This document shows, in pieces, positions 1 to 64,000 of a DNA stretch of 64,000 nt. A model generated the notes under the pieces. It did no database searches. It was not told the DNA's origin and saw only the letters and a program-made list of their open reading frames with translations. Each line of letters starts with the position of its first letter. Position 1 is the first letter of the stretch. Source of the DNA: Aggregatilinea lenta (lineage in GTDB: Bacteria > Chloroflexota > Anaerolineae > Aggregatilineales > Aggregatilineaceae); the NCBI RefSeq assembly GCF_003569045.1, contig NZ_BFCB01000003.1, forward strand, positions 310,001 through 374,000. Direction: 5' to 3'. The position numbers and the translations under genes were made by a program.

Positions 1-1
1 C

Positions 2-1255
2 GACGAGGACGAGACTCAGGAGCAGGATTCTGCGGCCAGCGACACCGACAAGCCGGAAGAGACCGGCGGCCTGAAGGCGAAATCCATCGTCGAGGGCACG
101 GTGTTGGAAACCAGCCCCACCGAGGTCCTTGTGGACCTGGGCGATGACGTCACGGGCGTGATCGCCAGCCGCGAGCTGGAACGGATGGACCGCGTGGCAC
201 TGGAAGCGCTGAAACCGGGGAACCCGGTTATCGCCTACGTGCTCAAGGCACGCGGAAGTGATGGGCGCCCTGTGCTGTCCCTGGCGCGCGCCGAAGAAGA
301 GCGCAACTGGCAGATGGCCGAAGACTATCACCAGAGCCAGGACGTGTACTATAGCAAGGTCGCAGGCTACAACAAGGGCGGCCTGATCGTGCGGTTCGGC
401 AAGGTGCGCGGGTTCGTGCCCGCCAGCCAGGTCAGCCGCGAGCGCCAGCGCCGCGCCGAGGGCGAAAATCCTGAAGCGCGCTGGGGCGAGATGGTTGGCG
501 AGGACATCGCGGTCAAGGTGGTCGAGATCGACCGCGCCCGCAATCGCCTGATCCTCTCCGAGCGTGCCGCCGCCCGCGAATGGCGCGAGCAGCAAAAGGG
601 ACGCCTGCTGGACGAGCTTGAGGTCGGCGATGTGCGCAAGGGCCGGGTGATCAGCCTGGCGGACTTCGGCGCGTTTGTGGACCTGGGCGGGGCCGACGGC
701 CTGATCCACCTCACCGAGCTGTCGTGGGAGCACGTCACGCACCCGCGCGAGCTGCTGGAGGTTGGGCAGGAAGTCGAGGTTGAGGTGATCAGCCTGGACC
801 GTCAGCGCAAGCGTATCGGCCTGAGCCTGAAGCGTAAGGCGCATGACCCCTGGGAAGACGTGCTGCAGCAGTACGAGATCGGGCAGCTCGTCCAGGCGAG
901 CGTAACCAAGCTGACCAAGTTCGGCGCGTTTGCCCGGCTGGTCGATTCGCCCGAAATTGAGGGCCTGATCCACATCTCTGAGCTGGCCGACTACCGGGTG
1001 AGCCACCCGCGCGAAGTCGTGCTGGTCGGGGACGTGCTGACCCTGCGTATCGTGAAGATCGACCCGGAACAGCGGCGCTTAGGCTTGTCGCTGCGTCAGG
1101 TGGACTCGGCGAAGTTCATGGATCAGGACTGGGACGCCCTGGTCGATGAGTTCGAGCCGGGTGCGCCAGGTGCCGTGCAGCAGGACGCTGCGAGCGCTGA
1201 AGACGCCGGCGCCGAAGAGGCTGAAGAAGAAAGCACGGACGACGACGAGGCTTAG
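2..1255 (+). CDS. rpsA: Ribosomal protein S1-like multi-S1-domain RNA-binding protein, 5' truncated
   Basis: The reading frame is open from the left window edge, so the true start lies upstream; the first in-frame GTG (101) falls inside an S1 fold. The 417 visible residues hold four consecutive S1 (OB-fold) domains at roughly residues 27-105, 113-200, 206-282 and 292-370. Domains 3 and 4 are the most canonical, with the signatures DFGAFVDLGGADGLIHLTEL and KFGAFARL followed by EGLIHISEL. Acidic, low-complexity segments precede domain 1 (DEDETQEQD) and form the C-terminus (EDAGAEEAEEESTDDDEA). S1 binds mRNA leaders on the 30S subunit and helps initiation. The domain count and order fit bacterial S1, but a non-ribosomal S1 protein cannot be excluded. 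A hairpin follows 30 bases after the stop. Confidence 0.85.
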   Translation, partial: DEDETQEQDSAASDTDKPEETGGLKAKSIVEGTVLETSPTEVLVDLGDDVTGVIASRELERMDRVALEALKPGNPVIAYVLKARGSDGRPVLSLARAEEERNWQMAEDYHQSQDVYYSKVAGYNKGGLIVRFGKVRGFVPASQVSRERQRRAEGENPEARWGEMVGEDIAVKVVEIDRARNRLILSERAAAREWREQQKGRLLDELEVGDVRKGRVISLADFGAFVDLGGADGLIHLTELSWEHVTHPRELLEVGQEVEVEVISLDRQRKRIGLSLKRKAHDPWEDVLQQYEIGQLVQASVTKLTKFGAFARLVDSPEIEGLIHISELADYRVSHPREVVLVGDVLTLRIVKIDPEQRRLGLSLRQVDSAKFMDQDWDALVDEFEPGAPGAVQQDAASAEDAGAEEAEEESTDDDEA

Positions 1256-1284
1256 GCCCGTTGGTTTTCCTCTAAAACGGATGG

Positions 1285-1320
1285 CAAGAGGTCCTGTCCA
1301 CAGCCGGATGGGACCTCTTG
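1285..1320 (+). terminator. Hairpin downstream of the S1 gene
   Basis: A perfect 10-bp stem (CAAGAGGTCC at 1285-1294 with GGACCTCTTG at 1311-1320) and a 16-base loop lie 30 bases past the S1 stop. There is no clear U-run after it, so termination could be weak, or the stem may act in 3'-end processing. Confidence 0.5.
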
Positions 1321-1324
1321 GAGC

Positions 1325-1437
1325 GTATATGGAAAGCGGCTTTACTCCCCATCTCATTACTCACGACAAGTGCCTTCCGCTGTTCTGCTCCCCTTCTCCC
1401 TCAGGGAGAAGGAGCTGGGATGAGGGTTTCCGTACAC
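1325..1437 (+). repeat. MITE-like dispersed repeat, copy 1 of 3
   Basis: A ~113-bp non-coding unit with imperfect terminal inverted repeats: GTATATGGAAA on the left and TTTCCGTACAC on the right. In this copy the match extends outward to GAGCGT/ACGCTC. A perfect internal hairpin, CTTCTCCCTCAGGGAGAAG, lies near the right end. The same unit recurs at 29661-29775 and 36683-36797. All three copies are intergenic. Confidence 0.75.
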
Positions 1438-1690
1438 GCTCTTAGCATCTACTAGCCGGTTCTCAACCCTGCTGGGCGATCGCCCAACGGCCATCCACCG
1501 TCTCTACCAAGCCCGCTAAAATTTATTAAAATAGGAATAGATAATTTGCAGCGGTGCCAAAAAGCTGCCAATATACGCAGCGCATAAGGTTTTTAATGAG
1601 ATTTTCATGTAATAAATTGGTGAAGTTGGTGGTGTATTGGCTAAAATAAGCAGTGTGGCGGAATGTACTCCAAGTCACGATGGCACCCCG
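1438..1690. other. AT-rich intergenic region upstream of clpC
   Basis: About 250 bases with no convincing reading frame and visibly higher A+T than the surroundings, especially 1518-1650 (runs such as AAATTTATTAAAATAGGAATAG). It contains GCAGC...GCTGC inverted arms around 1548-1568. It probably carries the clpC promoter and upstream regulatory DNA. I could not fix a convincing -35/-10 pair. Confidence 0.4.
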
Positions 1691-1705
1691 CCGTTAGCAT
1701 AACGG
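1691..1705. promoter_or_regulatory. Candidate operator palindrome upstream of clpC
   Basis: A perfect inverted repeat CCGTTA-GCA-TAACGG sits 60 bases before the clpC start. It is short and symmetric, as expected for a dimeric repressor site. It is not the CIRCE element or a CtsR heptamer repeat, so the regulator is unknown. Confidence 0.35.
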
Positions 1706-1764
1706 TTACCCGCTATAGGCTGTGAACCAACGCCATTGCTCCGGAGGGGATGAGGAGGGACACA

Positions 1765-4269
<2,505 letters not shown>

Positions 4270-4294
4270 CGCGGCGCTCGGACCTATGCAGACG

Positions 4295-4327
4295 ACAGGC
4301 GATCCCCACAAGGGATCGTCTGTTTTT
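4295..4327 (+). terminator. Rho-independent terminator of clpC
   Basis: A 12-bp stem with one G-U pair (ACAGGCGATCCC at 4295-4306 with GGGATCGTCTGT at 4312-4323), a 5-base loop, then a T-run. It begins 26 bases after the clpC stop. Confidence 0.85.
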
Positions 4328-4461
4328 ATGCGGAGCGCCGCGCGGAAGCCATTACCACGTTGTAAGGGCGCTTTGACGCCGGGTCTCGCTCATATGCGCG
4401 AATAGGTGAGTTCTAATATACTTGACTAACAAACTGCCGTGACCGGATAAGGAACTGGATC

Positions 4462-4842
4462 ATGGGATATTCTGTTCTCATTGTCGATGACGATCGTGAA
4501 TTACGCACGATTTACCGGATGATCCTGGAGCGCCGCAGCTATACGGTCTTCGAAGCGGGCAACGGGGCCGAAGCGTTGAAGTTTCTGATGAACCAGACGC
4601 CCGACGTGATCGTGATGGATATGCTGATGCCCATGTTGGGCGGTGAAGCCGTGATGCAGCGCATCCGGCAGATGCCCGCTCTGAAAGACACGCGCATCGT
4701 CGTGCTGACCGCCTATCCGCGCTTTCAGCAGTCGGCGTTGGCGTTCCAGGCAGACAGCTTCCTGGTGAAGCCGATCAAGCCGGACGAGCTGGTGCGTACC
4801 CTCGCCGGGGTGCTGGAACCGAAACCGGAGGATGACGCCTAG
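4462..4842 (+). CDS. Stand-alone response regulator receiver (CheY-like) protein
   Basis: At 126 residues this is a single receiver domain with no output domain. Key residues are present: the acidic pair in VDDD (D9-D11), the phospho-acceptor D53 in VIVMDMLMP, T83 in VVLTAYP, and K103 in FLVKPIKP. Single-domain receivers usually pass a phosphoryl group in a relay or bind a partner protein. No histidine kinase is adjacent, so the partner cannot be told from context. AAGGA lies about 8 bases before the ATG. A possible -35 TTGACT (4422-4427) precedes it, but the matching -10 is weak. Confidence 0.92.
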   Translation: MGYSVLIVDDDRELRTIYRMILERRSYTVFEAGNGAEALKFLMNQTPDVIVMDMLMPMLGGEAVMQRIRQMPALKDTRIVVLTAYPRFQQSALAFQADSFLVKPIKPDELVRTLAGVLEPKPEDDA

Positions 4843-4968
4843 CCTGTTTCTCCGCCCGACTGCCTCTGCTTTCCCCGCCTGTGCCGTGACGGGTTGGTTC
4901 CTGGACCCAGGCCGCGCTACAATCGCTGCTTGTTGCCTGTCCACACTCGAGCCTGGAGCCGGACCTTG

Positions 4969-6099
4969 ATGCGCATGCCCTTCTGGATCGAACGCCGTCC
5001 GGCACTGTCACGCTGGCACGTGATTGCAGTGCTGGTGATCGCCAGCCTGCTGGCGGCGTGCGCGGGGGATAGCAACACGCCCACGCCTACCGTCACGCCG
5101 ACCACTGGCGTGCCCGTCGCGGTGATCGCGGTCGAGCGGGCGATGGTGTTCCCCGCGCCGGACCGGGACGCGGAGCCGTTCACGTCGTTGTACGAGCGCG
5201 AGCGCGTCGCAGTCGAGGGCGAATCTTCGGACGGCAGCTTTTTGCGCGTGACGGTCGAAGGGCAGACCGGCTGGATTTTGCGCGCGCAGGTGGAGATCGA
5301 GGGCGATCTGGCGCTGGTCGCAGACGCGGCGACGGCGGAGGTCACAGCGGAAGTTGCGGTCGTGTCTACCGCGACGCTGACGGAAGCACCAACACTCGCC
5401 GCACCGACTGCCATTCTCACCGACGCGGCGACGGAGATCCCCATAACGTTCGCAGCCACTGCCGACCTGGAAACCGCCGAGGTGGATAGTATCGTGACGG
5501 TGGGCGGGGCGACGCCTGTGCCGACGCTGGCGGGTCCAACCCGTACGCCGCTGCCGACGCGTACGCCCGGCGGCCAGGGCACCCCGACCGAACTGCCCGT
5601 GAAGCCCGGCACGCCGCCGCCGCTGGACATCACCCTGCCGGACGGCTGGCAGGCCGCCGACATGCTGGTGCCGTTCAGCAGCTACGGCGAGGCGCGCGAT
5701 CTGCCGCTGACGATCTACGCCGGGCCGCTGGACGACGACGTACGCGGCATCATCTACCTGTTCTGGGACTTCCCCAATGTGGTCAGTCCCAGCGGGGAGC
5801 TGAACCTGTGGGCGGACGGCGTGCAGCTGCTGCGCGGCTCGCTGATTGGGGACGCGTGCAACCTGGGCGTGTACGAGCAGCAGAGCTTCACCGTCGGCGG
5901 GCAGAGCGGCGTCGGCGCGTTTTATCAGGCGGACGAGTGCCAGGAGCAGGCTAATACGGCGGGGTGGTTCGCCACGCTGAAGGTCGGCGGCACGAGCTTC
6001 GCGTTTTTCGTGGCGGTCGAGCCGTTGGAGGCCATGCCCGATCAGGTCGCGGCGCTCCAGGCGATCCTCGATTCCGTCGAGTTCGACGACCTGCCGTGA
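4969..6099 (+). CDS. SH3-domain lipoprotein with C-terminal PsbP-like domain
   Basis: A 376-residue predicted lipoprotein. The start at 4969 gives a basic head, a hydrophobic stretch (VIAVLVIASLLAACAG) and a lipobox LLAAC with the lipidated Cys; the longer upstream frame is not needed. An SH3-like segment follows (about residues 45-110, with SLYERERVAVEGESSDGSFL and GQTGWILRAQVE), then a Thr/Pro/Ala-rich low-complexity linker. A C-terminal globular domain from LDITLPDGWQ to the end resembles the PsbP/DUF1795 style, with the two cysteines of DACNL and ADECQ. It is probably anchored on the outer face of the membrane, where the SH3 fold may touch peptidoglycan. The specific role is unknown. Confidence 0.8.
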   Translation: MRMPFWIERRPALSRWHVIAVLVIASLLAACAGDSNTPTPTVTPTTGVPVAVIAVERAMVFPAPDRDAEPFTSLYERERVAVEGESSDGSFLRVTVEGQTGWILRAQVEIEGDLALVADAATAEVTAEVAVVSTATLTEAPTLAAPTAILTDAATEIPITFAATADLETAEVDSIVTVGGATPVPTLAGPTRTPLPTRTPGGQGTPTELPVKPGTPPPLDITLPDGWQAADMLVPFSSYGEARDLPLTIYAGPLDDDVRGIIYLFWDFPNVVSPSGELNLWADGVQLLRGSLIGDACNLGVYEQQSFTVGGQSGVGAFYQADECQEQANTAGWFATLKVGGTSFAFFVAVEPLEAMPDQVAALQAILDSVEFDDLP

Positions 6100-6140
6100 G
6101 CTATCAAGGCGCGCGCCGGGCGAACGTAGAGCGCGCGGTG

Positions 6141-6169
6141 TTGTCGCGCCGCAGGTCGACCGTTATACT
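6141..6169 (+). promoter_or_regulatory. Sigma-70 type promoter for the 6.2-10.8 kb gene run
   Basis: TTGTCG (6141-6146), a 17-base spacer, then TATACT (6164-6169). It lies 50 bases before the exonuclease start. The next four genes are separated by at most 24 bases or overlap, so this is probably the operon promoter. Confidence 0.6.
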
Positions 6170-6218
6170 GAGACGAGTTCATGCAATTCGTCACGAGTGA
6201 ATCACCGAGAACAGTCCT

Positions 6219-6845
6219 TTGGCCGGAAAACTAGATCAACTCCTCGTCATCGACGTCGAATCGACGTGCTGGGATGGCCCCCCACCCGTTGGCGAAGAGA
6301 AAGAAATCATCGAGATCGGGATCTGCGTGCTGGACGTGCGGACGGGGGAGCGGGTCGGCAAGCACAGTATTCTCGTCAAACCGGAGCATTCGCGCATCAG
6401 CGAGTTTTGCGCGGATCTCACGCATCTGTCTCAGTCGGACGTCGATCGCAAGGGCGTGTCCTTTGGACGCGCGTGCGCCATCCTGCGGCGCAAGTTTGCC
6501 GCCCGCGACCGGGCGTGGGCCAGCTATGGCGACTATGACCGCCGCCAGTTCGAGCGGCAGTGCGCCGAGCGCGAGATTCTGTACCCGTTTGGGATCAGTC
6601 ATATCAACGTGAAGACGCTGTTCGCGCTGTTCAGTGGCGTGCCGCAGGAAGTGGGGCTGCTCAACGCGCTGGATCTCATGCACCTGCCCGCCGAGGGCAC
6701 GCACCATCGTGGCGTGGACGACGCCTGGAACACCGCACAGTTATTATGGACGATGATGCATGGCTGCCGTTTGGAGCAGGCCGTGCTGGCCGGGCACATG
6801 CTGGTGCCCGCCGAGATGGCAGGAGTCAACGATGAAACGGGTTAA
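6219..6845 (+). CDS. DEDDh-type 3'-5' exonuclease family protein (ERI1/KapD-like)
   Basis: A 208-residue RNase T/DNA Q-fold exonuclease. The four acidic metal ligands are visible: D12 and E14 in VIDVESTCW, D105 in SYGDYDRRQF, and D167 (or D168) in THHRGVDDAWNTA with the catalytic H163. The CW after the first acidic motif and the EIIEIGI block are typical of the ERI1/KapD branch, which acts on structured RNA ends; the substrate here is unproven. The likely start is a TTG at 6219 with only a weak ribosome-binding site, since no ATG or GTG is available ahead of the first motif. Its last 14 bases overlap the next gene. Confidence 0.85.
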   Translation: MAGKLDQLLVIDVESTCWDGPPPVGEEKEIIEIGICVLDVRTGERVGKHSILVKPEHSRISEFCADLTHLSQSDVDRKGVSFGRACAILRRKFAARDRAWASYGDYDRRQFERQCAEREILYPFGISHINVKTLFALFSGVPQEVGLLNALDLMHLPAEGTHHRGVDDAWNTAQLLWTMMHGCRLEQAVLAGHMLVPAEMAGVNDETG

Positions 6846-7725
6846 GCTGGTGCAGGCTGTGGTGCTGGTCGTCGTGGTTCTGGCGCTGGGCGTGCCTGCC
6901 CTGGTGACCGCGCAGAGCACTTCGCGCGCGATCGTCACGGTGAACGCGCCGTGGATCAAACAGGGTGGCCTCAGCGCGGTGTACGTGGCCGGGGATGAGG
7001 TCACCAATGTGACGGGCATGTTCCAGGAGCGCACGGTCTATTTTTACCCCAGCCGCCTGGGGTTCAAGACAATCCTTTCCGCTTCTATCGACCAGAACCC
7101 CGATTCGTACATCCTGCAACTACTGGTCGAGTATTCGGACGGCACATCCGAGCGCATTGACGAGCCTGTGACGGTGGTGTCGGGCGGGTACGCGACGGTG
7201 AGCCTGTACGTCGCCGGGGCGCTGTTGCCCCTGACCGATCCGGCGGTCGAAGAGGGCGAGATCGCCAGGGTCTTCAACCTCATGGATCGCTTCACGCCTG
7301 CGCGCTATTGGGACGGCGGCTTCGTGCTGCCCAGCCCCAACGAGTTGGTTGCGTGGTTCGGCACGTACCGCAGCTACAACGGCCAGTCGTACCTCTCGCG
7401 CCATACCGGGATCGACCTCGCCGTGGGCGAGGGCGTGCCCGTGCCTGCGTCGGCGTCTGGGCGCGTGGTGCTGGCGCAGCCACTGCCGATTCGAGGCGGC
7501 TACGTGCTGATCGATCATGGCTGGGGCATTTACTCCGGCTATGCGCACCTGTCGGAGCGCTTCGTGGTGCCCGGCGACTGGGTGAAGCAGGGCGACATCG
7601 TGGGCTTGAGTGGCATGACCGGGCGCGTGACCGGCGCACACATCCATTTCGAAGTCGCGGTCGATGGCGCGTGGATCGACCCGGAAGAGTTCCTGGCGCT
7701 TGGGCTAGACACGGCCAGCGAGTAA
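6832..7725 (+). CDS. Secreted M23-family (LytM-type) peptidase
   Basis: A 297-residue protein with an N-terminal signal sequence (VKLVQAVVLVVVVLALGVPA, ending VTAQS). The C-terminal LytM domain (about residues 185-290) has the zinc site of M23 enzymes: HTGIDLAV (HxxxD) and AHIHFEV (HxH). Between them lies the usual hairpin core (VLIDHGWGIYSGYAHLS). Such enzymes cut peptidoglycan cross-links or, when degenerate, activate amidases; the ligands here are intact. A beta-rich N-terminal half of unknown function precedes the domain. AGGAG lies 7 bases before the ATG, which is inside the exonuclease gene, so the two are translationally coupled. Confidence 0.9.
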   Translation: MKRVKLVQAVVLVVVVLALGVPALVTAQSTSRAIVTVNAPWIKQGGLSAVYVAGDEVTNVTGMFQERTVYFYPSRLGFKTILSASIDQNPDSYILQLLVEYSDGTSERIDEPVTVVSGGYATVSLYVAGALLPLTDPAVEEGEIARVFNLMDRFTPARYWDGGFVLPSPNELVAWFGTYRSYNGQSYLSRHTGIDLAVGEGVPVPASASGRVVLAQPLPIRGGYVLIDHGWGIYSGYAHLSERFVVPGDWVKQGDIVGLSGMTGRVTGAHIHFEVAVDGAWIDPEEFLALGLDTASE

Positions 7726-7748
7726 ATGAGAAATACAGGCATCCCTAC

Positions 7749-9590
7749 ATGCGGAGCTTCAGAGAGCTGCTAATTGGTCTACCGCTGCCAACGCAGCGTT
7801 TGGGCGATGAACGCCTGGACAAACTACGTGCGATGGCCGCGCTCTCGCCGGATGCGCTGTCTTCCGTTGCGTATGCCAACCAGGAGATCTACCTGGGACT
7901 GGCCGCCGCGGGAGCGGCAGGGCTGGTACTCTCATGGAAGATCGGGTTGATCATCGTCGTGCTGCTGGTGATCGTCGCCGTGTCCTACTCGCAGACCATT
8001 CAGGCATACCCCTCTGGCGGCGGATCGTATACTGTCGCGCGCGAAAACCTGGGCCAGTATCCGGGCCTGATCGCAGCCGCGTCACTCCTGATCGACTACG
8101 TGCTGACGGCGGCGGTCAGCCTGACCGCAGGTGTGGCCGCGATTTCCTCTGCGTTCCCTGGCCTGTGGCCCCACCGCGTGCCCGTGGCGCTGCTGCTATT
8201 GCTGGTCATCACCCTGACCAACTTACGTGGCGTTCGTGAAACGGGCACAGTGATTGCCATTCCGGTTTACGTGTTCATTGTCTGTTATGTGCTAATGTTG
8301 ATCGTCGGGCTGATCCGCGCTGCAATCGAGGGACCGGCCAACCTGGACGCCGTAGCGCCACCTGCGACGGCATCGCTGACGCTATTCCTCGTGCTGCATA
8401 CGTTTGCGTCGGGCTGTACGGCGCTTACCGGCGTCGAAGCGATTAGCAACGGTGTCCGTGTTTTCAAGGAGCCGGAAGCCAGGAATGCTCGCCAAACTCT
8501 TGCGGTGATGGCGCTGCTCATGTCCTTCATGTTTTTGGGCAGCATCAGCCTGACGCAGTTCTTCGGTGTCGTGCCGCAGGCGAACGAGACGATCCTCTCG
8601 GCGCTTGCGCGGCATGTCCTGGGCACCAATGCCATGTATTACGTTGTGCAGGCGGCCACCCTGCTGATTCTTGCTGTGGCGGCTAATACGAGCTTCGCCG
8701 GGTTTCCCGGTGTCGCATCAATCCTGGCGCGCGACAGCTACCTGCCCCGCCAGCTTTCGTTCCTGGGCGATCGGTTGGTTTTTGCCAATGGGATGCTGCT
8801 GCTGGCCGGACTGACGGCAGTGCTGATTATCGCCTTTCAGGGTGACTCACACGCGCTAATCCCACTGTTTGCGGTCGGCGTGTTTCTGGCCTTTTCGCTG
8901 TCGCAGAGCGGTATGGTCGTGCACTGGTTGCATGAGCGCGGTCCGGGCTGGCGCTTGAAGGCGGCGGTCAACGGCACCGGCGCGGTGGCGACGGCGATCA
9001 CGCTGCTGGTTGTCGCGTACGCCAAGTTCTTGGACGGGGCGTGGATTGTCATCGTCCTGATCCCCCTGCTGGTAATGATGTTCCGCACCATCAGTCGGCA
9101 TTACGCGGAGATCGGGCACGAATTGTCACTTCACGAGGCTTTCCCTCCGGTGAGCAGCGTGCCACCACCACCGCCGCGCGTCGTGCTGCCCATCTCCGGC
9201 GTGCACCGAGGCGTCGTGCTGGCGCTGCGTTACGCCCGCTCGATCTCCGACAGGGTGACGGCGGTTTATGTCGAAGTCAACCCAGGGGATGCGGACCGGG
9301 TTCGGGCGGCCTGGGAAATCTGGGGGATGGGTGTGCCGCTGGTGGTCGTGTCTTCGCCCTATCGTTCCGTTGTCCAGCCATTTCTCGATTTTCTAGATCG
9401 TTACGACCGCGAGGCGAATGACGGTCGCCTGGCGACCGTGCTGCTGCCGGAGTTCGTACCGGCCAAGTGGTGGCAGCACCTGCTGCACAACCAGACGGCC
9501 TGGCTGCTGCGTCTAGCACTGGTTTACCGGCGGCGGCGGTTTGGCAAAGTACGCGCAATCATCGATATTCCTCTACACTTGCGGAAGTGA
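7749..9590 (+). CDS. kimA: KimA-like K+ importer, APC superfamily
   Basis: A 613-residue membrane protein with about 12 hydrophobic segments in residues 30-445 and a soluble C-terminal domain with a UspA-like start (RVVLPISGVHRGVVLALRYA). The N-terminus closely follows Bacillus KimA (YdaO): a short basic head LLIGLPLPTQRLG, then ALSPDALSSVAYANQ, YPSGGGSYTVARENLG and LLIDYVLTAAVS. D35, Y42, D116, T120 and S124 line up, with an offset of one, with residues I recall as K+/H+ coordinating in KimA. The assignment rests on this similarity; a generic amino-acid permease is the alternative. No c-di-AMP riboswitch precedes it. The upstream M23 gene ends 23 bases before, and the NUDIX gene starts 3 bases after the stop. 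Confidence 0.8.
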   Translation: MRSFRELLIGLPLPTQRLGDERLDKLRAMAALSPDALSSVAYANQEIYLGLAAAGAAGLVLSWKIGLIIVVLLVIVAVSYSQTIQAYPSGGGSYTVARENLGQYPGLIAAASLLIDYVLTAAVSLTAGVAAISSAFPGLWPHRVPVALLLLLVITLTNLRGVRETGTVIAIPVYVFIVCYVLMLIVGLIRAAIEGPANLDAVAPPATASLTLFLVLHTFASGCTALTGVEAISNGVRVFKEPEARNARQTLAVMALLMSFMFLGSISLTQFFGVVPQANETILSALARHVLGTNAMYYVVQAATLLILAVAANTSFAGFPGVASILARDSYLPRQLSFLGDRLVFANGMLLLAGLTAVLIIAFQGDSHALIPLFAVGVFLAFSLSQSGMVVHWLHERGPGWRLKAAVNGTGAVATAITLLVVAYAKFLDGAWIVIVLIPLLVMMFRTISRHYAEIGHELSLHEAFPPVSSVPPPPPRVVLPISGVHRGVVLALRYARSISDRVTAVYVEVNPGDADRVRAAWEIWGMGVPLVVVSSPYRSVVQPFLDFLDRYDREANDGRLATVLLPEFVPAKWWQHLLHNQTAWLLRLALVYRRRRFGKVRAIIDIPLHLRK

Positions 9591-9593
9591 CGG

Positions 9594-10142
9594 ATGAAAT
9601 CCTGGGACGTGGTGTCACATGAAGTCCTGCTGGACCGCATGCCCTGGCTGCGCATCGCAGTCGAGCGCGTGCGGCTCCCCAGCGGGCACGAGATCGAAGA
9701 CTTCCATCGCATCGAGATGCCGGAATGGGCACAGGTCTTCGCCGTGGTCGAGGATGGGCGCGTGGCGATGATCGAGCACTACAAGCACGGGCCGCGCACC
9801 GTCTCACTGGAGCTGCCCGCCGGGTATCTCGACGCGGGCGAAGCGCCGGACGTCGCCGCGCGGCGTGAGCTGCACGAAGAGACGGGCCTGGAAGCGGACG
9901 ATCTGCAATACTTGGGCCGCTTCTTCATCGACGGCAATCGTGGCTGCGGGGGCAGCCACATCTTCGTGGCGCGGCACGCGCGACAGGTATCCGAGCCGCA
10001 CCTGGAAGCATCCGAAGACATCGCCCAGCGGCGGCTGGCGCTCGACGACGTGCGCGCCGCGTGCCTGGACGGGCGCATCAAAAATATTGCGACGGTGGCC
10101 GCCATCGGGCTGGCGCTGGCCGTGTTGGAGACCAATCTATGA
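9594..10142 (+). CDS. NUDIX hydrolase (ADP-ribose pyrophosphatase-like)
   Basis: A 182-residue NUDIX protein. The NUDIX box GX5EX7REUXEEXGU is complete, running from GYLDAGEAPD through AARRELHEETGLEAD. The preceding strand SLELPAGYLD is typical of the NudF/ADP-ribose pyrophosphatase group (LELPAG). It should cleave a nucleoside diphosphate linked to another moiety, with Mg2+ held by the box glutamates; the exact substrate is not readable. It begins 3 bases after the K+ importer and its stop overlaps the next ATG (ATGA), so it belongs to the same transcript. Confidence 0.9.
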   Translation: MKSWDVVSHEVLLDRMPWLRIAVERVRLPSGHEIEDFHRIEMPEWAQVFAVVEDGRVAMIEHYKHGPRTVSLELPAGYLDAGEAPDVAARRELHEETGLEADDLQYLGRFFIDGNRGCGGSHIFVARHARQVSEPHLEASEDIAQRRLALDDVRAACLDGRIKNIATVAAIGLALAVLETNL

Positions 10143-10816
10143 TGGGAATACAGGTTCGCGCCGCGCGGCTGGTCGATCTGCCGGGCGTGGCGGCGGCGCT
10201 GCAAGACTCGTTTAGCGACAAACTGCGGGTGATCTTCAGCCGCGACCCGTCCAAGGTGCGCGCGCTGATCGAAGCCTCGTACACCGGCCCCATTCAGCGC
10301 GGCTATGACGGCATCCTGGTCGCGGAGCGTGACGGGCGCATCGTCGGCACGGTGGTGCTGGAGCCGATCTACTACACCACTCGCGAGACGCGCAACTTCG
10401 AAAACCTTGCCGTGCGCGAGCTGGGCATGCCGCGTATGCTGTTCTCGTCGTTCATGCTGTGGTTGCTGGGCCACACGCCGGACCCCGGCGAGGCGTACAT
10501 CAGCGACCTGGGCGTGATCCCCGACTACCAGGGACAGGGTGTCGGATCGCTGCTGCTGGACCACGCCGAAACCTGGGCGCGCGAGCGCGGGCGAGACAGC
10601 CTGACACTGTGGGTGGCGGGCGGCAACGCGCGTGCGATTCACGTGTACCAGAAGGCCGGGCTGAAGATCGATCACAGCCGCACCAGCCTCATGACGCTGC
10701 TAACGCTGGGCATCCGCCAGTGGCACTTCATGGTTAAGCCGCTCAAAGAGTCGATCGCCTTGCCGGACACGGAAGAAGTGGTTCGGCTCAGCAGCACGGT
10801 GTCACAAGAATCCTGA
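10139..10816 (+). CDS. GNAT-family N-acetyltransferase
   Basis: A 225-residue single-domain GNAT protein. Start ATG 10139 overlaps the NUDIX stop in an ATGA arrangement. The acetyl-CoA pyrophosphate loop is present as YQGQGVGSLLLDHAE (Q/R-x-x-G-x-G/A), preceded by the beta-4 strand AYISDLGVIPDY. The late helix with GGNARAIHVYQKAGL is the conserved acceptor-side element. The substrate is unknown. It is the last gene of the 6.2-10.8 kb run; a new promoter follows. Confidence 0.9.
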   Translation: MMGIQVRAARLVDLPGVAAALQDSFSDKLRVIFSRDPSKVRALIEASYTGPIQRGYDGILVAERDGRIVGTVVLEPIYYTTRETRNFENLAVRELGMPRMLFSSFMLWLLGHTPDPGEAYISDLGVIPDYQGQGVGSLLLDHAETWARERGRDSLTLWVAGGNARAIHVYQKAGLKIDHSRTSLMTLLTLGIRQWHFMVKPLKESIALPDTEEVVRLSSTVSQES

Positions 10817-10850
10817 GCACAGTCCCCCCGGCACTTATTTAATCTGCTGC

Positions 10851-10878
10851 TTGCCTATCCTTAACCGCCTGCTATTAT
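10851..10878 (+). promoter_or_regulatory. Sigma-70 type promoter before the GT4 gene
   Basis: TTGCCT (10851-10856), a 16-base spacer, then TATTAT (10873-10878). The leader of about 95 bases contains a small stem-loop at 10931-10955 (ACAGGC with GCCTGT arms) shortly before the start codon. Confidence 0.55.
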
Positions 10879-10978
10879 CCTTACCGTCAGGGGCACTGCG
10901 CCGCAACGGCGGCAGGCCGGATGGGTTATGACAGGCAGCGGGGTTCGCAGCCTGTAAGGTTGAGGGTCGAAGCACGTT

Positions 10979-12112
10979 ATGCGCGTCGCGCTGTTCACCG
11001 AAACGTTCATCCCCAAAGTGGACGGGATCGTCACGGTCCTGATCCTGCTGATGGATCACCTGATTCGCCGTAATATTGATTTCGTCGTCGTCGCGCCGCG
11101 CATCAGCGAGGACATGACGCAGTATCGCGGCAAGTCCGTGATCGGCGTGCCCGGCTGGCGCGTGCCGGCCTATCCTGAGCTGAAGCTCGGTCCGCCCACG
11201 CTGACGACGTACCGCGAAGTCAAGCGCTTTAAGCCCGACATCGCGCACTTCATCCATCCGGCGATGGTGGGCACCGGCGGCCTGATGATTGCCAAGTACC
11301 TCAATGTGCCCACACTGGCCTCCTTCCACCTCGACATGGCAAACTTCGCGCAGTACATAGGGCTGGGCTTCTTAGAGCCGTTCATGTGGTGGTATATGAA
11401 GACCAACTTCAATGCTGCCGATTATGCATTGGCCCCCTCGCGGCGCGTGCAGCGCGACATGCTGCACCACGGCGTGCGGCAGGTGGGCCTGTGGCGCAGG
11501 GGTGTGGATGCGGACCAGTTCAACCCGGCGCGCGCGGACGCGGACATGCGCGTGCGACTCAGCGGCGGGCACCCCGACGACACGATTTTGCTGTATGTAG
11601 GGCGGCTCTCGAACGAGAAGCAGATCCACAAGTTGCGCGCGGCGGTGGATCACGTGCCCGGCACGCGGCTGGCAATCGTCGGCGATGGTCCCGCCCGCCC
11701 GGAGCTGGAAGCGCAGTTCGCCGGGTCACCCACGACGTTCATGGGCTACCTGCGCGACGATGAGCTGTGGTCTGCCTACGCCAGCGCGGACGTGTTTCTG
11801 TTCCCCAGCGCAATGGAGACGTTTGGGCTGGTGCTGATCGAGGCGATGGCCGCCGGGCTGCCGGTGGTCACCTCCCGCGTGGGCGGCGCGGATGACATGG
11901 TGCGGCCCGGCGTGAACGGCTACCTGTTTAACGTGGGCGACGCGCGCGGTATGATCGACGGCGTGCGCGCGATCGTCGGCGAGCCGAGCAAGCGCCAGAT
12001 CATGGGCCGCAACGCGCGCATGTACGCCGAAACGCAGGCGTGGCCGGTGATGATGGATGAGCTGCTGACGTGCTACGAAGACCTGATCACCGGGCGCCCA
12101 CCGAGCATCTAG
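10979..12112 (+). CDS. GT4-family glycosyltransferase (glycolipid type)
   Basis: A 377-residue GT-B glycosyltransferase. The N-terminal Rossmann half begins MRVALFTETFIPKVDGI, a pattern typical of SqdX, MgtA and PimB-like enzymes that build membrane glycolipids. The C-terminal half carries LYVGRLSNEKQ, LAIVGDGPARPELE and the donor-binding E-x7-E motif in AMETFGLVLIEAMAAGLPVV. It probably transfers a sugar from a nucleotide-sugar to a lipid acceptor at the inner membrane face; neither donor nor acceptor can be fixed from sequence. It has its own promoter and is followed 42 bases later by the UroD-family gene. Confidence 0.88.
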   Translation: MRVALFTETFIPKVDGIVTVLILLMDHLIRRNIDFVVVAPRISEDMTQYRGKSVIGVPGWRVPAYPELKLGPPTLTTYREVKRFKPDIAHFIHPAMVGTGGLMIAKYLNVPTLASFHLDMANFAQYIGLGFLEPFMWWYMKTNFNAADYALAPSRRVQRDMLHHGVRQVGLWRRGVDADQFNPARADADMRVRLSGGHPDDTILLYVGRLSNEKQIHKLRAAVDHVPGTRLAIVGDGPARPELEAQFAGSPTTFMGYLRDDELWSAYASADVFLFPSAMETFGLVLIEAMAAGLPVVTSRVGGADDMVRPGVNGYLFNVGDARGMIDGVRAIVGEPSKRQIMGRNARMYAETQAWPVMMDELLTCYEDLITGRPPSI

Positions 12113-12154
12113 GCTGCGCGGCCTTCTTCCAACGAATGCAAGGAGAATAAACTT

Positions 12155-13336
12155 ATGAACAGCAGGGAACGGGTCGCGGCGGCGATGCGCCACGAGATCC
12201 CCGACCGCGTGCCGCTGATGTGCCAGCTTGCACTGGGACACTATTTTTTGAACACCCCGCTGCGCCCGCACGAGATCTGGTTCACCAGTGAGGGTTTCGC
12301 CGAGGCACTGGTGATGCTCCAGCAGCGCTATCGCTTCGACGGCATCCTGGTTAACGTGCCGGGGCGCGACCCGGCGTGGCGCGACGACGTGTCCGCCATC
12401 ACCGAGGATGGCGAGGGCGAATGGGTGCGCTGGAAGTCCGGCGACGTGACGCTGCTGCCCTGGGACGATAACGCCCAGCACCGCCCGGCCCATCCCGAAA
12501 CCGCGCGCCCGACCTTCGAGGCGTTCGACCCGGACCGCAACTTCGACCGTGTGGACGACTGGGTGATGTATACCTGGGGCGTGTACCATACGCCCGTGCT
12601 GCGCGGCAAACAGCCCGGCCTGCTGCTGGAACCGCCGGACTATTTCTTCCGCACACTCGACCTCGTGCGCGAGAAGGCCGGGCCGGACGTGTCGCTGCAC
12701 GGCGAGGTATTTTCGCCGTTCACGCACCTGATGGAGCTGTTCACCTACGAGGACGCGCTGATGAGCCTCGCTACGGACCCCGAAAAGGCCGAGGCGATCC
12801 TGGACCGGCTGGCGGAGGTGAGCATTGCCTGGGCGGTGGAGCAGGCGCGTCACGGCGTGGACGCGGTGCTGCTGTCGTCGGCCTATGCGGGCGGCGGCTT
12901 CATCTCGCCGCGCATGTACCGGCGCTTCGTGCTGCCCTACGAGCGGCGTGTCACGGAGGCGGTGCACGCGCAGGTTCCCGGTGTGCCGATCTATACGCAC
13001 ACCTGCGGCCACATTGGGGACCGCCTCGAACTGATGATGGAAACCGGCACGGATGGCGTCGATACGCTCGATCCGCCGCCCATCGGCGACACGGAGCTGG
13101 CCGACGCCAAGGCTCGCATCGGCGGGCGCATGTTCATCAAGGGCAACATGAACTCGGTGGCGCTGCTGCAAATGCCGGACGTCGCGTCGGTGCTGGACCA
13201 CGCCCGTGAGCGTCTGCGCGACGGCATGCCCGGCGGCGGCTACATCCTCAGCACGGCGTGCTCGGTGTCGCCCAAGGTCGAGCCGGAAAAGCTCGAAGCG
13301 CTGTACGGGCTGGTGGAGTCCGAGGGGCGGTACTAA
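12155..13336 (+). CDS. Uroporphyrinogen decarboxylase (UroD/MtaA)-family protein
   Basis: A 393-residue TIM-barrel protein of the UroD superfamily. The start is well marked by AAGGAG 8 bases before ATG. The N-terminal NSRERVAAAMRHEIPDRVP and the late block YTHTCGHIGDRLELMMETG are characteristic of the corrinoid-dependent methyltransferase/UroD-like branch rather than heme-pathway HemE. The H-x-C motif could bind zinc as in MtaA. No corrinoid protein or other methyl-transfer gene lies nearby, so the substrate stays open. A haem role is less likely because no other haem gene is adjacent. Confidence 0.8.
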   Translation: MNSRERVAAAMRHEIPDRVPLMCQLALGHYFLNTPLRPHEIWFTSEGFAEALVMLQQRYRFDGILVNVPGRDPAWRDDVSAITEDGEGEWVRWKSGDVTLLPWDDNAQHRPAHPETARPTFEAFDPDRNFDRVDDWVMYTWGVYHTPVLRGKQPGLLLEPPDYFFRTLDLVREKAGPDVSLHGEVFSPFTHLMELFTYEDALMSLATDPEKAEAILDRLAEVSIAWAVEQARHGVDAVLLSSAYAGGGFISPRMYRRFVLPYERRVTEAVHAQVPGVPIYTHTCGHIGDRLELMMETGTDGVDTLDPPPIGDTELADAKARIGGRMFIKGNMNSVALLQMPDVASVLDHARERLRDGMPGGGYILSTACSVSPKVEPEKLEALYGLVESEGRY

Positions 13337-13407
13337 GTCAGCGGATCACCGAGCAGCCGTCAAGCGTCCGGTTCATGACGTTCGTACACTACGAGCGGAG
13401 GTGAATC

Positions 13408-13899
13408 ATGCGACTTCTGTTCCTTTTGCTGACAGCCGTGTGCGGCCTGTTTGGGTGGTGGCTGCCTCAGAACGTGGCCGTGCCATCCGAGGCTCAGACG
13501 GCCCCGGTTGATGTTTGTTCCGAAGATCCCTACTACGCCCAGGCGACTGCTGCGCTGGACTGGTATGCGGCGCATCCCGACGATGCGCCCACCTATGCGC
13601 AGGGCTACAGCCACGCCGTGCTCGATGGCGAGTATCTTTCGCTGCTCGAACAAGGGCTGGTCGATCCGGTTCCGCCGCCCTGTATCGTCACTGCCCAGGT
13701 GACGACGCCGGTCTATGGTGGCGTGGGTGGTACAGTCATCGGGGAGCTGGCGGCGGGCGCAGACGCGACCCTGTACGGGCGCAATGACGCCTCTACGTGG
13801 TGGTCCGTGCTCGATGCAGGGTTGGGCTGGGGCTGGGTCCGCGCCGGGGATGTGGCGCTTCAGCCCGGAACGGACCTCGATCGCATACCGCTGCGCTGA
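13408..13899 (+). CDS. Small secreted SH3-like domain protein
   Basis: A 163-residue exported protein. The signal peptide is MRLLFLLLTAVCGLFGWWLP, with a likely cleavage near SEAQT. The mature part has a Tyr/Ala-rich helical stretch followed by a C-terminal SH3-like fold (about residues 92-155, ending WWSVLDAGLGWGWVRAGDV). Two cysteines (DVCSED and PPCIVT) could form a disulfide. GGAGGTGA lies directly before the ATG at 13408. No enzymatic domain is present; it may bind the cell wall. Confidence 0.75.
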   Translation: MRLLFLLLTAVCGLFGWWLPQNVAVPSEAQTAPVDVCSEDPYYAQATAALDWYAAHPDDAPTYAQGYSHAVLDGEYLSLLEQGLVDPVPPPCIVTAQVTTPVYGGVGGTVIGELAAGADATLYGRNDASTWWSVLDAGLGWGWVRAGDVALQPGTDLDRIPLR

Positions 13900-13978
13900 T
13901 CCGGTGTCGCAACTCACGTAGGGGCGTATCGCACACGACCTCGCGCACATTCACAGCGTGGGTGATGCAGAAAAGGCA

Positions 13979-13999
13979 GGGCAGGTTGCAAACCTGCCC
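13979..13999. repeat. TAGGGGC-family palindromic repeat (GGTT arm type)
   Basis: A perfect 9-bp stem, GGGCAGGTT-gca-AACCTGCCC, followed by CCTA. It is one of several short palindromes in this window that share an outer TAGGGGC/GCCCCTA and differ inside. Confidence 0.7.
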
Positions 14000-14050
14000 C
14001 TACAATCGCCCCTTTATATCATTGGGATGGTGATACAACGGTATGACCTG

Positions 14051-14078
14051 TAGGGGCGGGTTTCAAACCCGCATTTTT
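14051..14078. repeat. TAGGGGC-family palindromic repeat with T-run
   Basis: TAGGGGCGGGTTT-c-AAACCCGC followed by ATTTTTTG. The 8-bp stem plus T-run would also work as an intrinsic terminator on the plus strand. The ferritin-like gene on the minus strand ends just to the right. Confidence 0.7.
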
Positions 14079-14092
14079 TGTTGCCTCGCCCC

Positions 14093-15466
14093 TCACTCCG
14101 CTGCGCGATACACCGGGTCCGCCGTGCCGAGCGCGTAATCGTGCATGGCGCTTTCCTGCCCCAGCACGCGCCGCACGAAGTCCGGCCACCAGTTGATCTG
14201 CTCGCCGTGCGCCGCATACTGCGCCAGATCCGCCTCTGACTCGGTGGCCCGCTGCTGGCCGAGCTTCACCACCGCGTCGCGGCTGAGCTTGTGCGCGTCC
14301 AGCAGCCAGCGCCGCCCGACCTGCGCGTGAAGCACCTCGTCGGCCCAGTCGTAATCCTGAAATAGCGCCGCCAGCGGATCGTGCGCATCGACGGCGGTTT
14401 CCCACTCGTAGCGCTTGCCGGTCTTGGCGGGCATCAGGCTTTGCTCGATGGTATACAGCACCGCGTGCGCGTCGAGCGCGTCCATGTGCTGGTTCAGCCG
14501 CAGCGCGAAGCCGGGATGCAGCGGGATCTCGTGTTTCCAATCCACGCCGAGCGCCTCGAAGTATACCGATCCCATCATGGCGTGCCGCGCCTCGTCCCAA
14601 AGCTGGCGCGCCATATCGACGTAATATTCCCACGGCATGCCCTCGGCTTCCGCGATCATACGCGCCATCGCTTCGGGCACGTCCATTTCGAGCGTGCGCT
14701 TGCACATCAAGGCGAGGGTCTTCTCCTCGACGGAGACGCCCTCTGTGCGCGCGACCTCGTGCGGCGGGAACACGAAATTCCACCGCCCGGTGAAGCGGTC
14801 GTCGCGCTGCGGGAAGAAGTCCGGCACGAAGTCGCCCGCCGCGCGCGGTGCGGGGAGCTGATCCGGCGGCTGCACGTCGCCCGCGATTCCGCCCGCCGCG
14901 TCCAGGTAGGCGCGCAGGTGCGCCATCCACGCTTCGGCGCGCTGGCGATCCGCGTCCGTTTCCGTCAGCGCGGCCAGGGCCTGCTCGCCCCACTGCACCG
15001 CGTCCTCGGTTTCCACGATCATGAAGCGCACGATGCGCCGCGTGGGGAAGTCCACCAGCGGGTTGGAGCCGCCGTAGTGCGCGCGGTAGGCGTCCAGCAG
15101 TGCGGGACGCAGCACACCGTACAGCCCGGCGATCTTTTCGAGCGTGTCCCGCGCCGCCAGCAGCTCGTCGAAGAAGCGATCCAGCGCCAAATCGGGCGAG
15201 ACGTCCATGCGCGGCGGCGGGTTACGCATCTCGCTGACGCGCGCCCGGATCAGCCTGGCGTGCTCGGCGTCCTGGTAAAGGTGCAGACTGAGCGCTTCCT
15301 TCACTTCCCATTCGGGCGTGGGGTTCAGCCAGTACAGCCCTGTTTCCATCGCGCGCTTTTGAATCCAGGCGCAGCGCACGAGCCGCCTGACGTTCTCCTC
15401 GACGGTGTAGCCGGGCTGCGCTGCTTCGACGTAGGTGCACACGCCCGCCAGAGCCGGAATCGACAT
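14093..15466 (-). CDS. Ferritin-like di-iron protein (two-domain, function unknown)
   Basis: A 457-residue all-helical protein. Glu-x-x-His type metal-ligand motifs occur in both halves: QDAEHARLI near residue 66, WDEARHAMMG near 290 and ADEVLHAQVG near 378, with extra helix glutamates such as FMIVETEDAVQ and YTIEQSL. This pattern fits ferritin-like di-iron oxidases or oxygenases related to DUF455/TenA-like families; the length suggests two fused helical bundles. The reaction is unknown. GGGGAGG lies 5 bases before the ATG. It is probably transcribed alone: the next minus-strand gene upstream starts its own cluster 110 bases away. Confidence 0.7.
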   Translation of the reverse strand: MSIPALAGVCTYVEAAQPGYTVEENVRRLVRCAWIQKRAMETGLYWLNPTPEWEVKEALSLHLYQDAEHARLIRARVSEMRNPPPRMDVSPDLALDRFFDELLAARDTLEKIAGLYGVLRPALLDAYRAHYGGSNPLVDFPTRRIVRFMIVETEDAVQWGEQALAALTETDADRQRAEAWMAHLRAYLDAAGGIAGDVQPPDQLPAPRAAGDFVPDFFPQRDDRFTGRWNFVFPPHEVARTEGVSVEEKTLALMCKRTLEMDVPEAMARMIAEAEGMPWEYYVDMARQLWDEARHAMMGSVYFEALGVDWKHEIPLHPGFALRLNQHMDALDAHAVLYTIEQSLMPAKTGKRYEWETAVDAHDPLAALFQDYDWADEVLHAQVGRRWLLDAHKLSRDAVVKLGQQRATESEADLAQYAAHGEQINWWPDFVRRVLGQESAMHDYALGTADPVYRAAE

Positions 15467-15577
15467 GAGGTCCTCCCCAACATACGACTGTATGGCCGCG
15501 CGGATCGTCCGGCGGCCTGAATAAGTATTACGATCATAATCAATTTCAGGGAAAATCGGAAGTTGTGCGCCGGAGAA

Positions 15578-16183
15578 TCACGTGCGCAGCGTGTCTTTCG
15601 CCAACGCACCAACCGGCGTCGCGGGGATCAGCAGGTCCGGTGAGGGCGTTACGTCCTGCTGCGCCAGCGCCTCGACGTATTCAGGGTGGAAGTGGAACGC
15701 GCCATCGCGGAGGATCTCGCGGTCCCAGGGGTTGAGGATCAGCGCGTCGGTGATCAGGCCAATGGCGTCGGGGATGGCAGCGCCCCACGTATGCGCGTAG
15801 AGCACCGCGCAGCGCACGTCCGCCGCGCCCAGGCGCAGCGCCTCGGACTTGACCAGCGCCAGCGTTTCGCCTGTACTGCTGATCTCGTCCACGACCAGCA
15901 CGCGCTGATCGCGCACGGTTTCCGGCGGGCGCACGATCCACTGCGGGCGCTCGTGGACGACAACGTCGTTGACACGCCGCGACAGGCGCACCGGGTAAAG
16001 TTCCGCTTGCAGCAGGTGCGCGATCAGCGTCGCCGGGTAGTAGCCGCCGCGCCCCACGCCGAGGATGATCGCCGGGTTGAAGGCGGCTGCGGCCAGTGCC
16101 AGCGCCTTACACAGCCCGTGAAAATCTTCCCAGGAGATCGGGTAAATCCCCTGGCGCGCGCTGTAGTCGTAGGAGGAGGACAT
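15578..16183 (-). CDS. Purine-type phosphoribosyltransferase
   Basis: A 201-residue type I phosphoribosyltransferase. The PRPP-binding loop is present as RVLVVDEISSTGETLALV (two acidic residues then S-T-G-E-T). A flexible-loop region and the early IILGVGRGGYYPA block match xanthine/hypoxanthine/guanine phosphoribosyltransferases, including archaeal-type HPRT. It would salvage a free base with PRPP in the cytoplasm; base preference is not readable. AAAGGAG lies 9 bases before the ATG. It lies downstream of treY on the same strand, with about 110 bases between. Confidence 0.85.
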   Translation of the reverse strand: MSSSYDYSARQGIYPISWEDFHGLCKALALAAAAFNPAIILGVGRGGYYPATLIAHLLQAELYPVRLSRRVNDVVVHERPQWIVRPPETVRDQRVLVVDEISSTGETLALVKSEALRLGAADVRCAVLYAHTWGAAIPDAIGLITDALILNPWDREILRDGAFHFHPEYVEALAQQDVTPSPDLLIPATPVGALAKDTLRT

Positions 16184-16292
16184 GCGGTTCGCTCCTTTGT
16201 GGGCGCGGTGCGTTACGGGGAAAGCAAAGGGCGGAGTGACAGGGATGCCAGGACTGCCACCCCACCCAATGCCGCAAACTTGAAGCGGGGCG

Positions 16293-19200
16293 CTAGGCTT
16301 GTTCCAGCAGCCCCACAGGGAAATGCATCAGAAGCTCGGCCACCGGCAGGCCCGGCGTGCCGTCACGCTCGGCGGCGGTGAACTGCTCGCCGGTCAGCGC
16401 ACTGCGATAGATCCGCCCGGCGTGGTCCGGCGGCAGCGCCAGCCACGTATTGCCCCAGATGTCCGGCCCGACCGGCGCGCGCTCATGCCCGCCCGTCAGC
16501 CCCACCGTGAGGCGCGGCACGAGCACGATCACCGCTCGCCCGTCGCGTTCGCGCATGAAGGCGCAGACGTGCGCGGCCCGCTCGCCGACAGCGGCTAATG
16601 GACTATACGCGCCGTCGTCGAAGACGTCGCGCAGAGCGCTGCGCAGCGCCAACGTCCGGCGGATCAGGTAGAGCTTGATGCGCCCGTCCTCGGCAGATTG
16701 TAGCAGGTCGCGGGCCAAAGTGGTGCGGTCGGCTCCGGCTTCATCGCAGCGTGCGTCCAGGTTGGCCAGCAGCGCCGCCCGCCGCGTGTAGTCCACGGGG
16801 CGACGATTGTCGGGATCGACAAGACTATCATCCCATAGTTCCGTGCCCTGGTAAAGATCTGGCATGCCCGGCGCGGTCAGCTTGAGTAGCGTCTGCGCCA
16901 GCACGTTGAACCGCCCGAAGAAGGCAACGCGCTGCTGCAAAGGCGCGAACGCCTCCCGAAATGCCTCGTCCGCCAGTACGTCTGTCACGAAGCTGCGCAG
17001 CGCCGCGATGTACTCTTCGTCGGGGTTGATCCAGGCGGTGTGCACCTTCGCTTCGTTGGCGGCTTTGATCGCGTAGGCGACGATGCGCTCGCGGAACGTG
17101 TCCCCGGCGTCGCCCTCGACCGGCCACGCGCCGAGCAGCGTCTGGTAGAGCAGGTATTCGTCGTTGGTGTCGGGTGCGGGCGTGCCGTCTACAGTCATTT
17201 TATGTGCTGCGTTGATCGCTTTCCACGTCGCGAGCGCCCCTTCCCACTCGTCCGGCAGCTCGGAGATCACGTCGATGCGGGCCCGCACGTCCTCGCCGCG
17301 CTTGGTGTCATGCGTGGACGTGGTCAGCATGGCATGCGGCCATTCCGCGCGGCGCTTGCGGTTCTGCGCGTGGAACTCGTCCGGCGTGATGCCGAACGTC
17401 TCCGGGTGGCCACCGACCTCGTTCAGCGACGACAGACGGTTGTAGATGTAGAACGTCGTGTCCTCCACGCTCTTGGCCATCACCGGTCCGCTGAGCTGCT
17501 GGAAGCGCATCACGAAGTTGATTACGCGGCGGCGATCTTTGACGTCGAAGCTGTCCAGGTTGCGCAGCAGCAGCGTATCGCGGATGAAGGTCAGCACCAG
17601 CCGTGACGTGTTCGGCGCGCGTCGCCGCGCTTCGAGCACCGCCGCCACGATGTAGCGCTGATCGCGGTCGGAGACATGATCCGGCCCGGTGATATAGGTC
17701 CGGTAGATGCTCATGGCCGCCATCACCTGGCGGATGGCTGCGTTCAGGCCGCTCAATGTGAAGTCACGGTAGCGGCGGCTGACCTCGGTGATACGTTCCA
17801 GTTGGCGGCTGAGTGCACGGATTTCGCTGGCAAGCGCGTCCTCCATGATCGTCTGCTTGCTGCTCCGTACGATGGCTTCCAGGTCCATGCGCTGCCCTAC
17901 GAATGCCTCATAGATCTGGCTGAACCGGTCCCGCTGGGCCGGATCGACGAACAGGCCGTTGACCTCGTTCAGAAAGTCGTAGCCGGTTGTGCCGAACACC
18001 GCCCAATCGAAGGGCAACGGCTCCGCTTCGGACAGGATCTTCTCCGTCACGACGTACAACGGTAGTGCCGCCGCTGACTCCGGCTGAGGCACGTAGTGCG
18101 CGTCAAACCAGCGGTGAATGGCCGCTTGCAGCGCCTGCTCCGTCTCGGCATCGTTCAGATCGAGGCCGGATGCGGTGCAGATCTGGTGGCATACGGTGCT
18201 CTCTTGCAGGCGGCGGAAGTAGTCCGCCGGATCCCACAGCCCGTCCGAATGGTCGATGCGCAGGCTGTTGATTTTGCCCTCGGTGACGAAGTCGAGCACG
18301 GCGTCATGCACGGCCCGGAAGACCTCCGGGTATTCGACGTGGATGGCGGCCATGTCGTTGATGTCGAAGAAGCGGCGGTAGTTGATCTCGTCGGACGCTA
18401 CGCGCCAGAACGCGGGGCGGTAAGGCTGCTCGGCCAACAGCGCGTCGAGCCGGTCGAAGCTGGCCGGGTCGTCAGGATCGCCGTTGATAGCGGCGGTCGC
18501 GGCATCCACGGCGGCTTTGACGTCCTGGCTCGCGTCCAGCAAGGCGGCGATGCGGCGCTTGATGACTTCCTTTTCGCGGCGGCGCTCGGCGGCCTGTTCG
18601 GGATCGGTCGTGGCGTAAGGCGGCAGGTAGCTCAGGGCGGTAATGATGCTTTGCAGCTCCTGCACGGCCTCGTCGTCCGCGCCCAGATCCTCGACCAGCG
18701 CATCGACGCCCGCGCCCAGGATGCGCGTGTAGCTGTCCGGCGCGACGGGCAGCCGCGTCCCGTGATACTGGATGGCAAACGCGCCATCCTCATAGGCTAG
18801 ATGCAGCTTGCCGCTTTCCAGCACCGCCCCGTACTGGTCCTCCAGGATCGGCAGCAGCACTTTATTGGCCAGCTCCACCTTGACCGGGTGCCAGTCGATG
18901 TCGAAGAAGGTGCCATAAGGGGAGCTGGGGCCGTTTTCGAGCACGTCCATCCACCAGCCGTTGCACGCCGCGCCGACGCCCATGTGGTTGGGCACCATGT
19001 CGAGCATGAGACCCATGCCGTGCGCGTGCAGCGTCTCGACCAGCGCGTCGAAGTCTTCCGGCGTGCCGAGCGCGTCGTTGAGCTGGCCGTAATCGCAGAT
19101 GTCGTAGCCGTGTGCGCTGCCGGGACGCGCTTGCAGCAGCGGCGAGGCGTACATGTCGCTGATGCCCAGCGCGTGCAGATAGGGCACGATGGCCTGGGCG

Positions 19201-19343
19201 TCGCGGAAGGTGAAGTCCGCGTTGAACTGCACGCGGTACGTCGCGGCGGGGATGCGGCGCTCGGCCAGCAGTCGCTGCATGGTCTGCTCGACCAGATCGT
19301 CGAAGTCGACCAGAACGTCAAAATCGGGACGCGAAGGGTCCAC
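16293..19343 (-). CDS. treY: Maltooligosyltrehalose synthase (TreY)
   Basis: A 1016-residue GH13 enzyme that converts the reducing-end alpha-1,4 bond of maltooligosaccharides to an alpha,alpha-1,1 bond. It starts with [18 protein letters not shown], the TreY hallmark. The catalytic blocks are [26 protein letters not shown] (nucleophile Asp), [11 protein letters not shown] (acid/base Glu) and [16 protein letters not shown]. The start is a GTG with AGGAG 8 bases upstream. It lies last in the treX-treZ-treY order, about 175 bases after treZ, with a palindromic repeat in the gap. The length is somewhat greater than many TreY proteins because of helical insertions between barrel blocks. Confidence 0.96.
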
Positions 19344-19426
19344 GGATGTGCTCTCCTGTGTGCAGTAAGATGCCCCCGGTCCTTCTCCAACTCAGAAGGA
19401 GACAAGCAAAATCACCGAGGATTTTG

Positions 19427-19450
19427 TAGGGGCGGGTTTGCAACCCGCCC
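19427..19450. repeat. TAGGGGC-family palindromic repeat between treZ and treY
   Basis: TAGGGGCGGGTT-tgc-AACCCGCCC, a perfect 9-bp stem. It is followed within 60 bases by a CCTTTTCCC...AGGAGAAGGGG element of the second dispersed family. Confidence 0.7.
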
Positions 19451-19518
19451 TGTGTTTTTGCCTTTTCCCTTTCCTTCCGCTTGTGTAGGAGAAGGGGCCA
19501 GGGGATAAATCGGCTCGG

Positions 19519-21363
19519 CTAACCCTCTCTCACGAACACGGCGAACGACTGCGGCGGCAGGGTCAGCGCGGCGGGATCGGTCGCGGTCCACGCTGCCGGG
19601 GTGTATCCCGGCCCCATCCAGCGCGCGTCGGCGGAATGCAGCGCTTCGCGCCACGTGCCGACCGGGACAGGCAGGGCCAGCGATACTTCACCCTCACCCA
19701 GGTTGAACGCGGCGATCAACGCGTCGCCGTCCGCGTGCCAGCGGTGCAGGACGATCACGCGCTCGCGCTCGTAACCGATTACCTCGGCCCGTTCTTTGTC
19801 CAGCGCGCGCAGCGCCGGGCGTTCCTTGCGCAGCCGGATCAGCGCGGTGTACAGGTCGAGCAGCGCGCGGTGCTGGCTCTGGCCGCGCAGGTCGTGGTTC
19901 AGCCTGGAGCGCAAAAACGTTGCCTCGTCCTGCGGATCGGGCGCGTCGCCTTCCCAGGCGTGATCCTTAAACTCCTTGCGGCGGCCCTGCGTCACGGCGC
20001 GGCCCAGGTCCGGGTCGCCGTAGCTGGTAAAGTACAGGAACGGCGCGGTCTCGCCGTATTCCTCGCCCATGAACAGCAGCGGCACGTAGGGCGACAGCAG
20101 CACGATCCCGGCGGCCAGCTTGAGCGCCTCGAACGGGACCAGCGCGCTGAGGCGATCGCCGTTCATGCGGTTGCCGACCTGATCGTGGTTCTGCGCGGCG
20201 ACGACGAAACTGCGTCCCGGCAGATCGGCGCGGAAGGACCCGTGCCGCCGCTCGCGGAAGGGTGAGTAGTCGCCCGCATACACGAAGCCCAGCCGCAACG
20301 CCTTCACAAGCTGCGGGAACAGGCCGAAGTCGCGGTAATAACCCACGTGCTCGCCGGTCAGCAGCGTATGCAGTACGTGGTGCAGATCGTCGCTCCACTG
20401 CGCGTCCAGCCCGTAACCGCCCAGTTCCGGCGGGCGCAGCAGCCGGTCGTCGCCCCGGTCGTTTTCCGCGATCAGGCTCACGCGGCGGCCCAGGCGATCG
20501 GCGTGGGCGTGCACCGTCGCGGCCAGTTCTTCGAGGAACGTCCGCGCGGAAAAATCGATGAAGGCGTGCGTCGCGTCGAGCCGCAGGCCGTCCACGTGGA
20601 ACTCGTCGATCCACATCAGCGCGTTCTCGATGAAGTACGCGCGCACCTCGTCGCTGCCCGGCCCGTCGAAGTTGAGCGGTGTGCCCCACGGCGTGTTGTA
20701 CGCGTCCGTGAAATAGGGGCCGAACTCGCGCAGGTAGTTGCCCTCCGGCCCGAAGTGGTTGTAGACCACGTCCAGCACCACAGCGAGCTTGCGCGCGTGG
20801 CAGGCGTCGATCAGGCGCTTGAGGCCGTCCGGCCCGCCATAGCTGTTCTGCACGGCGAAGGGCAGCACGCCGTCGTAACCCCAGTCGCGTGCGCCGGGGA
20901 ACTGGTTGACGGGCATAATCTCCAGCGCCGTGACGCCCAGCTCGACCAGTGCGTCCAGATGCGTGATGATCGCGTCGAACGTGCCTTCGGGTGTGAAGGT
21001 ACCCACGTGCAGCTCGTACAGGATGGTCTCGTCCAGCGAAATCCCGGTCCAGCCCGCGTCGTGCCAGTCGAAGTCGCGCCCCACGACCTGAGACGGGCCA
21101 TGCACGCTGCCCGGCTGGAAGCGTGAGGCCGGGTCGGGGCGTTCGACAGCGCCCAGCCGGTACAAGTAGGTTGTTCCAGGCGGCGCGTCTGCCGTGATGG
21201 TGTGAGTGCCGTCCACGTCGCGCTGCATGGGGATCACCCGCTCCTGCGGCGCGGTCAGGTGCAGGTCGATGTGGTCCACGAACGGCGCCCACACGCGGAA
21301 GGTACACGTGCCGTCTGGCTGTGCGATGGCTCCCAAGCGCGGCGTCCACGGTTCGCGCGGCAT
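19519..21363 (-). CDS. treZ: Malto-oligosyltrehalose trehalohydrolase (TreZ)
   Basis: A 614-residue GH13 enzyme that releases trehalose from maltooligosyltrehalose. The ATG at 21361-21363 sits 5 bases after the treX stop and begins the family domain (PRLGAIAQPDGTCTFRVWAP, a CBM48-like sheet). Barrel blocks are LAVVLDVVYNHFGPEGNY, GLRLDATHAF (nucleophile Asp), SLIAENDRGD (acid/base Glu) and AAQNHDQVGNR. The longer upstream frame overlaps treX and is not real. Short spacing implies translational coupling with treX. Confidence 0.96.
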   Translation of the reverse strand: MPREPWTPRLGAIAQPDGTCTFRVWAPFVDHIDLHLTAPQERVIPMQRDVDGTHTITADAPPGTTYLYRLGAVERPDPASRFQPGSVHGPSQVVGRDFDWHDAGWTGISLDETILYELHVGTFTPEGTFDAIITHLDALVELGVTALEIMPVNQFPGARDWGYDGVLPFAVQNSYGGPDGLKRLIDACHARKLAVVLDVVYNHFGPEGNYLREFGPYFTDAYNTPWGTPLNFDGPGSDEVRAYFIENALMWIDEFHVDGLRLDATHAFIDFSARTFLEELAATVHAHADRLGRRVSLIAENDRGDDRLLRPPELGGYGLDAQWSDDLHHVLHTLLTGEHVGYYRDFGLFPQLVKALRLGFVYAGDYSPFRERRHGSFRADLPGRSFVVAAQNHDQVGNRMNGDRLSALVPFEALKLAAGIVLLSPYVPLLFMGEEYGETAPFLYFTSYGDPDLGRAVTQGRRKEFKDHAWEGDAPDPQDEATFLRSRLNHDLRGQSQHRALLDLYTALIRLRKERPALRALDKERAEVIGYERERVIVLHRWHADGDALIAAFNLGEGEVSLALPVPVGTWREALHSADARWMGPGYTPAAWTATDPAALTLPPQSFAVFVREG

Positions 21364-21368
21364 GGACG

Positions 21369-23483
<2,115 letters not shown>

Positions 23484-23811
23484 TGATCGTGTTCCCTTGT
23501 TGTCGCTCAGGATGGGTATTTCAGAGAGGTGTGACGCGTGATCCGACGAGTGTATTGGCCGGTCGAATACCCCCCAGTTTAGCGCACGCTGGATTCTGTT
23601 CCATCAGACAGTTAGCTCATTTTTGGTGGCCAGAAGACCTACTAGAAACATAGATGAATGCCGCCGGAATGCCCAATGCGGCATGGGCGGAGCGCCCGCT
23701 GGCGGCCAGCGCTGGCGAAGTTGGCGAGAGTTCAGTATAAACGGTCTGCTGCCCGCCAGGGGCAGCAACCCGTTCTCAATACGCCGATCCCGGCTGGATA
23801 GTGACGACCTT
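23484..23811. other. Divergent intergenic region between treX and the sugar phosphorylase
   Basis: 328 bases with no convincing gene. It must hold the treX promoter (minus) and the phosphorylase promoter (plus). Inverted repeats are visible around 23657-23684 (ATGCCGC...GCGGCAT) and 23700-23713 (GCTGG-CGG-CCAGC). I could not assign a clean -35/-10 pair on either strand. Confidence 0.4.
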
Positions 23812-25554
23812 ATGCTTTCTTCATACGACCCACTGCTTGACGACCTGACCGCGCTGTATGGCGAGGCGCGCGGGGCGGATGCCTTCGCGCGGCTGGCGAT
23901 GGCGCTCGATGCGTTCCGCGCTGCACGTCCCGGTTTGGCCGCCCTTGATGACCACGATCCCGCCGAACGCGTGACCGAGCGCGACGTGATGCTGATCACG
24001 TATGGCGACTCGCTGCGCGCGGCAGATCAGCCGCCGCTGCAAACACTGCACGACTTCCTGCTGCGCCACGTGGCCGGGACGATCTCGGCAGTACATGTGC
24101 TGCCGTTCTTCCCGTATTCGTCCGACGACGGCTTTTCGGTGATCGACTACACCGCCGTCGATCCTGCGCTGGGCACGTGGGCTGACATGGAGCGGCTCGG
24201 CGCGGACTTTAAGCTGATGTTCGACGCCGTGATCAACCACATCTCCGCCGAGAGTGACTGGTTCCGGGCGTTCCAGGCGGGCGATCCGGCTTTCCGTGAC
24301 TACTTCATCGTGGCGGATCCGGCGCAGGACCTGTCGCGCGTGGTGCGACCGCGTACACTGCCGCTGCTGACCGCCGTGAACCGGGGCGGGGAGACGGTGC
24401 ACGTCTGGACGACCTTCAGCGACGACCAGATCGACCTGAACTTTGGCAGTCCCGATGTACTGCTGCGCATCATCGACGTGCTGCTGACCTACGTCGCGCA
24501 CGGCGCGAGCTTCATCCGCCTGGACGCGATCGCGTACCTGTGGAAGGAACCCGGCACGACCTGCATCCACCTGGAGCAGACACACCGCGTGGTCCGCCTG
24601 TTCCGGTCGCTGCTCGACGCCGTCGCGCCAAGCGTGGCGATCATCACCGAGACGAACGTGCCCCACGCGGAGAACATCTCCTACTTTGGCGACGGCGCGA
24701 ACGAAGCGCAGCTCGTCTACCAGTTCACGCTGCCGCCGCTGATGCTGCATGCCTTCATCAGCCAGGACGCGACGCGCCTTAGCGCGTGGGCCGCGACGAT
24801 CCAGAACCCGTCCCCCAGCGCGACGTATTTTAACTTCACCGCCTCGCACGATGGCATCGGCGTGCGGCCCGTGGAAGATATCCTGCCGCCGGAGGAAGTC
24901 GGACTGCTGCTGGCACGGACCACCGCGCACGGCGGGGCGGTGTCGTACAAGGACAATCCTGACGGGACGCGCAGCCCTTACGAGCTGAACATCACCTACT
25001 TCGATGCGCTCTCCAACCCGGCGGGCGACGAGCCGCTGGCGCTGCAGGCGCAGCGTTTCATCGCGTCCCAGGCGATCCAGCTGGCGTTCGTGGGCATGCC
25101 GGGGATTTACGTGCACAGCCTGCTCGGTTCGCGCAACTGGGCCGAGGGCGTCGCACAGACCGGGCGGTTGCGCTCGATCAACCGGGAGAAGCTGGACGTC
25201 GCGCAGGTCGAGGCGGCGCTGGTCGATCCGGCGTCGCTGCGCAGCCGGGTATTCACCGCCTACCGCGACCTGATCGCGGCGCGCGTCGGGCAGAAGGCGT
25301 TCCATCCCAACGGCCCGCAGACCGTGCTGAACCTGGATCCGGCCCTGTTTGCCTTGCTGCGTACCTCACCGGACGGCACGGAGCATATCGTCGCCGTGCA
25401 CAACGTCACCGGGCGCGCAGTATCGCTCGATCTGGGCGGCGTGCCGCTGGACGGTGTGCGCGAATACGAAGACTTGATCGCCGGGCAGCGTATCGGTGCG
25501 CACGCGGTGATAGAGGCTGCCCCTTATCAGGTGCTGTGGCTGAAGGCCCATTAG
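23812..25554 (+). CDS. GH13 sugar phosphorylase (sucrose/glucosylglycerate phosphorylase family)
   Basis: A 580-residue GH13 subfamily 18-type enzyme that would split an alpha-glucoside with phosphate to glucose 1-phosphate. Blocks are LPFFPYSSDDGFSVIDY, LMFDAVINHISAESDWF, FIRLDAIAYLWKE (nucleophile Asp), AIITETNVPH (acid/base Glu) and NFTASHDGIGVRP. The KEPGT following the nucleophile block, and the length, fit glucosylglycerate or related phosphorylases as well as sucrose phosphorylase; the substrate cannot be settled by eye. The ATG at 23812 starts the conserved region, and the longer upstream frame is repeat-rich and non-conserved. A GT4 gene follows 10 bases later, probably co-transcribed. 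Confidence 0.9.
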   Translation: MLSSYDPLLDDLTALYGEARGADAFARLAMALDAFRAARPGLAALDDHDPAERVTERDVMLITYGDSLRAADQPPLQTLHDFLLRHVAGTISAVHVLPFFPYSSDDGFSVIDYTAVDPALGTWADMERLGADFKLMFDAVINHISAESDWFRAFQAGDPAFRDYFIVADPAQDLSRVVRPRTLPLLTAVNRGGETVHVWTTFSDDQIDLNFGSPDVLLRIIDVLLTYVAHGASFIRLDAIAYLWKEPGTTCIHLEQTHRVVRLFRSLLDAVAPSVAIITETNVPHAENISYFGDGANEAQLVYQFTLPPLMLHAFISQDATRLSAWAATIQNPSPSATYFNFTASHDGIGVRPVEDILPPEEVGLLLARTTAHGGAVSYKDNPDGTRSPYELNITYFDALSNPAGDEPLALQAQRFIASQAIQLAFVGMPGIYVHSLLGSRNWAEGVAQTGRLRSINREKLDVAQVEAALVDPASLRSRVFTAYRDLIAARVGQKAFHPNGPQTVLNLDPALFALLRTSPDGTEHIVAVHNVTGRAVSLDLGGVPLDGVREYEDLIAGQRIGAHAVIEAAPYQVLWLKAH

Positions 25555-25564
25555 AGGAGGACGT

Positions 25565-26812
25565 ATGCGCATCGGGTTTGTTGCGACTCGTATCGCCGGG
25601 GTGGATGGCGTCTCGCTGGAAATCCTGAAGATCGCGGCCATCCTGCGCGATCTGGGACACGGCAGCTTTTATCTGGCGGGGGAGCTGGGCGCGTTCGCGC
25701 AGCCGGGCATGGAAGTGCCCGCGTTTCATTTCAAGCACCCGGAGGCCGTCGCGCTGCACGACGAAGCGTTTTCCGGCCCGGAGGAATCGCGCGATCTATA
25801 CCGGCGCATCGCGCGCGCAGCGGAACCGTTGAAGGCGCGGCTGTACGAGTTCGTGGAGCGCTACCAACTGGATGCGATCATCACGCAGAACGCCCAGGCG
25901 ATCCCGATGCAGATCCCGCTCGGCGTGGCGCTGCGCGACTTCATCGACGAGACGCATATCCCCACGCTGGCCCACTGTCACGACTTCTACTGGGAGCGCG
26001 ACCGCTTCATCGTGAACCGCATCCCCGACATTTTGCAGACGGCGTTCCCGTCCGAAGGTACCTCCACGCAGATCATGGTGATCAACACGGCCATGCAGCG
26101 CGAGCTGTACGCGCGGCGCAAGCTGAAGGCGACCGTGCTGCCCAACATCTTCGACTTCGAGACGCCTGCGCCCACGCTGGACGACTACAGCCGCCACGTG
26201 CGCGAGGATCTGAACCTCGCGCCGGAAGATCGCCTGATCTTGCAGCCAACGCGTATCATCCGGCGTAAGAACATCGAGCGCGCCGTCGAGCTGGTGCGCC
26301 TGATGCAGGATCGGGACGCGCTGCGGCGGTACGTGCTGGTGGTGACCGGCTATGCGGGCGACGAAACGGACACGTACTACGAGTGGCTGCTGCGGCAGGT
26401 GCAGATCAACGGCGTGGAAGCGCGCTTCATTGGGGATCGCATCGTGGAGCAGCGCGCCGAGCGCGACGGCCAGCGCCTGTATACGCTGTGGGATGTGTAC
26501 CCGCACGCGGACCTGATCAGCTATCTGAGTTCCTACGAGGGGTTTGGAAACGCGCTGCTGGAAACGCTCTACTTCCGCAAGCCGCTGGTGGTCAACGCCT
26601 ATATCCCCTACCGCTCGGACATCAAACCGGCGGGCGTGCAGGCGGTCGAGATCCGCGAGGAGGTCACGCCGGACACGGCGCGCGCCGCGCTGGCTCTGCT
26701 GGACGATCCGGCGGCGGTGCGGCGCATGGTCGAGCACAACTATCAGGTGGGCCTCGATCACTTCTCGTACCACGCCGTCATGCCGATCTTGCAGCGCCTG
26801 CTGGGCGGGTGA
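25565..26812 (+). CDS. GT4-family glycosyltransferase
   Basis: A 415-residue GT-B retaining glycosyltransferase. The N-terminus MRIGFVATRIAGVDGVSLEI resembles glycosyltransferases that make soluble glucosides or mannosides. The C-terminal half has LQPTRIIRRKNIERAVELV and the E-x7-E donor motif in YEGFGNALLETL. AGAGGAGG lies just before the ATG and the phosphorylase stop is 10 bases upstream. The pairing suggests a synthesis/phosphorolysis pair for one glucoside, possibly a compatible solute; that is inference. Confidence 0.85.
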   Translation: MRIGFVATRIAGVDGVSLEILKIAAILRDLGHGSFYLAGELGAFAQPGMEVPAFHFKHPEAVALHDEAFSGPEESRDLYRRIARAAEPLKARLYEFVERYQLDAIITQNAQAIPMQIPLGVALRDFIDETHIPTLAHCHDFYWERDRFIVNRIPDILQTAFPSEGTSTQIMVINTAMQRELYARRKLKATVLPNIFDFETPAPTLDDYSRHVREDLNLAPEDRLILQPTRIIRRKNIERAVELVRLMQDRDALRRYVLVVTGYAGDETDTYYEWLLRQVQINGVEARFIGDRIVEQRAERDGQRLYTLWDVYPHADLISYLSSYEGFGNALLETLYFRKPLVVNAYIPYRSDIKPAGVQAVEIREEVTPDTARAALALLDDPAAVRRMVEHNYQVGLDHFSYHAVMPILQRLLGG

Positions 26813-26863
26813 GTCGACCTCTGGTGGCCCGTATTGCGATGAATCCGGTAAGCGAAAAGCCGG

Positions 26864-26885
26864 GTAGGGCAGGTGTTACCCCTAC
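26864..26885. repeat. Degenerate TAGGGGC-family repeat
   Basis: GTAGGG at one end and CCCCTAC at the other, around GCAGGTGTTA, which is not symmetric. It looks like a decayed member of the palindromic family. Confidence 0.5.
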
Positions 26886-26910
26886 GGATTATCCTTGATC
26901 TTGCTTGTCT

Positions 26911-26938
26911 CCCCTCTCCAATCTGGGTTGGAGAGGGG
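26911..26938. repeat. CCCCTCTCCAA hairpin repeat
   Basis: A perfect 11-bp stem, CCCCTCTCCAA-tctggg-TTGGAGAGGGG, followed by CCGGGGTG. A related hairpin is at 48434-48461. It belongs to the second dispersed repeat family. Confidence 0.65.
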
Positions 26939-27079
26939 CCGGGGTGCGATCTGTTGTAACGCGATCTCGCCCGTTTTTTATCCCATCATTCCCCACATCG
27001 CCCCATCGCTCCGACCGCATCCAGCGTCTGTTCAGCCGTGAACTTTCCGCGACGTTAAGCCTATCTTGAGGTTTTACGG

Positions 27080-27108
27080 TTGACATCCAAATCGTTTTGG
27101 ATTATTGT
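27080..27108 (+). promoter_or_regulatory. Promoter of the LacI-family gene with operator 1 in the spacer
   Basis: TTGACA (27080-27085), a 17-base spacer, then TATTGT (27103-27108). The spacer is almost entirely the palindrome TCCAAATCGTTTTGGA (27086-27101; 14 of 16 positions symmetric). A bound LacI dimer would block RNA polymerase. Confidence 0.75.
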
Positions 27109-27118
27109 GAAAATATAG

Positions 27119-27134
27119 CTGAAAACGTTTTGGA
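27119..27134. promoter_or_regulatory. Second LacI-type operator
   Basis: CTGAAAACGTTTTGGA, with a perfect 10-bp core AAAACGTTTT. Its centre is 33 bp, about three helical turns, from operator 1 and 21 bases before the regulator start codon. This suggests cooperative autoregulation. Confidence 0.65.
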
Positions 27135-27147
27135 AGCCACTTAACGC

Positions 27148-28161
27148 ATGAAAGTTACACTTAAGACCATCGCTGAAGAAGCAGGACTTTCGGTTACCAC
27201 GGTGTCCCGTGCGCTTGCCGGGTACGACGACGTCAACGAAGAAACCCGCCAGCGCATCGCCGCAATTGCCGAGCGTCTGGGCTACCAGCCCAACCTGACC
27301 GCGCGCCATCTTCGCAGCAAATTCACCGACACTATCGGCATGGTGATTCCGCGCACCGCCTACTTCTCGGACTCCTTCTTCATGGAGCTGCTGGCCGGGG
27401 TTGGGCGGCAGGCGTCGGAGTATGGCTTCGACTTGCTTCTGTCCGTCCAGATGTCCGGCGACCCGGAAATGGCGGCCTACCGGCGCATGGTGGCGGGCGC
27501 GCGCGTGGATGGCATGGTGCTCTCGCGTATTCTGCGCCACGACCCGCGCATCGATTACCTGCAATCGGTTGAGCACCCCTTCGTGGCGTTTGGCCGCTCG
27601 GACCAGGACGACTACCCGTTCATCGACGTGGACGGCGCGCTGGGGGTTTGCCAGCTCGTCGGGCACTTCGTCGCCTACGGCCACCGGCGGATTGGCATGA
27701 TCCGCTCGCCGCAGGAGCTGGCCTTCACGCCGATCCGTGTGCAAGGCTACCGGGACGGGCTAAAAGAAGCGGGCCTGGACTACGACGAGACGCTGGTGGT
27801 TGATGGCGACCTGACGCAGTTGAGCGGGCAGCAGGCGGCGGAAGCGCTGTTGGCGCGCCCCGATCCGCCGACCGCGATTATCGCCTGCAACGACCTGATG
27901 GCCCTGGGCGCGATGACGGCTCTGAAGGCGATGGGCCGGCGCGTGGGGACGGATGTCGCCGTCGCCGGATTCGACGACATCGCCGCGTCCGCCGTGGCCG
28001 ATCCGCCGCTGACCACCGTGCGCCAGCCGATTTACGACATCGGCTGCCTGCTGGTGACCCAACTCGTGCATATCCTGCGCGGCACATCCTTTGATGATGA
28101 CCGCACGTCGATTGCTCCTGAACTGATCGTACGCGCATCCAGCGGGAGTCCTCGTTCCTGA
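27148..28161 (+). CDS. LacI-family transcriptional regulator
   Basis: A 337-residue repressor. The N-terminal helix-turn-helix and hinge helix are complete (TLKTIAEEAGLSVTTVSRAL, then YQPNLTARHLRSKFTDTIGM). The periplasmic-binding-like effector domain follows, with late blocks AIIACNDLMALGAM and VAVAGFDDIAASAVADPPLTTV typical of sugar-responsive members. Two palindromes of LacI type lie in its promoter, so it is probably autoregulated. It is followed 110 bases later by an ABC sugar importer operon, its likely main target, although I saw no copy of the operator there. Confidence 0.93.
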   Translation: MKVTLKTIAEEAGLSVTTVSRALAGYDDVNEETRQRIAAIAERLGYQPNLTARHLRSKFTDTIGMVIPRTAYFSDSFFMELLAGVGRQASEYGFDLLLSVQMSGDPEMAAYRRMVAGARVDGMVLSRILRHDPRIDYLQSVEHPFVAFGRSDQDDYPFIDVDGALGVCQLVGHFVAYGHRRIGMIRSPQELAFTPIRVQGYRDGLKEAGLDYDETLVVDGDLTQLSGQQAAEALLARPDPPTAIIACNDLMALGAMTALKAMGRRVGTDVAVAGFDDIAASAVADPPLTTVRQPIYDIGCLLVTQLVHILRGTSFDDDRTSIAPELIVRASSGSPRS

Positions 28162-28270
28162 ACGAGCCGCGAGAGGAGGTGAGCCGTTACCGTCGCTGGT
28201 GCCAACGGAAGCCAACTTAGGCTGGCTGTGAATAGTCGATTCGTGTATTTAGCTTAAAAGGAGAAACGCG

Positions 28271-29575
28271 ATGTCTCAGAAGAAACTTCGCTCCCTGGCA
28301 ATCATCCTCCTGGTCGTCGCGCTGACCGGCATCGGCAGCGTGGTGGTCCAGGCACAGGGAGACGATCAGGTCACATTTTTGTCCACGCAGTTCAACATCG
28401 TTGAAGAGAGCGAAGCGTTCCGTGGGATTCTCGACGGCTTCGGCGGCTCGGTCGATTTCATCCCGTCCGAAGAAGGCCCCGCCATTGACCTGCTGCGCGC
28501 GGAATCGGAATCGGGCGAAGGCACGACGGACGTCCTCGGCGCGCTGCACGGTACCTTCCCGCCGCTCGCTAACGACGACCTGCTGTTCGACCTGACCGAT
28601 CTGCTGACTACCATCGAAGCCGACTATGACCTCAACGACGCCTACGTCGAACTGGGCAAGCTGGGCACCGAAGACTACCAGTACTACATCCCGTGGATGC
28701 AGGCGACCTACGTCATGGCCGCCAACGTCGACGCGCTGGAATACCTGCCGGAAGGCGCGGACATCAACGCCCTGACGTGGGACCAGTTCGCCGAATGGTC
28801 CAAGAACATCTACGACGCGACGGGCGAAGCCAAGGTCGGCTTCCCGGTCAAGGGTCTGTTCCACCGTTTCCTCGAAGGCTACATCTACCCGTCGTACACG
28901 GGCGGCATGGTGACCGGGTTCAAGTCCCCCGAGGCCGTGACGATGTTCGAGTTCCTGCGTGACGACCTGTGGCCTTACGTGCACCCGCAGTCGATCAACT
29001 ACGACTTCATGCAGCAGCCGCTGCTCTCCGGCGAAGTGCTGGTCGCGTTCGACCACACCGCCCGCCTGCGCGATGCATTCGAGCAGGAACCCGATCAGTT
29101 CGTGGCCTTCCCCGCGCCCTCCGGCCCGGCGGGCCTGGGCTACATGCCGGTCGTGGTCGGCCTGAGCATGCCCTACACCTCCCCGAATCCTGACGGCGCG
29201 GAAGCGCTGATCCAGTACCTCGTCGAGCCGTCGACGCAGGGCGCGGTCCTGGCCGAACTGGGCTTCTTCCCGGTGGTTGCGGGCGCTGAGACCGGCGACC
29301 TGTCGGCGGGCATGCAGAAGATCGCGGACGCCGTCCAGACGCAGGCGACAGGCGACGCGGCGCTCCCGGCGCTGCTGCCGGTGGGCCTCGGCGAGCGCGG
29401 CGGCGAGATCAACGAGATCTACCGCAACGCCTTCACGCGCATCATTCAGGACGGCGAGGATATCCAGACCGTTCTGGACGAAGAGGGCGCCTCCCTCCAG
29501 GCGCTGCTGGACGACACGGGCGCACCGTGCTGGGTCCCGGATGCGCCGAGCGAAGGCGCGTGCCAGCTTCAGTAA
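28271..29575 (+). CDS. Sugar ABC transporter substrate-binding protein (importer 1)
   Basis: A 434-residue type-1 extracellular solute-binding protein. The Sec signal is KKLRSLAIILLVVALTGIGS, with likely cleavage at VQA-QGDD; there is no lipobox cysteine. The mature domain alternates between lobes (YYIPWMQATYVMAANVDAL, TWDQFAEWSKNIYDATGE), as in cluster B carbohydrate-binding proteins. AAAAGGAG lies 8 bases before the ATG. The paired permeases start about 310 bases downstream, with a MITE-like repeat between them. The absence of a lipid anchor is unusual for a monoderm. Confidence 0.88.
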   Translation: MSQKKLRSLAIILLVVALTGIGSVVVQAQGDDQVTFLSTQFNIVEESEAFRGILDGFGGSVDFIPSEEGPAIDLLRAESESGEGTTDVLGALHGTFPPLANDDLLFDLTDLLTTIEADYDLNDAYVELGKLGTEDYQYYIPWMQATYVMAANVDALEYLPEGADINALTWDQFAEWSKNIYDATGEAKVGFPVKGLFHRFLEGYIYPSYTGGMVTGFKSPEAVTMFEFLRDDLWPYVHPQSINYDFMQQPLLSGEVLVAFDHTARLRDAFEQEPDQFVAFPAPSGPAGLGYMPVVVGLSMPYTSPNPDGAEALIQYLVEPSTQGAVLAELGFFPVVAGAETGDLSAGMQKIADAVQTQATGDAALPALLPVGLGERGGEINEIYRNAFTRIIQDGEDIQTVLDEEGASLQALLDDTGAPCWVPDAPSEGACQLQ

Positions 29576-29660
29576 TTGAAGCGGCAGCACGTTAACATCT
29601 GAAGTGGCGTGTGGGGAAGCAGGGCCGCGCGGTCTTGCTTCCCCACCGTTGTCTACGATC

Positions 29661-29775
29661 GTGTATGGAAAGCGGCCTTACTACGCTTCTCGTTGCCTGG
29701 GGCAAGCATCTTCCGCTGTCCTGCTTCCCTTCTCCCTGGGGGAGAAGAGGCCGGGGGATGAGGGTTTCCGTACAC
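29661..29775 (+). repeat. MITE-like dispersed repeat, copy 2 of 3
   Basis: A 115-bp unit from GTGTATGGAAA to TTTCCGTACAC with the internal hairpin CTTCTCCCTGGGGGAGAAG. It lies in the 308-base gap between the binding-protein gene and the first permease, where nothing else is visible except the permease ribosome-binding site. Confidence 0.75.
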
Positions 29776-29883
29776 ATACTTAATCTGGGGGCACGCCGGT
29801 AAAGGGTGCGTTTGGCCGCCCTCGCCCGTTCTCAACCTGTGACACAGCCCCGCACACCATCCGTTTGAAAGGGGTGAATCCGC

Positions 29884-31023
29884 ATGGCGAAGCGCAAGTT
29901 TAACATCGCCCCCTACCTGTTGATCCTGCCCTCGTTCATTTATCTGGTTCTGTTCTTCGCCTGGCCGATGGGCCGTTCGCTGCAGTTGGCGTTTCAGAAA
30001 GACGCCGAGATCCTGCCCGTGCGCACGGCGGTAGGTGACGACATGGACGTGGTCGGCTATCTGCCGATGCAGATCGAAGTGGCGATCACCGACCGGGAGC
30101 GCAGCGAAGAGACGCTGCCCAATGGCCGTACGCGCCCGGTGTACTGGTTCAAGATCGCGGGCGAGAGCGAGGAAGGCGAGCAAGTCGAAGGCTGGGTGAA
30201 CCAGAAATACCTCCAGGTGCAGTCCCGCACCGAGTCCACGTCGGCGCGCGTCGTCAGCGGCGAGGGCACCCAAGAGTGGACGCTGGACTACGTCAAGCGC
30301 ATGGTCAACGACCACAACTTCATGGACGCGCTGACCACCACGTTGATCCTGCTGGTGCTCATTCTGCCGATCCAGTTCGCGCTGGCGATCACGATGGCGC
30401 TGGTGCTTCAGGCCCGCTTGAAGGGCAGCACGATCTTCCTGTACATCTACGCGATCCCGCTCGGCATTTCAGACCTGGCGGCGGGTCTGGTGTGGGTCAA
30501 CATCTTCACGCAGCACGGCTTCCTGAACACCTTTTTGCAGCGGCTGGGGATTATCGACAGCCCCTATATTTTCCTGTCCGCCGAAAACAAGCACTGGATG
30601 ATTGTTGCGATCGTGCTGGCGGAGGTGTGGCGCGCGACGTCCATCGTGATGGTGATCGTCGTCTCCGGCTTGCAGTCAATTCCCGACGAATATCTGGAAG
30701 CGGGCCAGCTCTTTGGCGCGAGCCTGTGGCAGCGCCTGCGCCACATTATTCTGCCGCTGCTGCGGCCCAGCCTGCAGGTCGCGCTGATCCTGCGCACCAT
30801 CCTGGCGTTCCAGGTGTTCGCGGTGGTCGTGGCGCTGACCGGCGGACGTGTGATCACCGTGCTGGCCTATGAAACGTACCGTTGGTACGATCCGGGTGAC
30901 TCCGGCTTCAACAATCCACACGTCGCGGCGGCCTACGCCGGATTCATTATGCTGATCTCACTGGTCTTTTCCGTGGTTTATCTGCGCACCGTACGGACCC
31001 AGGAGCAAGGGGCGTCAACATGA
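29884..31023 (+). CDS. Sugar ABC permease, MalF-type, with SH3-like insert in the first outer loop
   Basis: A 379-residue inner-membrane permease. TM1 is at residues 10-30 (YLLILPSFIYLVLFFAWPMG). Instead of the usual short loop, about 100 residues follow before TM2 (ALTTTLILLVLILPIQFALA). Within them residues 41-115 look like a bacterial SH3 domain (ILPVRTAVGDDMDVVGYLP, PVYWFKIAGESEEGEQVEGW, VNQKYLQV). The conserved EAA loop that contacts the ATPase is EYLEAGQLFGASLWQRLRHI. It overlaps the next permease by 4 bases (ATGA). It forms importer 1 with the upstream binding protein. Confidence 0.87.
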   Translation: MAKRKFNIAPYLLILPSFIYLVLFFAWPMGRSLQLAFQKDAEILPVRTAVGDDMDVVGYLPMQIEVAITDRERSEETLPNGRTRPVYWFKIAGESEEGEQVEGWVNQKYLQVQSRTESTSARVVSGEGTQEWTLDYVKRMVNDHNFMDALTTTLILLVLILPIQFALAITMALVLQARLKGSTIFLYIYAIPLGISDLAAGLVWVNIFTQHGFLNTFLQRLGIIDSPYIFLSAENKHWMIVAIVLAEVWRATSIVMVIVVSGLQSIPDEYLEAGQLFGASLWQRLRHIILPLLRPSLQVALILRTILAFQVFAVVVALTGGRVITVLAYETYRWYDPGDSGFNNPHVAAAYAGFIMLISLVFSVVYLRTVRTQEQGAST

Positions 31024-31901
31024 CCTCAGCTGCACAATCACGCACCACGCCGCGCTCGGTTGCGCTCGACGCAGAGCAAAAGCGCGCGCTGCGCAACTTG
31101 CGGCTCCGGCGGGCGAGCATCTATGCGCTGGCGATCCTGATCGCCGTCTGGATTCTGGCCCCGATCTGGCTGATCGCGACGATGGCGTTCAGCACCCAGG
31201 CAGACGTCTACGCCTACCCCAAGCAGGTCGTGCCGGTGCCATTCACGACCGCCACGATGGATTTCTTCCTGAACTATGCGGGCATCCTCGACGCCACGCT
31301 GAACAGCGTGATCGTCGCGGTGCTGACGCTGGTGTTCTCGACCACGATCGCTGTCCCGGCGGGCTATGCCGTCTCGCGCTACCTGTTCCCCGGGCGCAAC
31401 TCGTACCGGCTGGTCATCCTGGCCGTGCGCGCCTTCCCGATCGTGATCCTGGCCGTGCCGCTGGCGGTGACGTTCTTGCAGTGGGGCCTCTATGACAAGG
31501 TGTACAGCGTGGCGCTGATGCACACCGCCCTGACGCTGCCGACGACGATCCTGGTGGTGTCGAGCGTATTCGCCAGCGTGCCGGTGGAGTTCGAAGAAGC
31601 GGCGCGGGTGTTCGGCGCGTCGCCGCTGCGGGCGTTCGTGCGCGTGGTCCTGCCGCTGGTGCTGCCGGGCATCGCCGCCTCCGCGATTTTCACGTTCGTG
31701 ATGTCGTGGAACGAGGTGTTCGCGGCCACGCTGCTGACCGTGCGCAACCGCACTCTGCCCGCGTTGATTCTCTACACGCTGAACAAGTCGTCGCTCCAGT
31801 TCCAGTATGCGGGCGGGTTCTTCATGCTGGTGCCGTCGATGATCTTCATCTTCTTCATCCGCCGCTACCTGTTTAACATGTGGGGCCAGATCACGAAATA
31901 A
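31020..31901 (+). CDS. Sugar ABC permease, MalG-type (importer 1)
   Basis: A 293-residue permease with six predicted membrane segments. TM1 is ASIYALAILIAVWILAPIWL. The EAA loop FEEAARVFGASPLRAFVRVV is followed by LPLVLPGIAASAIFTFVMSW, typical of MalG/UgpE partners. The C-terminus YLFNMWGQITK is the family ending. Translation is coupled to the MalF-type gene through ATGA overlap, and the ATPase gene starts 11 bases after the stop. Confidence 0.92.
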   Translation: MTSAAQSRTTPRSVALDAEQKRALRNLRLRRASIYALAILIAVWILAPIWLIATMAFSTQADVYAYPKQVVPVPFTTATMDFFLNYAGILDATLNSVIVAVLTLVFSTTIAVPAGYAVSRYLFPGRNSYRLVILAVRAFPIVILAVPLAVTFLQWGLYDKVYSVALMHTALTLPTTILVVSSVFASVPVEFEEAARVFGASPLRAFVRVVLPLVLPGIAASAIFTFVMSWNEVFAATLLTVRNRTLPALILYTLNKSSLQFQYAGGFFMLVPSMIFIFFIRRYLFNMWGQITK

Positions 31902-31912
31902 AGGATGAGGCT

Positions 31913-33024
<1,112 letters not shown>

Positions 33025-33028
<4 letters not shown>

Positions 33029-34836
33029 GCGCAGGCATCGATCTGCCCGCGCCGCTCGATGCAGCCCAGGGCGTCAAGCCGCTCGACTTCGGCGGGCACG
33101 GCATCACCGGCAGCGTCGATGAATACGGGCGGCTGATCGCGCTGAACACATACCACGCCGCGCACGGCTACGTCACGCTGACCGCTGCCGCGCCGTTCCC
33201 CGAAGCGGAGCGGTACAACCCGGCGGCGGTGCGTGCCTATCGTGCCGGACTCGCCGCGCTGGATGGGTTTGGGCCGCTCATCAGCAAGCCAGTGAGGACG
33301 CGTGAGGCATATTTGCTGGAAGGCGCGATCCCGCACGTGCGCCTGACGCTGGAAGACGGCTCGACCCTCGAAAGCACGACCTTCGCCTCGGTCGGCGGCG
33401 TGATCCAGATCTGGCGCGGCGATGTGAAGCCGCTGCGTTTCGTGGGCACGCTCTCCGTGCAGCGCTGCGCCTATACCCAGCTCACCGAGGGTGGGCCGGT
33501 CGTCATGCCGTCGATCCGAACGCGCGCCGAATTATTCGACGGCGTGCTGACGCTCGAAAACCCCGCGCTGTACACCACAGTGGCAATCGCCGGGTTTGCG
33601 CCGGATCTTGTCTGGCAGGCAGAGCAGGATGGTCCGCTGACGCTCGATCTGCCGCTTGCGACGGATGCGCCGGGACTGGTTTTCACGTTCGGATCGGATC
33701 CTCTTCTTACGCGGGAGGATATGCTCTCAATGGCGCAAGTGGATGTCGATCTTGCGCTGCGGCGGGAACGGCGAGATTGGGTGGCGCGGCGCCCGCCGGA
33801 TGCGCGCGATCCGGTCGTGTGGCGCGGGCTGGTCTACGGGGAAATGCTGGCCGTGCCGGTCGGGGAGCCGCTCTGCATCCTGACCGACCACATGCTGCTG
33901 CCGCTGTCGTGGAACCGGGATGCGTACTACGTCGCGCGGGCGCTGCTCAGTTGGGGCGATCCTATCGCCGTGGACGTGGTGCGCCGCCACCTGCTGTGGA
34001 TGTTCGAGACGGCGGACCGGCCCGGCGGCGCGTGGGGCCGCTGCTATCTGGCGAACGGGCGCGTCAAAGACCCGGCGTACCAGCTCGACCAACAGGTGTT
34101 CCCGCTGATCGAGTTGGCCGAATACGTGGCCGAGACGGGCGACGGCGCGACCTGGGAGCGGCTACGCGACCACGTGCCTGCCGTACTGCAGGCGCTGCTG
34201 GCCCGCCGTGATTCGGCTGCGGGCTTGTTCCCCACCGACGAGACACCTGCCGACGACCCGATGGCGTTTCCGTTCCACTTTTCCAGCCACGTTCTGATCT
34301 GGCGCGCGGTTAAGCTGCTGAACGGGCTGGACGACAGCCTCGATTACGAGGCGCTGGCGGACGAGATCCGCGAGCAGGCGCTGGTTGCCTTCGCCACACA
34401 GCGCGACGGTGTGCCGCTGTTCGCCTACGCGACCGACGGCGCGGGGCAGGTGCACTTCTATCACGACGCCAACGACGTGCCGCTGGCGCTGGCTCCGGTG
34501 TGGGGCTTCGTTGAGCCGGACGATCCGGTCTGGCGCGCGACGGTGGACTTCGCATTTTCGCCGGCCAACGTGGGCGGGTACTACGCCGGGCGGCTCGGCT
34601 CGGTGCATACGCGGGCGGCGTGGCCGCTGGGCGATGCACAGGATATCATCGTAGCTCGGACGCTGAAAGATGCCGACCGCGAGCGGCGCGCGTGGGAGCG
34701 GCTGCACGCGGCGGCGCAGTGGGACGGCGCGCTGCCCGAAGCGGTCGATCCGGCCACGAACGCGGTCGCCTCGCGGCACTGGTTCGCGTGGCCGAACGCG
34801 CTCGCGGCGTGGCTGGCGCTGGACGAATCGGGGTGA
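33025..34836 (+). CDS. (Alpha/alpha)6-barrel glycoside hydrolase (GH15/GH125-like)
   Basis: A 603-residue protein. An N-terminal beta-rich domain (residues 1-240) is followed by an (alpha/alpha)6 toroid with LPLSWNRDAYYVARALL, GRCYLANGRVKDPAYQLDQQ, HFYHDANDVPLALAP, AAWPLGDAQDIIVA and ASRHWFAWPNALAAWL. The W-N-R-D motif and acidic residues in the helical hairpins fit glucoamylase-like or exo-mannosidase (GH125)-like enzymes; substrate and family number are not certain. There is no signal peptide, so it should act on imported oligosaccharide in the cytoplasm. It is the last gene of the importer-1 operon (ATGA overlap). Confidence 0.75.
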
Positions 34837-35345
34837 GTGGGACGCGGCGGAAGCGCGCCTCGGCCCGTTGTTCCATTATCGCCAATAGTAAAACTCTTTT
34901 AACCGAGAGCCTAATCCCTTGCCAGAAGTGTATCAAGTGGTGTTTAATGGGAGCAGCAACCTTACCTGAACACCGATCTTTGCTGTCCAAATTTTGAACC
35001 AAGCCGCATCTGGGCGGCTGCTGTACGGCGTGAACCTGCGCCGGGCGCGGTACGCTTCCCCAGGGATATCACGTCACGTCGAGCCTGGCTCGCACGCCCT
35101 CATTTCTACCGCGTACTGTGACCGGGTCAGCGCCGATCCCGTTGGATAGATCGGCGGCGGTGACCGGCCCGCTCCGGTGATCCCGGCGTTTCGGGGGGAA
35201 GCAAGCCAGGGTGCGGCCCTGTCGTCAAAACGGTATGTTCGTGCGACGATCTGGCGCAGCTTGACACGAGAGGAGGGCACCCGAGCGAACCCTCAACATG
35301 ACAAGGCTTCAAAATACATGACTTAGGGCACTTAAGGAGGTACTC
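34837..35345. other. 509-base gap before importer 2; possible promoter
   Basis: No credible gene on either strand. A possible sigma-70 pair is TTGCCA (34919-34924) with TTTAAT (34943-34948), an 18-base spacer, giving a leader of nearly 400 bases. Local inverted repeats lie around 35132-35195 (GATCGGCGGCGGTGACCGG and CCGGTGATCCCGG). The first 150 bases are less GC-rich than their neighbours. I found no riboswitch class that I can name. Confidence 0.35.
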
Positions 35346-36638
35346 ATGAAAGTACGGACTGCACTTTTCATACTTGTGATCGCGGCGCTGGTGCTGCCGG
35401 TGGCGGCGATCAACGCGCAGGATCAGGTGGAGCTGCGCATCACGTGGTATGACGACGGCAACGAAAGCCAGGTCATTCGCGAGGAATTGGACGCGTTCGA
35501 GGCGGAAAACCCCGACATCAAGGTGACCCTCGACGTGGTCCCCTACCAGTCCATCCTCGAAAACCTGCCGCTCCAGTTGGGCGCGGGTGAAGGTCCCGAC
35601 ATCGCGCGCGTGACCGACCTCGGCGGTCTGTCGCAGTACTACTTCGACCTGACGCCCTACCTCGAAGACCCGGCCTACTGGGAAGAGAACTTTGGTCCCT
35701 ATCTCCAGTGGCTGCGCCCGCTCGGCGAAACCGAGGGCATCTACGGCATCCAGAACCAGCTCACCGTGACCGGCCCCTACATCAACCGCACGCTGTACGA
35801 ACAGGCGGGCGTGGCCGTTCCGTGGGAAGAAAAAGAAGCCGTGACGTGGGAAGAGTTCGCCGCGTCGTGCAAGTCCGTCGCTGACACGCTGGACACGGGC
35901 GACATCTTCGGGCTGGCGATGGACCGCAGCGGCCACCGCTTCGCGGGCATGGCGATCAGCTATGGTGCGCAGTTCTTCGACGAAGACGGCCACCCGATCG
36001 TGACGGATGAGGGCTTCCGCAAGGCCGCCGAGCTGTTCATCCAGTGGCACGAAGACGGCACGATGCTGTACGACATTTGGGCGGCGACGCCCGGTTACGC
36101 TGCCGCGAACGAAGAGTTCGCTAACGGGCAGCTGGCGTGCTACATGTCCGGCAGTTGGCAGGTGCAGCAGTTCAGCAACACCATCGGCGACGCGTTCGAC
36201 TGGGAAGTGGTCCCGTTCCCGTGCGGCGATTCGAGCTGCACCGGGATGCCGGGCGGCGCGGCGCTGGTTGCCATCGCGGGCACGGAACACCCCGAAGAAG
36301 TGGGCCGCGTGATGGACTATCTGGCGAGCGAGGACGTGCTGCGTGACTTCCACGCGAAGACCCTGTTCGTGCCGGCGCACGCCGGGATCGCGGCCAGTGG
36401 CGTGCCGTTCGAGACGGATCAGCCGCTGGCGAAGGCTGCGCTCGACGTGTGGTCGTCAGACGTCGCCAACATCGACCCGATCGCCTTCGAGCTTCAGGGC
36501 TACCCGCAGAACCGCATCGTGCTGGACAGCATCCGCGACCGTCTGGCGCAGGTGATCGTCGGCGAGCTGTCGCTGGATGACGCGATCCAGCGCATTCAGG
36601 AAGACATCGACACCGGGCTGGCCGAGCTGGAGCAGTAG
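35346..36638 (+). CDS. Sugar ABC transporter substrate-binding protein (importer 2)
   Basis: A 430-residue type-1 solute-binding protein. The signal peptide is TALFILVIAALVLPVAAINA with cleavage at NA-QDQ; again there is no lipobox. The mature domain has the usual opening ELRITWYDDGNESQVIREEL, then AFEAENPDIKVTL, and the hinge segment FANGQLACYMSGSWQVQQF. Two cysteines (PFPCGDSSCTGMPGG) may form a disulfide near the ligand cleft. GGAGGTACTC lies just before the ATG. It is followed by a MITE copy and then the permease gene. Confidence 0.9.
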   Translation: MKVRTALFILVIAALVLPVAAINAQDQVELRITWYDDGNESQVIREELDAFEAENPDIKVTLDVVPYQSILENLPLQLGAGEGPDIARVTDLGGLSQYYFDLTPYLEDPAYWEENFGPYLQWLRPLGETEGIYGIQNQLTVTGPYINRTLYEQAGVAVPWEEKEAVTWEEFAASCKSVADTLDTGDIFGLAMDRSGHRFAGMAISYGAQFFDEDGHPIVTDEGFRKAAELFIQWHEDGTMLYDIWAATPGYAAANEEFANGQLACYMSGSWQVQQFSNTIGDAFDWEVVPFPCGDSSCTGMPGGAALVAIAGTEHPEEVGRVMDYLASEDVLRDFHAKTLFVPAHAGIAASGVPFETDQPLAKAALDVWSSDVANIDPIAFELQGYPQNRIVLDSIRDRLAQVIVGELSLDDAIQRIQEDIDTGLAELEQ

Positions 36639-36682
36639 GTCTCCCGACTTGCGCGACACCGGGTTGATTCCTGGGTTAGGGC

Positions 36683-36797
36683 GTGTATGGAAAACGGTTT
36701 TACACCCCTTCGTGTTACTCACCGTCAGCGCCTTCCGCTGTCTTGCTCCCCTTCTCCCTCAGGGAGAAGGGGCCGGGGGATGAGGGTTTCCGTACAC
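36683..36797 (+). repeat. MITE-like dispersed repeat, copy 3 of 3
   Basis: A 115-bp unit from GTGTATGGAAA to TTTCCGTACAC. The inverted ends extend to about 18 bp (TTAGGGCGTGTATGGAAA against TTTCCGTACACACTCTTA, 14 of 18 matching). The internal hairpin CTTCTCCCTCAGGGAGAAG is identical to copy 1. Confidence 0.75.
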
Positions 36798-36802
36798 ACT
36801 CT

Positions 36803-36831
36803 TAGGGGCGTATCATAATCATACGCCCCTA
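36803..36831. repeat. TAGGGGC-family palindromic repeat (GTAT arm type)
   Basis: A perfect 11-bp stem, TAGGGGCGTAT-cataatc-ATACGCCCCTA. It abuts the third MITE copy. Together they fill most of the 302-base gap before the permease. Confidence 0.75.
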
Positions 36832-36940
36832 TCGTTATTCCATCTGACGCGGCGCCGCCTGACGTACCCTGCGGCTGGCATCTGCATGCTGGCCTGACGG
36901 GCCGGTCGCCGCGCTTCTGCGCCTCACAGAAAGGACCTTA

Positions 36941-37993
36941 ATGGACGGGACGATGGCTGTTCCCAAAAAACGCCGCCGTGCGCGGCTGCCGTTTGCGGGC
37001 GTGGTCGGGTGGTTCGGCAAAGCCTTCTTTTTCATCTATGCCCTCATTATGAACGCCGTGGATCTGGTGTTCGGGCCGCTGCAGCGCCGCTTCGGATTCA
37101 GGAACATGGCATACCTGTTCCTGCTGCCCAATCTGGCGATCTTCGGCATCTTCGTGCTGTTCCCGATGCTGCTCAACATCTTCTATTCCGGCACGGGCGG
37201 CACGGCGCTGTTCCCCCAGGACCGCACCTGGGTGGGCCTGGATAACTACCGGCAGATCTTTAGCTGCGGCAATTACCTGGACCCCAATTCCTGCCGCGAG
37301 GACTTCTTCTGGCGCGCGGCGAGCAACACGGTGGTCTTCGTCGTATTCCAGGTGGGCGGCATGGTGCTGCTGGCGATGATCACGGCGGTGATCCTCAACC
37401 GCAAAATTGCGATGCGCGGCTTCTTCCGCAGCGTCTATTTTTACCCCGTGCTGCTCTCGCCGGTGGTCGTTGGCCTGATCTGGAAGTGGATTTTGCAGCG
37501 CTTCGGCCTACTCAACGGCGTGCTGGGGAACTTCGGCTATGACCCGATCCTGTTCCTGATCGAGACGCCCTGGCCGACCTTCTGGGTGATCCTGATCAGC
37601 ATCTGGGCGCAGATGGGCTTCTACGCGCTGATCCTGCTGGCCGGGCTGCAATCGATCCCGCCCGTGCTGTACGAGGCCGGGGAGATCGACGGCACGAGCC
37701 GCTGGCAGGGGTTCCGCCACATCACGCTGCCGCTGCTGATACCGACGCTGTTTGTGGTGCTGGTGCTCTCGCTGATCCGCGCTGTGCAGGTGTTCGATCA
37801 GGTCTACGTGCTGACCGGCGGCGGGCCGGGTACATCCACCAAGTACATGGTCCAGTACATTTACGAGACGGGCTTCGCCAACCAGATCCCGCGCCGGGGG
37901 TTGGCCTCGGCGGCGTCGGTGCTGCTGGGCGGCGTGCTGCTTCTCGCCACGCTGGTGCAGTTGTGGCTGGAGCGCAAAACGCAGGTGGATTAG
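36941..37993 (+). CDS. Sugar ABC permease, MalF-type (importer 2)
   Basis: A 350-residue permease with a basic N-terminus (KKRRRARL) and an extra hydrophobic/amphipathic segment (AFFFIYALIMNAVDLVFG) before the canonical TM1 (YLFLLPNLAIFGIFVLFPML). The first outer loop is normal in length and has a cysteine pair (FSCGNYLDPNSCRED). The EAA loop is YEAGEIDGTSRWQGFRHI. AAGGA lies 5 bases before ATG 36941. Its MalG partner lies beyond a 777-base interruption that carries an opposite-strand gene. Confidence 0.92.
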   Translation: MDGTMAVPKKRRRARLPFAGVVGWFGKAFFFIYALIMNAVDLVFGPLQRRFGFRNMAYLFLLPNLAIFGIFVLFPMLLNIFYSGTGGTALFPQDRTWVGLDNYRQIFSCGNYLDPNSCREDFFWRAASNTVVFVVFQVGGMVLLAMITAVILNRKIAMRGFFRSVYFYPVLLSPVVVGLIWKWILQRFGLLNGVLGNFGYDPILFLIETPWPTFWVILISIWAQMGFYALILLAGLQSIPPVLYEAGEIDGTSRWQGFRHITLPLLIPTLFVVLVLSLIRAVQVFDQVYVLTGGGPGTSTKYMVQYIYETGFANQIPRRGLASAASVLLGGVLLLATLVQLWLERKTQVD

Positions 37994-38027
37994 AGGCTAT
38001 GTCTTCAACAGAACCTGGTGTGTCACA

Positions 38028-38441
38028 TCACTTGAACCATTGATCTCTGCAAAACACACAGAAACATTGAGACCATTCAAGATGGATTGTAAATCTAGTG
38101 ATAGGTTCAGTTTGAGAGGATTGTTCATTAATGTATACCGTGTATTCACCAAAAGGACTGGCGTTTCCCATACATGCAGTGCCTTCTGAAATCGTATAAC
38201 ACCCACCTTCTGCTTCATAGAATTCAAGGATCTGCGTTGGTGAGTCTGTTGATGTGTAATACTTTTCTGCGTGAGGAAAACTCCCGAAAGTGTCACTTTC
38301 CTTTACAAGTACTGCTTCGGGATATATCGGAGCGCTGGGTGGCGTATCCGTTTTTTGTTGGCAGATATACCAGTATCGAGCCACAAAGACTGCTAGAAGA
38401 ATCAACAGTGTCCCAACAATGAACCCGCGATATGGTTTCAT
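38028..38441 (-). CDS. Small membrane-anchored protein of unknown function (lower-GC insert)
   Basis: A 137-residue protein with an N-terminal membrane anchor (GFIVGTLLILLAVFVARYWY) and an outer domain opening PIYPEAVLVKESDT, followed by YYTSTDSPTQILEFYEAEG. The last pattern (YPxA, then a Tyr/Thr strand and a helix with FY) recurs in small exported proteins I associate with Chloroflexota, function unknown. Five cysteines lie in the C-terminal half. The gene is oriented against the transporter genes on both sides, and its base composition is clearly more A+T rich than theirs, which suggests later insertion. Confidence 0.6.
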   Translation of the reverse strand: MKPYRGFIVGTLLILLAVFVARYWYICQQKTDTPPSAPIYPEAVLVKESDTFGSFPHAEKYYTSTDSPTQILEFYEAEGGCYTISEGTACMGNASPFGEYTVYINEQSSQTEPITRFTIHLEWSQCFCVFCRDQWFK

Positions 38442-38770
38442 AGGTTTTCCAACTGGCTGTGGATAATTGTTGAACTGGCTTCTTTCTACTGTGGCCTGTA
38501 ATCCTTTGAAGAGGAGGAACTTTGCTGTGGTAGTGGTGCATACACCACAACGAGTTCACCCTCCACTATAAATTAATCAGAATTCGTCGGAAACGCTACC
38601 TTCGGGAAAGAGATCGTACGGGGCAGAACCACGTCGTCTAGCCGTTAGCGGTTAGTTCAATCAAGAGCACCTCACCCGAATGCCAGATCTTTCCGGTGGA
38701 TCGCTCGGTTGTGGCAAAAAACAGTGGTCTGTGAGGTCGCAGAAACTGAAGCAAGACGGAGAACGAAGCG
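38442..38770. other. Lower-GC flank of the inserted gene
   Basis: About 330 bases without a convincing gene. It contains a perfect short palindrome GTGGTG-CATA-CACCAC (38533-38548), an AT-rich stretch near 38570 (TATAAATTAATCAGAATTC) and a fragment CAAGAGCACCTCACCC (38660-38675). That fragment matches the left end of the repeat at 48411-48494. The last 20 bases hold the ribosome-binding site of the next permease. Confidence 0.45.
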
Positions 38771-39850
<1,080 letters not shown>

Positions 39851-39857
39851 GCCGCCG

Positions 39858-42284
39858 ATGAAACGCATCTGGCCGCGTGACGTACGGCTGGTCGAGCTTG
39901 GCGCGCATACGCTGGTCTTCGAGGGGCAGCAGGGCGAATGCCTGCGGATCACTGTGCTCGATCATGGCCTGATCCGCGTGCAGCATTGGCCCGACGGCAC
40001 GCCGCGCCAGGATCGCACCTGGACGGTGGTGGGTGCGGACGGCGACGTGCCGCGCGAAGGCCGCTTGCGCGAGGATGTGAGCCATTTCCCGCTGCCGCCG
40101 TTCGAGGTGAGGAAAGGGGCGGGCGCGCTGCATTTGCGCACCGATCTGCTCGATCTCACCGTGTCCCTGGGCGATTTTCGCCTGACGTGGGCCGAGGTGC
40201 AGGGGCGGATCTTCGCGGCGGACACGGCACGAGCCTACGTTTACGACGCGCGCGGAACAATGGTCTCGCACGCGCTGGCGCGCCGCGCGGACGAGCATTA
40301 TTACGGCTTTGGCGAGGTGGCCGGGCCGCTGGACAAGGCCGGGATGCGCTTGCGCCTGGAAGCGGTCGATGCCTACGGCTACGACGCGGCGACGACCGAT
40401 CCGCTCTACAAGCACTGGCCGTTTTACATCACCTACGCCGCCGATCTCGATCTGGCCTACGGGCTGTTTTACGACAACTTCGCGCCGGGCGTCTTCGACC
40501 TGGGCAAAGAGGTGGACGCGCTGCGTGGCGCCGCCTACCGCACCTACGAAGCGCAAAGCGGCGACCTGGACTACACGCTGATTTACGGCCCCACCATCGA
40601 GGCCGTATGCGAAAAATTCACCGCGCTGACCGGGCGGCCCACGCTGCCGCCGCGCTGGTCGCTGGGCTACCTCGGCTCGACTATGAGCTACACCGAAGCG
40701 CCCGACGCGCAGGCGCGCCTGGGCGAGTTCGTGGACCTCTGCGCGCAGCACGACATCCCCTGCGACCTGTTCCATCTCTCGTCCGGCTACACCACCGACG
40801 CGCTGGGGCGGCGCAACGTCTTCACCTGGAACCGCGACCGCATCCCCGATCCGCCGGGCATGGCGGCGCGTTTTCACGCGGCGGGCATCCATCTGGCGGC
40901 GAACATCAAGCCCTGGCTGTTGAAATCGCACCCGCGTTACGATGAGGTCGCGGCGGCGGGCGGGTTCGTCAAGGCGGCAGACGCGGATGCGCCGGAGGTC
41001 AGCCTGTTCTGGAGCGGCGGGTTGTACGAATCGGCGCAAGGCTCCTATTTCGATTTCACCAGCGCGGCGGGGTACGCCTGGTGGCAGGCGCGGGTAAAAG
41101 ACGCCCTGCTGGATGTGGGCATCGACGCGGCCTGGAACGACAACAACGAGTTTCAGCTTCCCGACGACGACGCGCGCTGCGCCGGGTTTGGCGATCCGCT
41201 GCGCGCCCAGGACGCCCGCCCGCTGCTGACGCTGCTGATGGGCCACGCGTCGTACAATGCCATCCGCGAGCACGCGCCGGACCGTCGCCCGCTGCTGCTG
41301 ACGCGATCCGGCTGTCCCGGCATTCAGCGGTACGCGCAGACGTGGACCGGCGACAACCGCACATCCTGGGCGACGCTGCGCCACAACCTGCCGATGGGGT
41401 TGGGCGCGGGGTTGTCGGGGCTGGTCAACACCGGGCACGACGTGGGCGGCTTCGCCGGGCCGAAGCCGGACGCCGAACTGTTTGCGCGCTGGGTGCAGTG
41501 CGGCATTTTTTACCCGCGCTTCACGATCCATTCGTGGAACGAAGACGGCACGGTCAACGAGCCGTGGATGCACCCCGACGCTCTGCCGTTGGTGCGCGAG
41601 GCGATGCGCTTCCGCTACCGGCTGATTCCCTATCTCTACAGCCTGTTTTTTGAAGCGGCGCAGACCGGTCACCCGATCATGCGCCCGCTGGTCTACGCGT
41701 TCCCGCAGGACGCGCGCTGCCGGACGGAGTCGTTTGACTTCCTACTGGGGCCGTCGCTGCTGGTCGCGCCGGTGATGGAGCCGGGCGCGCGGACGCGGCG
41801 CGTGAACCTGCCGCCGGGGCAAGCGTGGTGCGACTTTTACAGCGGCGCATGGCACGCGGGCGGGCAGGAGGTCGAGGTCGAGACGCCGCCGGAGCATATT
41901 CCGCTGTTCGTGCGGGCGGGTGGGATCGTGCCGCTCGGCAAGGTGATGAAGCACGTCGGCGCGGAGCAGGACGATCTGCGCGAGGCGTTAATCTTCCCCG
42001 CGCCGGAAGGCGGTCACGGCGAATTTACGCTGGTCGAGGACGACGGGATCAGCTTCGGCTACCAGCGCGGCGAGGTCACGCGCGTCACGCTGGCCGTAGA
42101 CAGCGCGCCGGATGCGATCACGCTGGCCGCGCCGGTCGTGGAGGGCGGGTATGCGCTGCCGTACCGCGCGATCGTGGTCGTGCTGCCACCTGGCGAGCGG
42201 CGACCGCTGCACGCGCCGCCGGGCAGCCTGCGCCTGCCGGGCGCGGACGGTCGCCAGCGGGTGAAGCTGCGCGTCGGCGGATAG
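39858..42284 (+). CDS. GH31 family alpha-glucosidase-like enzyme
   Basis: An 808-residue GH31 enzyme. The N-terminal beta-sandwich has YYGFGEVAGPLDKAGMRLRL. The barrel then gives the nucleophile Asp428 in AAWNDNNEFQ, the acid/base Asp499 in RYAQTWTGDNRTSW, and downstream GLVNTGHDVGGFAG and FYPRFTIHSWNEDGTVNEPW. There is no signal peptide, so it should act in the cytoplasm on sugars brought in by importer 2. The specificity (alpha-glucosidase, xylosidase or transglucosidase) is not readable. A GC-rich hairpin follows the stop and ends the operon. Confidence 0.92.
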   Translation: MKRIWPRDVRLVELGAHTLVFEGQQGECLRITVLDHGLIRVQHWPDGTPRQDRTWTVVGADGDVPREGRLREDVSHFPLPPFEVRKGAGALHLRTDLLDLTVSLGDFRLTWAEVQGRIFAADTARAYVYDARGTMVSHALARRADEHYYGFGEVAGPLDKAGMRLRLEAVDAYGYDAATTDPLYKHWPFYITYAADLDLAYGLFYDNFAPGVFDLGKEVDALRGAAYRTYEAQSGDLDYTLIYGPTIEAVCEKFTALTGRPTLPPRWSLGYLGSTMSYTEAPDAQARLGEFVDLCAQHDIPCDLFHLSSGYTTDALGRRNVFTWNRDRIPDPPGMAARFHAAGIHLAANIKPWLLKSHPRYDEVAAAGGFVKAADADAPEVSLFWSGGLYESAQGSYFDFTSAAGYAWWQARVKDALLDVGIDAAWNDNNEFQLPDDDARCAGFGDPLRAQDARPLLTLLMGHASYNAIREHAPDRRPLLLTRSGCPGIQRYAQTWTGDNRTSWATLRHNLPMGLGAGLSGLVNTGHDVGGFAGPKPDAELFARWVQCGIFYPRFTIHSWNEDGTVNEPWMHPDALPLVREAMRFRYRLIPYLYSLFFEAAQTGHPIMRPLVYAFPQDARCRTESFDFLLGPSLLVAPVMEPGARTRRVNLPPGQAWCDFYSGAWHAGGQEVEVETPPEHIPLFVRAGGIVPLGKVMKHVGAEQDDLREALIFPAPEGGHGEFTLVEDDGISFGYQRGEVTRVTLAVDSAPDAITLAAPVVEGGYALPYRAIVVVLPPGERRPLHAPPGSLRLPGADGRQRVKLRVGG

Positions 42285-42317
42285 CTCTCCTTTCTGTTTT
42301 GCTGAAAATAGTTCACA

Positions 42318-42342
42318 TGGCCCGGCCCGCACCGGGCCATTT
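42318..42342 (+). terminator. Hairpin terminator after the GH31 gene
   Basis: A perfect 8-bp GC-rich stem, TGGCCCGG-cccgca-CCGGGCCA, then a very short T-run. It lies 34 bases past the stop. Confidence 0.6.
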
Positions 42343-42433
42343 GGCGTATAAGGCCGGGGCGCGTTCGTGCTAGGATCGGGAATGAGGGGGTGTTTTCCTC
42401 CATCCTAACGCCGTTTTTCCCAGGGGAGGCCCG

Positions 42434-44551
42434 ATGAACCACGACGCCGCACACACCGCACATGACCACGCCCAGCACGACACCATGCAGCACGATCAGA
42501 TGCAGCACGAGGGCCACGCTGCGCACGATGAGCACGCCGGGCATGGCAGCCACGGCAGCCACGGCGCGCACGTGGACCATTCCGGCCACGAGCAGATGTT
42601 CCGCCGCCGCTTCTGGATCAGCCTACTGCTGACTGCGCCGGTGCTGATCTTCAGTCCCATGCTGCAAGACTGGTTCGGCTTTTCGCCGCCCGACTTTACC
42701 GGCGATCGCTGGATCGGTCCGCTGTTTGCCATCGCCATCTTTCTCTACGGCGGCATTCCGTTTTTGCAAATGGCCGTGCCGGAGGTGCGCAGCCGCCAGC
42801 CGGGCATGATGCTGCTGATCTCGCTGGCGATCACGGTCGCGTTCGCCTACAGCGTGTTTGCGACCTTCGCTAACCCGGACAGCGGCTTCTTCTGGGAGAT
42901 GGCGACGCTGATCGACATCATGCTGCTGGGCCACTGGATCGAAATGCGCAGCGTGCGGCAGGCGTCCGGTGCGCTGAACGAGCTGGCGAAGCTGATGCCC
43001 GACACGGCGGAGCGGCTCGACGCAGACGGCGGCACGCAGGAGGTGCCGGTCAGCGCGCTGAAGGCCGGGGACCGCGTGCTGGTGCGGCCCGGCGCGAGCG
43101 TGCCCGCCGATGGGACCGTGGCCGAGGGCCAGTCGGACGTGAACGAGGCGATGATCACGGGCGAATCCAAGCCGGTGCGCAAGGGGCCGGGCGATGCTGT
43201 AATCGGCGGCACGATCAACGGTGACGGCAGCCTGCGCGTTGAAATCACCGCGATTGGCGACGAGACGGCACTGGCCGGGATCATGCGATTGGTCGAGCAG
43301 GCGCAGAGCAGCAAGTCGCAGACGCAGATTCTGGCCGACCGCGCGGCGGGCTGGCTGTTTTACGTCGCGCTGGGCGTGGCAGCGCTCACGGCAATCGCGT
43401 GGCTGCTGGCCGATGGCTTCGAGCTGGACGTGCTGGAGCGGGTGGTCACGGTGCTGGTCATCGCGTGTCCGCACGCGCTGGGGCTGGCGATCCCGCTGGT
43501 GGTGGCGATCAGCACGTCGCTGGGTGCGCGCAACGGTATCCTGGTGCGCGACCGGCTGGCGCTGGAACAGGCGCGCCAGATCGATACGGTGGTGTTCGAC
43601 AAGACCGGTACGCTGACCGAGGGCAAATTCGGCGTGGTGGGCACGGCGACGGTGGACGGCTGGGACGAGGACCGCGCGCTGGGGTTGGCGCTGGCGGTCG
43701 AGGGCGACTCGGAGCACCTGATCGCGCGCGGCATTCGCCGGGCGGCGGAGGAGCGCGATCTCACGCCGCCCGCCGCGCACAACTTCGAGGCGATCAAGGG
43801 GCGCGGTATCCGTGCGGAGACGGACGACGGCACGATTTACGTGGGCGGGCCGCGCCTGCTGGAACAACTCGATACCGCTGTGCCGGACGCGCTGACCTCG
43901 TTCACGCAGGACGCGGAGCAGAAGGGACAGACGGTGGTCTATCTGCTGGCGGAGACGCGCCCCGTCGCCGCGTTCGCGCTGGCGGACGTGATCCGGCCCG
44001 AAAGCCTCGCTGCGGTCAGGCGCTTGCACGACCTGGGCATCGAGGTCGCCATGCTGACCGGCGACAGTCAGGCTGTAGCCGACGCCGTCGCGGAGGAATT
44101 GGGCATCGACACCACGCTGGCCGAGGTGCTGCCGGAGCACAAGGAGCAGCAGATCGCGGCGCTGCAAAAGCAGGGCAAGCGCGTGGCGATGGTCGGCGAC
44201 GGCGTGAACGACGCCCCGGCCCTGACCCGCGCCGACGTGGGTATCGCCATCGGCAGCGGCACGGATGTCGCCATCGAGTCGGCGGGCATCGTGCTGGTGC
44301 GCAGCAATCCACTGGACGCGGTGAAAATCTTCGAGCTGAGCCGTGCCACGTACCGCAAGATGATCCAGAACCTGATCTGGGCCACGGGATATAACGTGGT
44401 CGCGCTGCCGCTGGCGGCGGGCGTGCTGGCTCCGATTGGCATCCTGCTGTCGCCCGCCGTCGGGGCGTTGTTCATGTCGCTGAGCACGATCGTCGTCGCG
44501 CTGAACGCGCAGCTATTGCGGCGGCAGGATCTGGACGTGAGCGCCGCTTAA
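42434..44551 (+). CDS. copB: Copper-type P1B ATPase (CopB-like, CPH motif)
   Basis: A 705-residue P-type ATPase. The first 50 residues are rich in His and Met ([20 protein letters not shown] and on) with no HMA-type CxxC domain. The membrane metal motif is C345-P-H ([13 protein letters not shown]), the P1B-3 pattern that I associate with Cu(II)/Cu(I) export. Catalytic blocks are D389KTGT in [22 protein letters not shown] in the actuator loop, [15 protein letters not shown] and [11 protein letters not shown]. It exports copper (possibly silver) from the cytoplasm. It is separated from the GH31 operon by a terminator and has its own terminator. Confidence 0.95.
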
Positions 44552-44579
44552 TCCGCAATTCGTAAATTGTAAGGTTTGC

Positions 44580-44613
44580 AAGGTGTTCCCAGGCGAACAC
44601 CTTTTTATTTTGT
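44580..44613 (+). terminator. Rho-independent terminator of copB
   Basis: A perfect 9-bp stem, AAGGTGTTC-ccaggc-GAACACCTT (44580-44603), followed by TTTATTTTG. Confidence 0.88.
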
Positions 44614-44626
44614 TATTAATCTTTGG

Positions 44627-44655
44627 TTGACATCCGCTTTCCGGGGATCTATCAT
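44627..44655 (+). promoter_or_regulatory. Strong sigma-70 promoter
   Basis: TTGACA (44627-44632), a 17-base spacer, then TATCAT (44650-44655). It directs transcription into the small membrane protein gene at 44749, leaving a leader of about 85 bases. Confidence 0.75.
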
Positions 44656-44748
44656 CTGCTATGTGTCTGTGTAAGACAGGCAACCACCATATCGGGGAGA
44701 GACGGCGTTAATCGAAGCCTAAATCGAATCGGGTGAGGAAGCCAAGCT

Positions 44749-45129
44749 ATGACCGCCATACGAACTGTCAATCCAGCCATCATCCAGACCGCCAGCGAGC
44801 CGCGCCGCGCCGGGAACAAGCTGCCGGGCACGGTCGCCGCGCTGACGCTGGTGTCCAATTTCGTCGTGCTGCAACCCGCACAGGCGTTTGTGCTGGCTCT
44901 GACGATTGGGTTTGGCATGGTGCTGTTGTTCTTTGGCGACTGGCTGAAGCTGCGCCGCCTGTACGCGCTGGCCGCGCTGTCGCTGGTGGCGGGGCTGCTA
45001 CTGGCCTTCAGCGGGCTGGAACTGGCGCTGAGTCTCGCGGTGTGCGTCACCTGGATGGGCATCGCGCTCATGATCTCCGGGCTGCTGGCGATGCCCGCCG
45101 AGATCCACGCGGCGCATTCCGGCGAGTAA
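44749..45129 (+). CDS. Small membrane protein, unknown function
   Basis: A 126-residue protein with a polar head of about 30 residues and then four closely packed hydrophobic segments (TVAALTLVSNFVVLQ, AFVLALTIGFGMVLLFFGDW, YALAALSLVAGLLLAFSG, LALSLAVCVTWMGIALMISG). The basic turn KLRRLY probably faces the cytoplasm. I recognise no family. It has a near-consensus promoter and a strong terminator, so it is a single-gene unit. Its place between copB and the arsenic island may be chance. Confidence 0.65.
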   Translation: MTAIRTVNPAIIQTASEPRRAGNKLPGTVAALTLVSNFVVLQPAQAFVLALTIGFGMVLLFFGDWLKLRRLYALAALSLVAGLLLAFSGLELALSLAVCVTWMGIALMISGLLAMPAEIHAAHSGE

Positions 45130-45163
45130 CTAACTTACCGTCCCGCCCACAAATTCGCAGTCG

Positions 45164-45190
45164 AAGCCCGGCCCTCGCGCCGGGCTTTTT
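45164..45190. terminator. Terminator, probably bidirectional
   Basis: A perfect 9-bp stem, AAGCCCGGC-cctcgc-GCCGGGCTT, ending in a T-run on the plus strand. It lies between convergent genes ending at 45129 and 45202. The complement lacks an equally good T-run, so plus-strand use is surer. Confidence 0.8.
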
Positions 45191-45201
45191 GCTGTCTGGC
45201 G

Positions 45202-45675
45202 CTATACGTCCGCGTCCAGGCAGCGAGCCAGGTAGGCGTCCAGGTCCGGCCCGGCGGGGTTGGCCAGCACCGTCTCCAGCCACGCCTGCCGCTCGAAGCA
45301 TATCACGGCCAGATCCCAAACACATGCGCTCAGTCTCGTAGGCGTGACGTATTCCAGCGCGCGGGGCTGTTCAGTCGGCGCGACGTAGACGTGGTGGTGC
45401 AGCTCGTTTTCACTCTGCCACCAGTCCACGAATACGAACGCCGCGCCGCGCCCATCGTGCACGCCCAGGAAGCCCACGCCGTAGCGATCCGGCGTAACGG
45501 CAGGCTGCGGGAGCCGCTGCGTCGCGATTTGTTGCGCCGCCTGCACCAGCGCAGGACGCGGCAGATCCCGGCCATAGGCGATGCCGTAGACTTTCAAGCG
45601 CCACCCGGCATTTTCCCACGGGGCAAGCGGGCGGATCGGGCGCGGCGCATAGGGTTCCTGAAGCTGAAAGGCCAT
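45202..45675 (-). CDS. Conserved hypothetical protein
   Basis: A 157-residue soluble protein. The start at 45675 has AAGGAG 9 bases upstream; the longer frame runs into acr3. The fold is probably alpha/beta with conserved-looking blocks WRLKVYGIAYGRDLPRPAL, RYGVGFLGVHDGRGAAFVFV, DWWQSENELHHHVYVAP and CVWDLAVICFERQAWLE. The triple His after ENEL could bind a metal. I do not recognise the family. It lies immediately downstream of acr3 on the same strand (95-base gap), so co-transcription with arsenic genes is possible but not shown. Confidence 0.65.
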   Translation of the reverse strand: MAFQLQEPYAPRPIRPLAPWENAGWRLKVYGIAYGRDLPRPALVQAAQQIATQRLPQPAVTPDRYGVGFLGVHDGRGAAFVFVDWWQSENELHHHVYVAPTEQPRALEYVTPTRLSACVWDLAVICFERQAWLETVLANPAGPDLDAYLARCLDADV

Positions 45676-45770
45676 TCTGGCACGCTCCTTTGCGGCACGG
45701 AACTGCACACTGCGCAGAACTGTACCGCGCGCCGGACGGCGTGCCAAGCGGCGGCTGACGCCTTTACCGG

Positions 45771-46892
45771 CTAGTCCCCCGCTGCTGCGGCCTTTGGCGT
45801 TGGCACGGTTGGATCGCCCCGGAAGAATCGCGGCCCAATCCACAGCGCGACATATACCAGCCCAATCAGCGCCGGGACCTCGATCAGCGGGCCGACGACC
45901 GTCGCCAGCGCCTGCCCGGAGGTGATCCCGAAGGCGGCGACCGCTACGGCAATCGCCAGCTCGAAGTTGTTGCTGGCGGCGGTGAACGACAGTGTGGCTG
46001 ATGCGTCGTAGTGGAAGCCTGCGCGGCGTGCGAGGGTGAAACTGATGGCGAACATCAGCACGAAGTACACCAGCAGCGGCACGGCGATACGCAGCACGTC
46101 CACCGGCTTATCCACGATTTTTTCGCCCTGCATGCTGAACATGACCACGATGGTGAACAGCAGCCCGATGATCGCGGTGCGGCCCAGTTTGGGCGCAAAC
46201 TCGCCGTCGTACCATGCGACGCCGCGACGCCGGATCAGCGCGAAACGGGTGATGATACCCGCCAGCAGCGGCACGCCCAGGAAGATCAGCACGCTGCGGG
46301 CGATGTCCCCCATCGACACGCCGACTTCCGCCGTATCCGCGCCCAACGCCTTGGGCACGACGGTCAGGTAGAAATACGCCAGGGGGCTGTACATGATGAT
46401 CTGGAACACGGAGTTCAGCGCGACCAGCACGGCGCAGTCCTCGTTATTGCCGCCTGCCAGCATGTTCCAGATAAGCACCATAGCAATACAGCGCGCCAGC
46501 CCGACGATGATCAGGCCGGTGCGATATTCGGGATAATCGGCCAGGAAGATCCACGCCAGCGCGGTCATCAGTGCCGGGCCGATGATCCAGTTTTGCAGGA
46601 TCGACAGGCCAAACAGCCGCCCCTGGCCGCGCAGGTTGCCCAGTTCTTCGTATTTCACGCGGGCGAGCACGGGGTACATCATCCACAGCAGGCCGATGGC
46701 GATCGGGAACGAGACGGTATCGATCCGCAGCGAATCGAATGTGTCCTGAATGCCGGGCAAGATCGCACCGAGCGCAACGCCCGCCGCCATTGCCAGGAAG
46801 ATCCAGAGCGGCAGGAACCGGTCGAGGAAGGATAACCGCCGGAAGATAGCGCCGGTCTGCCCGGCAGGGGACGATTGGATCTGAGCACTCAT
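45771..46892 (-). CDS. acr3: Arsenite efflux permease Acr3
   Basis: A 373-residue transporter of the bile/arsenite/riboflavin superfamily with ten hydrophobic segments. Markers are RLSFLDRFLPLWIFLAMAAG at the start and GLARCIAMVLIWNMLAGGN, which contains the Cys essential in Acr3 proteins. A second conserved block near the end is ASNNFELAIAVAVAAFGI. It extrudes As(III) (and Sb(III) in some members) using the proton gradient. The ATG at 46892 has AGGAG upstream; the longer frame adds 16 unconserved residues. It lies 37 bases after the second arsC stop on the same strand. Confidence 0.95.
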   Translation of the reverse strand: MSAQIQSSPAGQTGAIFRRLSFLDRFLPLWIFLAMAAGVALGAILPGIQDTFDSLRIDTVSFPIAIGLLWMMYPVLARVKYEELGNLRGQGRLFGLSILQNWIIGPALMTALAWIFLADYPEYRTGLIIVGLARCIAMVLIWNMLAGGNNEDCAVLVALNSVFQIIMYSPLAYFYLTVVPKALGADTAEVGVSMGDIARSVLIFLGVPLLAGIITRFALIRRRGVAWYDGEFAPKLGRTAIIGLLFTIVVMFSMQGEKIVDKPVDVLRIAVPLLVYFVLMFAISFTLARRAGFHYDASATLSFTAASNNFELAIAVAVAAFGITSGQALATVVGPLIEVPALIGLVYVALWIGPRFFRGDPTVPTPKAAAAGD

Positions 46893-46929
46893 ATAAGTTT
46901 TCTCCTGCTGGCTAAAGTCTTCTAAATAC

Positions 46930-47346
46930 CTATAGCGCATCGAGCACGGCGATCACACGCCGCTCAATGTCATCACGCACGGTACGGAATACGGCCATGA
47001 CTTCGTCGTCCGTGCCGGTTGCCTTCGCCGGATCGGGAAAGCTGACGTGCACCTTTTTGCCCTGTCCCAACCACAGCGGGCAGTTCTCCGCCGCGTCGTC
47101 GCAAACGGTGATCACCGCGTCCAGCGGCGTGTCGCGGAACGCTTCGGCGGACTTGGGCGGCGCGTCCGGGTGAGTGATGCCGATCTCGGCCAGAGCTTGC
47201 AGCGCCAGCGGATGCACGCGCTCGGCAGGCTGTGTGCCTGCGCTGACGGCGTGCCACTGGTCGCCGCGCCGGGCGTTGACGATAGCCTCGGCCATCTGCG
47301 AGCGGCACGAGTTGCCGGTGCACAAAAATAGGACCTGACGTTTCAC
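46930..47346 (-). CDS. arsC: Arsenate reductase ArsC, LMW-phosphatase (thioredoxin-coupled) type, copy B
   Basis: A 138-residue protein. The GTG start at 47346 overlaps the stop of the upstream arsC (GTGA). The phosphatase loop is C9TGNSCR, and the two further cysteines are C82 and C89 in VCDDAAENCP. This matches the catalytic triad of thioredoxin-linked ArsC (Cys10, Cys82, Cys89 in Bacillus). It reduces arsenate to arsenite for export by Acr3. An extra Cys (C14) lies inside the loop, not present in copy A. Confidence 0.93.
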   Translation of the reverse strand: MKRQVLFLCTGNSCRSQMAEAIVNARRGDQWHAVSAGTQPAERVHPLALQALAEIGITHPDAPPKSAEAFRDTPLDAVITVCDDAAENCPLWLGQGKKVHVSFPDPAKATGTDDEVMAVFRTVRDDIERRVIAVLDAL

Positions 47347-47783
47347 GCGACCGTCTCCTTGACTTCTGCCAGCCATGTTTTGACCTGTGCGCCGATCTGG
47401 TCGCGCACGGTGCGGAATACGGCTAACGTGTCTGCCTCGCTGCCCGCGAACGCTGCCGGATCGTCGAAGCCCCAGTGCAGTTTTGTGCCAAAGCCCAGAA
47501 ACGTCGTGGGACAGTTTTCCTCTGCGTGCTGGCACACCGTAACCAGATAGTCGAAGTGCATTTGGCCCATGTAGGTACGCACGCTCTTGGACGTTTGGCC
47601 GCTGATATCGATCCCGACCTCGTCCATCACACGCACGGTGTACGGGTTGAGACCCTTAGGCTCCAGCCCGGCGCTGTGCGGTTCCAACCACTCGCCCGCA
47701 TAAGCGCGGACGAACGCCTCGGCCATCTGGCTGCGGGCCGAGTTGCCGGTGCATAAAAACAGGATTTTGCGTTGGCGAGACAT
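47343..47783 (-). CDS. arsC: Arsenate reductase ArsC, LMW-phosphatase type, copy A
   Basis: A 146-residue protein with C11TGNSAR as phosphatase loop and C84/C91 in VCQHAEENCP, again the full cysteine triad. AGGAGG lies 4 bases before the ATG at 47783; an ATG at 47798 is an alternative start. The two arsC copies are clearly diverged from each other rather than a recent duplication, so they may differ in substrate or redox partner. It is second in the transcript arsR-arsC-arsC-acr3, about 90 bases after arsR. Confidence 0.93.
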   Translation of the reverse strand: MSRQRKILFLCTGNSARSQMAEAFVRAYAGEWLEPHSAGLEPKGLNPYTVRVMDEVGIDISGQTSKSVRTYMGQMHFDYLVTVCQHAEENCPTTFLGFGTKLHWGFDDPAAFAGSEADTLAVFRTVRDQIGAQVKTWLAEVKETVA

Positions 47784-47874
47784 GAGGCCTCCTGTCATCT
47801 TTCACGGACCTTATAAATAGATGAACTTCTATATAATTACCACAAAAAAACGCGCCGTCGTGTGCTTTTTCCCG

Positions 47875-48246
47875 TTATTTCAGATGATCCAGCCAGCCGC
47901 GCAACCCATCGAGCGCGCCGGGCCGGAGCTGGTAATAGACCCACAGGCCGCGTTGCTCCGCGTCGATCAGGCCCGCTGCGCGCAGTACTTTCAGGTGGTG
48001 CGAGATGGTCGGCTGCGTCAGGTCAAAGTGCCGCTCGATGTCGCACACGCACACGTCGCCCCCGTAGCGGCTGAGCAGATCCACAATCTGCACGCGCACG
48101 GGATGCCCCAACGTCTTGGACAGCGCCGCAAGGCGATCCGCTTCCTCAGTGGTGAGGTGAAGCTGTGTGTCGCGCGTCGAGCACGAGGTCCTGTGTGCAG
48201 TGCTGGCGGTTTGCTGGCCGGACAGTGTAAGCGGCGTGCCGGGCAT
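47875..48246 (-). CDS. arsR: ArsR-family arsenite-responsive repressor 1
   Basis: A 123-residue winged-helix repressor. The metalloid site is C66-V-C68 in GGDVCVCDIERHF (the CxC of classical ArsR), leading into the recognition helix LTQPTISHHLKVLRAAGLI. Residues 1-30 are a variable tail with one more Cys (SCSTR). As(III) binding should release it from DNA. It heads the arsC-arsC-acr3 transcript, with a promoter/operator at 48279-48307. Confidence 0.93.
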   Translation of the reverse strand: MPGTPLTLSGQQTASTAHRTSCSTRDTQLHLTTEEADRLAALSKTLGHPVRVQIVDLLSRYGGDVCVCDIERHFDLTQPTISHHLKVLRAAGLIDAEQRGLWVYYQLRPGALDGLRGWLDHLK

Positions 48247-48278
48247 AAAAACCCCTTTGAGTGCGAGATTCTTATCGC

Positions 48279-48307
48279 AGCTTACCAGTTATATCGATAG
48301 TTGTCAA
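48279..48307 (-). promoter_or_regulatory. arsR1 promoter with ArsR-type operator
   Basis: Read on the minus strand: TTGACA (48307-48302), a 17-base spacer, then TAAGCT (48284-48279). The spacer holds ACTATCGATAT, so TTGACAACTATCGAT resembles the other two arsenic operators of this window (half-sites TGTC and ATCGAT). Confidence 0.6.
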
Positions 48308-48416
48308 TTTAAGAAAATTTGACCTTCGCCCGCGTAATGTTGGGGCATGCGGATCGCCTGGAGCGTGTTCTGCACTTTTTATGTCCTTACCCGCCAAAAT
48401 GGTGTTACATCAAGAG

Positions 48417-48494
48417 CACCTCGCCGCCTAACCCCCCTCTCCAATCCGATTGGAGAGAGGGTAAACGAGTGTCAGCGAGTGGGGGTGAGGTTTT
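48417..48494. repeat. Second-family dispersed element, ~78 bp
   Basis: The left end CACCTCGCC and right end GGGGGTGAGG are imperfect inverted repeats. The centre is the hairpin CCCTCTCCAAT-ccg-ATTGGAGAGAGGG. It fills most of the 290-base space between arsR1 and arsP, together with the arsR1 operator. Confidence 0.6.
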
Positions 48495-48536
48495 CGTTTC
48501 CGCGATCCTGTTCGCTCAAAAAGGTCGTAACAGCCG

Positions 48537-49607
48537 CTAGATCACAAGGTTGAACAGGTAGCCGGTGGCGATGATGCCCACCGTCAGCACGGCGATATAG
48601 GTGGCGATCAGGCGCGGCCTGAGCACGCGGCGCAGAATGATCATCTCCGGCAGGCTGAGCGCGACCACGGCCATCATGAACGCCAGCACCGTGCCAAGCG
48701 TCGCGCCCTTATCGAGCAGCACGCTGACGATCGGGATTACGCCCGCCGCGTTGGAGTACATCGGCACGCCCAGGATTACAGCGGCGGGCACGGACCACCA
48801 CGCATCCTTACCCATGACGTCCACCATGAAGTCGTCCGGCACGTAGCCATGAATGGCCGCGCCCACGGCGATGCCGCCCACGACGTACGGCCACACCTTG
48901 CCCACGATGTCGCGCGTGCTTTGCAGCGCCTCGCCGAAGCGCTCGGTCCAGGTGAGCCGCGTTTCGAGTTGAGCCTGGGCGTTGGCTTTCACCTTGACCT
49001 GATACACGAACGGCTCGACGTGCTGCTCCATGTGCAGCCGCCCGATGATGAGGCCGGACAGGATGGCGAGCACCATGCCGGACACCATATACAGCCCGGC
49101 GATCTTCCAGCCGAACATGCCGAACAGCAGCACCAGCGCCACCTCGTTGACCATCGGCGCAGTGACCAGGAACGAGAAGGTCACGCCCAGTGGGATGCCC
49201 GATTCCACGAAGCCGATGAATAGCGGCACGGCGGAGCAGGAGCAAAACGGCGTGATGATGCCCAGCAAGGAAGCCAGCACGTTGCCGACGCCTTCGCGCT
49301 GCCCGCCCAGCCAGCGCCGGGTCTGTTCCGGCGTGACAAAGGTGCGCAGCACGGTGATCAGGAAAATCATGCCGGACAGCAGCAGCAGGATCTTGGGCAC
49401 GTCGTAAAAGAAGAAATTGACGGCGCTGCCGAGGTGCGTCTCCGCGCCGAGGCCCAGCAGGTCATAGGCCAGTGCGTCCGCAACCCGCTGCAGGCTACTA
49501 TAGGCGGCCCACCACATTAACGCCGCCACAGCCAGCAGCGCGAAGCTCTGCCGGTTCCCGGTCCCGATCCGATTTACCAGCGCGATCCGCTGCGATTTGA
49601 ACGACAT
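48537..49607 (-). CDS. arsP: ArsP-type permease (organoarsenical efflux)
   Basis: A 356-residue membrane protein with about eight segments and a central cytoplasmic loop (residues 195-250). The motif GIITPFCSCSAVPLFIGF (Cys122, Cys124) is the hallmark of the ArsP/DUF318 permease group; matching half-repeats TAPMVNEVALVLLFG and GVPMYSNAAGVIPIV are also present. ArsP proteins export trivalent methylated or aromatic arsenicals. With arsM 1.3 kb away this would expel methylarsenite. AGGAAG lies before the ATG. The thioredoxin gene and arsR2 lie upstream on the same strand, giving an arsR-trx-arsP set. Confidence 0.9.
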   Translation of the reverse strand: MSFKSQRIALVNRIGTGNRQSFALLAVAALMWWAAYSSLQRVADALAYDLLGLGAETHLGSAVNFFFYDVPKILLLLSGMIFLITVLRTFVTPEQTRRWLGGQREGVGNVLASLLGIITPFCSCSAVPLFIGFVESGIPLGVTFSFLVTAPMVNEVALVLLFGMFGWKIAGLYMVSGMVLAILSGLIIGRLHMEQHVEPFVYQVKVKANAQAQLETRLTWTERFGEALQSTRDIVGKVWPYVVGGIAVGAAIHGYVPDDFMVDVMGKDAWWSVPAAVILGVPMYSNAAGVIPIVSVLLDKGATLGTVLAFMMAVVALSLPEMIILRRVLRPRLIATYIAVLTVGIIATGYLFNLVI

Positions 49608-49654
49608 CGTTTGAGCTTCCTGTCTCTAACGTGCTGCGAAATGTGCCGTATGTG

Positions 49655-49906
49655 TTAGTTGGCCTGCTGCTCCAGCGCCCAACTCACGATCTGATCGCCG
49701 GAGGGGATGCGCCCGCTGGACACGACCTGCTCGTTCATGACCAGCGCGGGCGTGCTGACGACGCCATACGCGGCGATGTCGGCGTAATCGGTGACCTTGA
49801 CCAGCTCGTACGCGATGCCCGGCTGGGCGTCGAGCGCTTTGCGTGTTTCGGCTTCCAGCTTTTTGCAGTTAGGGCAGCCCGATCCCAAGACTTTGACCGT
49901 TAACAT
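49655..49906 (-). CDS. Small thioredoxin-fold protein (CxxC)
   Basis: An 83-residue protein of the small redox-active disulfide (MTH895/TM0996-like) type: GSGCPNCKKLEAETRKAL gives the CPNC active site and VVSTPALVMNEQVVSSG the cis-Pro loop. It often accompanies ArsP-type permeases. It may reduce the ArsC disulfide or handle a thiol of the arsenical; that is inference. The ATG at 49906 has AGGAGA upstream; the nine extra residues of the longer frame are not needed. Confidence 0.88.
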   Translation of the reverse strand: MLTVKVLGSGCPNCKKLEAETRKALDAQPGIAYELVKVTDYADIAAYGVVSTPALVMNEQVVSSGRIPSGDQIVSWALEQQAN

Positions 49907-49946
49907 AGACCTGTTCTCCTGTGATTGATTCATGAAAAGGGTCTCA

Positions 49947-50012
49947 TACCCCGCAGCTTGCTGCGAGACTGTAGAAGGTTTTGAGAGTGATACCCCGTAG
50001 CTTGCTACGGGG
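49947..50012. repeat. Pair of CCCCGTAGC hairpins
   Basis: ATACCCCGCAGCTTGCTGCG at 49947-49966 is repeated as ATACCCCGTAGCTTGCTACG at 49991-50010. The second copy is a perfect palindrome, CCCCGTAGC-tt-GCTACGGGG. They lie between arsR2 and the thioredoxin gene and could attenuate or process the transcript. Confidence 0.6.
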
Positions 50013-50041
50013 AGACTTCATTTCGTCGATGACAAGAACGC

Positions 50042-50386
50042 TCAGGCGATTTCCATGCGCGCCGTGGCACAGTGCGGGCAGGCGCAGTTGTCCAGCGTTT
50101 CCGGCTCCCCTACGTGCTGCAATCCCAATGCCATCTCGACCAGGGCATCCACGCGCGGATCGGCCAACCGGTAAAAGACCTTAAGCCCATCTTTGCGCGC
50201 CGCGATCAGCCCGGCTTCACGCAGAACCATCAACTGCTGCGAGATGTACGCCTGACGTCTGTCGAATGCGGTTTCCATGTGGCACACGCACACCTCACCG
50301 CCCCGCAGCATGTTCAGAATTTGCAGGCGGACCGGATGCCCCATGGCACGGAAGAGGGCAGCACCCTCGTCATAGCTGGCGGTCAT
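50042..50386 (-). CDS. arsR: ArsR-family repressor 2
   Basis: A 114-residue winged-helix regulator. C33-V-C35 in GGEVCVCHMETAF is the classical metal site, followed by RRQAYISQQLMVLREAGLI. It has an extra Cys-rich tail (NCACPHCATARMEIA) with a CxCxxC pattern that could form a second metal site. AAAGGAG lies 6 bases before the ATG. It heads the trx-arsP set. Confidence 0.9.
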   Translation of the reverse strand: MTASYDEGAALFRAMGHPVRLQILNMLRGGEVCVCHMETAFDRRQAYISQQLMVLREAGLIAARKDGLKVFYRLADPRVDALVEMALGLQHVGEPETLDNCACPHCATARMEIA

Positions 50387-50509
50387 GGTTGCTCCTTTGC
50401 ATTCAAAAAACTGAATATAGTCTAACCCTCACTCTCATATGGCAGCAGCGTCACTTGTCACTGAATCGACGTGACAGGTTGTATGTGCTGCGCGAACTGC
50501 ACCAACTGC

Positions 50510-50537
50510 TTGACATATCGATAAATGTCGATAGAAT
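50510..50537 (+). promoter_or_regulatory. Promoter and ArsR operator of arsR3
   Basis: TTGACA (50510-50515), a 16-base spacer, then TAGAAT (50532-50537). The spacer is the operator ATCGATA-AA-TGTCGAT (50517-50532), which has the symmetry of the arsM operator. The predicted start site is about 50544-50545, at the ATG itself. Confidence 0.75.
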
Positions 50538-50544
50538 GGAAGCT

Positions 50545-50877
50545 ATGAACACGGACCCGGTACTGTTTGCCAAGGCGCTTGCTGACGAAACGCGGCAGGA
50601 GATCATGACGCATCTCTGCTGCGTATGGCTGAGCGTGGGCGATCTGGTGGACAAGATGGACGGCAAGGTCAACCAGCCGACCGTCAGCCACCACCTGAAG
50701 AAGCTCGAAGACGCCGGGCTGGTGAGCGTGCGCCAGGAAGGGCGGAACCGGTTTTACACGCTCAACCAGGAACAGCTCACGGTCTGCTGCGGCGTTCTGG
50801 TCAGCGCGTTCGCGCCCGACTACGCGCCGCAGGTGATCCGGCCCGACGAGATCACGGGTCCGCAATCACGCAGTTAG
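50545..50877 (+). CDS. arsR: ArsR-family repressor 3, probably leaderless
   Basis: A 110-residue winged-helix protein with recognition helix NQPTVSHHLKKLEDAGLV. It lacks the CVC motif of the other two; instead it has vicinal Cys pairs C25-C26 (THLCCVWLS) and C81-C82 (LTVCCGVLV), as in a distinct ArsR subgroup. I place the start at 50545 rather than the in-frame ATG 50536, because 50536 overlaps the -10 hexamer and transcription should begin at about 50545. arsM follows 60 bases after the stop, and the two are probably expressed together. Confidence 0.88.
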   Translation: MNTDPVLFAKALADETRQEIMTHLCCVWLSVGDLVDKMDGKVNQPTVSHHLKKLEDAGLVSVRQEGRNRFYTLNQEQLTVCCGVLVSAFAPDYAPQVIRPDEITGPQSRS

Positions 50878-50898
50878 GCTCTTTTTTTGTCCTGAAGC

Positions 50899-50914
50899 AT
50901 CGACAAGTGTCGAT
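50899..50914. promoter_or_regulatory. ArsR operator upstream of arsM
   Basis: A perfect palindrome ATCGACA-AG-TGTCGAT, 24 bases before the arsM start. Only a weak -35 (TTGTCC) precedes it, so arsM may have its own regulated promoter or depend on readthrough from arsR3. Confidence 0.7.
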
Positions 50915-50937
50915 ATGTAGCTTGTGAGGAGCACAGC

Positions 50938-51762
50938 ATGACATCACCAACATCCAGCAAACCAGCAGGCATACCCGCCTCCGCGGACGACATTCACAGC
51001 GCTGTACGCCAGCATTACGGCTCGATTGCCCGGCGCAGCGATCCCGATCTGGCGGTGGTGACGGCGGCCTCGTGCTGCGGCGATTCGTCGAGCGGCGCGT
51101 CGTGCTGCGCGCCCGCCCTCTACGACGCCGAACTGCTCGAAAACCTGCCCGCGGATGTGACCGGGCTGTCGCTCGGCTGCGGCGATCCGGTGACCATCGC
51201 GGGCCTGAAGACGGGCGAAACGGTGCTGGACCTGGGCAGCGGCGGCGGGATTGACTGCTTCCTGGCGGCGCGGCAGGTGGGCGAGAGCGGCCACGTGATC
51301 GGCGTGGATATGACGCCGGACATGCTCGACAAGGCCAACGCGGCCAAAGCGCGCATGGGCGTGACCAACGTCGAGTTCCGCCGGGGGCAGATCGAGGCGC
51401 TGCCCGTGGACGACGCCACCGTCGACGTGGTGATGTCCAACTGCGTGATCAACCTCTCACCGGATAAGCGCGCCGTGTTCGCGGAAGCGTTCCGCGTGCT
51501 AAAGCCGGGCGGACGCGCTGCCATCAGTGACGTGGTGACCGAAGGCGCCGACCCCGACGGCCTGCCGTTCGACGTGCTGTCGTGGTCGGCGTGCGTGGCG
51601 GGCGCAATCGACGTGAACGCCTACATGGACCTGATGCGTGAGGTCGGCTTTGTGGACGTGCAGGCAGTGGACAAGGCCGAGGGCATCGGCGGCGAGCCGA
51701 CCCCGCCCTCCGGCGATCTGCGCGTCTACAGCGCGCGCATCACGGGGCGCAAACCGGCCTGA
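50938..51762 (+). CDS. arsM: Arsenite S-adenosylmethionine methyltransferase ArsM
   Basis: A 274-residue methyltransferase that methylates As(III). The opening [13 protein letters not shown] and the Cys-rich [17 protein letters not shown] are typical. The AdoMet site is [18 protein letters not shown], followed by [13 protein letters not shown]. The As(III)-binding cysteines are in [14 protein letters not shown] and [18 protein letters not shown] lies before the ATG. The methylated trivalent product would be the substrate for the ArsP permease encoded nearby on the opposite strand. Confidence 0.96.
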
Positions 51763-51789
51763 CGAGGAATTTTCAGACGGCGCGCAACG

Positions 51790-51818
51790 TTGTCCCCGCG
51801 CCGCACGTAATGTACACT
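51790..51818 (+). promoter_or_regulatory. Sigma-70 promoter of a leader RNA
   Basis: TTGTCC (51790-51795), an exact 17-base spacer, then TACACT (51813-51818). Transcription should begin near 51825, about 265 bases before the GNAT start codon. Confidence 0.6.
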
Positions 51819-51824
51819 GAATGC

Positions 51825-51963
51825 ACGCTCTGAAGGAGGCGCACGCGAATGGTTCTCTAGCAGGTTTTCGATCACGACGAGTCGTTTTCCCCCCGTGCGA
51901 ACGGGCCGGATCTTGTCGTGCTGCGCCTGCTGGTCAAGCCATGCCGCTGACACTGCATTCTGA
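51825..51963 (+). ncRNA. Structured leader with a three-codon minigene
   Basis: A strong AAGGAGG (51833-51839) is followed after 9 bases by ATG GTT CTC TAG (51849-51860), a minigene for Met-Val-Leu. Just after the stop a long-range helix can form: AGCAGG (51859-51864) with CCTGCT (51926-51931), and CACGACGAG (51873-51881) with CTTGTCGTG (51912-51920). A terminator follows. This is the layout of a ribosome-dependent attenuator or riboswitch, but I recognise no known class. Confidence 0.5.
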
Positions 51964-51997
51964 GGGGTTGCGGGCGCACTGCTCGCAGCCCCTTTTT
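51964..51997 (+). terminator. Intrinsic terminator ahead of the GNAT gene
   Basis: GGGGTTGCGGGC (51964-51975) pairs fully with GCTCGCAGCCCC (51981-51992), with two G-U pairs, followed by TTTTT. It lies 200 bases after arsM but 95 bases before the next gene. It could end arsM transcripts or attenuate the GNAT leader. Confidence 0.75.
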
Positions 51998-52091
51998 CGT
52001 TCCCGATCTGCTCCGCAGCCCGATCCTGCGTCCCGGTTCGCCGTCGTTTCGCTCGGATTTAGCGTTGATATCTCACTTTGAGGAGCAGATC

Positions 52092-53039
52092 ATGACCACC
52101 CCCACCACTGACCACCTTATCGCCCGCGCGCCGCGTGAGGACGCGGACTTCATGCGCGTGCGTGACTTTCTGATGGCCGCTTTCCGGCATGAGTACTGGG
52201 ATCACAACTGGGAGATCCGGCGCTGGGAAGGCTGGCGCTTTTATCACTTCGCCGACGAGGAGGCGAACGGCGAGCATCCCTGGACGCAGCGCGTCCGCCT
52301 GTGGGAAACGGCGGACGGTACGTTGATCGGTGTGGCGCACCCGGAAGGCGACGGCATCTCGTTTCACGACGTACGCCCCGGCTGGCAGACGCCGGAACTG
52401 GAAGATGCGATGATCGCCTGGTCCGAGGACCATCTGGCGATCACGCTCGAAGACGGTCGCCGCCGCCTGTACTACGACGTGATCGACTACGACGCCGTGC
52501 GGCAGGAAGCGCTGCTGCGGCGCGGGTATGAACGGCTCGATAATTACGGCTATAACCGCCGCCGCTCTCTGGATGTGCCGATCCCGGACGTCGAGATCCC
52601 GGAAGGATATACCATCCGGGGGCAGCGTCCCAACGACGACGAAGATCGCGCGCGGCTGGTGAAAGCGCTGGACGCGGTGTTTCCGCGCGCGCAGACGACG
52701 ACCGTCAACTATCGCGTGTTCGAGGCACTTTCGCCCTCGTACCGCTGCGACCTGCACCTGATGGCTGTCGCGCCGGATGGCAACTGCGCGGCGTTCTGCG
52801 GCATCACCTGGGACCCGGTGAACCGCCAGGGTATCTTCGAGCCGGTCGGCACGGTGGATGAGTACCGGCAGAAGCGGCTGGGGCAGGCGCTCATGGCCGA
52901 GGGACTGCGGCGGCTGAAGGCGCTGGGCGCGACGCACGCGATCGTGGGTACGGGGGATATGGTCCCCGCGAACCGGCTGTACGAGTCGCTGGGCTTCACC
53001 GAGTACCACATCGACCACTTGTGGCAGAAGGTGTGGTAG
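52092..53039 (+). CDS. GNAT-family acetyltransferase (two-domain type)
   Basis: A 315-residue protein. The C-terminal half is a clear GNAT domain (ICFR-like strand LHLMAVAPDGNCAAFCGITW, acetyl-CoA loop EYRQKRLGQALMAEGLRRL, then ANRLYESLGFTEYH). The N-terminal half (MRVRDFLMAAFRHEYWDHNW and a following sheet) looks like a degenerate second GNAT unit, as in mycothiol-synthase-like proteins. GAGGAG lies 6 bases before the ATG at 52092. The substrate is unknown. Its leader (51825-51997) suggests regulated expression. Confidence 0.85.
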   Translation: MTTPTTDHLIARAPREDADFMRVRDFLMAAFRHEYWDHNWEIRRWEGWRFYHFADEEANGEHPWTQRVRLWETADGTLIGVAHPEGDGISFHDVRPGWQTPELEDAMIAWSEDHLAITLEDGRRRLYYDVIDYDAVRQEALLRRGYERLDNYGYNRRRSLDVPIPDVEIPEGYTIRGQRPNDDEDRARLVKALDAVFPRAQTTTVNYRVFEALSPSYRCDLHLMAVAPDGNCAAFCGITWDPVNRQGIFEPVGTVDEYRQKRLGQALMAEGLRRLKALGATHAIVGTGDMVPANRLYESLGFTEYHIDHLWQKVW

Positions 53040-53072
53040 GGCCGGGTGTAGTAATTGAGGCAAGTACTCAAT

Positions 53073-53969
53073 TCACGAAGTACTTGCCTCTGTCTTCTCA
53101 AATTCTTTCCAAAGCCACCGAAGCGCGTCTGAATGTGGTTTTCGTGGTAAGTTGTTGAGATCCTTGACAGTAATGCGGAGCGCTGCCGCATCAGGGCCAC
53201 GCTTGTGATATTGAATTCTTAGTGTATTCGGATTAATACCGAAAAGGCCGGTATCTAAGGCTCTGTGATGTAGAGTGCAGAGGACTAATCCATTACGGGG
53301 GTCATCGCTTCCCTTTTTACCTTTCGGCGTTAAGTGAATTGCATCAAGTAAATCTCGTATGTCGAGGCCGCACAAGGGACAGCAAGCACCGTATCTTTGA
53401 ATAACTCTAAATCGGAATCGCTGCTGCTGCGGACGCGTTGGTACTAACGCAGCGGGTCGGGCGCTTTTGTCAAATAACTTAAAAGGTTCGTCATCATTTG
53501 GTTCAGTCAGCAGCGAGCTGGGAGCATTTTCTTGAAACGAAACAAGAAGTAGCTCTGAACTATCGTCCCAGCCTTCAATCCATCCTATTTTTACACGGCG
53601 GCGAGTTGATGTTCTGGTTGGTTTTATAATCACAAATACCGGTATATGCAGCACTCCCGCCGCTTTTGCAGCCTTGATCTCACCCACATCTCTTGCCGCA
53701 GGGCGATTTGTATGTGGATAGTGGTACAGTAGGACATCTTCTGAAAGCTCATCACTATATGTGGCTACCGTATGATATAGACTTACGGCAATACCCTCCC
53801 CTTCGTCTGTTAAATACCCTGTTTGTTTCTTGTCAACCCAAATTCCCTGTGCTCCACCGTAAAATCCTAATCTATTCAGAGTTTCAGGGGATGTGTGTTC
53901 GGGATCGCTTTCTTGATTCAGTTTGTTCCACATACCGAGCCGACGTTGATATTCTTCTTGAACTGACAT
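53073..53969 (-). CDS. HNH nuclease with possible SRA-like N-terminal domain
   Basis: A 298-residue protein. The C-terminal third is an HNH domain of the HNH_2 type: a zinc pair CPLC, LDAIHLTP, then DPRNGLVLCTLHHRALDTGL. The N-terminal domain has YGGAQGIWVD, GIAVSLYHTVATYSDELSED, LYHYPHTNRPAARDVGEIKA and IPVFVII. This is reminiscent of base-reading domains fused to HNH nucleases that cut modified DNA, but I cannot name it with certainty. The gene is visibly lower in GC than its neighbours, which suggests transfer. GGAG lies 10 bases before the ATG at 53969. No methyltransferase is adjacent, so it may be a type IV restriction enzyme. Confidence 0.78.
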   Translation of the reverse strand: MSVQEEYQRRLGMWNKLNQESDPEHTSPETLNRLGFYGGAQGIWVDKKQTGYLTDEGEGIAVSLYHTVATYSDELSEDVLLYHYPHTNRPAARDVGEIKAAKAAGVLHIPVFVIIKPTRTSTRRRVKIGWIEGWDDSSELLLVSFQENAPSSLLTEPNDDEPFKLFDKSARPAALVPTRPQQQRFRFRVIQRYGACCPLCGLDIRDLLDAIHLTPKGKKGSDDPRNGLVLCTLHHRALDTGLFGINPNTLRIQYHKRGPDAAALRITVKDLNNLPRKPHSDALRWLWKEFEKTEASTS

Positions 53970-54006
53970 ATGTGTTACTCCTACCTCACTGCGCAATTTC
54001 CTGTTT

Positions 54007-54804
54007 TTATCGCAGCCCCTCGAACAGGTCGTGCTCCTCCTGCCGCCCGCCGTTGACTAGGCTGTAGGCGCGGTACAGCGTTTGCTCGCCCCACAGGTAA
54101 ATCTGCGTCTCGTCGGGTAGCTCCAGCAGCGCATCATAGCCGGGCAATTGTGTGCGGTGGCACCGGATCGCGTCCCACACTTGCCGCCAGGTGGCGCGCG
54201 TATCGAGCCGCGCGGTGAGCGCCCACTCCGGCCAGCCGATCGCGCGCCGCTCCTGCCCGTCGATGGTCATCACCAGCTCGCCGAACGCGCGCTCGTACAC
54301 GTCCAGCTTGGCCTTTGGCTCTCCGGCGAAGTACAGCTTGGCGACCTGATGCGGATCGCCCCCATCGCCGGGCGCGGCAGCCGCGACCAGCGCTGCCAGC
54401 GTGAACTGGCTGATGGCGATGTGATCGGGGTGGCCGTAGACGCCTAACGGATCGAACGTGATCACCACCTGGGGCCGGAGGCGGCGGATATGACCCGCGA
54501 TCAGGGGCACGATCTCGCGCGGATCGGTTTGGTCAAGGTCGCCGTCCATGTAGTCCAGCAGAATCAATTCGCCTACGCCGAGCGTGCGGGCGGCGTCGTG
54601 CAGCTCGCGCTCGCGGATTTGGCCGAGCATCTCCGGGCCGGGGTTCTCGTCCGGTGCGCCGAACCAGCCGCGCTGCCCGCGCGTCGCGGTGATGAGCGAC
54701 GTTGCGACGCCCTCCGCTGCATAGCGGGCCAGCGTGCCGCCTGTGCCGAGGGATTCATCGTCGGGATGGGCCAGCACGCATAGGAGCTTCAATGAGTCGG
54801 CCAT
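54007..54804 (-). CDS. PIG-L/LmbE-family deacetylase
   Basis: A 265-residue zinc-dependent N-acyl glucosamine-type deacetylase. Zinc ligands are in LCVLAHPDDESLGTGGTLAR (His-Pro-Asp-Asp) and VYGHPDHIAIS (His-x-x-His). The MshB/BshB-like insertions and GQRGWFGAPDENP suggest the thiol-biosynthesis/LmbE branch, but the acyl-sugar substrate is unknown. GGAG lies 8 bases before the ATG at 54804; the upstream extension of the frame is unconserved. Confidence 0.92.
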   Translation of the reverse strand: MADSLKLLCVLAHPDDESLGTGGTLARYAAEGVATSLITATRGQRGWFGAPDENPGPEMLGQIRERELHDAARTLGVGELILLDYMDGDLDQTDPREIVPLIAGHIRRLRPQVVITFDPLGVYGHPDHIAISQFTLAALVAAAAPGDGGDPHQVAKLYFAGEPKAKLDVYERAFGELVMTIDGQERRAIGWPEWALTARLDTRATWRQVWDAIRCHRTQLPGYDALLELPDETQIYLWGEQTLYRAYSLVNGGRQEEHDLFEGLR

Positions 54805-55004
54805 ATCGGTTCTCCGTGTGGACGGACGAATGCTGTCGAATGTACTCGAAATAGTTCCGCGGACCAAGCGCGGAAACATGCCGCGCAGGGTAAAATTATC
54901 CCCATCCAGACGACCTGTTTGGAGCCTGAGCACATGGAATATACGGGCGTGAGGAAACAGAATTTAGTCTAAGAAAGTGGGCGAGTTCGCTAGAAAGCAC
55001 CTCA

Positions 55005-55355
55005 ATGGACGATGACAGGTGGATCAGAGCCAGGGCAGTTTACGATCTGGCGCTTCAGCGAGACAATATGCCATGGGCAGAAATTGGCCACAGAATGGTG
55101 GCACTCATCGGTCTTCTAGAACGGGATTCGCGTTTTGCTGGGGTTGATGTATTTTCACCGATGCTGGCATTGGGTCTTAAGATTCCAGGTGCGCGGCAAG
55201 CTGTGCATGTAATCTGGGATCCCGAAAATACTGCTTATCAGGTTTTTCTAGATCACTGCGAAGGTGAATTTCATGGCAACTTCGCATTTGCGAGTTCGGC
55301 AGATATCGTTGACGTGATATCGCTTTACCTGCATCGGTTTGGCATAGATTTTTAG
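55005..55355 (+). CDS. Small protein of unknown function
   Basis: A 116-residue acidic protein beginning MDDDRWIRARAVYDLAL. It has a mixed alpha/beta pattern (DRWIRARAVYDLALQRDN as a helix, VHVIWDPENTAYQVFLDHCE as a strand-turn-strand). I do not recognise a family. The gene has weaker GC bias than its neighbours and no clear ribosome-binding site, so it could be recently acquired or decaying. It is flanked by oppositely oriented genes. Confidence 0.5.
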   Translation: MDDDRWIRARAVYDLALQRDNMPWAEIGHRMVALIGLLERDSRFAGVDVFSPMLALGLKIPGARQAVHVIWDPENTAYQVFLDHCEGEFHGNFAFASSADIVDVISLYLHRFGIDF

Positions 55356-55541
55356 AGAATTCGCGCTCACCTGAGGAGCATGGTATTGCGTTCAGTAACT
55401 TAAATATGAGTTTGACTACCTGTCACGCCTATCCAACGCGGAGACGCACTCGATCGGTGCGGAGAATTTTACCGGCACCAAGGGCTAGGATGGTATGGCG
55501 ACCGACCGACGATACGGGGTCTGGCACGGCCAAAGACCCGA

Positions 55542-56534
55542 TCAGCCGGGATACCAGATGATGCGCGGATCGTCCGGCGCGCGCCGGTAGTCCCACGCGG
55601 CGTCGATCAGGCGCGGCAGGTCGTAGACGGGTCGCCAGCCGAGCAGGAACTTGGCCTTGGTGTTGTCCAGCCAGTTGGAATGGTATGGCGTGACGATGTC
55701 CACTGAGGGCACGCCGCGCGTACGGGCGAGGTAGTCGGCCACGGCGCGGTAATTGACCGGCTCGTCCATGCAGACGTTGAACGTCTGTTGGCGCGCGGCG
55801 GGGTGGTCGAGGGCGATCAGAATCGCGCTGACCAGATCCTCCACGTGCACGAAGTTGCGCTGCACCGGCTGGCCGTCGGGGTCGAGCATGACGGGGATCG
55901 TGCCGGTACGCACGTACTCGGCGGCGCGCTCCGGCCCGACGAGATCGCCCCAGCGCGGTCCCCCGAACACGTCGTCGCCGAACGACAGTTGGTATTTGAA
56001 GTCGTCTTTTTCCATGATCCACGGCGCGCGCAGGCAGCAGCCGTTGAGGTCGTATTGCGTGTAGTACTGTTCCAGCATGACCTCTTCGAGCACTTTCGAC
56101 AGCGCGTAACAGCCGGGATAGGGCGTGTGCGGCTGCGCCTCCGTGACCGGGCCGGGATGCGCGTAGACGAAGTGGCCCACCGCCGCATCGCCGCCGATCA
56201 GGATGAACTGCTCGAAGGCCGGGCTGGTGCGGGCCGCTTCCAGCAGCCAGAACAGGCCCTTGATCGCCACGTCTATGATCGTGTCGGGCGTTTCCTTGCT
56301 GGTGGCGAGGTGCAGCACGTGCGTCACGTCCTGCATGGCGAGATCGACCACGGCGCGATCCGCGATGGAGCCGCGCACGACTTCGAGGCGGTCCTCTGCG
56401 GGCAGCGTGCGGTTATGGCACAGGGCGCGCACGGTGAAGCGCTCGTAGGCCGGATCGGCCAGCAGGCGGCGGATGACCGTCTGCCCGACCTTGCCGGTCG
56501 CGCCGGTGACGAGGATGCGTTGGGTGGCGGTCAT
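55542..56534 (-). CDS. NAD(P)-dependent epimerase/dehydratase (extended SDR)
   Basis: A 330-residue extended short-chain dehydrogenase. The nucleotide-binding Rossmann motif is RILVTGATGKVGQTVI and the catalytic Tyr-x-x-x-Lys is in PGCYALSKVLEEV. Downstream RNFVHVEDLVSAILIALDHP is the usual sugar-nucleotide-type strand. It may oxidise or epimerise a sugar or sugar nucleotide. It lies downstream of the isomerase gene on the same strand (85-base gap with a palindromic repeat), so it could act in the same thiopentose/deoxypentose pathway. Confidence 0.88.
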   Translation of the reverse strand: MTATQRILVTGATGKVGQTVIRRLLADPAYERFTVRALCHNRTLPAEDRLEVVRGSIADRAVVDLAMQDVTHVLHLATSKETPDTIIDVAIKGLFWLLEAARTSPAFEQFILIGGDAAVGHFVYAHPGPVTEAQPHTPYPGCYALSKVLEEVMLEQYYTQYDLNGCCLRAPWIMEKDDFKYQLSFGDDVFGGPRWGDLVGPERAAEYVRTGTIPVMLDPDGQPVQRNFVHVEDLVSAILIALDHPAARQQTFNVCMDEPVNYRAVADYLARTRGVPSVDIVTPYHSNWLDNTKAKFLLGWRPVYDLPRLIDAAWDYRRAPDDPRIIWYPG

Positions 56535-56559
56535 GGGAAGCCCCCTATCGAAGAGATGC

Positions 56560-56586
56560 GTAGAGGCAATTCATGATTGCCCCTAC
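56560..56586. repeat. TAGGGGC-family palindromic repeat (AAT arm type)
   Basis: GTAGAGGCAAT-tcatg-ATTGCCCCTAC, an 11-bp stem with one mismatch. It occupies the gap between the epimerase and isomerase genes and could act as a processing or termination hairpin. Confidence 0.7.
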
Positions 56587-56619
56587 GGAATGTCCCTGTT
56601 CAATGGTTTTCTGTGCGAT

Positions 56620-57735
<1,116 letters not shown>

Positions 57736-57743
57736 AAGAGTCG

Positions 57744-59000
57744 TTACCCTTTGTCGGCAGGCCAGGGGACGACCGGCTCGCACGCCGTCGCCACTTCCAC
57801 GAGGTCTTCGATGGTGCGCAGGCTTTCGCGCTCGAAGATCAGCGCTTGCCCGATGTTCAGCGCGAGGCTGGCCGCGACGGTGCGGTCGTGCACGTCCTCG
57901 ATACCGCGAATGTCCGAGACACCCGCCAGCCCGATCACGCGGCGCATCATCTTGCACGCGCCCAACCCGGCGGCGTCGTGCAGCAGGCGCAGCATGTAGT
58001 TGTCCTGGTAGCCCTTCGGCATGTTGACCGGATCGACCTGATCCCAGACGTAGCGCTGGAATTCGCGCGTGAAGACGTGCCACAGGTCGATGATCGTGCC
58101 GGTCAGGTAGGCACGGAAGTCGGCGCGCTTGTCGGGGTCCGGCGTGCGGACCTCGTGCGCGGCGTAGTTCAGCAGCAGGTTGCCGATCACGGCGCCCAGG
58201 TCGAAGCCCATCGGGCCGTAGAAGGCGAATTCGGGATCGATGACGTAGGTTTCCTGCTGGTTGATCATGATCGAGCCGGTGTGCAGGTCGCCGTGCACCA
58301 GCGCCTGCGCCTGCGTCATGAACTTCTCTTTCATCTGAGCCACTTCGACGCGCAGCGTCTCGTCCGCCTGGAGCGCGAGCACCTGCGGCTCCAGCTCGAT
58401 GTGATAGGGATTGCGCTCGGTCTTGCGGTACGGCTCGGTGAAGACGAGGTCTTCCGTGATCTTGCACAGCTCCGGGTTGATGAAGCGCTTGACCATTTCC
58501 TTCTTGGTGCGGTAATCCAGCACGAGGTCGGACGTCATGCCCAGCGTCTTCGCCAGGAACAGCCCGATATGCTCCGCGAAATGCGGGTACTTGATGCCCT
58601 CGCTCAGTCCCTTGCGCATGATGACGTGATGGTTCAAGTTCTGCATCGCGAAGAGGTACATCTCGGGGTCGTAGAAGTATACTTTCGGCGTGTGCGCTGG
58701 CACGAGGTCATACTCGATTTTGAGCGCTTCCGCCTCGATCCGCGCGCGCTCTACGGGCAGCGGCCAGTCGCCGCCGACCAGCCGTAAGTACGGCAGCGCC
58801 TGCTTGATGATGACCGTGCGCTCTGGGTCGGCCGTAGCCCACACCTTGAACACCAGATTCAAGTTGCCGTCGCCCACTTCGTCCGCGACCAGCTCGTCGT
58901 CCGGGCGGAAGACCGCGCTCATCTCCGGGCGCTGCTTCACATAGTCGAGAATGGAAACGGGATCGAAAGGCCGGTAGTTCGGTGAAATCTCGTCGTTCAT
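57744..59000 (-). CDS. mtnK: MtnK-like kinase
   Basis: A 418-residue protein-kinase-like fold. The nucleotide-binding part has DGNLNLVFKVWATADPERTV and IIKQALPYLR. The catalytic loop is ALVHGDLHTGSIMIN and the metal-binding segment TYVIDPEFAFYGPMGFDLG. These patterns are diagnostic of methylthioribose kinase (MtnK). It phosphorylates methylthioribose (or a 5-deoxypentose) at C1. AAGGAG lies 13 bases before the ATG at 59000, which is rather distant. It is followed after 8 bases by the isomerase gene. Confidence 0.93.
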   Translation of the reverse strand: MNDEISPNYRPFDPVSILDYVKQRPEMSAVFRPDDELVADEVGDGNLNLVFKVWATADPERTVIIKQALPYLRLVGGDWPLPVERARIEAEALKIEYDLVPAHTPKVYFYDPEMYLFAMQNLNHHVIMRKGLSEGIKYPHFAEHIGLFLAKTLGMTSDLVLDYRTKKEMVKRFINPELCKITEDLVFTEPYRKTERNPYHIELEPQVLALQADETLRVEVAQMKEKFMTQAQALVHGDLHTGSIMINQQETYVIDPEFAFYGPMGFDLGAVIGNLLLNYAAHEVRTPDPDKRADFRAYLTGTIIDLWHVFTREFQRYVWDQVDPVNMPKGYQDNYMLRLLHDAAGLGACKMMRRVIGLAGVSDIRGIEDVHDRTVAASLALNIGQALIFERESLRTIEDLVEVATACEPVVPWPADKG

Positions 59001-59192
59001 TGCTTTGCACTGTCTCCTTAAACGATGGGACGACCTCTCCACTGGGCGCGGCGAGGTCGCGGGTTCAAAACATTAAGTGTTCTTCGCCCCATCCCCGGCC
59101 CTTCCCCCGCAAGCAGAGAAGGGCGAAAAAAGACGGTTTTTGAAGTCCCTCCCTCTTTACGGGGGAGGGATTCAGGGTGGGGGCAGCTTGCA

Positions 59193-59219
59193 CAGGGGTA
59201 TAACGTACTACGCCCCTAC
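59193..59219. repeat. Degenerate TAGGGGC-family repeat
   Basis: AGGGGTA on the left and TACGCCCCTAC on the right pair imperfectly around ACGTAC. The same 237-base gap also holds two CCCTCC/GGGAGG-type hairpin fragments (59079-59165). Nothing else is visible between the kinase and permease genes. Confidence 0.5.
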
Positions 59220-59237
59220 AGCGAAATCTCGTACGCG

Positions 59238-60269
59238 TTACATCGTCTTGTCGCGCTCGGCGCGGCCTGCGAAGACCGTGTTGACCATCAGCGCACCCAG
59301 CAGCACCGCCCCGGTAATGAATTCCTTCAGGTAAATGTCGATGCTGGGGATGTTGTCCAGACCGTTGCGCAGCGTGCCGTAAATGAGCAGGCCGATCAGC
59401 GTTTGTAACATGCCGCCGCGCCCGCCCATCAGCGACGTGCCGCCCAGGACGACTGCGCCAATGGTGTCGATCAGGAAGCTCTCAGTCGCGTCCGGCTGGG
59501 CGCTGTGCAGGCGTCCCATGCTGACGATGCCGGCCAGCCCCGCAAAGAAACCGCAGATCGTCATGACGACGACCAGCACCAGCGAGGTGTTGACCCCGGC
59601 CAGCCGCGCCGCCGGTTTGCTGGCACCCGTCATGTACACGTACCGCCCGAAGCGCGTATAACGCAGGATCAGATAACCGGAGGCCAAACACGCCAGGGCG
59701 ACCAGCACGATCACGGGCAGGCCGTCCTTGCCACCGATGCGGTGGCTGCCCAGGTACGCCGACCATTCCGACACTTTGGTGATAACACGCCCCTTGCTGA
59801 TATAGGTGACCAGCCCTGAGGCGATGAGCGACATGGCGAGCGTGGTCATAAACGTGGGGATGCGGAAGCGCGCGCTGGCGAGGCCGCTGATCAGCCCGGC
59901 GAGGGTGGCCGCGCCGATCCCGGCCAGCATGGGGATCGGCTCCTGGTAGTCCAGGTTGGCAAACAGGTGCGCCGAGATCATCGCCGACAGCGCCGCGACT
60001 GCCGCGATGCTCAGGTCGATTTCGCCCAGCAGCAGCACGAACGTCATGCCGCTGGCGAACACGCCCAGCGTGGACACCTGGATCAGGATGTTACGCAGGT
60101 TGATCGGGCGCAGGAAGCTGTCGGACGCCAGGCCGAAGAACACGAACAGCGCGATCAGCGTCCAGACCTGGGCCAGCGCCGTGAAGCGTCGCACCCACAC
60201 CGACGAGCCGGACAGCGCCCTGAAGCGATCGATCAAGGATATTTTTGTCGGACTGGTTGCAGGGTTCAT
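59238..60269 (-). CDS. RbsC-like sugar ABC permease
   Basis: A 343-residue permease of the ribose/galactose importer class with about ten hydrophobic segments. Diagnostic blocks are SGMTFVLLLGEIDLSIAAV and GAVVLGGTSLMGGRGGML, the RbsC/XylH signatures. Overlap with the ATPase gene is ATGA. It is followed after about 240 bases by mtnK on the same strand, so the cargo is plausibly a ribose derivative. Confidence 0.92.
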   Translation of the reverse strand: MNPATSPTKISLIDRFRALSGSSVWVRRFTALAQVWTLIALFVFFGLASDSFLRPINLRNILIQVSTLGVFASGMTFVLLLGEIDLSIAAVAALSAMISAHLFANLDYQEPIPMLAGIGAATLAGLISGLASARFRIPTFMTTLAMSLIASGLVTYISKGRVITKVSEWSAYLGSHRIGGKDGLPVIVLVALACLASGYLILRYTRFGRYVYMTGASKPAARLAGVNTSLVLVVVMTICGFFAGLAGIVSMGRLHSAQPDATESFLIDTIGAVVLGGTSLMGGRGGMLQTLIGLLIYGTLRNGLDNIPSIDIYLKEFITGAVLLGALMVNTVFAGRAERDKTM

Positions 60270-61747
60270 ATCAACCTCATCAAAGCGTCTTTATCTAAGT
60301 TCTGGTTTTCCATCCGCGCAACGATCTTCCCGTGAGACATCACCACGACCCGATCCACGACCGCCAGGATCGTTTCCGGTTCGGATGAAATGACCAGCAC
60401 GCCAAAGCCCTCGTCGCGGAATTGGCGCAGAATGTTCATGACTTCGCTCTTGGCGCCCACGTCCATGCCACGTGTCGGCTCGCTCATGATGAAGACCTTG
60501 GGCGGGAAGGTCAGCCAGCGTGCGATGGCGACTTTTTGCTGGTTGCCGCCGCTCAGCTTGCCGACCGGGTTGAGCGGATCGGAGGGGTTCACATTGACCC
60601 GGTTGATCGCGGGCACGGCAGCAGCCAGTTCCTGGTTGCGCTGTGGCACAATCCGTCCAATACGCTCCAGGTGCGGCATGGTGACGTTGCGATAAATTGG
60701 CTCATCCAGCAGCAGGCTCTTGCGCCGGGATTCCGTCGCGTAGGCCAGCCCGTTGCGGATCGCGTAGCGCGCCGAGTGGTTGTGGGGAAATTGCTTGCCG
60801 TTGAGCGTGATGGTTCCGCTGTCGAACTTGTACAGTCCGAACAGCGCCCGTGCGAGGTCGAAGTGACCCGCGCCGATGGCCCCATACAGGCCTACGATCT
60901 CGCCTTTGCCCACCTGCAAGTCGATGTTGGTGAACACATCGGAGGTCAGGTCGTGGACGTGCAGCAGCGGCGCCGTCGCCTCACCGATAGTGTCGGGCGT
61001 TTGCAGGATCCGCTCAATCTCGCGCCCCAGCATCAGCGAGATCAGCTTGTCCATCGAGGCGTCCTGGCGTTCCAGCGTGGCGACCTTGTTGCCGTTGCGC
61101 AGCACCGTGATCCGGTCCGCGACGCGCAGCACTTCTTCGAGGAAGTGGGAGATGTAAATGATGCTGCGCTTTTGTTGGCGGAGCGTGTTCACCAGGCGCA
61201 TCAGCTGCTCGACTTCAGCCGGCGACAGGGCCGATGTCGGCTCGTCCATGATCAGCACGCGCGCGCCGGACATGATCGTGCGCAACACCTCTACCACCTG
61301 CTGCGTGCCGAGCGAGTAGCGCTCCAGCGGCAGCGAGGGGTCCAGATCGAAGCCGAGCGTGTGCAGCTGCTCCGCCGCGACGCGGTGCATCTTGCCCCAG
61401 TCCACCGTGCCCCAGCGCGTGAGCGGCTGGCGGCCCAGGAACAGGTTCTCCGCGACGGACAGCGGCGGGATGGCGCTCAGTTCCTGATGGATCATGCCGA
61501 TGCCGTGCTCCAGCGCTTCGCCGGGCCGGTGCATCTGGATCGCTTTGCCATCGAGGATGTAAGTGCCGTCGTACTCGGTGTAGATGCCCGCGAGGATGCG
61601 CATCAACGTGCTTTTGCCCGCGCCGTTTTCGCCGACCAGCGCGTGCACTTCCCCTTCGCGCAGATCAAAATCGACGTGGTTCAGGGCCTGGATGGTGCGG
61701 AAGTTCTTAGAAATATTCTGGAGTTCAAGAATCGGTGTGTCGCTCAC
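60266..61747 (-). CDS. RbsA-like sugar ABC ATP-binding protein (two ATPase halves)
   Basis: A 493-residue double ATPase. The N-half has Walker A GENGAGKST, a degenerate signature (YSLGTQQVVEV) and Walker B VLIMDEPTSALS. The C-half has a degenerate Walker A GLYGAIGAGHFD without Lys, a good signature LSGGNQQKVAIARWL and Walker B-like VFIMSEPTRGMDVGAK, where the usual Asp before Glu is Ser. The degenerate C-half P-loop is normal in this family; the Ser replacement is less usual. It powers the adjacent permease. Confidence 0.93.
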   Translation of the reverse strand: MSDTPILELQNISKNFRTIQALNHVDFDLREGEVHALVGENGAGKSTLMRILAGIYTEYDGTYILDGKAIQMHRPGEALEHGIGMIHQELSAIPPLSVAENLFLGRQPLTRWGTVDWGKMHRVAAEQLHTLGFDLDPSLPLERYSLGTQQVVEVLRTIMSGARVLIMDEPTSALSPAEVEQLMRLVNTLRQQKRSIIYISHFLEEVLRVADRITVLRNGNKVATLERQDASMDKLISLMLGREIERILQTPDTIGEATAPLLHVHDLTSDVFTNIDLQVGKGEIVGLYGAIGAGHFDLARALFGLYKFDSGTITLNGKQFPHNHSARYAIRNGLAYATESRRKSLLLDEPIYRNVTMPHLERIGRIVPQRNQELAAAVPAINRVNVNPSDPLNPVGKLSGGNQQKVAIARWLTFPPKVFIMSEPTRGMDVGAKSEVMNILRQFRDEGFGVLVISSEPETILAVVDRVVVMSHGKIVARMENQNLDKDALMRLI

Positions 61748-61989
61748 CGCACGACTCTTTCGACTTGGCTCTATTAAAGGGCAGCTTGACGGTAAACCAA
61801 TCCCATCACGCGCGGCACCGCCCGTTCACGCCGCCGCCGGTAAGCGACCGGACATCGTCACGGCGGCCCTACTGCGGATGCGGATTGAGGCGGCGCGGTG
61901 AGCCGGGCGACAGCCCTGGCTCGCAAAACGGCGGACAAAATCCATTCGGATTGATAAGGTCCAGATGCACCACGAAACAAGGTCATGAA

Positions 61990-62026
61990 TAAAAATGAGG
62001 CGGCGGCCAGTCTGACCACCGCCTCG
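61990..62026 (-). terminator. Terminator after the substrate-binding protein gene
   Basis: Read on the minus strand: GAGGCGGTGG...CCGCCGCCTC followed by ATTTTTATT. It lies 13 bases after the binding-protein stop and before the ATPase gene (291-base gap, otherwise empty). Partial readthrough would give excess binding protein over transporter. Confidence 0.8.
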
Positions 62027-62038
62027 TTTTCCATCCGA

Positions 62039-63115
62039 TTAGAACAGATACTGGGACTCAGACCACAGAATACCATCTGCGGCGCTCAGGCCGTAGTTGC
62101 GCAGCTTCCACGGCTCGTCCGCGAGATCGGGGTTCGAGTCGATATCCGCGAAGATGGCCGGGCCGTCCGCCAGGATGTAGAACGGCATCTCTGCTCTGGC
62201 CTGTTCGAGGCCCACCGTGGCCGCCCACGCGCCCGCGAGGACTGCCCAACTGTGGATGCGGTTGGCCGAGTTGCGAGCGGTCGCCACCAGGCGGCCATCG
62301 CGCACGGCTTCGACCGCGGGCGGCATCGCGTCCACGCCGCCGACGAGCACCTGGTCGCCCAGGCCCGCGTTCTCAACGATCTGCCGGGCGGCCAGCGCCA
62401 TGTCGTCGTTGTCCGCGAAGATCGCCTTCAGGTCGGGGTGACGGTTGAGGACCGATTCGGTCAGGTCCGCTGCGCGGGTCACGTCCCAGTCGGCGGGCTG
62501 GTCGTCCACAACCTCAATGTCGGGATACTTGTTGACCAGATTGAAGAAGCCCTGGCCGCGCGCCTGCGCGCCGGTGTGGCCCGGCTGGCCGCCGATGTGC
62601 GCGATCTTGCCCGCGCCTTCCATCTTGTCGATCAGACGCTGCACGACCGATTCGGCCATGAAGACGTTGTCCGGGGCGATGAAGGCCAGCACGCCGAGGC
62701 TCTGCAGATCCTGGAGCGGGGCGATCAACGTGTCCATATCGATGACCGGCACGCCGGATTCGGTCAGGGTCTGGATCGGCTCGATGAGCGTGCCAATGGC
62801 GCCCGGCTGGACCGCCACGAAGTCCCATTCCTGGGTGACGAGCTGGTCGAACTTGGCCCGCTGTGCCTGCGCGTCGAATTCGCCGTCGAACCACGTAATC
62901 TCGACGCCGAGCAGCCCGGCCATCCACCGCGCCGCTTCTTCACCCTGTGCGTTCCAGGTTCCGGCGAGGCCCGCGCTGGACATCGCAGCCTTGAGCGGCT
63001 GGTCCTGGGCGTGCGCACGGCGGTACTCGATGAAAGGCAGGTAATTGGCGAGGGCGAATCCAGAACTTAAAACGAGGCTGTTCTTGAGGAAGTTGCGCCG
63101 GTTCAAGGTGGACAT
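62039..63115 (-). CDS. Periplasmic sugar-binding protein, RbsB-like, with Tat-type signal
   Basis: A 358-residue class-1 sugar-binding protein. The N-terminus NRRNFLKNSLVLSSGFALA is a twin-arginine (RRxFLK) export signal with a likely AHA-QDQ cleavage; there is no lipobox. The mature part shows the PBP-1 fold, with DFVAVQPGAIGTLIEPIQ, VPVIDMDTLIAP and AIFADNDDMALAARQIV. Tat export means it folds before secretion. AAGGAG lies 7 bases before the ATG at 63115. It is first in the importer-kinase-isomerase cluster. Confidence 0.93.
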   Translation of the reverse strand: MSTLNRRNFLKNSLVLSSGFALANYLPFIEYRRAHAQDQPLKAAMSSAGLAGTWNAQGEEAARWMAGLLGVEITWFDGEFDAQAQRAKFDQLVTQEWDFVAVQPGAIGTLIEPIQTLTESGVPVIDMDTLIAPLQDLQSLGVLAFIAPDNVFMAESVVQRLIDKMEGAGKIAHIGGQPGHTGAQARGQGFFNLVNKYPDIEVVDDQPADWDVTRAADLTESVLNRHPDLKAIFADNDDMALAARQIVENAGLGDQVLVGGVDAMPPAVEAVRDGRLVATARNSANRIHSWAVLAGAWAATVGLEQARAEMPFYILADGPAIFADIDSNPDLADEPWKLRNYGLSAADGILWSESQYLF

Positions 63116-63277
63116 GTTCTGCTCCTTAACTAAAGTATCATGAAGATTTATTTCCGAATGAGAGCGTAACGCGTGCCTGCAAGTAGCCTGTTTCATTAAT
63201 AAGTTTGCCGTCACCTGTGAACGCTCACAGTGTTACACTCAAACTCATGATAGGCTGAATTAGAGGGGATGTCAAGA

Positions 63278-63329
63278 AACCGGAAGCCACTCTCAGCGCG
63301 CGCAACGGCGTGCTGTCAGGCTCCCGGTT
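63278..63329 (-). terminator. Possible terminator of the sensor kinase gene
   Basis: AACCGGAAGCC (63278-63288) and GGCTCCCGGTT (63319-63329) pair with one mismatch around a 30-base loop. It lies between the kinase stop (63373) and the binding-protein start. No T-run follows on the minus strand, so function is uncertain. Confidence 0.3.
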
Positions 63330-63372
63330 AGGGACTTTTGACGTGCGGTTTAAAGCTTGGCCGGAGGCGGGC

Positions 63373-64000
63373 CTATTCGCAAGCGGCGCTGGCGTAGCGC
63401 GGCAGCGTCACGGTGATCGTCGTTCCCTGGTCCAGGTCGCTGTCCACTTCGATCGATCCGTCGAGCAGGTCGAGCAGGTTTTTGACGATGGTCAGCCCTA
63501 CCCCGGTGCCTTCGTAAGCGACCGCGTTGCTAGCGCGGTAGAAGACGTCGAAGACCTGGCGCTGCTCGTTGGCCGGGATGCCGATGCCCTCGTCGCGCAC
63601 GCTGATGGTCACGTCGTCCTCGTTGGCGCTCAGGGCGACCGTGATGGGCGTGTCGTGCGGGGAGAACTTGTTCGCGTTGGTCAGCAGGCTCTGGAAGATC
63701 TGCTGGATCAGGCGCTCGTCGCTGCACATCGGGATGCTGTCCGGCTCGGCGCTCAGCTCGATCTTGCGTGCCCGCATTTCGAAACGCTCGCGCGCGCCGT
63801 TGATCGTCGCCTGGGTCAGCTCCATCAGATCGAACTCATTAGCCGCGATCTTCTGCTCGGTGCCGCTGAACTGGTGGAAGGTGAGCACGTCGCCGACGAG
63901 GTGCGTCATGCGCGTGATGCCCGCGCTCATCTGCTGCATTTCCTCGTCTTTGTCTTCCTCCGTGAGGCGGTCGTTGTACATCGTCAGCAGGTCCACCGAG
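63373..64000 (-). CDS. Sensor histidine kinase, 3' part only
   Basis: The last 207 or so residues of a kinase whose 5' part is beyond the right edge. The end of the dimerisation helix (MQQMSAGITRMTHLVGDVL) is followed by the ATP-binding HATPase domain: N box QSLLTNANKFSP, G1 VRDEGIGIP, F box DVFYRAS and G2 GTGVGLTIVKNLL. The phospho-accepting His lies upstream, outside the window. The signal sensed and the cognate regulator are unknown; the lone receiver at 4.5 kb is far away. Confidence 0.92.
   Translation of the reverse strand, partial: SVDLLTMYNDRLTEEDKDEEMQQMSAGITRMTHLVGDVLTFHQFSGTEQKIAANEFDLMELTQATINGARERFEMRARKIELSAEPDSIPMCSDERLIQQIFQSLLTNANKFSPHDTPITVALSANEDDVTISVRDEGIGIPANEQRQVFDVFYRASNAVAYEGTGVGLTIVKNLLDLLDGSIEVDSDLDQGTTITVTLPRYASAACE

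Follow-up and report, generated by a model that had tools for sequence, protein, structure and literature searches.

A predicted SH3-type domain at the MalF P2 position in carbohydrate importer permeases of Chloroflexota

We found that a MalF-type permease of Aggregatilinea lenta, here called PermF, carries an SH3-type domain in its first extracytoplasmic loop, and that orthologous permeases from corresponding operons carry none, one or two copies of this conserved domain in that loop. As modelled, the insert lies between the helix equivalent to TM3 of Escherichia coli MalF and the conserved core, as the P2 domain does in MalF. The chances that the insert has a P2-like docking or guiding role appear to us to be evenly balanced. 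The architecture is real and conserved, and it is undescribed as far as searches of the open-licence PMC literature reach; those directed at permeases with SH3 or other inserted domains gave no description of it among the papers listed.

The window, that is, the whole stretch of 64,000 nucleotides analyzed here, comes from a genome of 6.2 Mb in five contigs. Its genes for a LacI-family regulator, a binding protein, PermF, a second permease (PermG), a MalK-type ATPase and a GH125-like enzyme follow one another in this order (Table 1). PermF has the composition of a CUT1 ABC importer permease, with a BPD_transp_1 core (PF00528, E = 5e-13, residues 166–366 in Pfam) accompanied by a partner permease, a MalK-type ATPase and a binding protein. 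In a separate observation, the MalG-type permease of the neighbouring cluster (38771–39847) was seen to have a long stretch of about 100 residues (estimated by eye) separating the core from the first helix, and this region gave no Pfam match.

Table 1. Features of the PermF locus (positions in the window)
Feature	Position	Strand	Basis
PermF, MalF-type (CUT1) permease, 379 aa, bearing the SH3 insert	29884..31023	+	ORF; PF00528, SH3_3; SugA/MalF structural match
TM1, residues 9–37	29908..29994	+	helix in AF2 model; putatively equated with E. coli MalF TM3
Insert, residues 38–135	29995..30288	+	loop of 7–9 residues instead in insert-free orthologues
SH3-type domain proper, residues 45–115; conserved G81, T83, R84, P85, G103-W104	30016..30228	+	PF08239 on 45–111, AF2 strands, conservation
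Beta-hairpin, residues 120–132, returning to the core	30241..30279	+	AF2 strands 120–123 and 127–132
Solute-binding protein; signal peptide without lipobox cysteine	28271..29575	+	PF01547, E = 1.9e-24
PermG, MalG-type permease	31020..31901	+	PF00528
MalK/UgpC-type ATPase (start codon by eye)	31913..33028	+	PF00005, OB_MalK; UgpC model 396 bits, cut-off 432
GH125-like glycosidase of the operon	33025..34836	+	PF06824, E = 3.9e-16
LacI-family regulator, upstream	27148..28161	+	PF00356, PF13377
Glycosyltransferase related to mannosylglucosylglycerate synthase	25565..26812	+	NF041101 213 bits, equivalog cut-off 640
GH13 sucrose/glucosylglycerol-phosphorylase-like enzyme (start codon uncertain)	23623..25554	+	PF00128

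Fold and position of the insert

The original prediction, made from the sequence, had placed an SH3-like domain in the first outer loop of a MalF-type permease and had proposed a search with the SH3_3 profile (PF08239). This profile matched residues 45–111 with E = 4.6e-4 (20.8 bits) when the whole protein was scanned and E = 3.1e-5 (24.5 bits) when the insert was scanned alone, so that the copy in the window by itself scores under the curated cut-off of 27 bits. In an alignment of 38 family members (A1), however, SH3_3 matched all 28 insert-bearing members, of which 8 have one SH3 domain and 20 have two, and none of the 10 insert-free members (E ≤ 0.01). Three relatives with two domains, scanned singly, scored 43–49 bits over both copies, and Pfam scans gave no significant family on the insert except SH3 families. 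Because the insert is open, conserved and SH3_3-positive throughout the insert-bearing members, a chance match or a mistranslated stretch was rejected.

Structure prediction, which had also been proposed, yielded an ordered and SH3-like insert, and neither disorder nor a different fold was obtained. In the AF2 model of full-length PermF, the insert is all-beta, with block pLDDT values of 84–93 over residues 41–140, and the model of the insert alone (99 residues) reached a pLDDT of 88, with 92–95 over its residues 11–90; the confidence of both models led us to reject a disordered loop. When candidates from Foldseek were realigned with VIA-align, the ten top rows (Z 5.7–6.8) were domains of SH3 type or domains that bind cell walls; they represent seven different proteins, of bacterial or phage origin except for one fungal muramidase. 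For example, 4r0k was aligned over 55 residues (Z 6.4, rmsd 1.6) and 8b2f over 63 residues (Z 6.1, rmsd 2.4), scores at which (Z below 8) the similarity may go no further than a common arrangement. At the eleventh row Z falls to 4.5. SH3 is named in the titles of 8b2s, 8b2f and 2krs, and others among these structures are SH3 domains as well. Foldseek alone gave nothing at E ≤ 0.001 for the insert-only model, and a profile of the insert (A2) found only weak matches among the PDB sequences (best E = 0.01, 2kyb). Taking profile and structure jointly, we assign the insert a predicted SH3 barrel fold. It has a profile match and a predicted fold in common with bacterial SH3 domains, but here the domain sits inside a loop of a polytopic permease, with both ends tied to membrane helices.

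The insert is under purifying selection and evolves faster than the membrane core. Its Ka/Ks was 0.03–0.37 in seven of nine pairs, those in which it was computable, with several Ks values near saturation, and it exceeded that of the core in all seven. Among the 16 members with one SH3 domain, the best conserved positions of the insert include E76, L78, G81, T83, R84, P85, W88, G103 and W104, and the loop residues G81, T83, R84 and P85 are kept in 15–16 of them. In alignment A1, the hairpin that follows the domain (residues 120–132) resembles the end of the second SH3 domain in the two-SH3 forms. Across the host genome, 90 SH3_3 matches were counted at E ≤ 0.1. A search of this genome with profile A2 for a donor of the domain gave weak matches (best 26.5 bits, against 101.4 bits for the insert itself).

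The PermF model aligned with SugA of mycobacteria (7cad; Z 21.1, rmsd 4.3, 271 residues) and with MalF (2r6g; Z 16.8, rmsd 7.1, 322 residues). In the latter alignment, for which the ranges were used, PermF residues 4–365 correspond to MalF 58–504, and by sequence PermF 151–371 aligns with MalF 282–510. Since P2 of MalF comprises residues 91–271 (PMC3150292), these ranges put the insert at the P2 position; the putative equivalence of TM1 with MalF TM3 also draws on the MalF topology given in PMC2246101. E. coli MalF is likewise a type I carbohydrate importer permease with an extracytoplasmic domain before the core, although the PermF insert is predicted to be of SH3 type and PermF has six helices, in contrast to the eight of MalF (PMC2246101). 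No chain of a maltose transporter was matched by profile A2 among the PDB sequences up to E = 1, and none was among the best 50 structural rows for the insert-only model (Foldseek, VIA-align).

As described in part of PMC2246101, MalG1 and MalG2 of Thermotogales are carbohydrate importer permeases with a large extra hydrophilic region, as is PermF, but their region lies in MalG rather than in a MalF-type protein, and SH3 is not mentioned for it in that part of the source. The scoop motif of DppB, from the E. coli dipeptide importer, follows TM1 on the extracytoplasmic side and makes contact with the binding protein; it is described as two short helices with a loop, whereas the PermF insert is a predicted beta domain (PMC12136057).

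Copy series and distribution of the SH3 insert

We searched 396 genomes of the class with PermF residues 1–145 and obtained matches in 80. At least 29 of the 396 carry an orthologue with one or two SH3 copies (28 full matches and one genome, G368, with a cut contig), and in the other 51 matching genomes the match is confined to the first 53 residues, around TM1. In a sample of 301 genomes from the phylum, we found the host genome itself and one match to residues 3–40. The architecture is unusual, as had been said at the outset, but the insert is not a one-off. Among the matches listed, the closest named relatives of PermF come from Chloroflexota, mostly Anaerolineae assemblies; the SH3-bearing relatives are Chloroflexota assemblies and several labelled Acidimicrobiales, and the insert-free relatives include Meiothermus, Arthrobacter, Nocardia and Bosea. 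L145 and L146, which are nearly identical to each other and labelled as two other phyla, may be mis-binned.

From 120 loci among the matches listed we obtained 107 distinct PermF proteins, including that of the window, some of which are nearly identical; the loci behind the counts of loops, tree rows and binding proteins were found with the family's own queries, and these counts are not population frequencies. The loop between TM1 and the core falls into three length classes that correspond to the number of SH3 domains: 7–9 residues with none (n = 53), 95–99 residues with one (n = 16) and 173–186 residues with two (n = 36). The exceptions are a distant paralogue with 17 residues (L087) and a protein cut by a contig end with 102 (L086). 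With its 96 residues, the loop of the window protein bears out the early estimate of about 100 residues where a short loop is usual. The span first proposed for the domain, 29884–30330, does contain the insert, but it is wider and covers TM1 and the beginning of the core as well (Table 1). The order LacI, binding protein, PermF, PermG and MalK is kept in most of the stretches fetched, except in L064, in stretches cut by contig ends, and in L087 and L095, which contain distant permeases only. L064 is an operon with a two-SH3 permease, and its 16 kb stretch showed no binding protein.

A tree was computed from 105 of these proteins, with L086 and L087 left out. One branch, with a starred support of 100, parts the 52 SH3-bearing rows from the 53 insert-free rows; support is SH-aLRT from a quick search, the tree contains long branches, and the root is the midpoint, so that the tree alone gives no direction of change. 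If the root lies among the insert-free rows, the insert was gained; this is also the simpler interpretation, since those rows come from several phyla. Three changes account for the states of none, one and two SH3 domains. Two rows with two domains (L133 and L134) group with the one-SH3 rows, and as a result the switch between one and two copies occurs twice on the best tree, although the starred branches alone also allow a single switch. The same split was recovered in separate FastTree trees of the PermF core, PermG, MalK and the binding protein (89 taxa), as expected for a linked operon.

A second SH3-bearing permease is encoded in the same genome (L046:6253–8709, minus strand). This MalF-type protein of 819 aa is distantly related to PermF and contains, in the corresponding loop as judged by hydropathy, six repeats of the WY..GW type about 60 residues apart; SH3_3 matched it with 86.6 bits, and four stretches were significant individually. 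In another genus, the orthologues from three genomes (L115–L117) have eight repeats in 920 aa, and six relatives of 339–371 aa are without the insert. When the 60 PermF-like permease matches were compared by eye with the 90 SH3_3 matches of the genome, PermF and this permease were the sole overlaps. SH3 domains would accordingly have entered the loop between TM1 and the core at least twice.

Binding proteins and the role of the insert

The reading we prefer assumes that an SH3-type domain entered the extracytoplasmic TM1–TM2 loop of one carbohydrate importer lineage, most simply once, and that it was afterwards doubled or reduced. Beside the channel mouth, at the P2 position, the domain would touch the docked binding protein, and this contact may help to guide or hold the binding protein or may relay its loaded state. 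We infer that the SH3 domain faces the binding protein and that the contact would affect docking or the activation of the ATPase. The proposal draws on the position of the insert, on the precedent of P2 and on the fact that extracytoplasmic elements of type I importers touch the binding protein. Work by Daus, Grote, Jacso and colleagues reportedly indicates that P2 interacts with MalE throughout the cycle, that it signals whether substrate is available and that activation is mediated by it. A segment of P2 is described as contacting MalE directly (PMC3150292). Against the reading stands that the function of the P2-type domain was termed unknown in 2008 (PMC2246101).

Besides the SH3_3 and structural matches and the single branch that sets the SH3-bearing rows apart, recovered for all four operon proteins, two more observations count for this reading. 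The loop of the two-SH3 forms (173–186 residues) comes close to P2 (181 residues) in length, and tandem binding proteins are confined to the two-SH3 set. In 9 of the 31 two-SH3 systems scored, one chain contains two (6/31) or three (3/31) binding-protein units (L067, L071, L072, L074, L075, L089, L093, L141 and L144, all lipobox-bearing chains), and L090, cut by its contig end and scored as single, shows part of a further unit; in contrast, such chains were found in 0 of 14 one-SH3 and 0 of 50 insert-free systems. Units within one chain are 81–89% identical, and a FastTree tree of the units suggests that several duplications lie behind them. All tandem cases belong to one clade, and the instances are therefore not independent of descent. 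They fit a system in which it matters how well one channel is supplied with loaded binding domains. GlnPQ is comparable in that one chain bears several binding domains, one after another, but these are attached to the membrane domain and have different specificities (PMC8025302), while the units here are similar to one another and are contained in a separate chain. Searches of the open-licence PMC literature found no description of such tandem binding proteins. The 847-aa frame of L176 has no internal repeat; it contains a single unit, which is preceded by a long N-terminal extension in the frame as called.

Other results count against docking. The binding proteins showed no excess change at the SH3 split, where their branch makes up 1.04% of the tree compared with 0.90–1.01% for the other three proteins, and a crude test of 89 of the 107 members found no group-specific conserved substitutions in them. 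The insert (–8) and the binding protein (–51) are both acidic. Moreover, the six- and eight-repeat versions in the other permease are far larger than P2, and several of the best structural relatives of the insert are wall binders.

This last point leads to the main alternative, in which peptidoglycan peptides or a different wall polymer are the ligand of the domain, which would thereby fix the importer to the wall or set the distance between wall and membrane. In cell-wall enzymes, binding to the wall is a frequent function of extracytoplasmic SH3 domains, wall-binding domains are among the top structural rows, and the six- and eight-repeat permease looks stalk-like. The host also has 5 Mur-ligase-domain and 9 transpeptidase matches, but the Mur-ligase matches are weak evidence, since two archaeal controls match too. 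We consider wall anchoring unlikely: anchoring alone leaves the P2 position of the insert unexplained, orthologues in the same class do without it, and a single domain near the membrane would need to reach the wall. A spare SH3 domain inserted by chance and kept only for the stability of TM1 or for assembly would suit the abundance of SH3_3 in the genome and the faster evolution of the insert; its retention across 52 tree rows, Ka/Ks values well below 1 where computable and very tight loop lengths, however, make such passive decoration distinctly improbable. We think it very improbable that the domain serves to bind the cargo, or a polymer of it, beside the channel. Its extracytoplasmic position and the conserved loop residues G81, T83, R84 and P85 would suit such a function, but only SH3 families were significant in the Pfam scans, and a dedicated binding protein is present.

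The original prediction had also suggested that the domain might dock a non-lipidated binding protein. Docking as such is made plausible by the P2 position, but the link with non-lipidation is not supported by the lipobox counts. Under a crude lipobox rule, by which 95 of the 107 systems were scored, a lipobox was found in 0 of 14 one-SH3 systems, which taken by itself would suit an insert that compensates for a non-lipidated binding protein. It was present, however, in 24 of 31 two-SH3 systems and was missing in 21 of 50 insert-free systems, at least three of which are doubtful (L157 and L172, which have no N-terminus, and L199, where the rule likely missed a lipobox). Two further entries are affected by truncation: L016 is cut by the locus edge but is complete in the window, with no lipobox, and L090, cut by a contig end, was scored as single with no lipobox. 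The binding protein of the neighbouring cluster (35346–36638) lacks a lipobox cysteine, as does that of the PermF operon, and the host genome contains matches to Lgt and LspA. Compensation for missing lipidation is thus hardly credible as an explanation.

Cargo and implications

The NF041101 model of mannosylglucosylglycerate synthase covers nearly the full length of the nearby glycosyltransferase, and the GH125-like enzyme resembles alpha-mannosidases. Guessing from the genes of the operon, the cargo might be a glucosyl- or mannosyl-glucosyl-glycerate-like solute or a glycosylated glycerol. With regard to the docking reading, a bolder extension, which we hold to be doubtful, is that MalF-type permeases of Chloroflexota acquired SH3 domains for docking more than once at their P2 site (1, 2, 6 or 8 copies in two distantly related families) and that the binding protein of one of these lineages has multiplied to two or three heads within one chain. 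Domain copies and heads would together make up a modular tower for docking, by which more than one loaded binding domain stays close to a single channel.

Type I carbohydrate importers whose permease bears an extracytoplasmic domain at the P2 site are the known part of this architecture, and the new part is the predicted SH3-type domain found there. P2 is a peculiar feature of MalF, whose importer is among the best studied of the ABC type. With none, one or two copies in orthologous operons and six or eight elsewhere, the role of the P2 position becomes directly testable: the natural insert-free orthologue corresponds to an exact deletion of the SH3 insert, and the two- and three-headed binding proteins offer natural variants with which to ask what number of binding domains a single channel is able to use.
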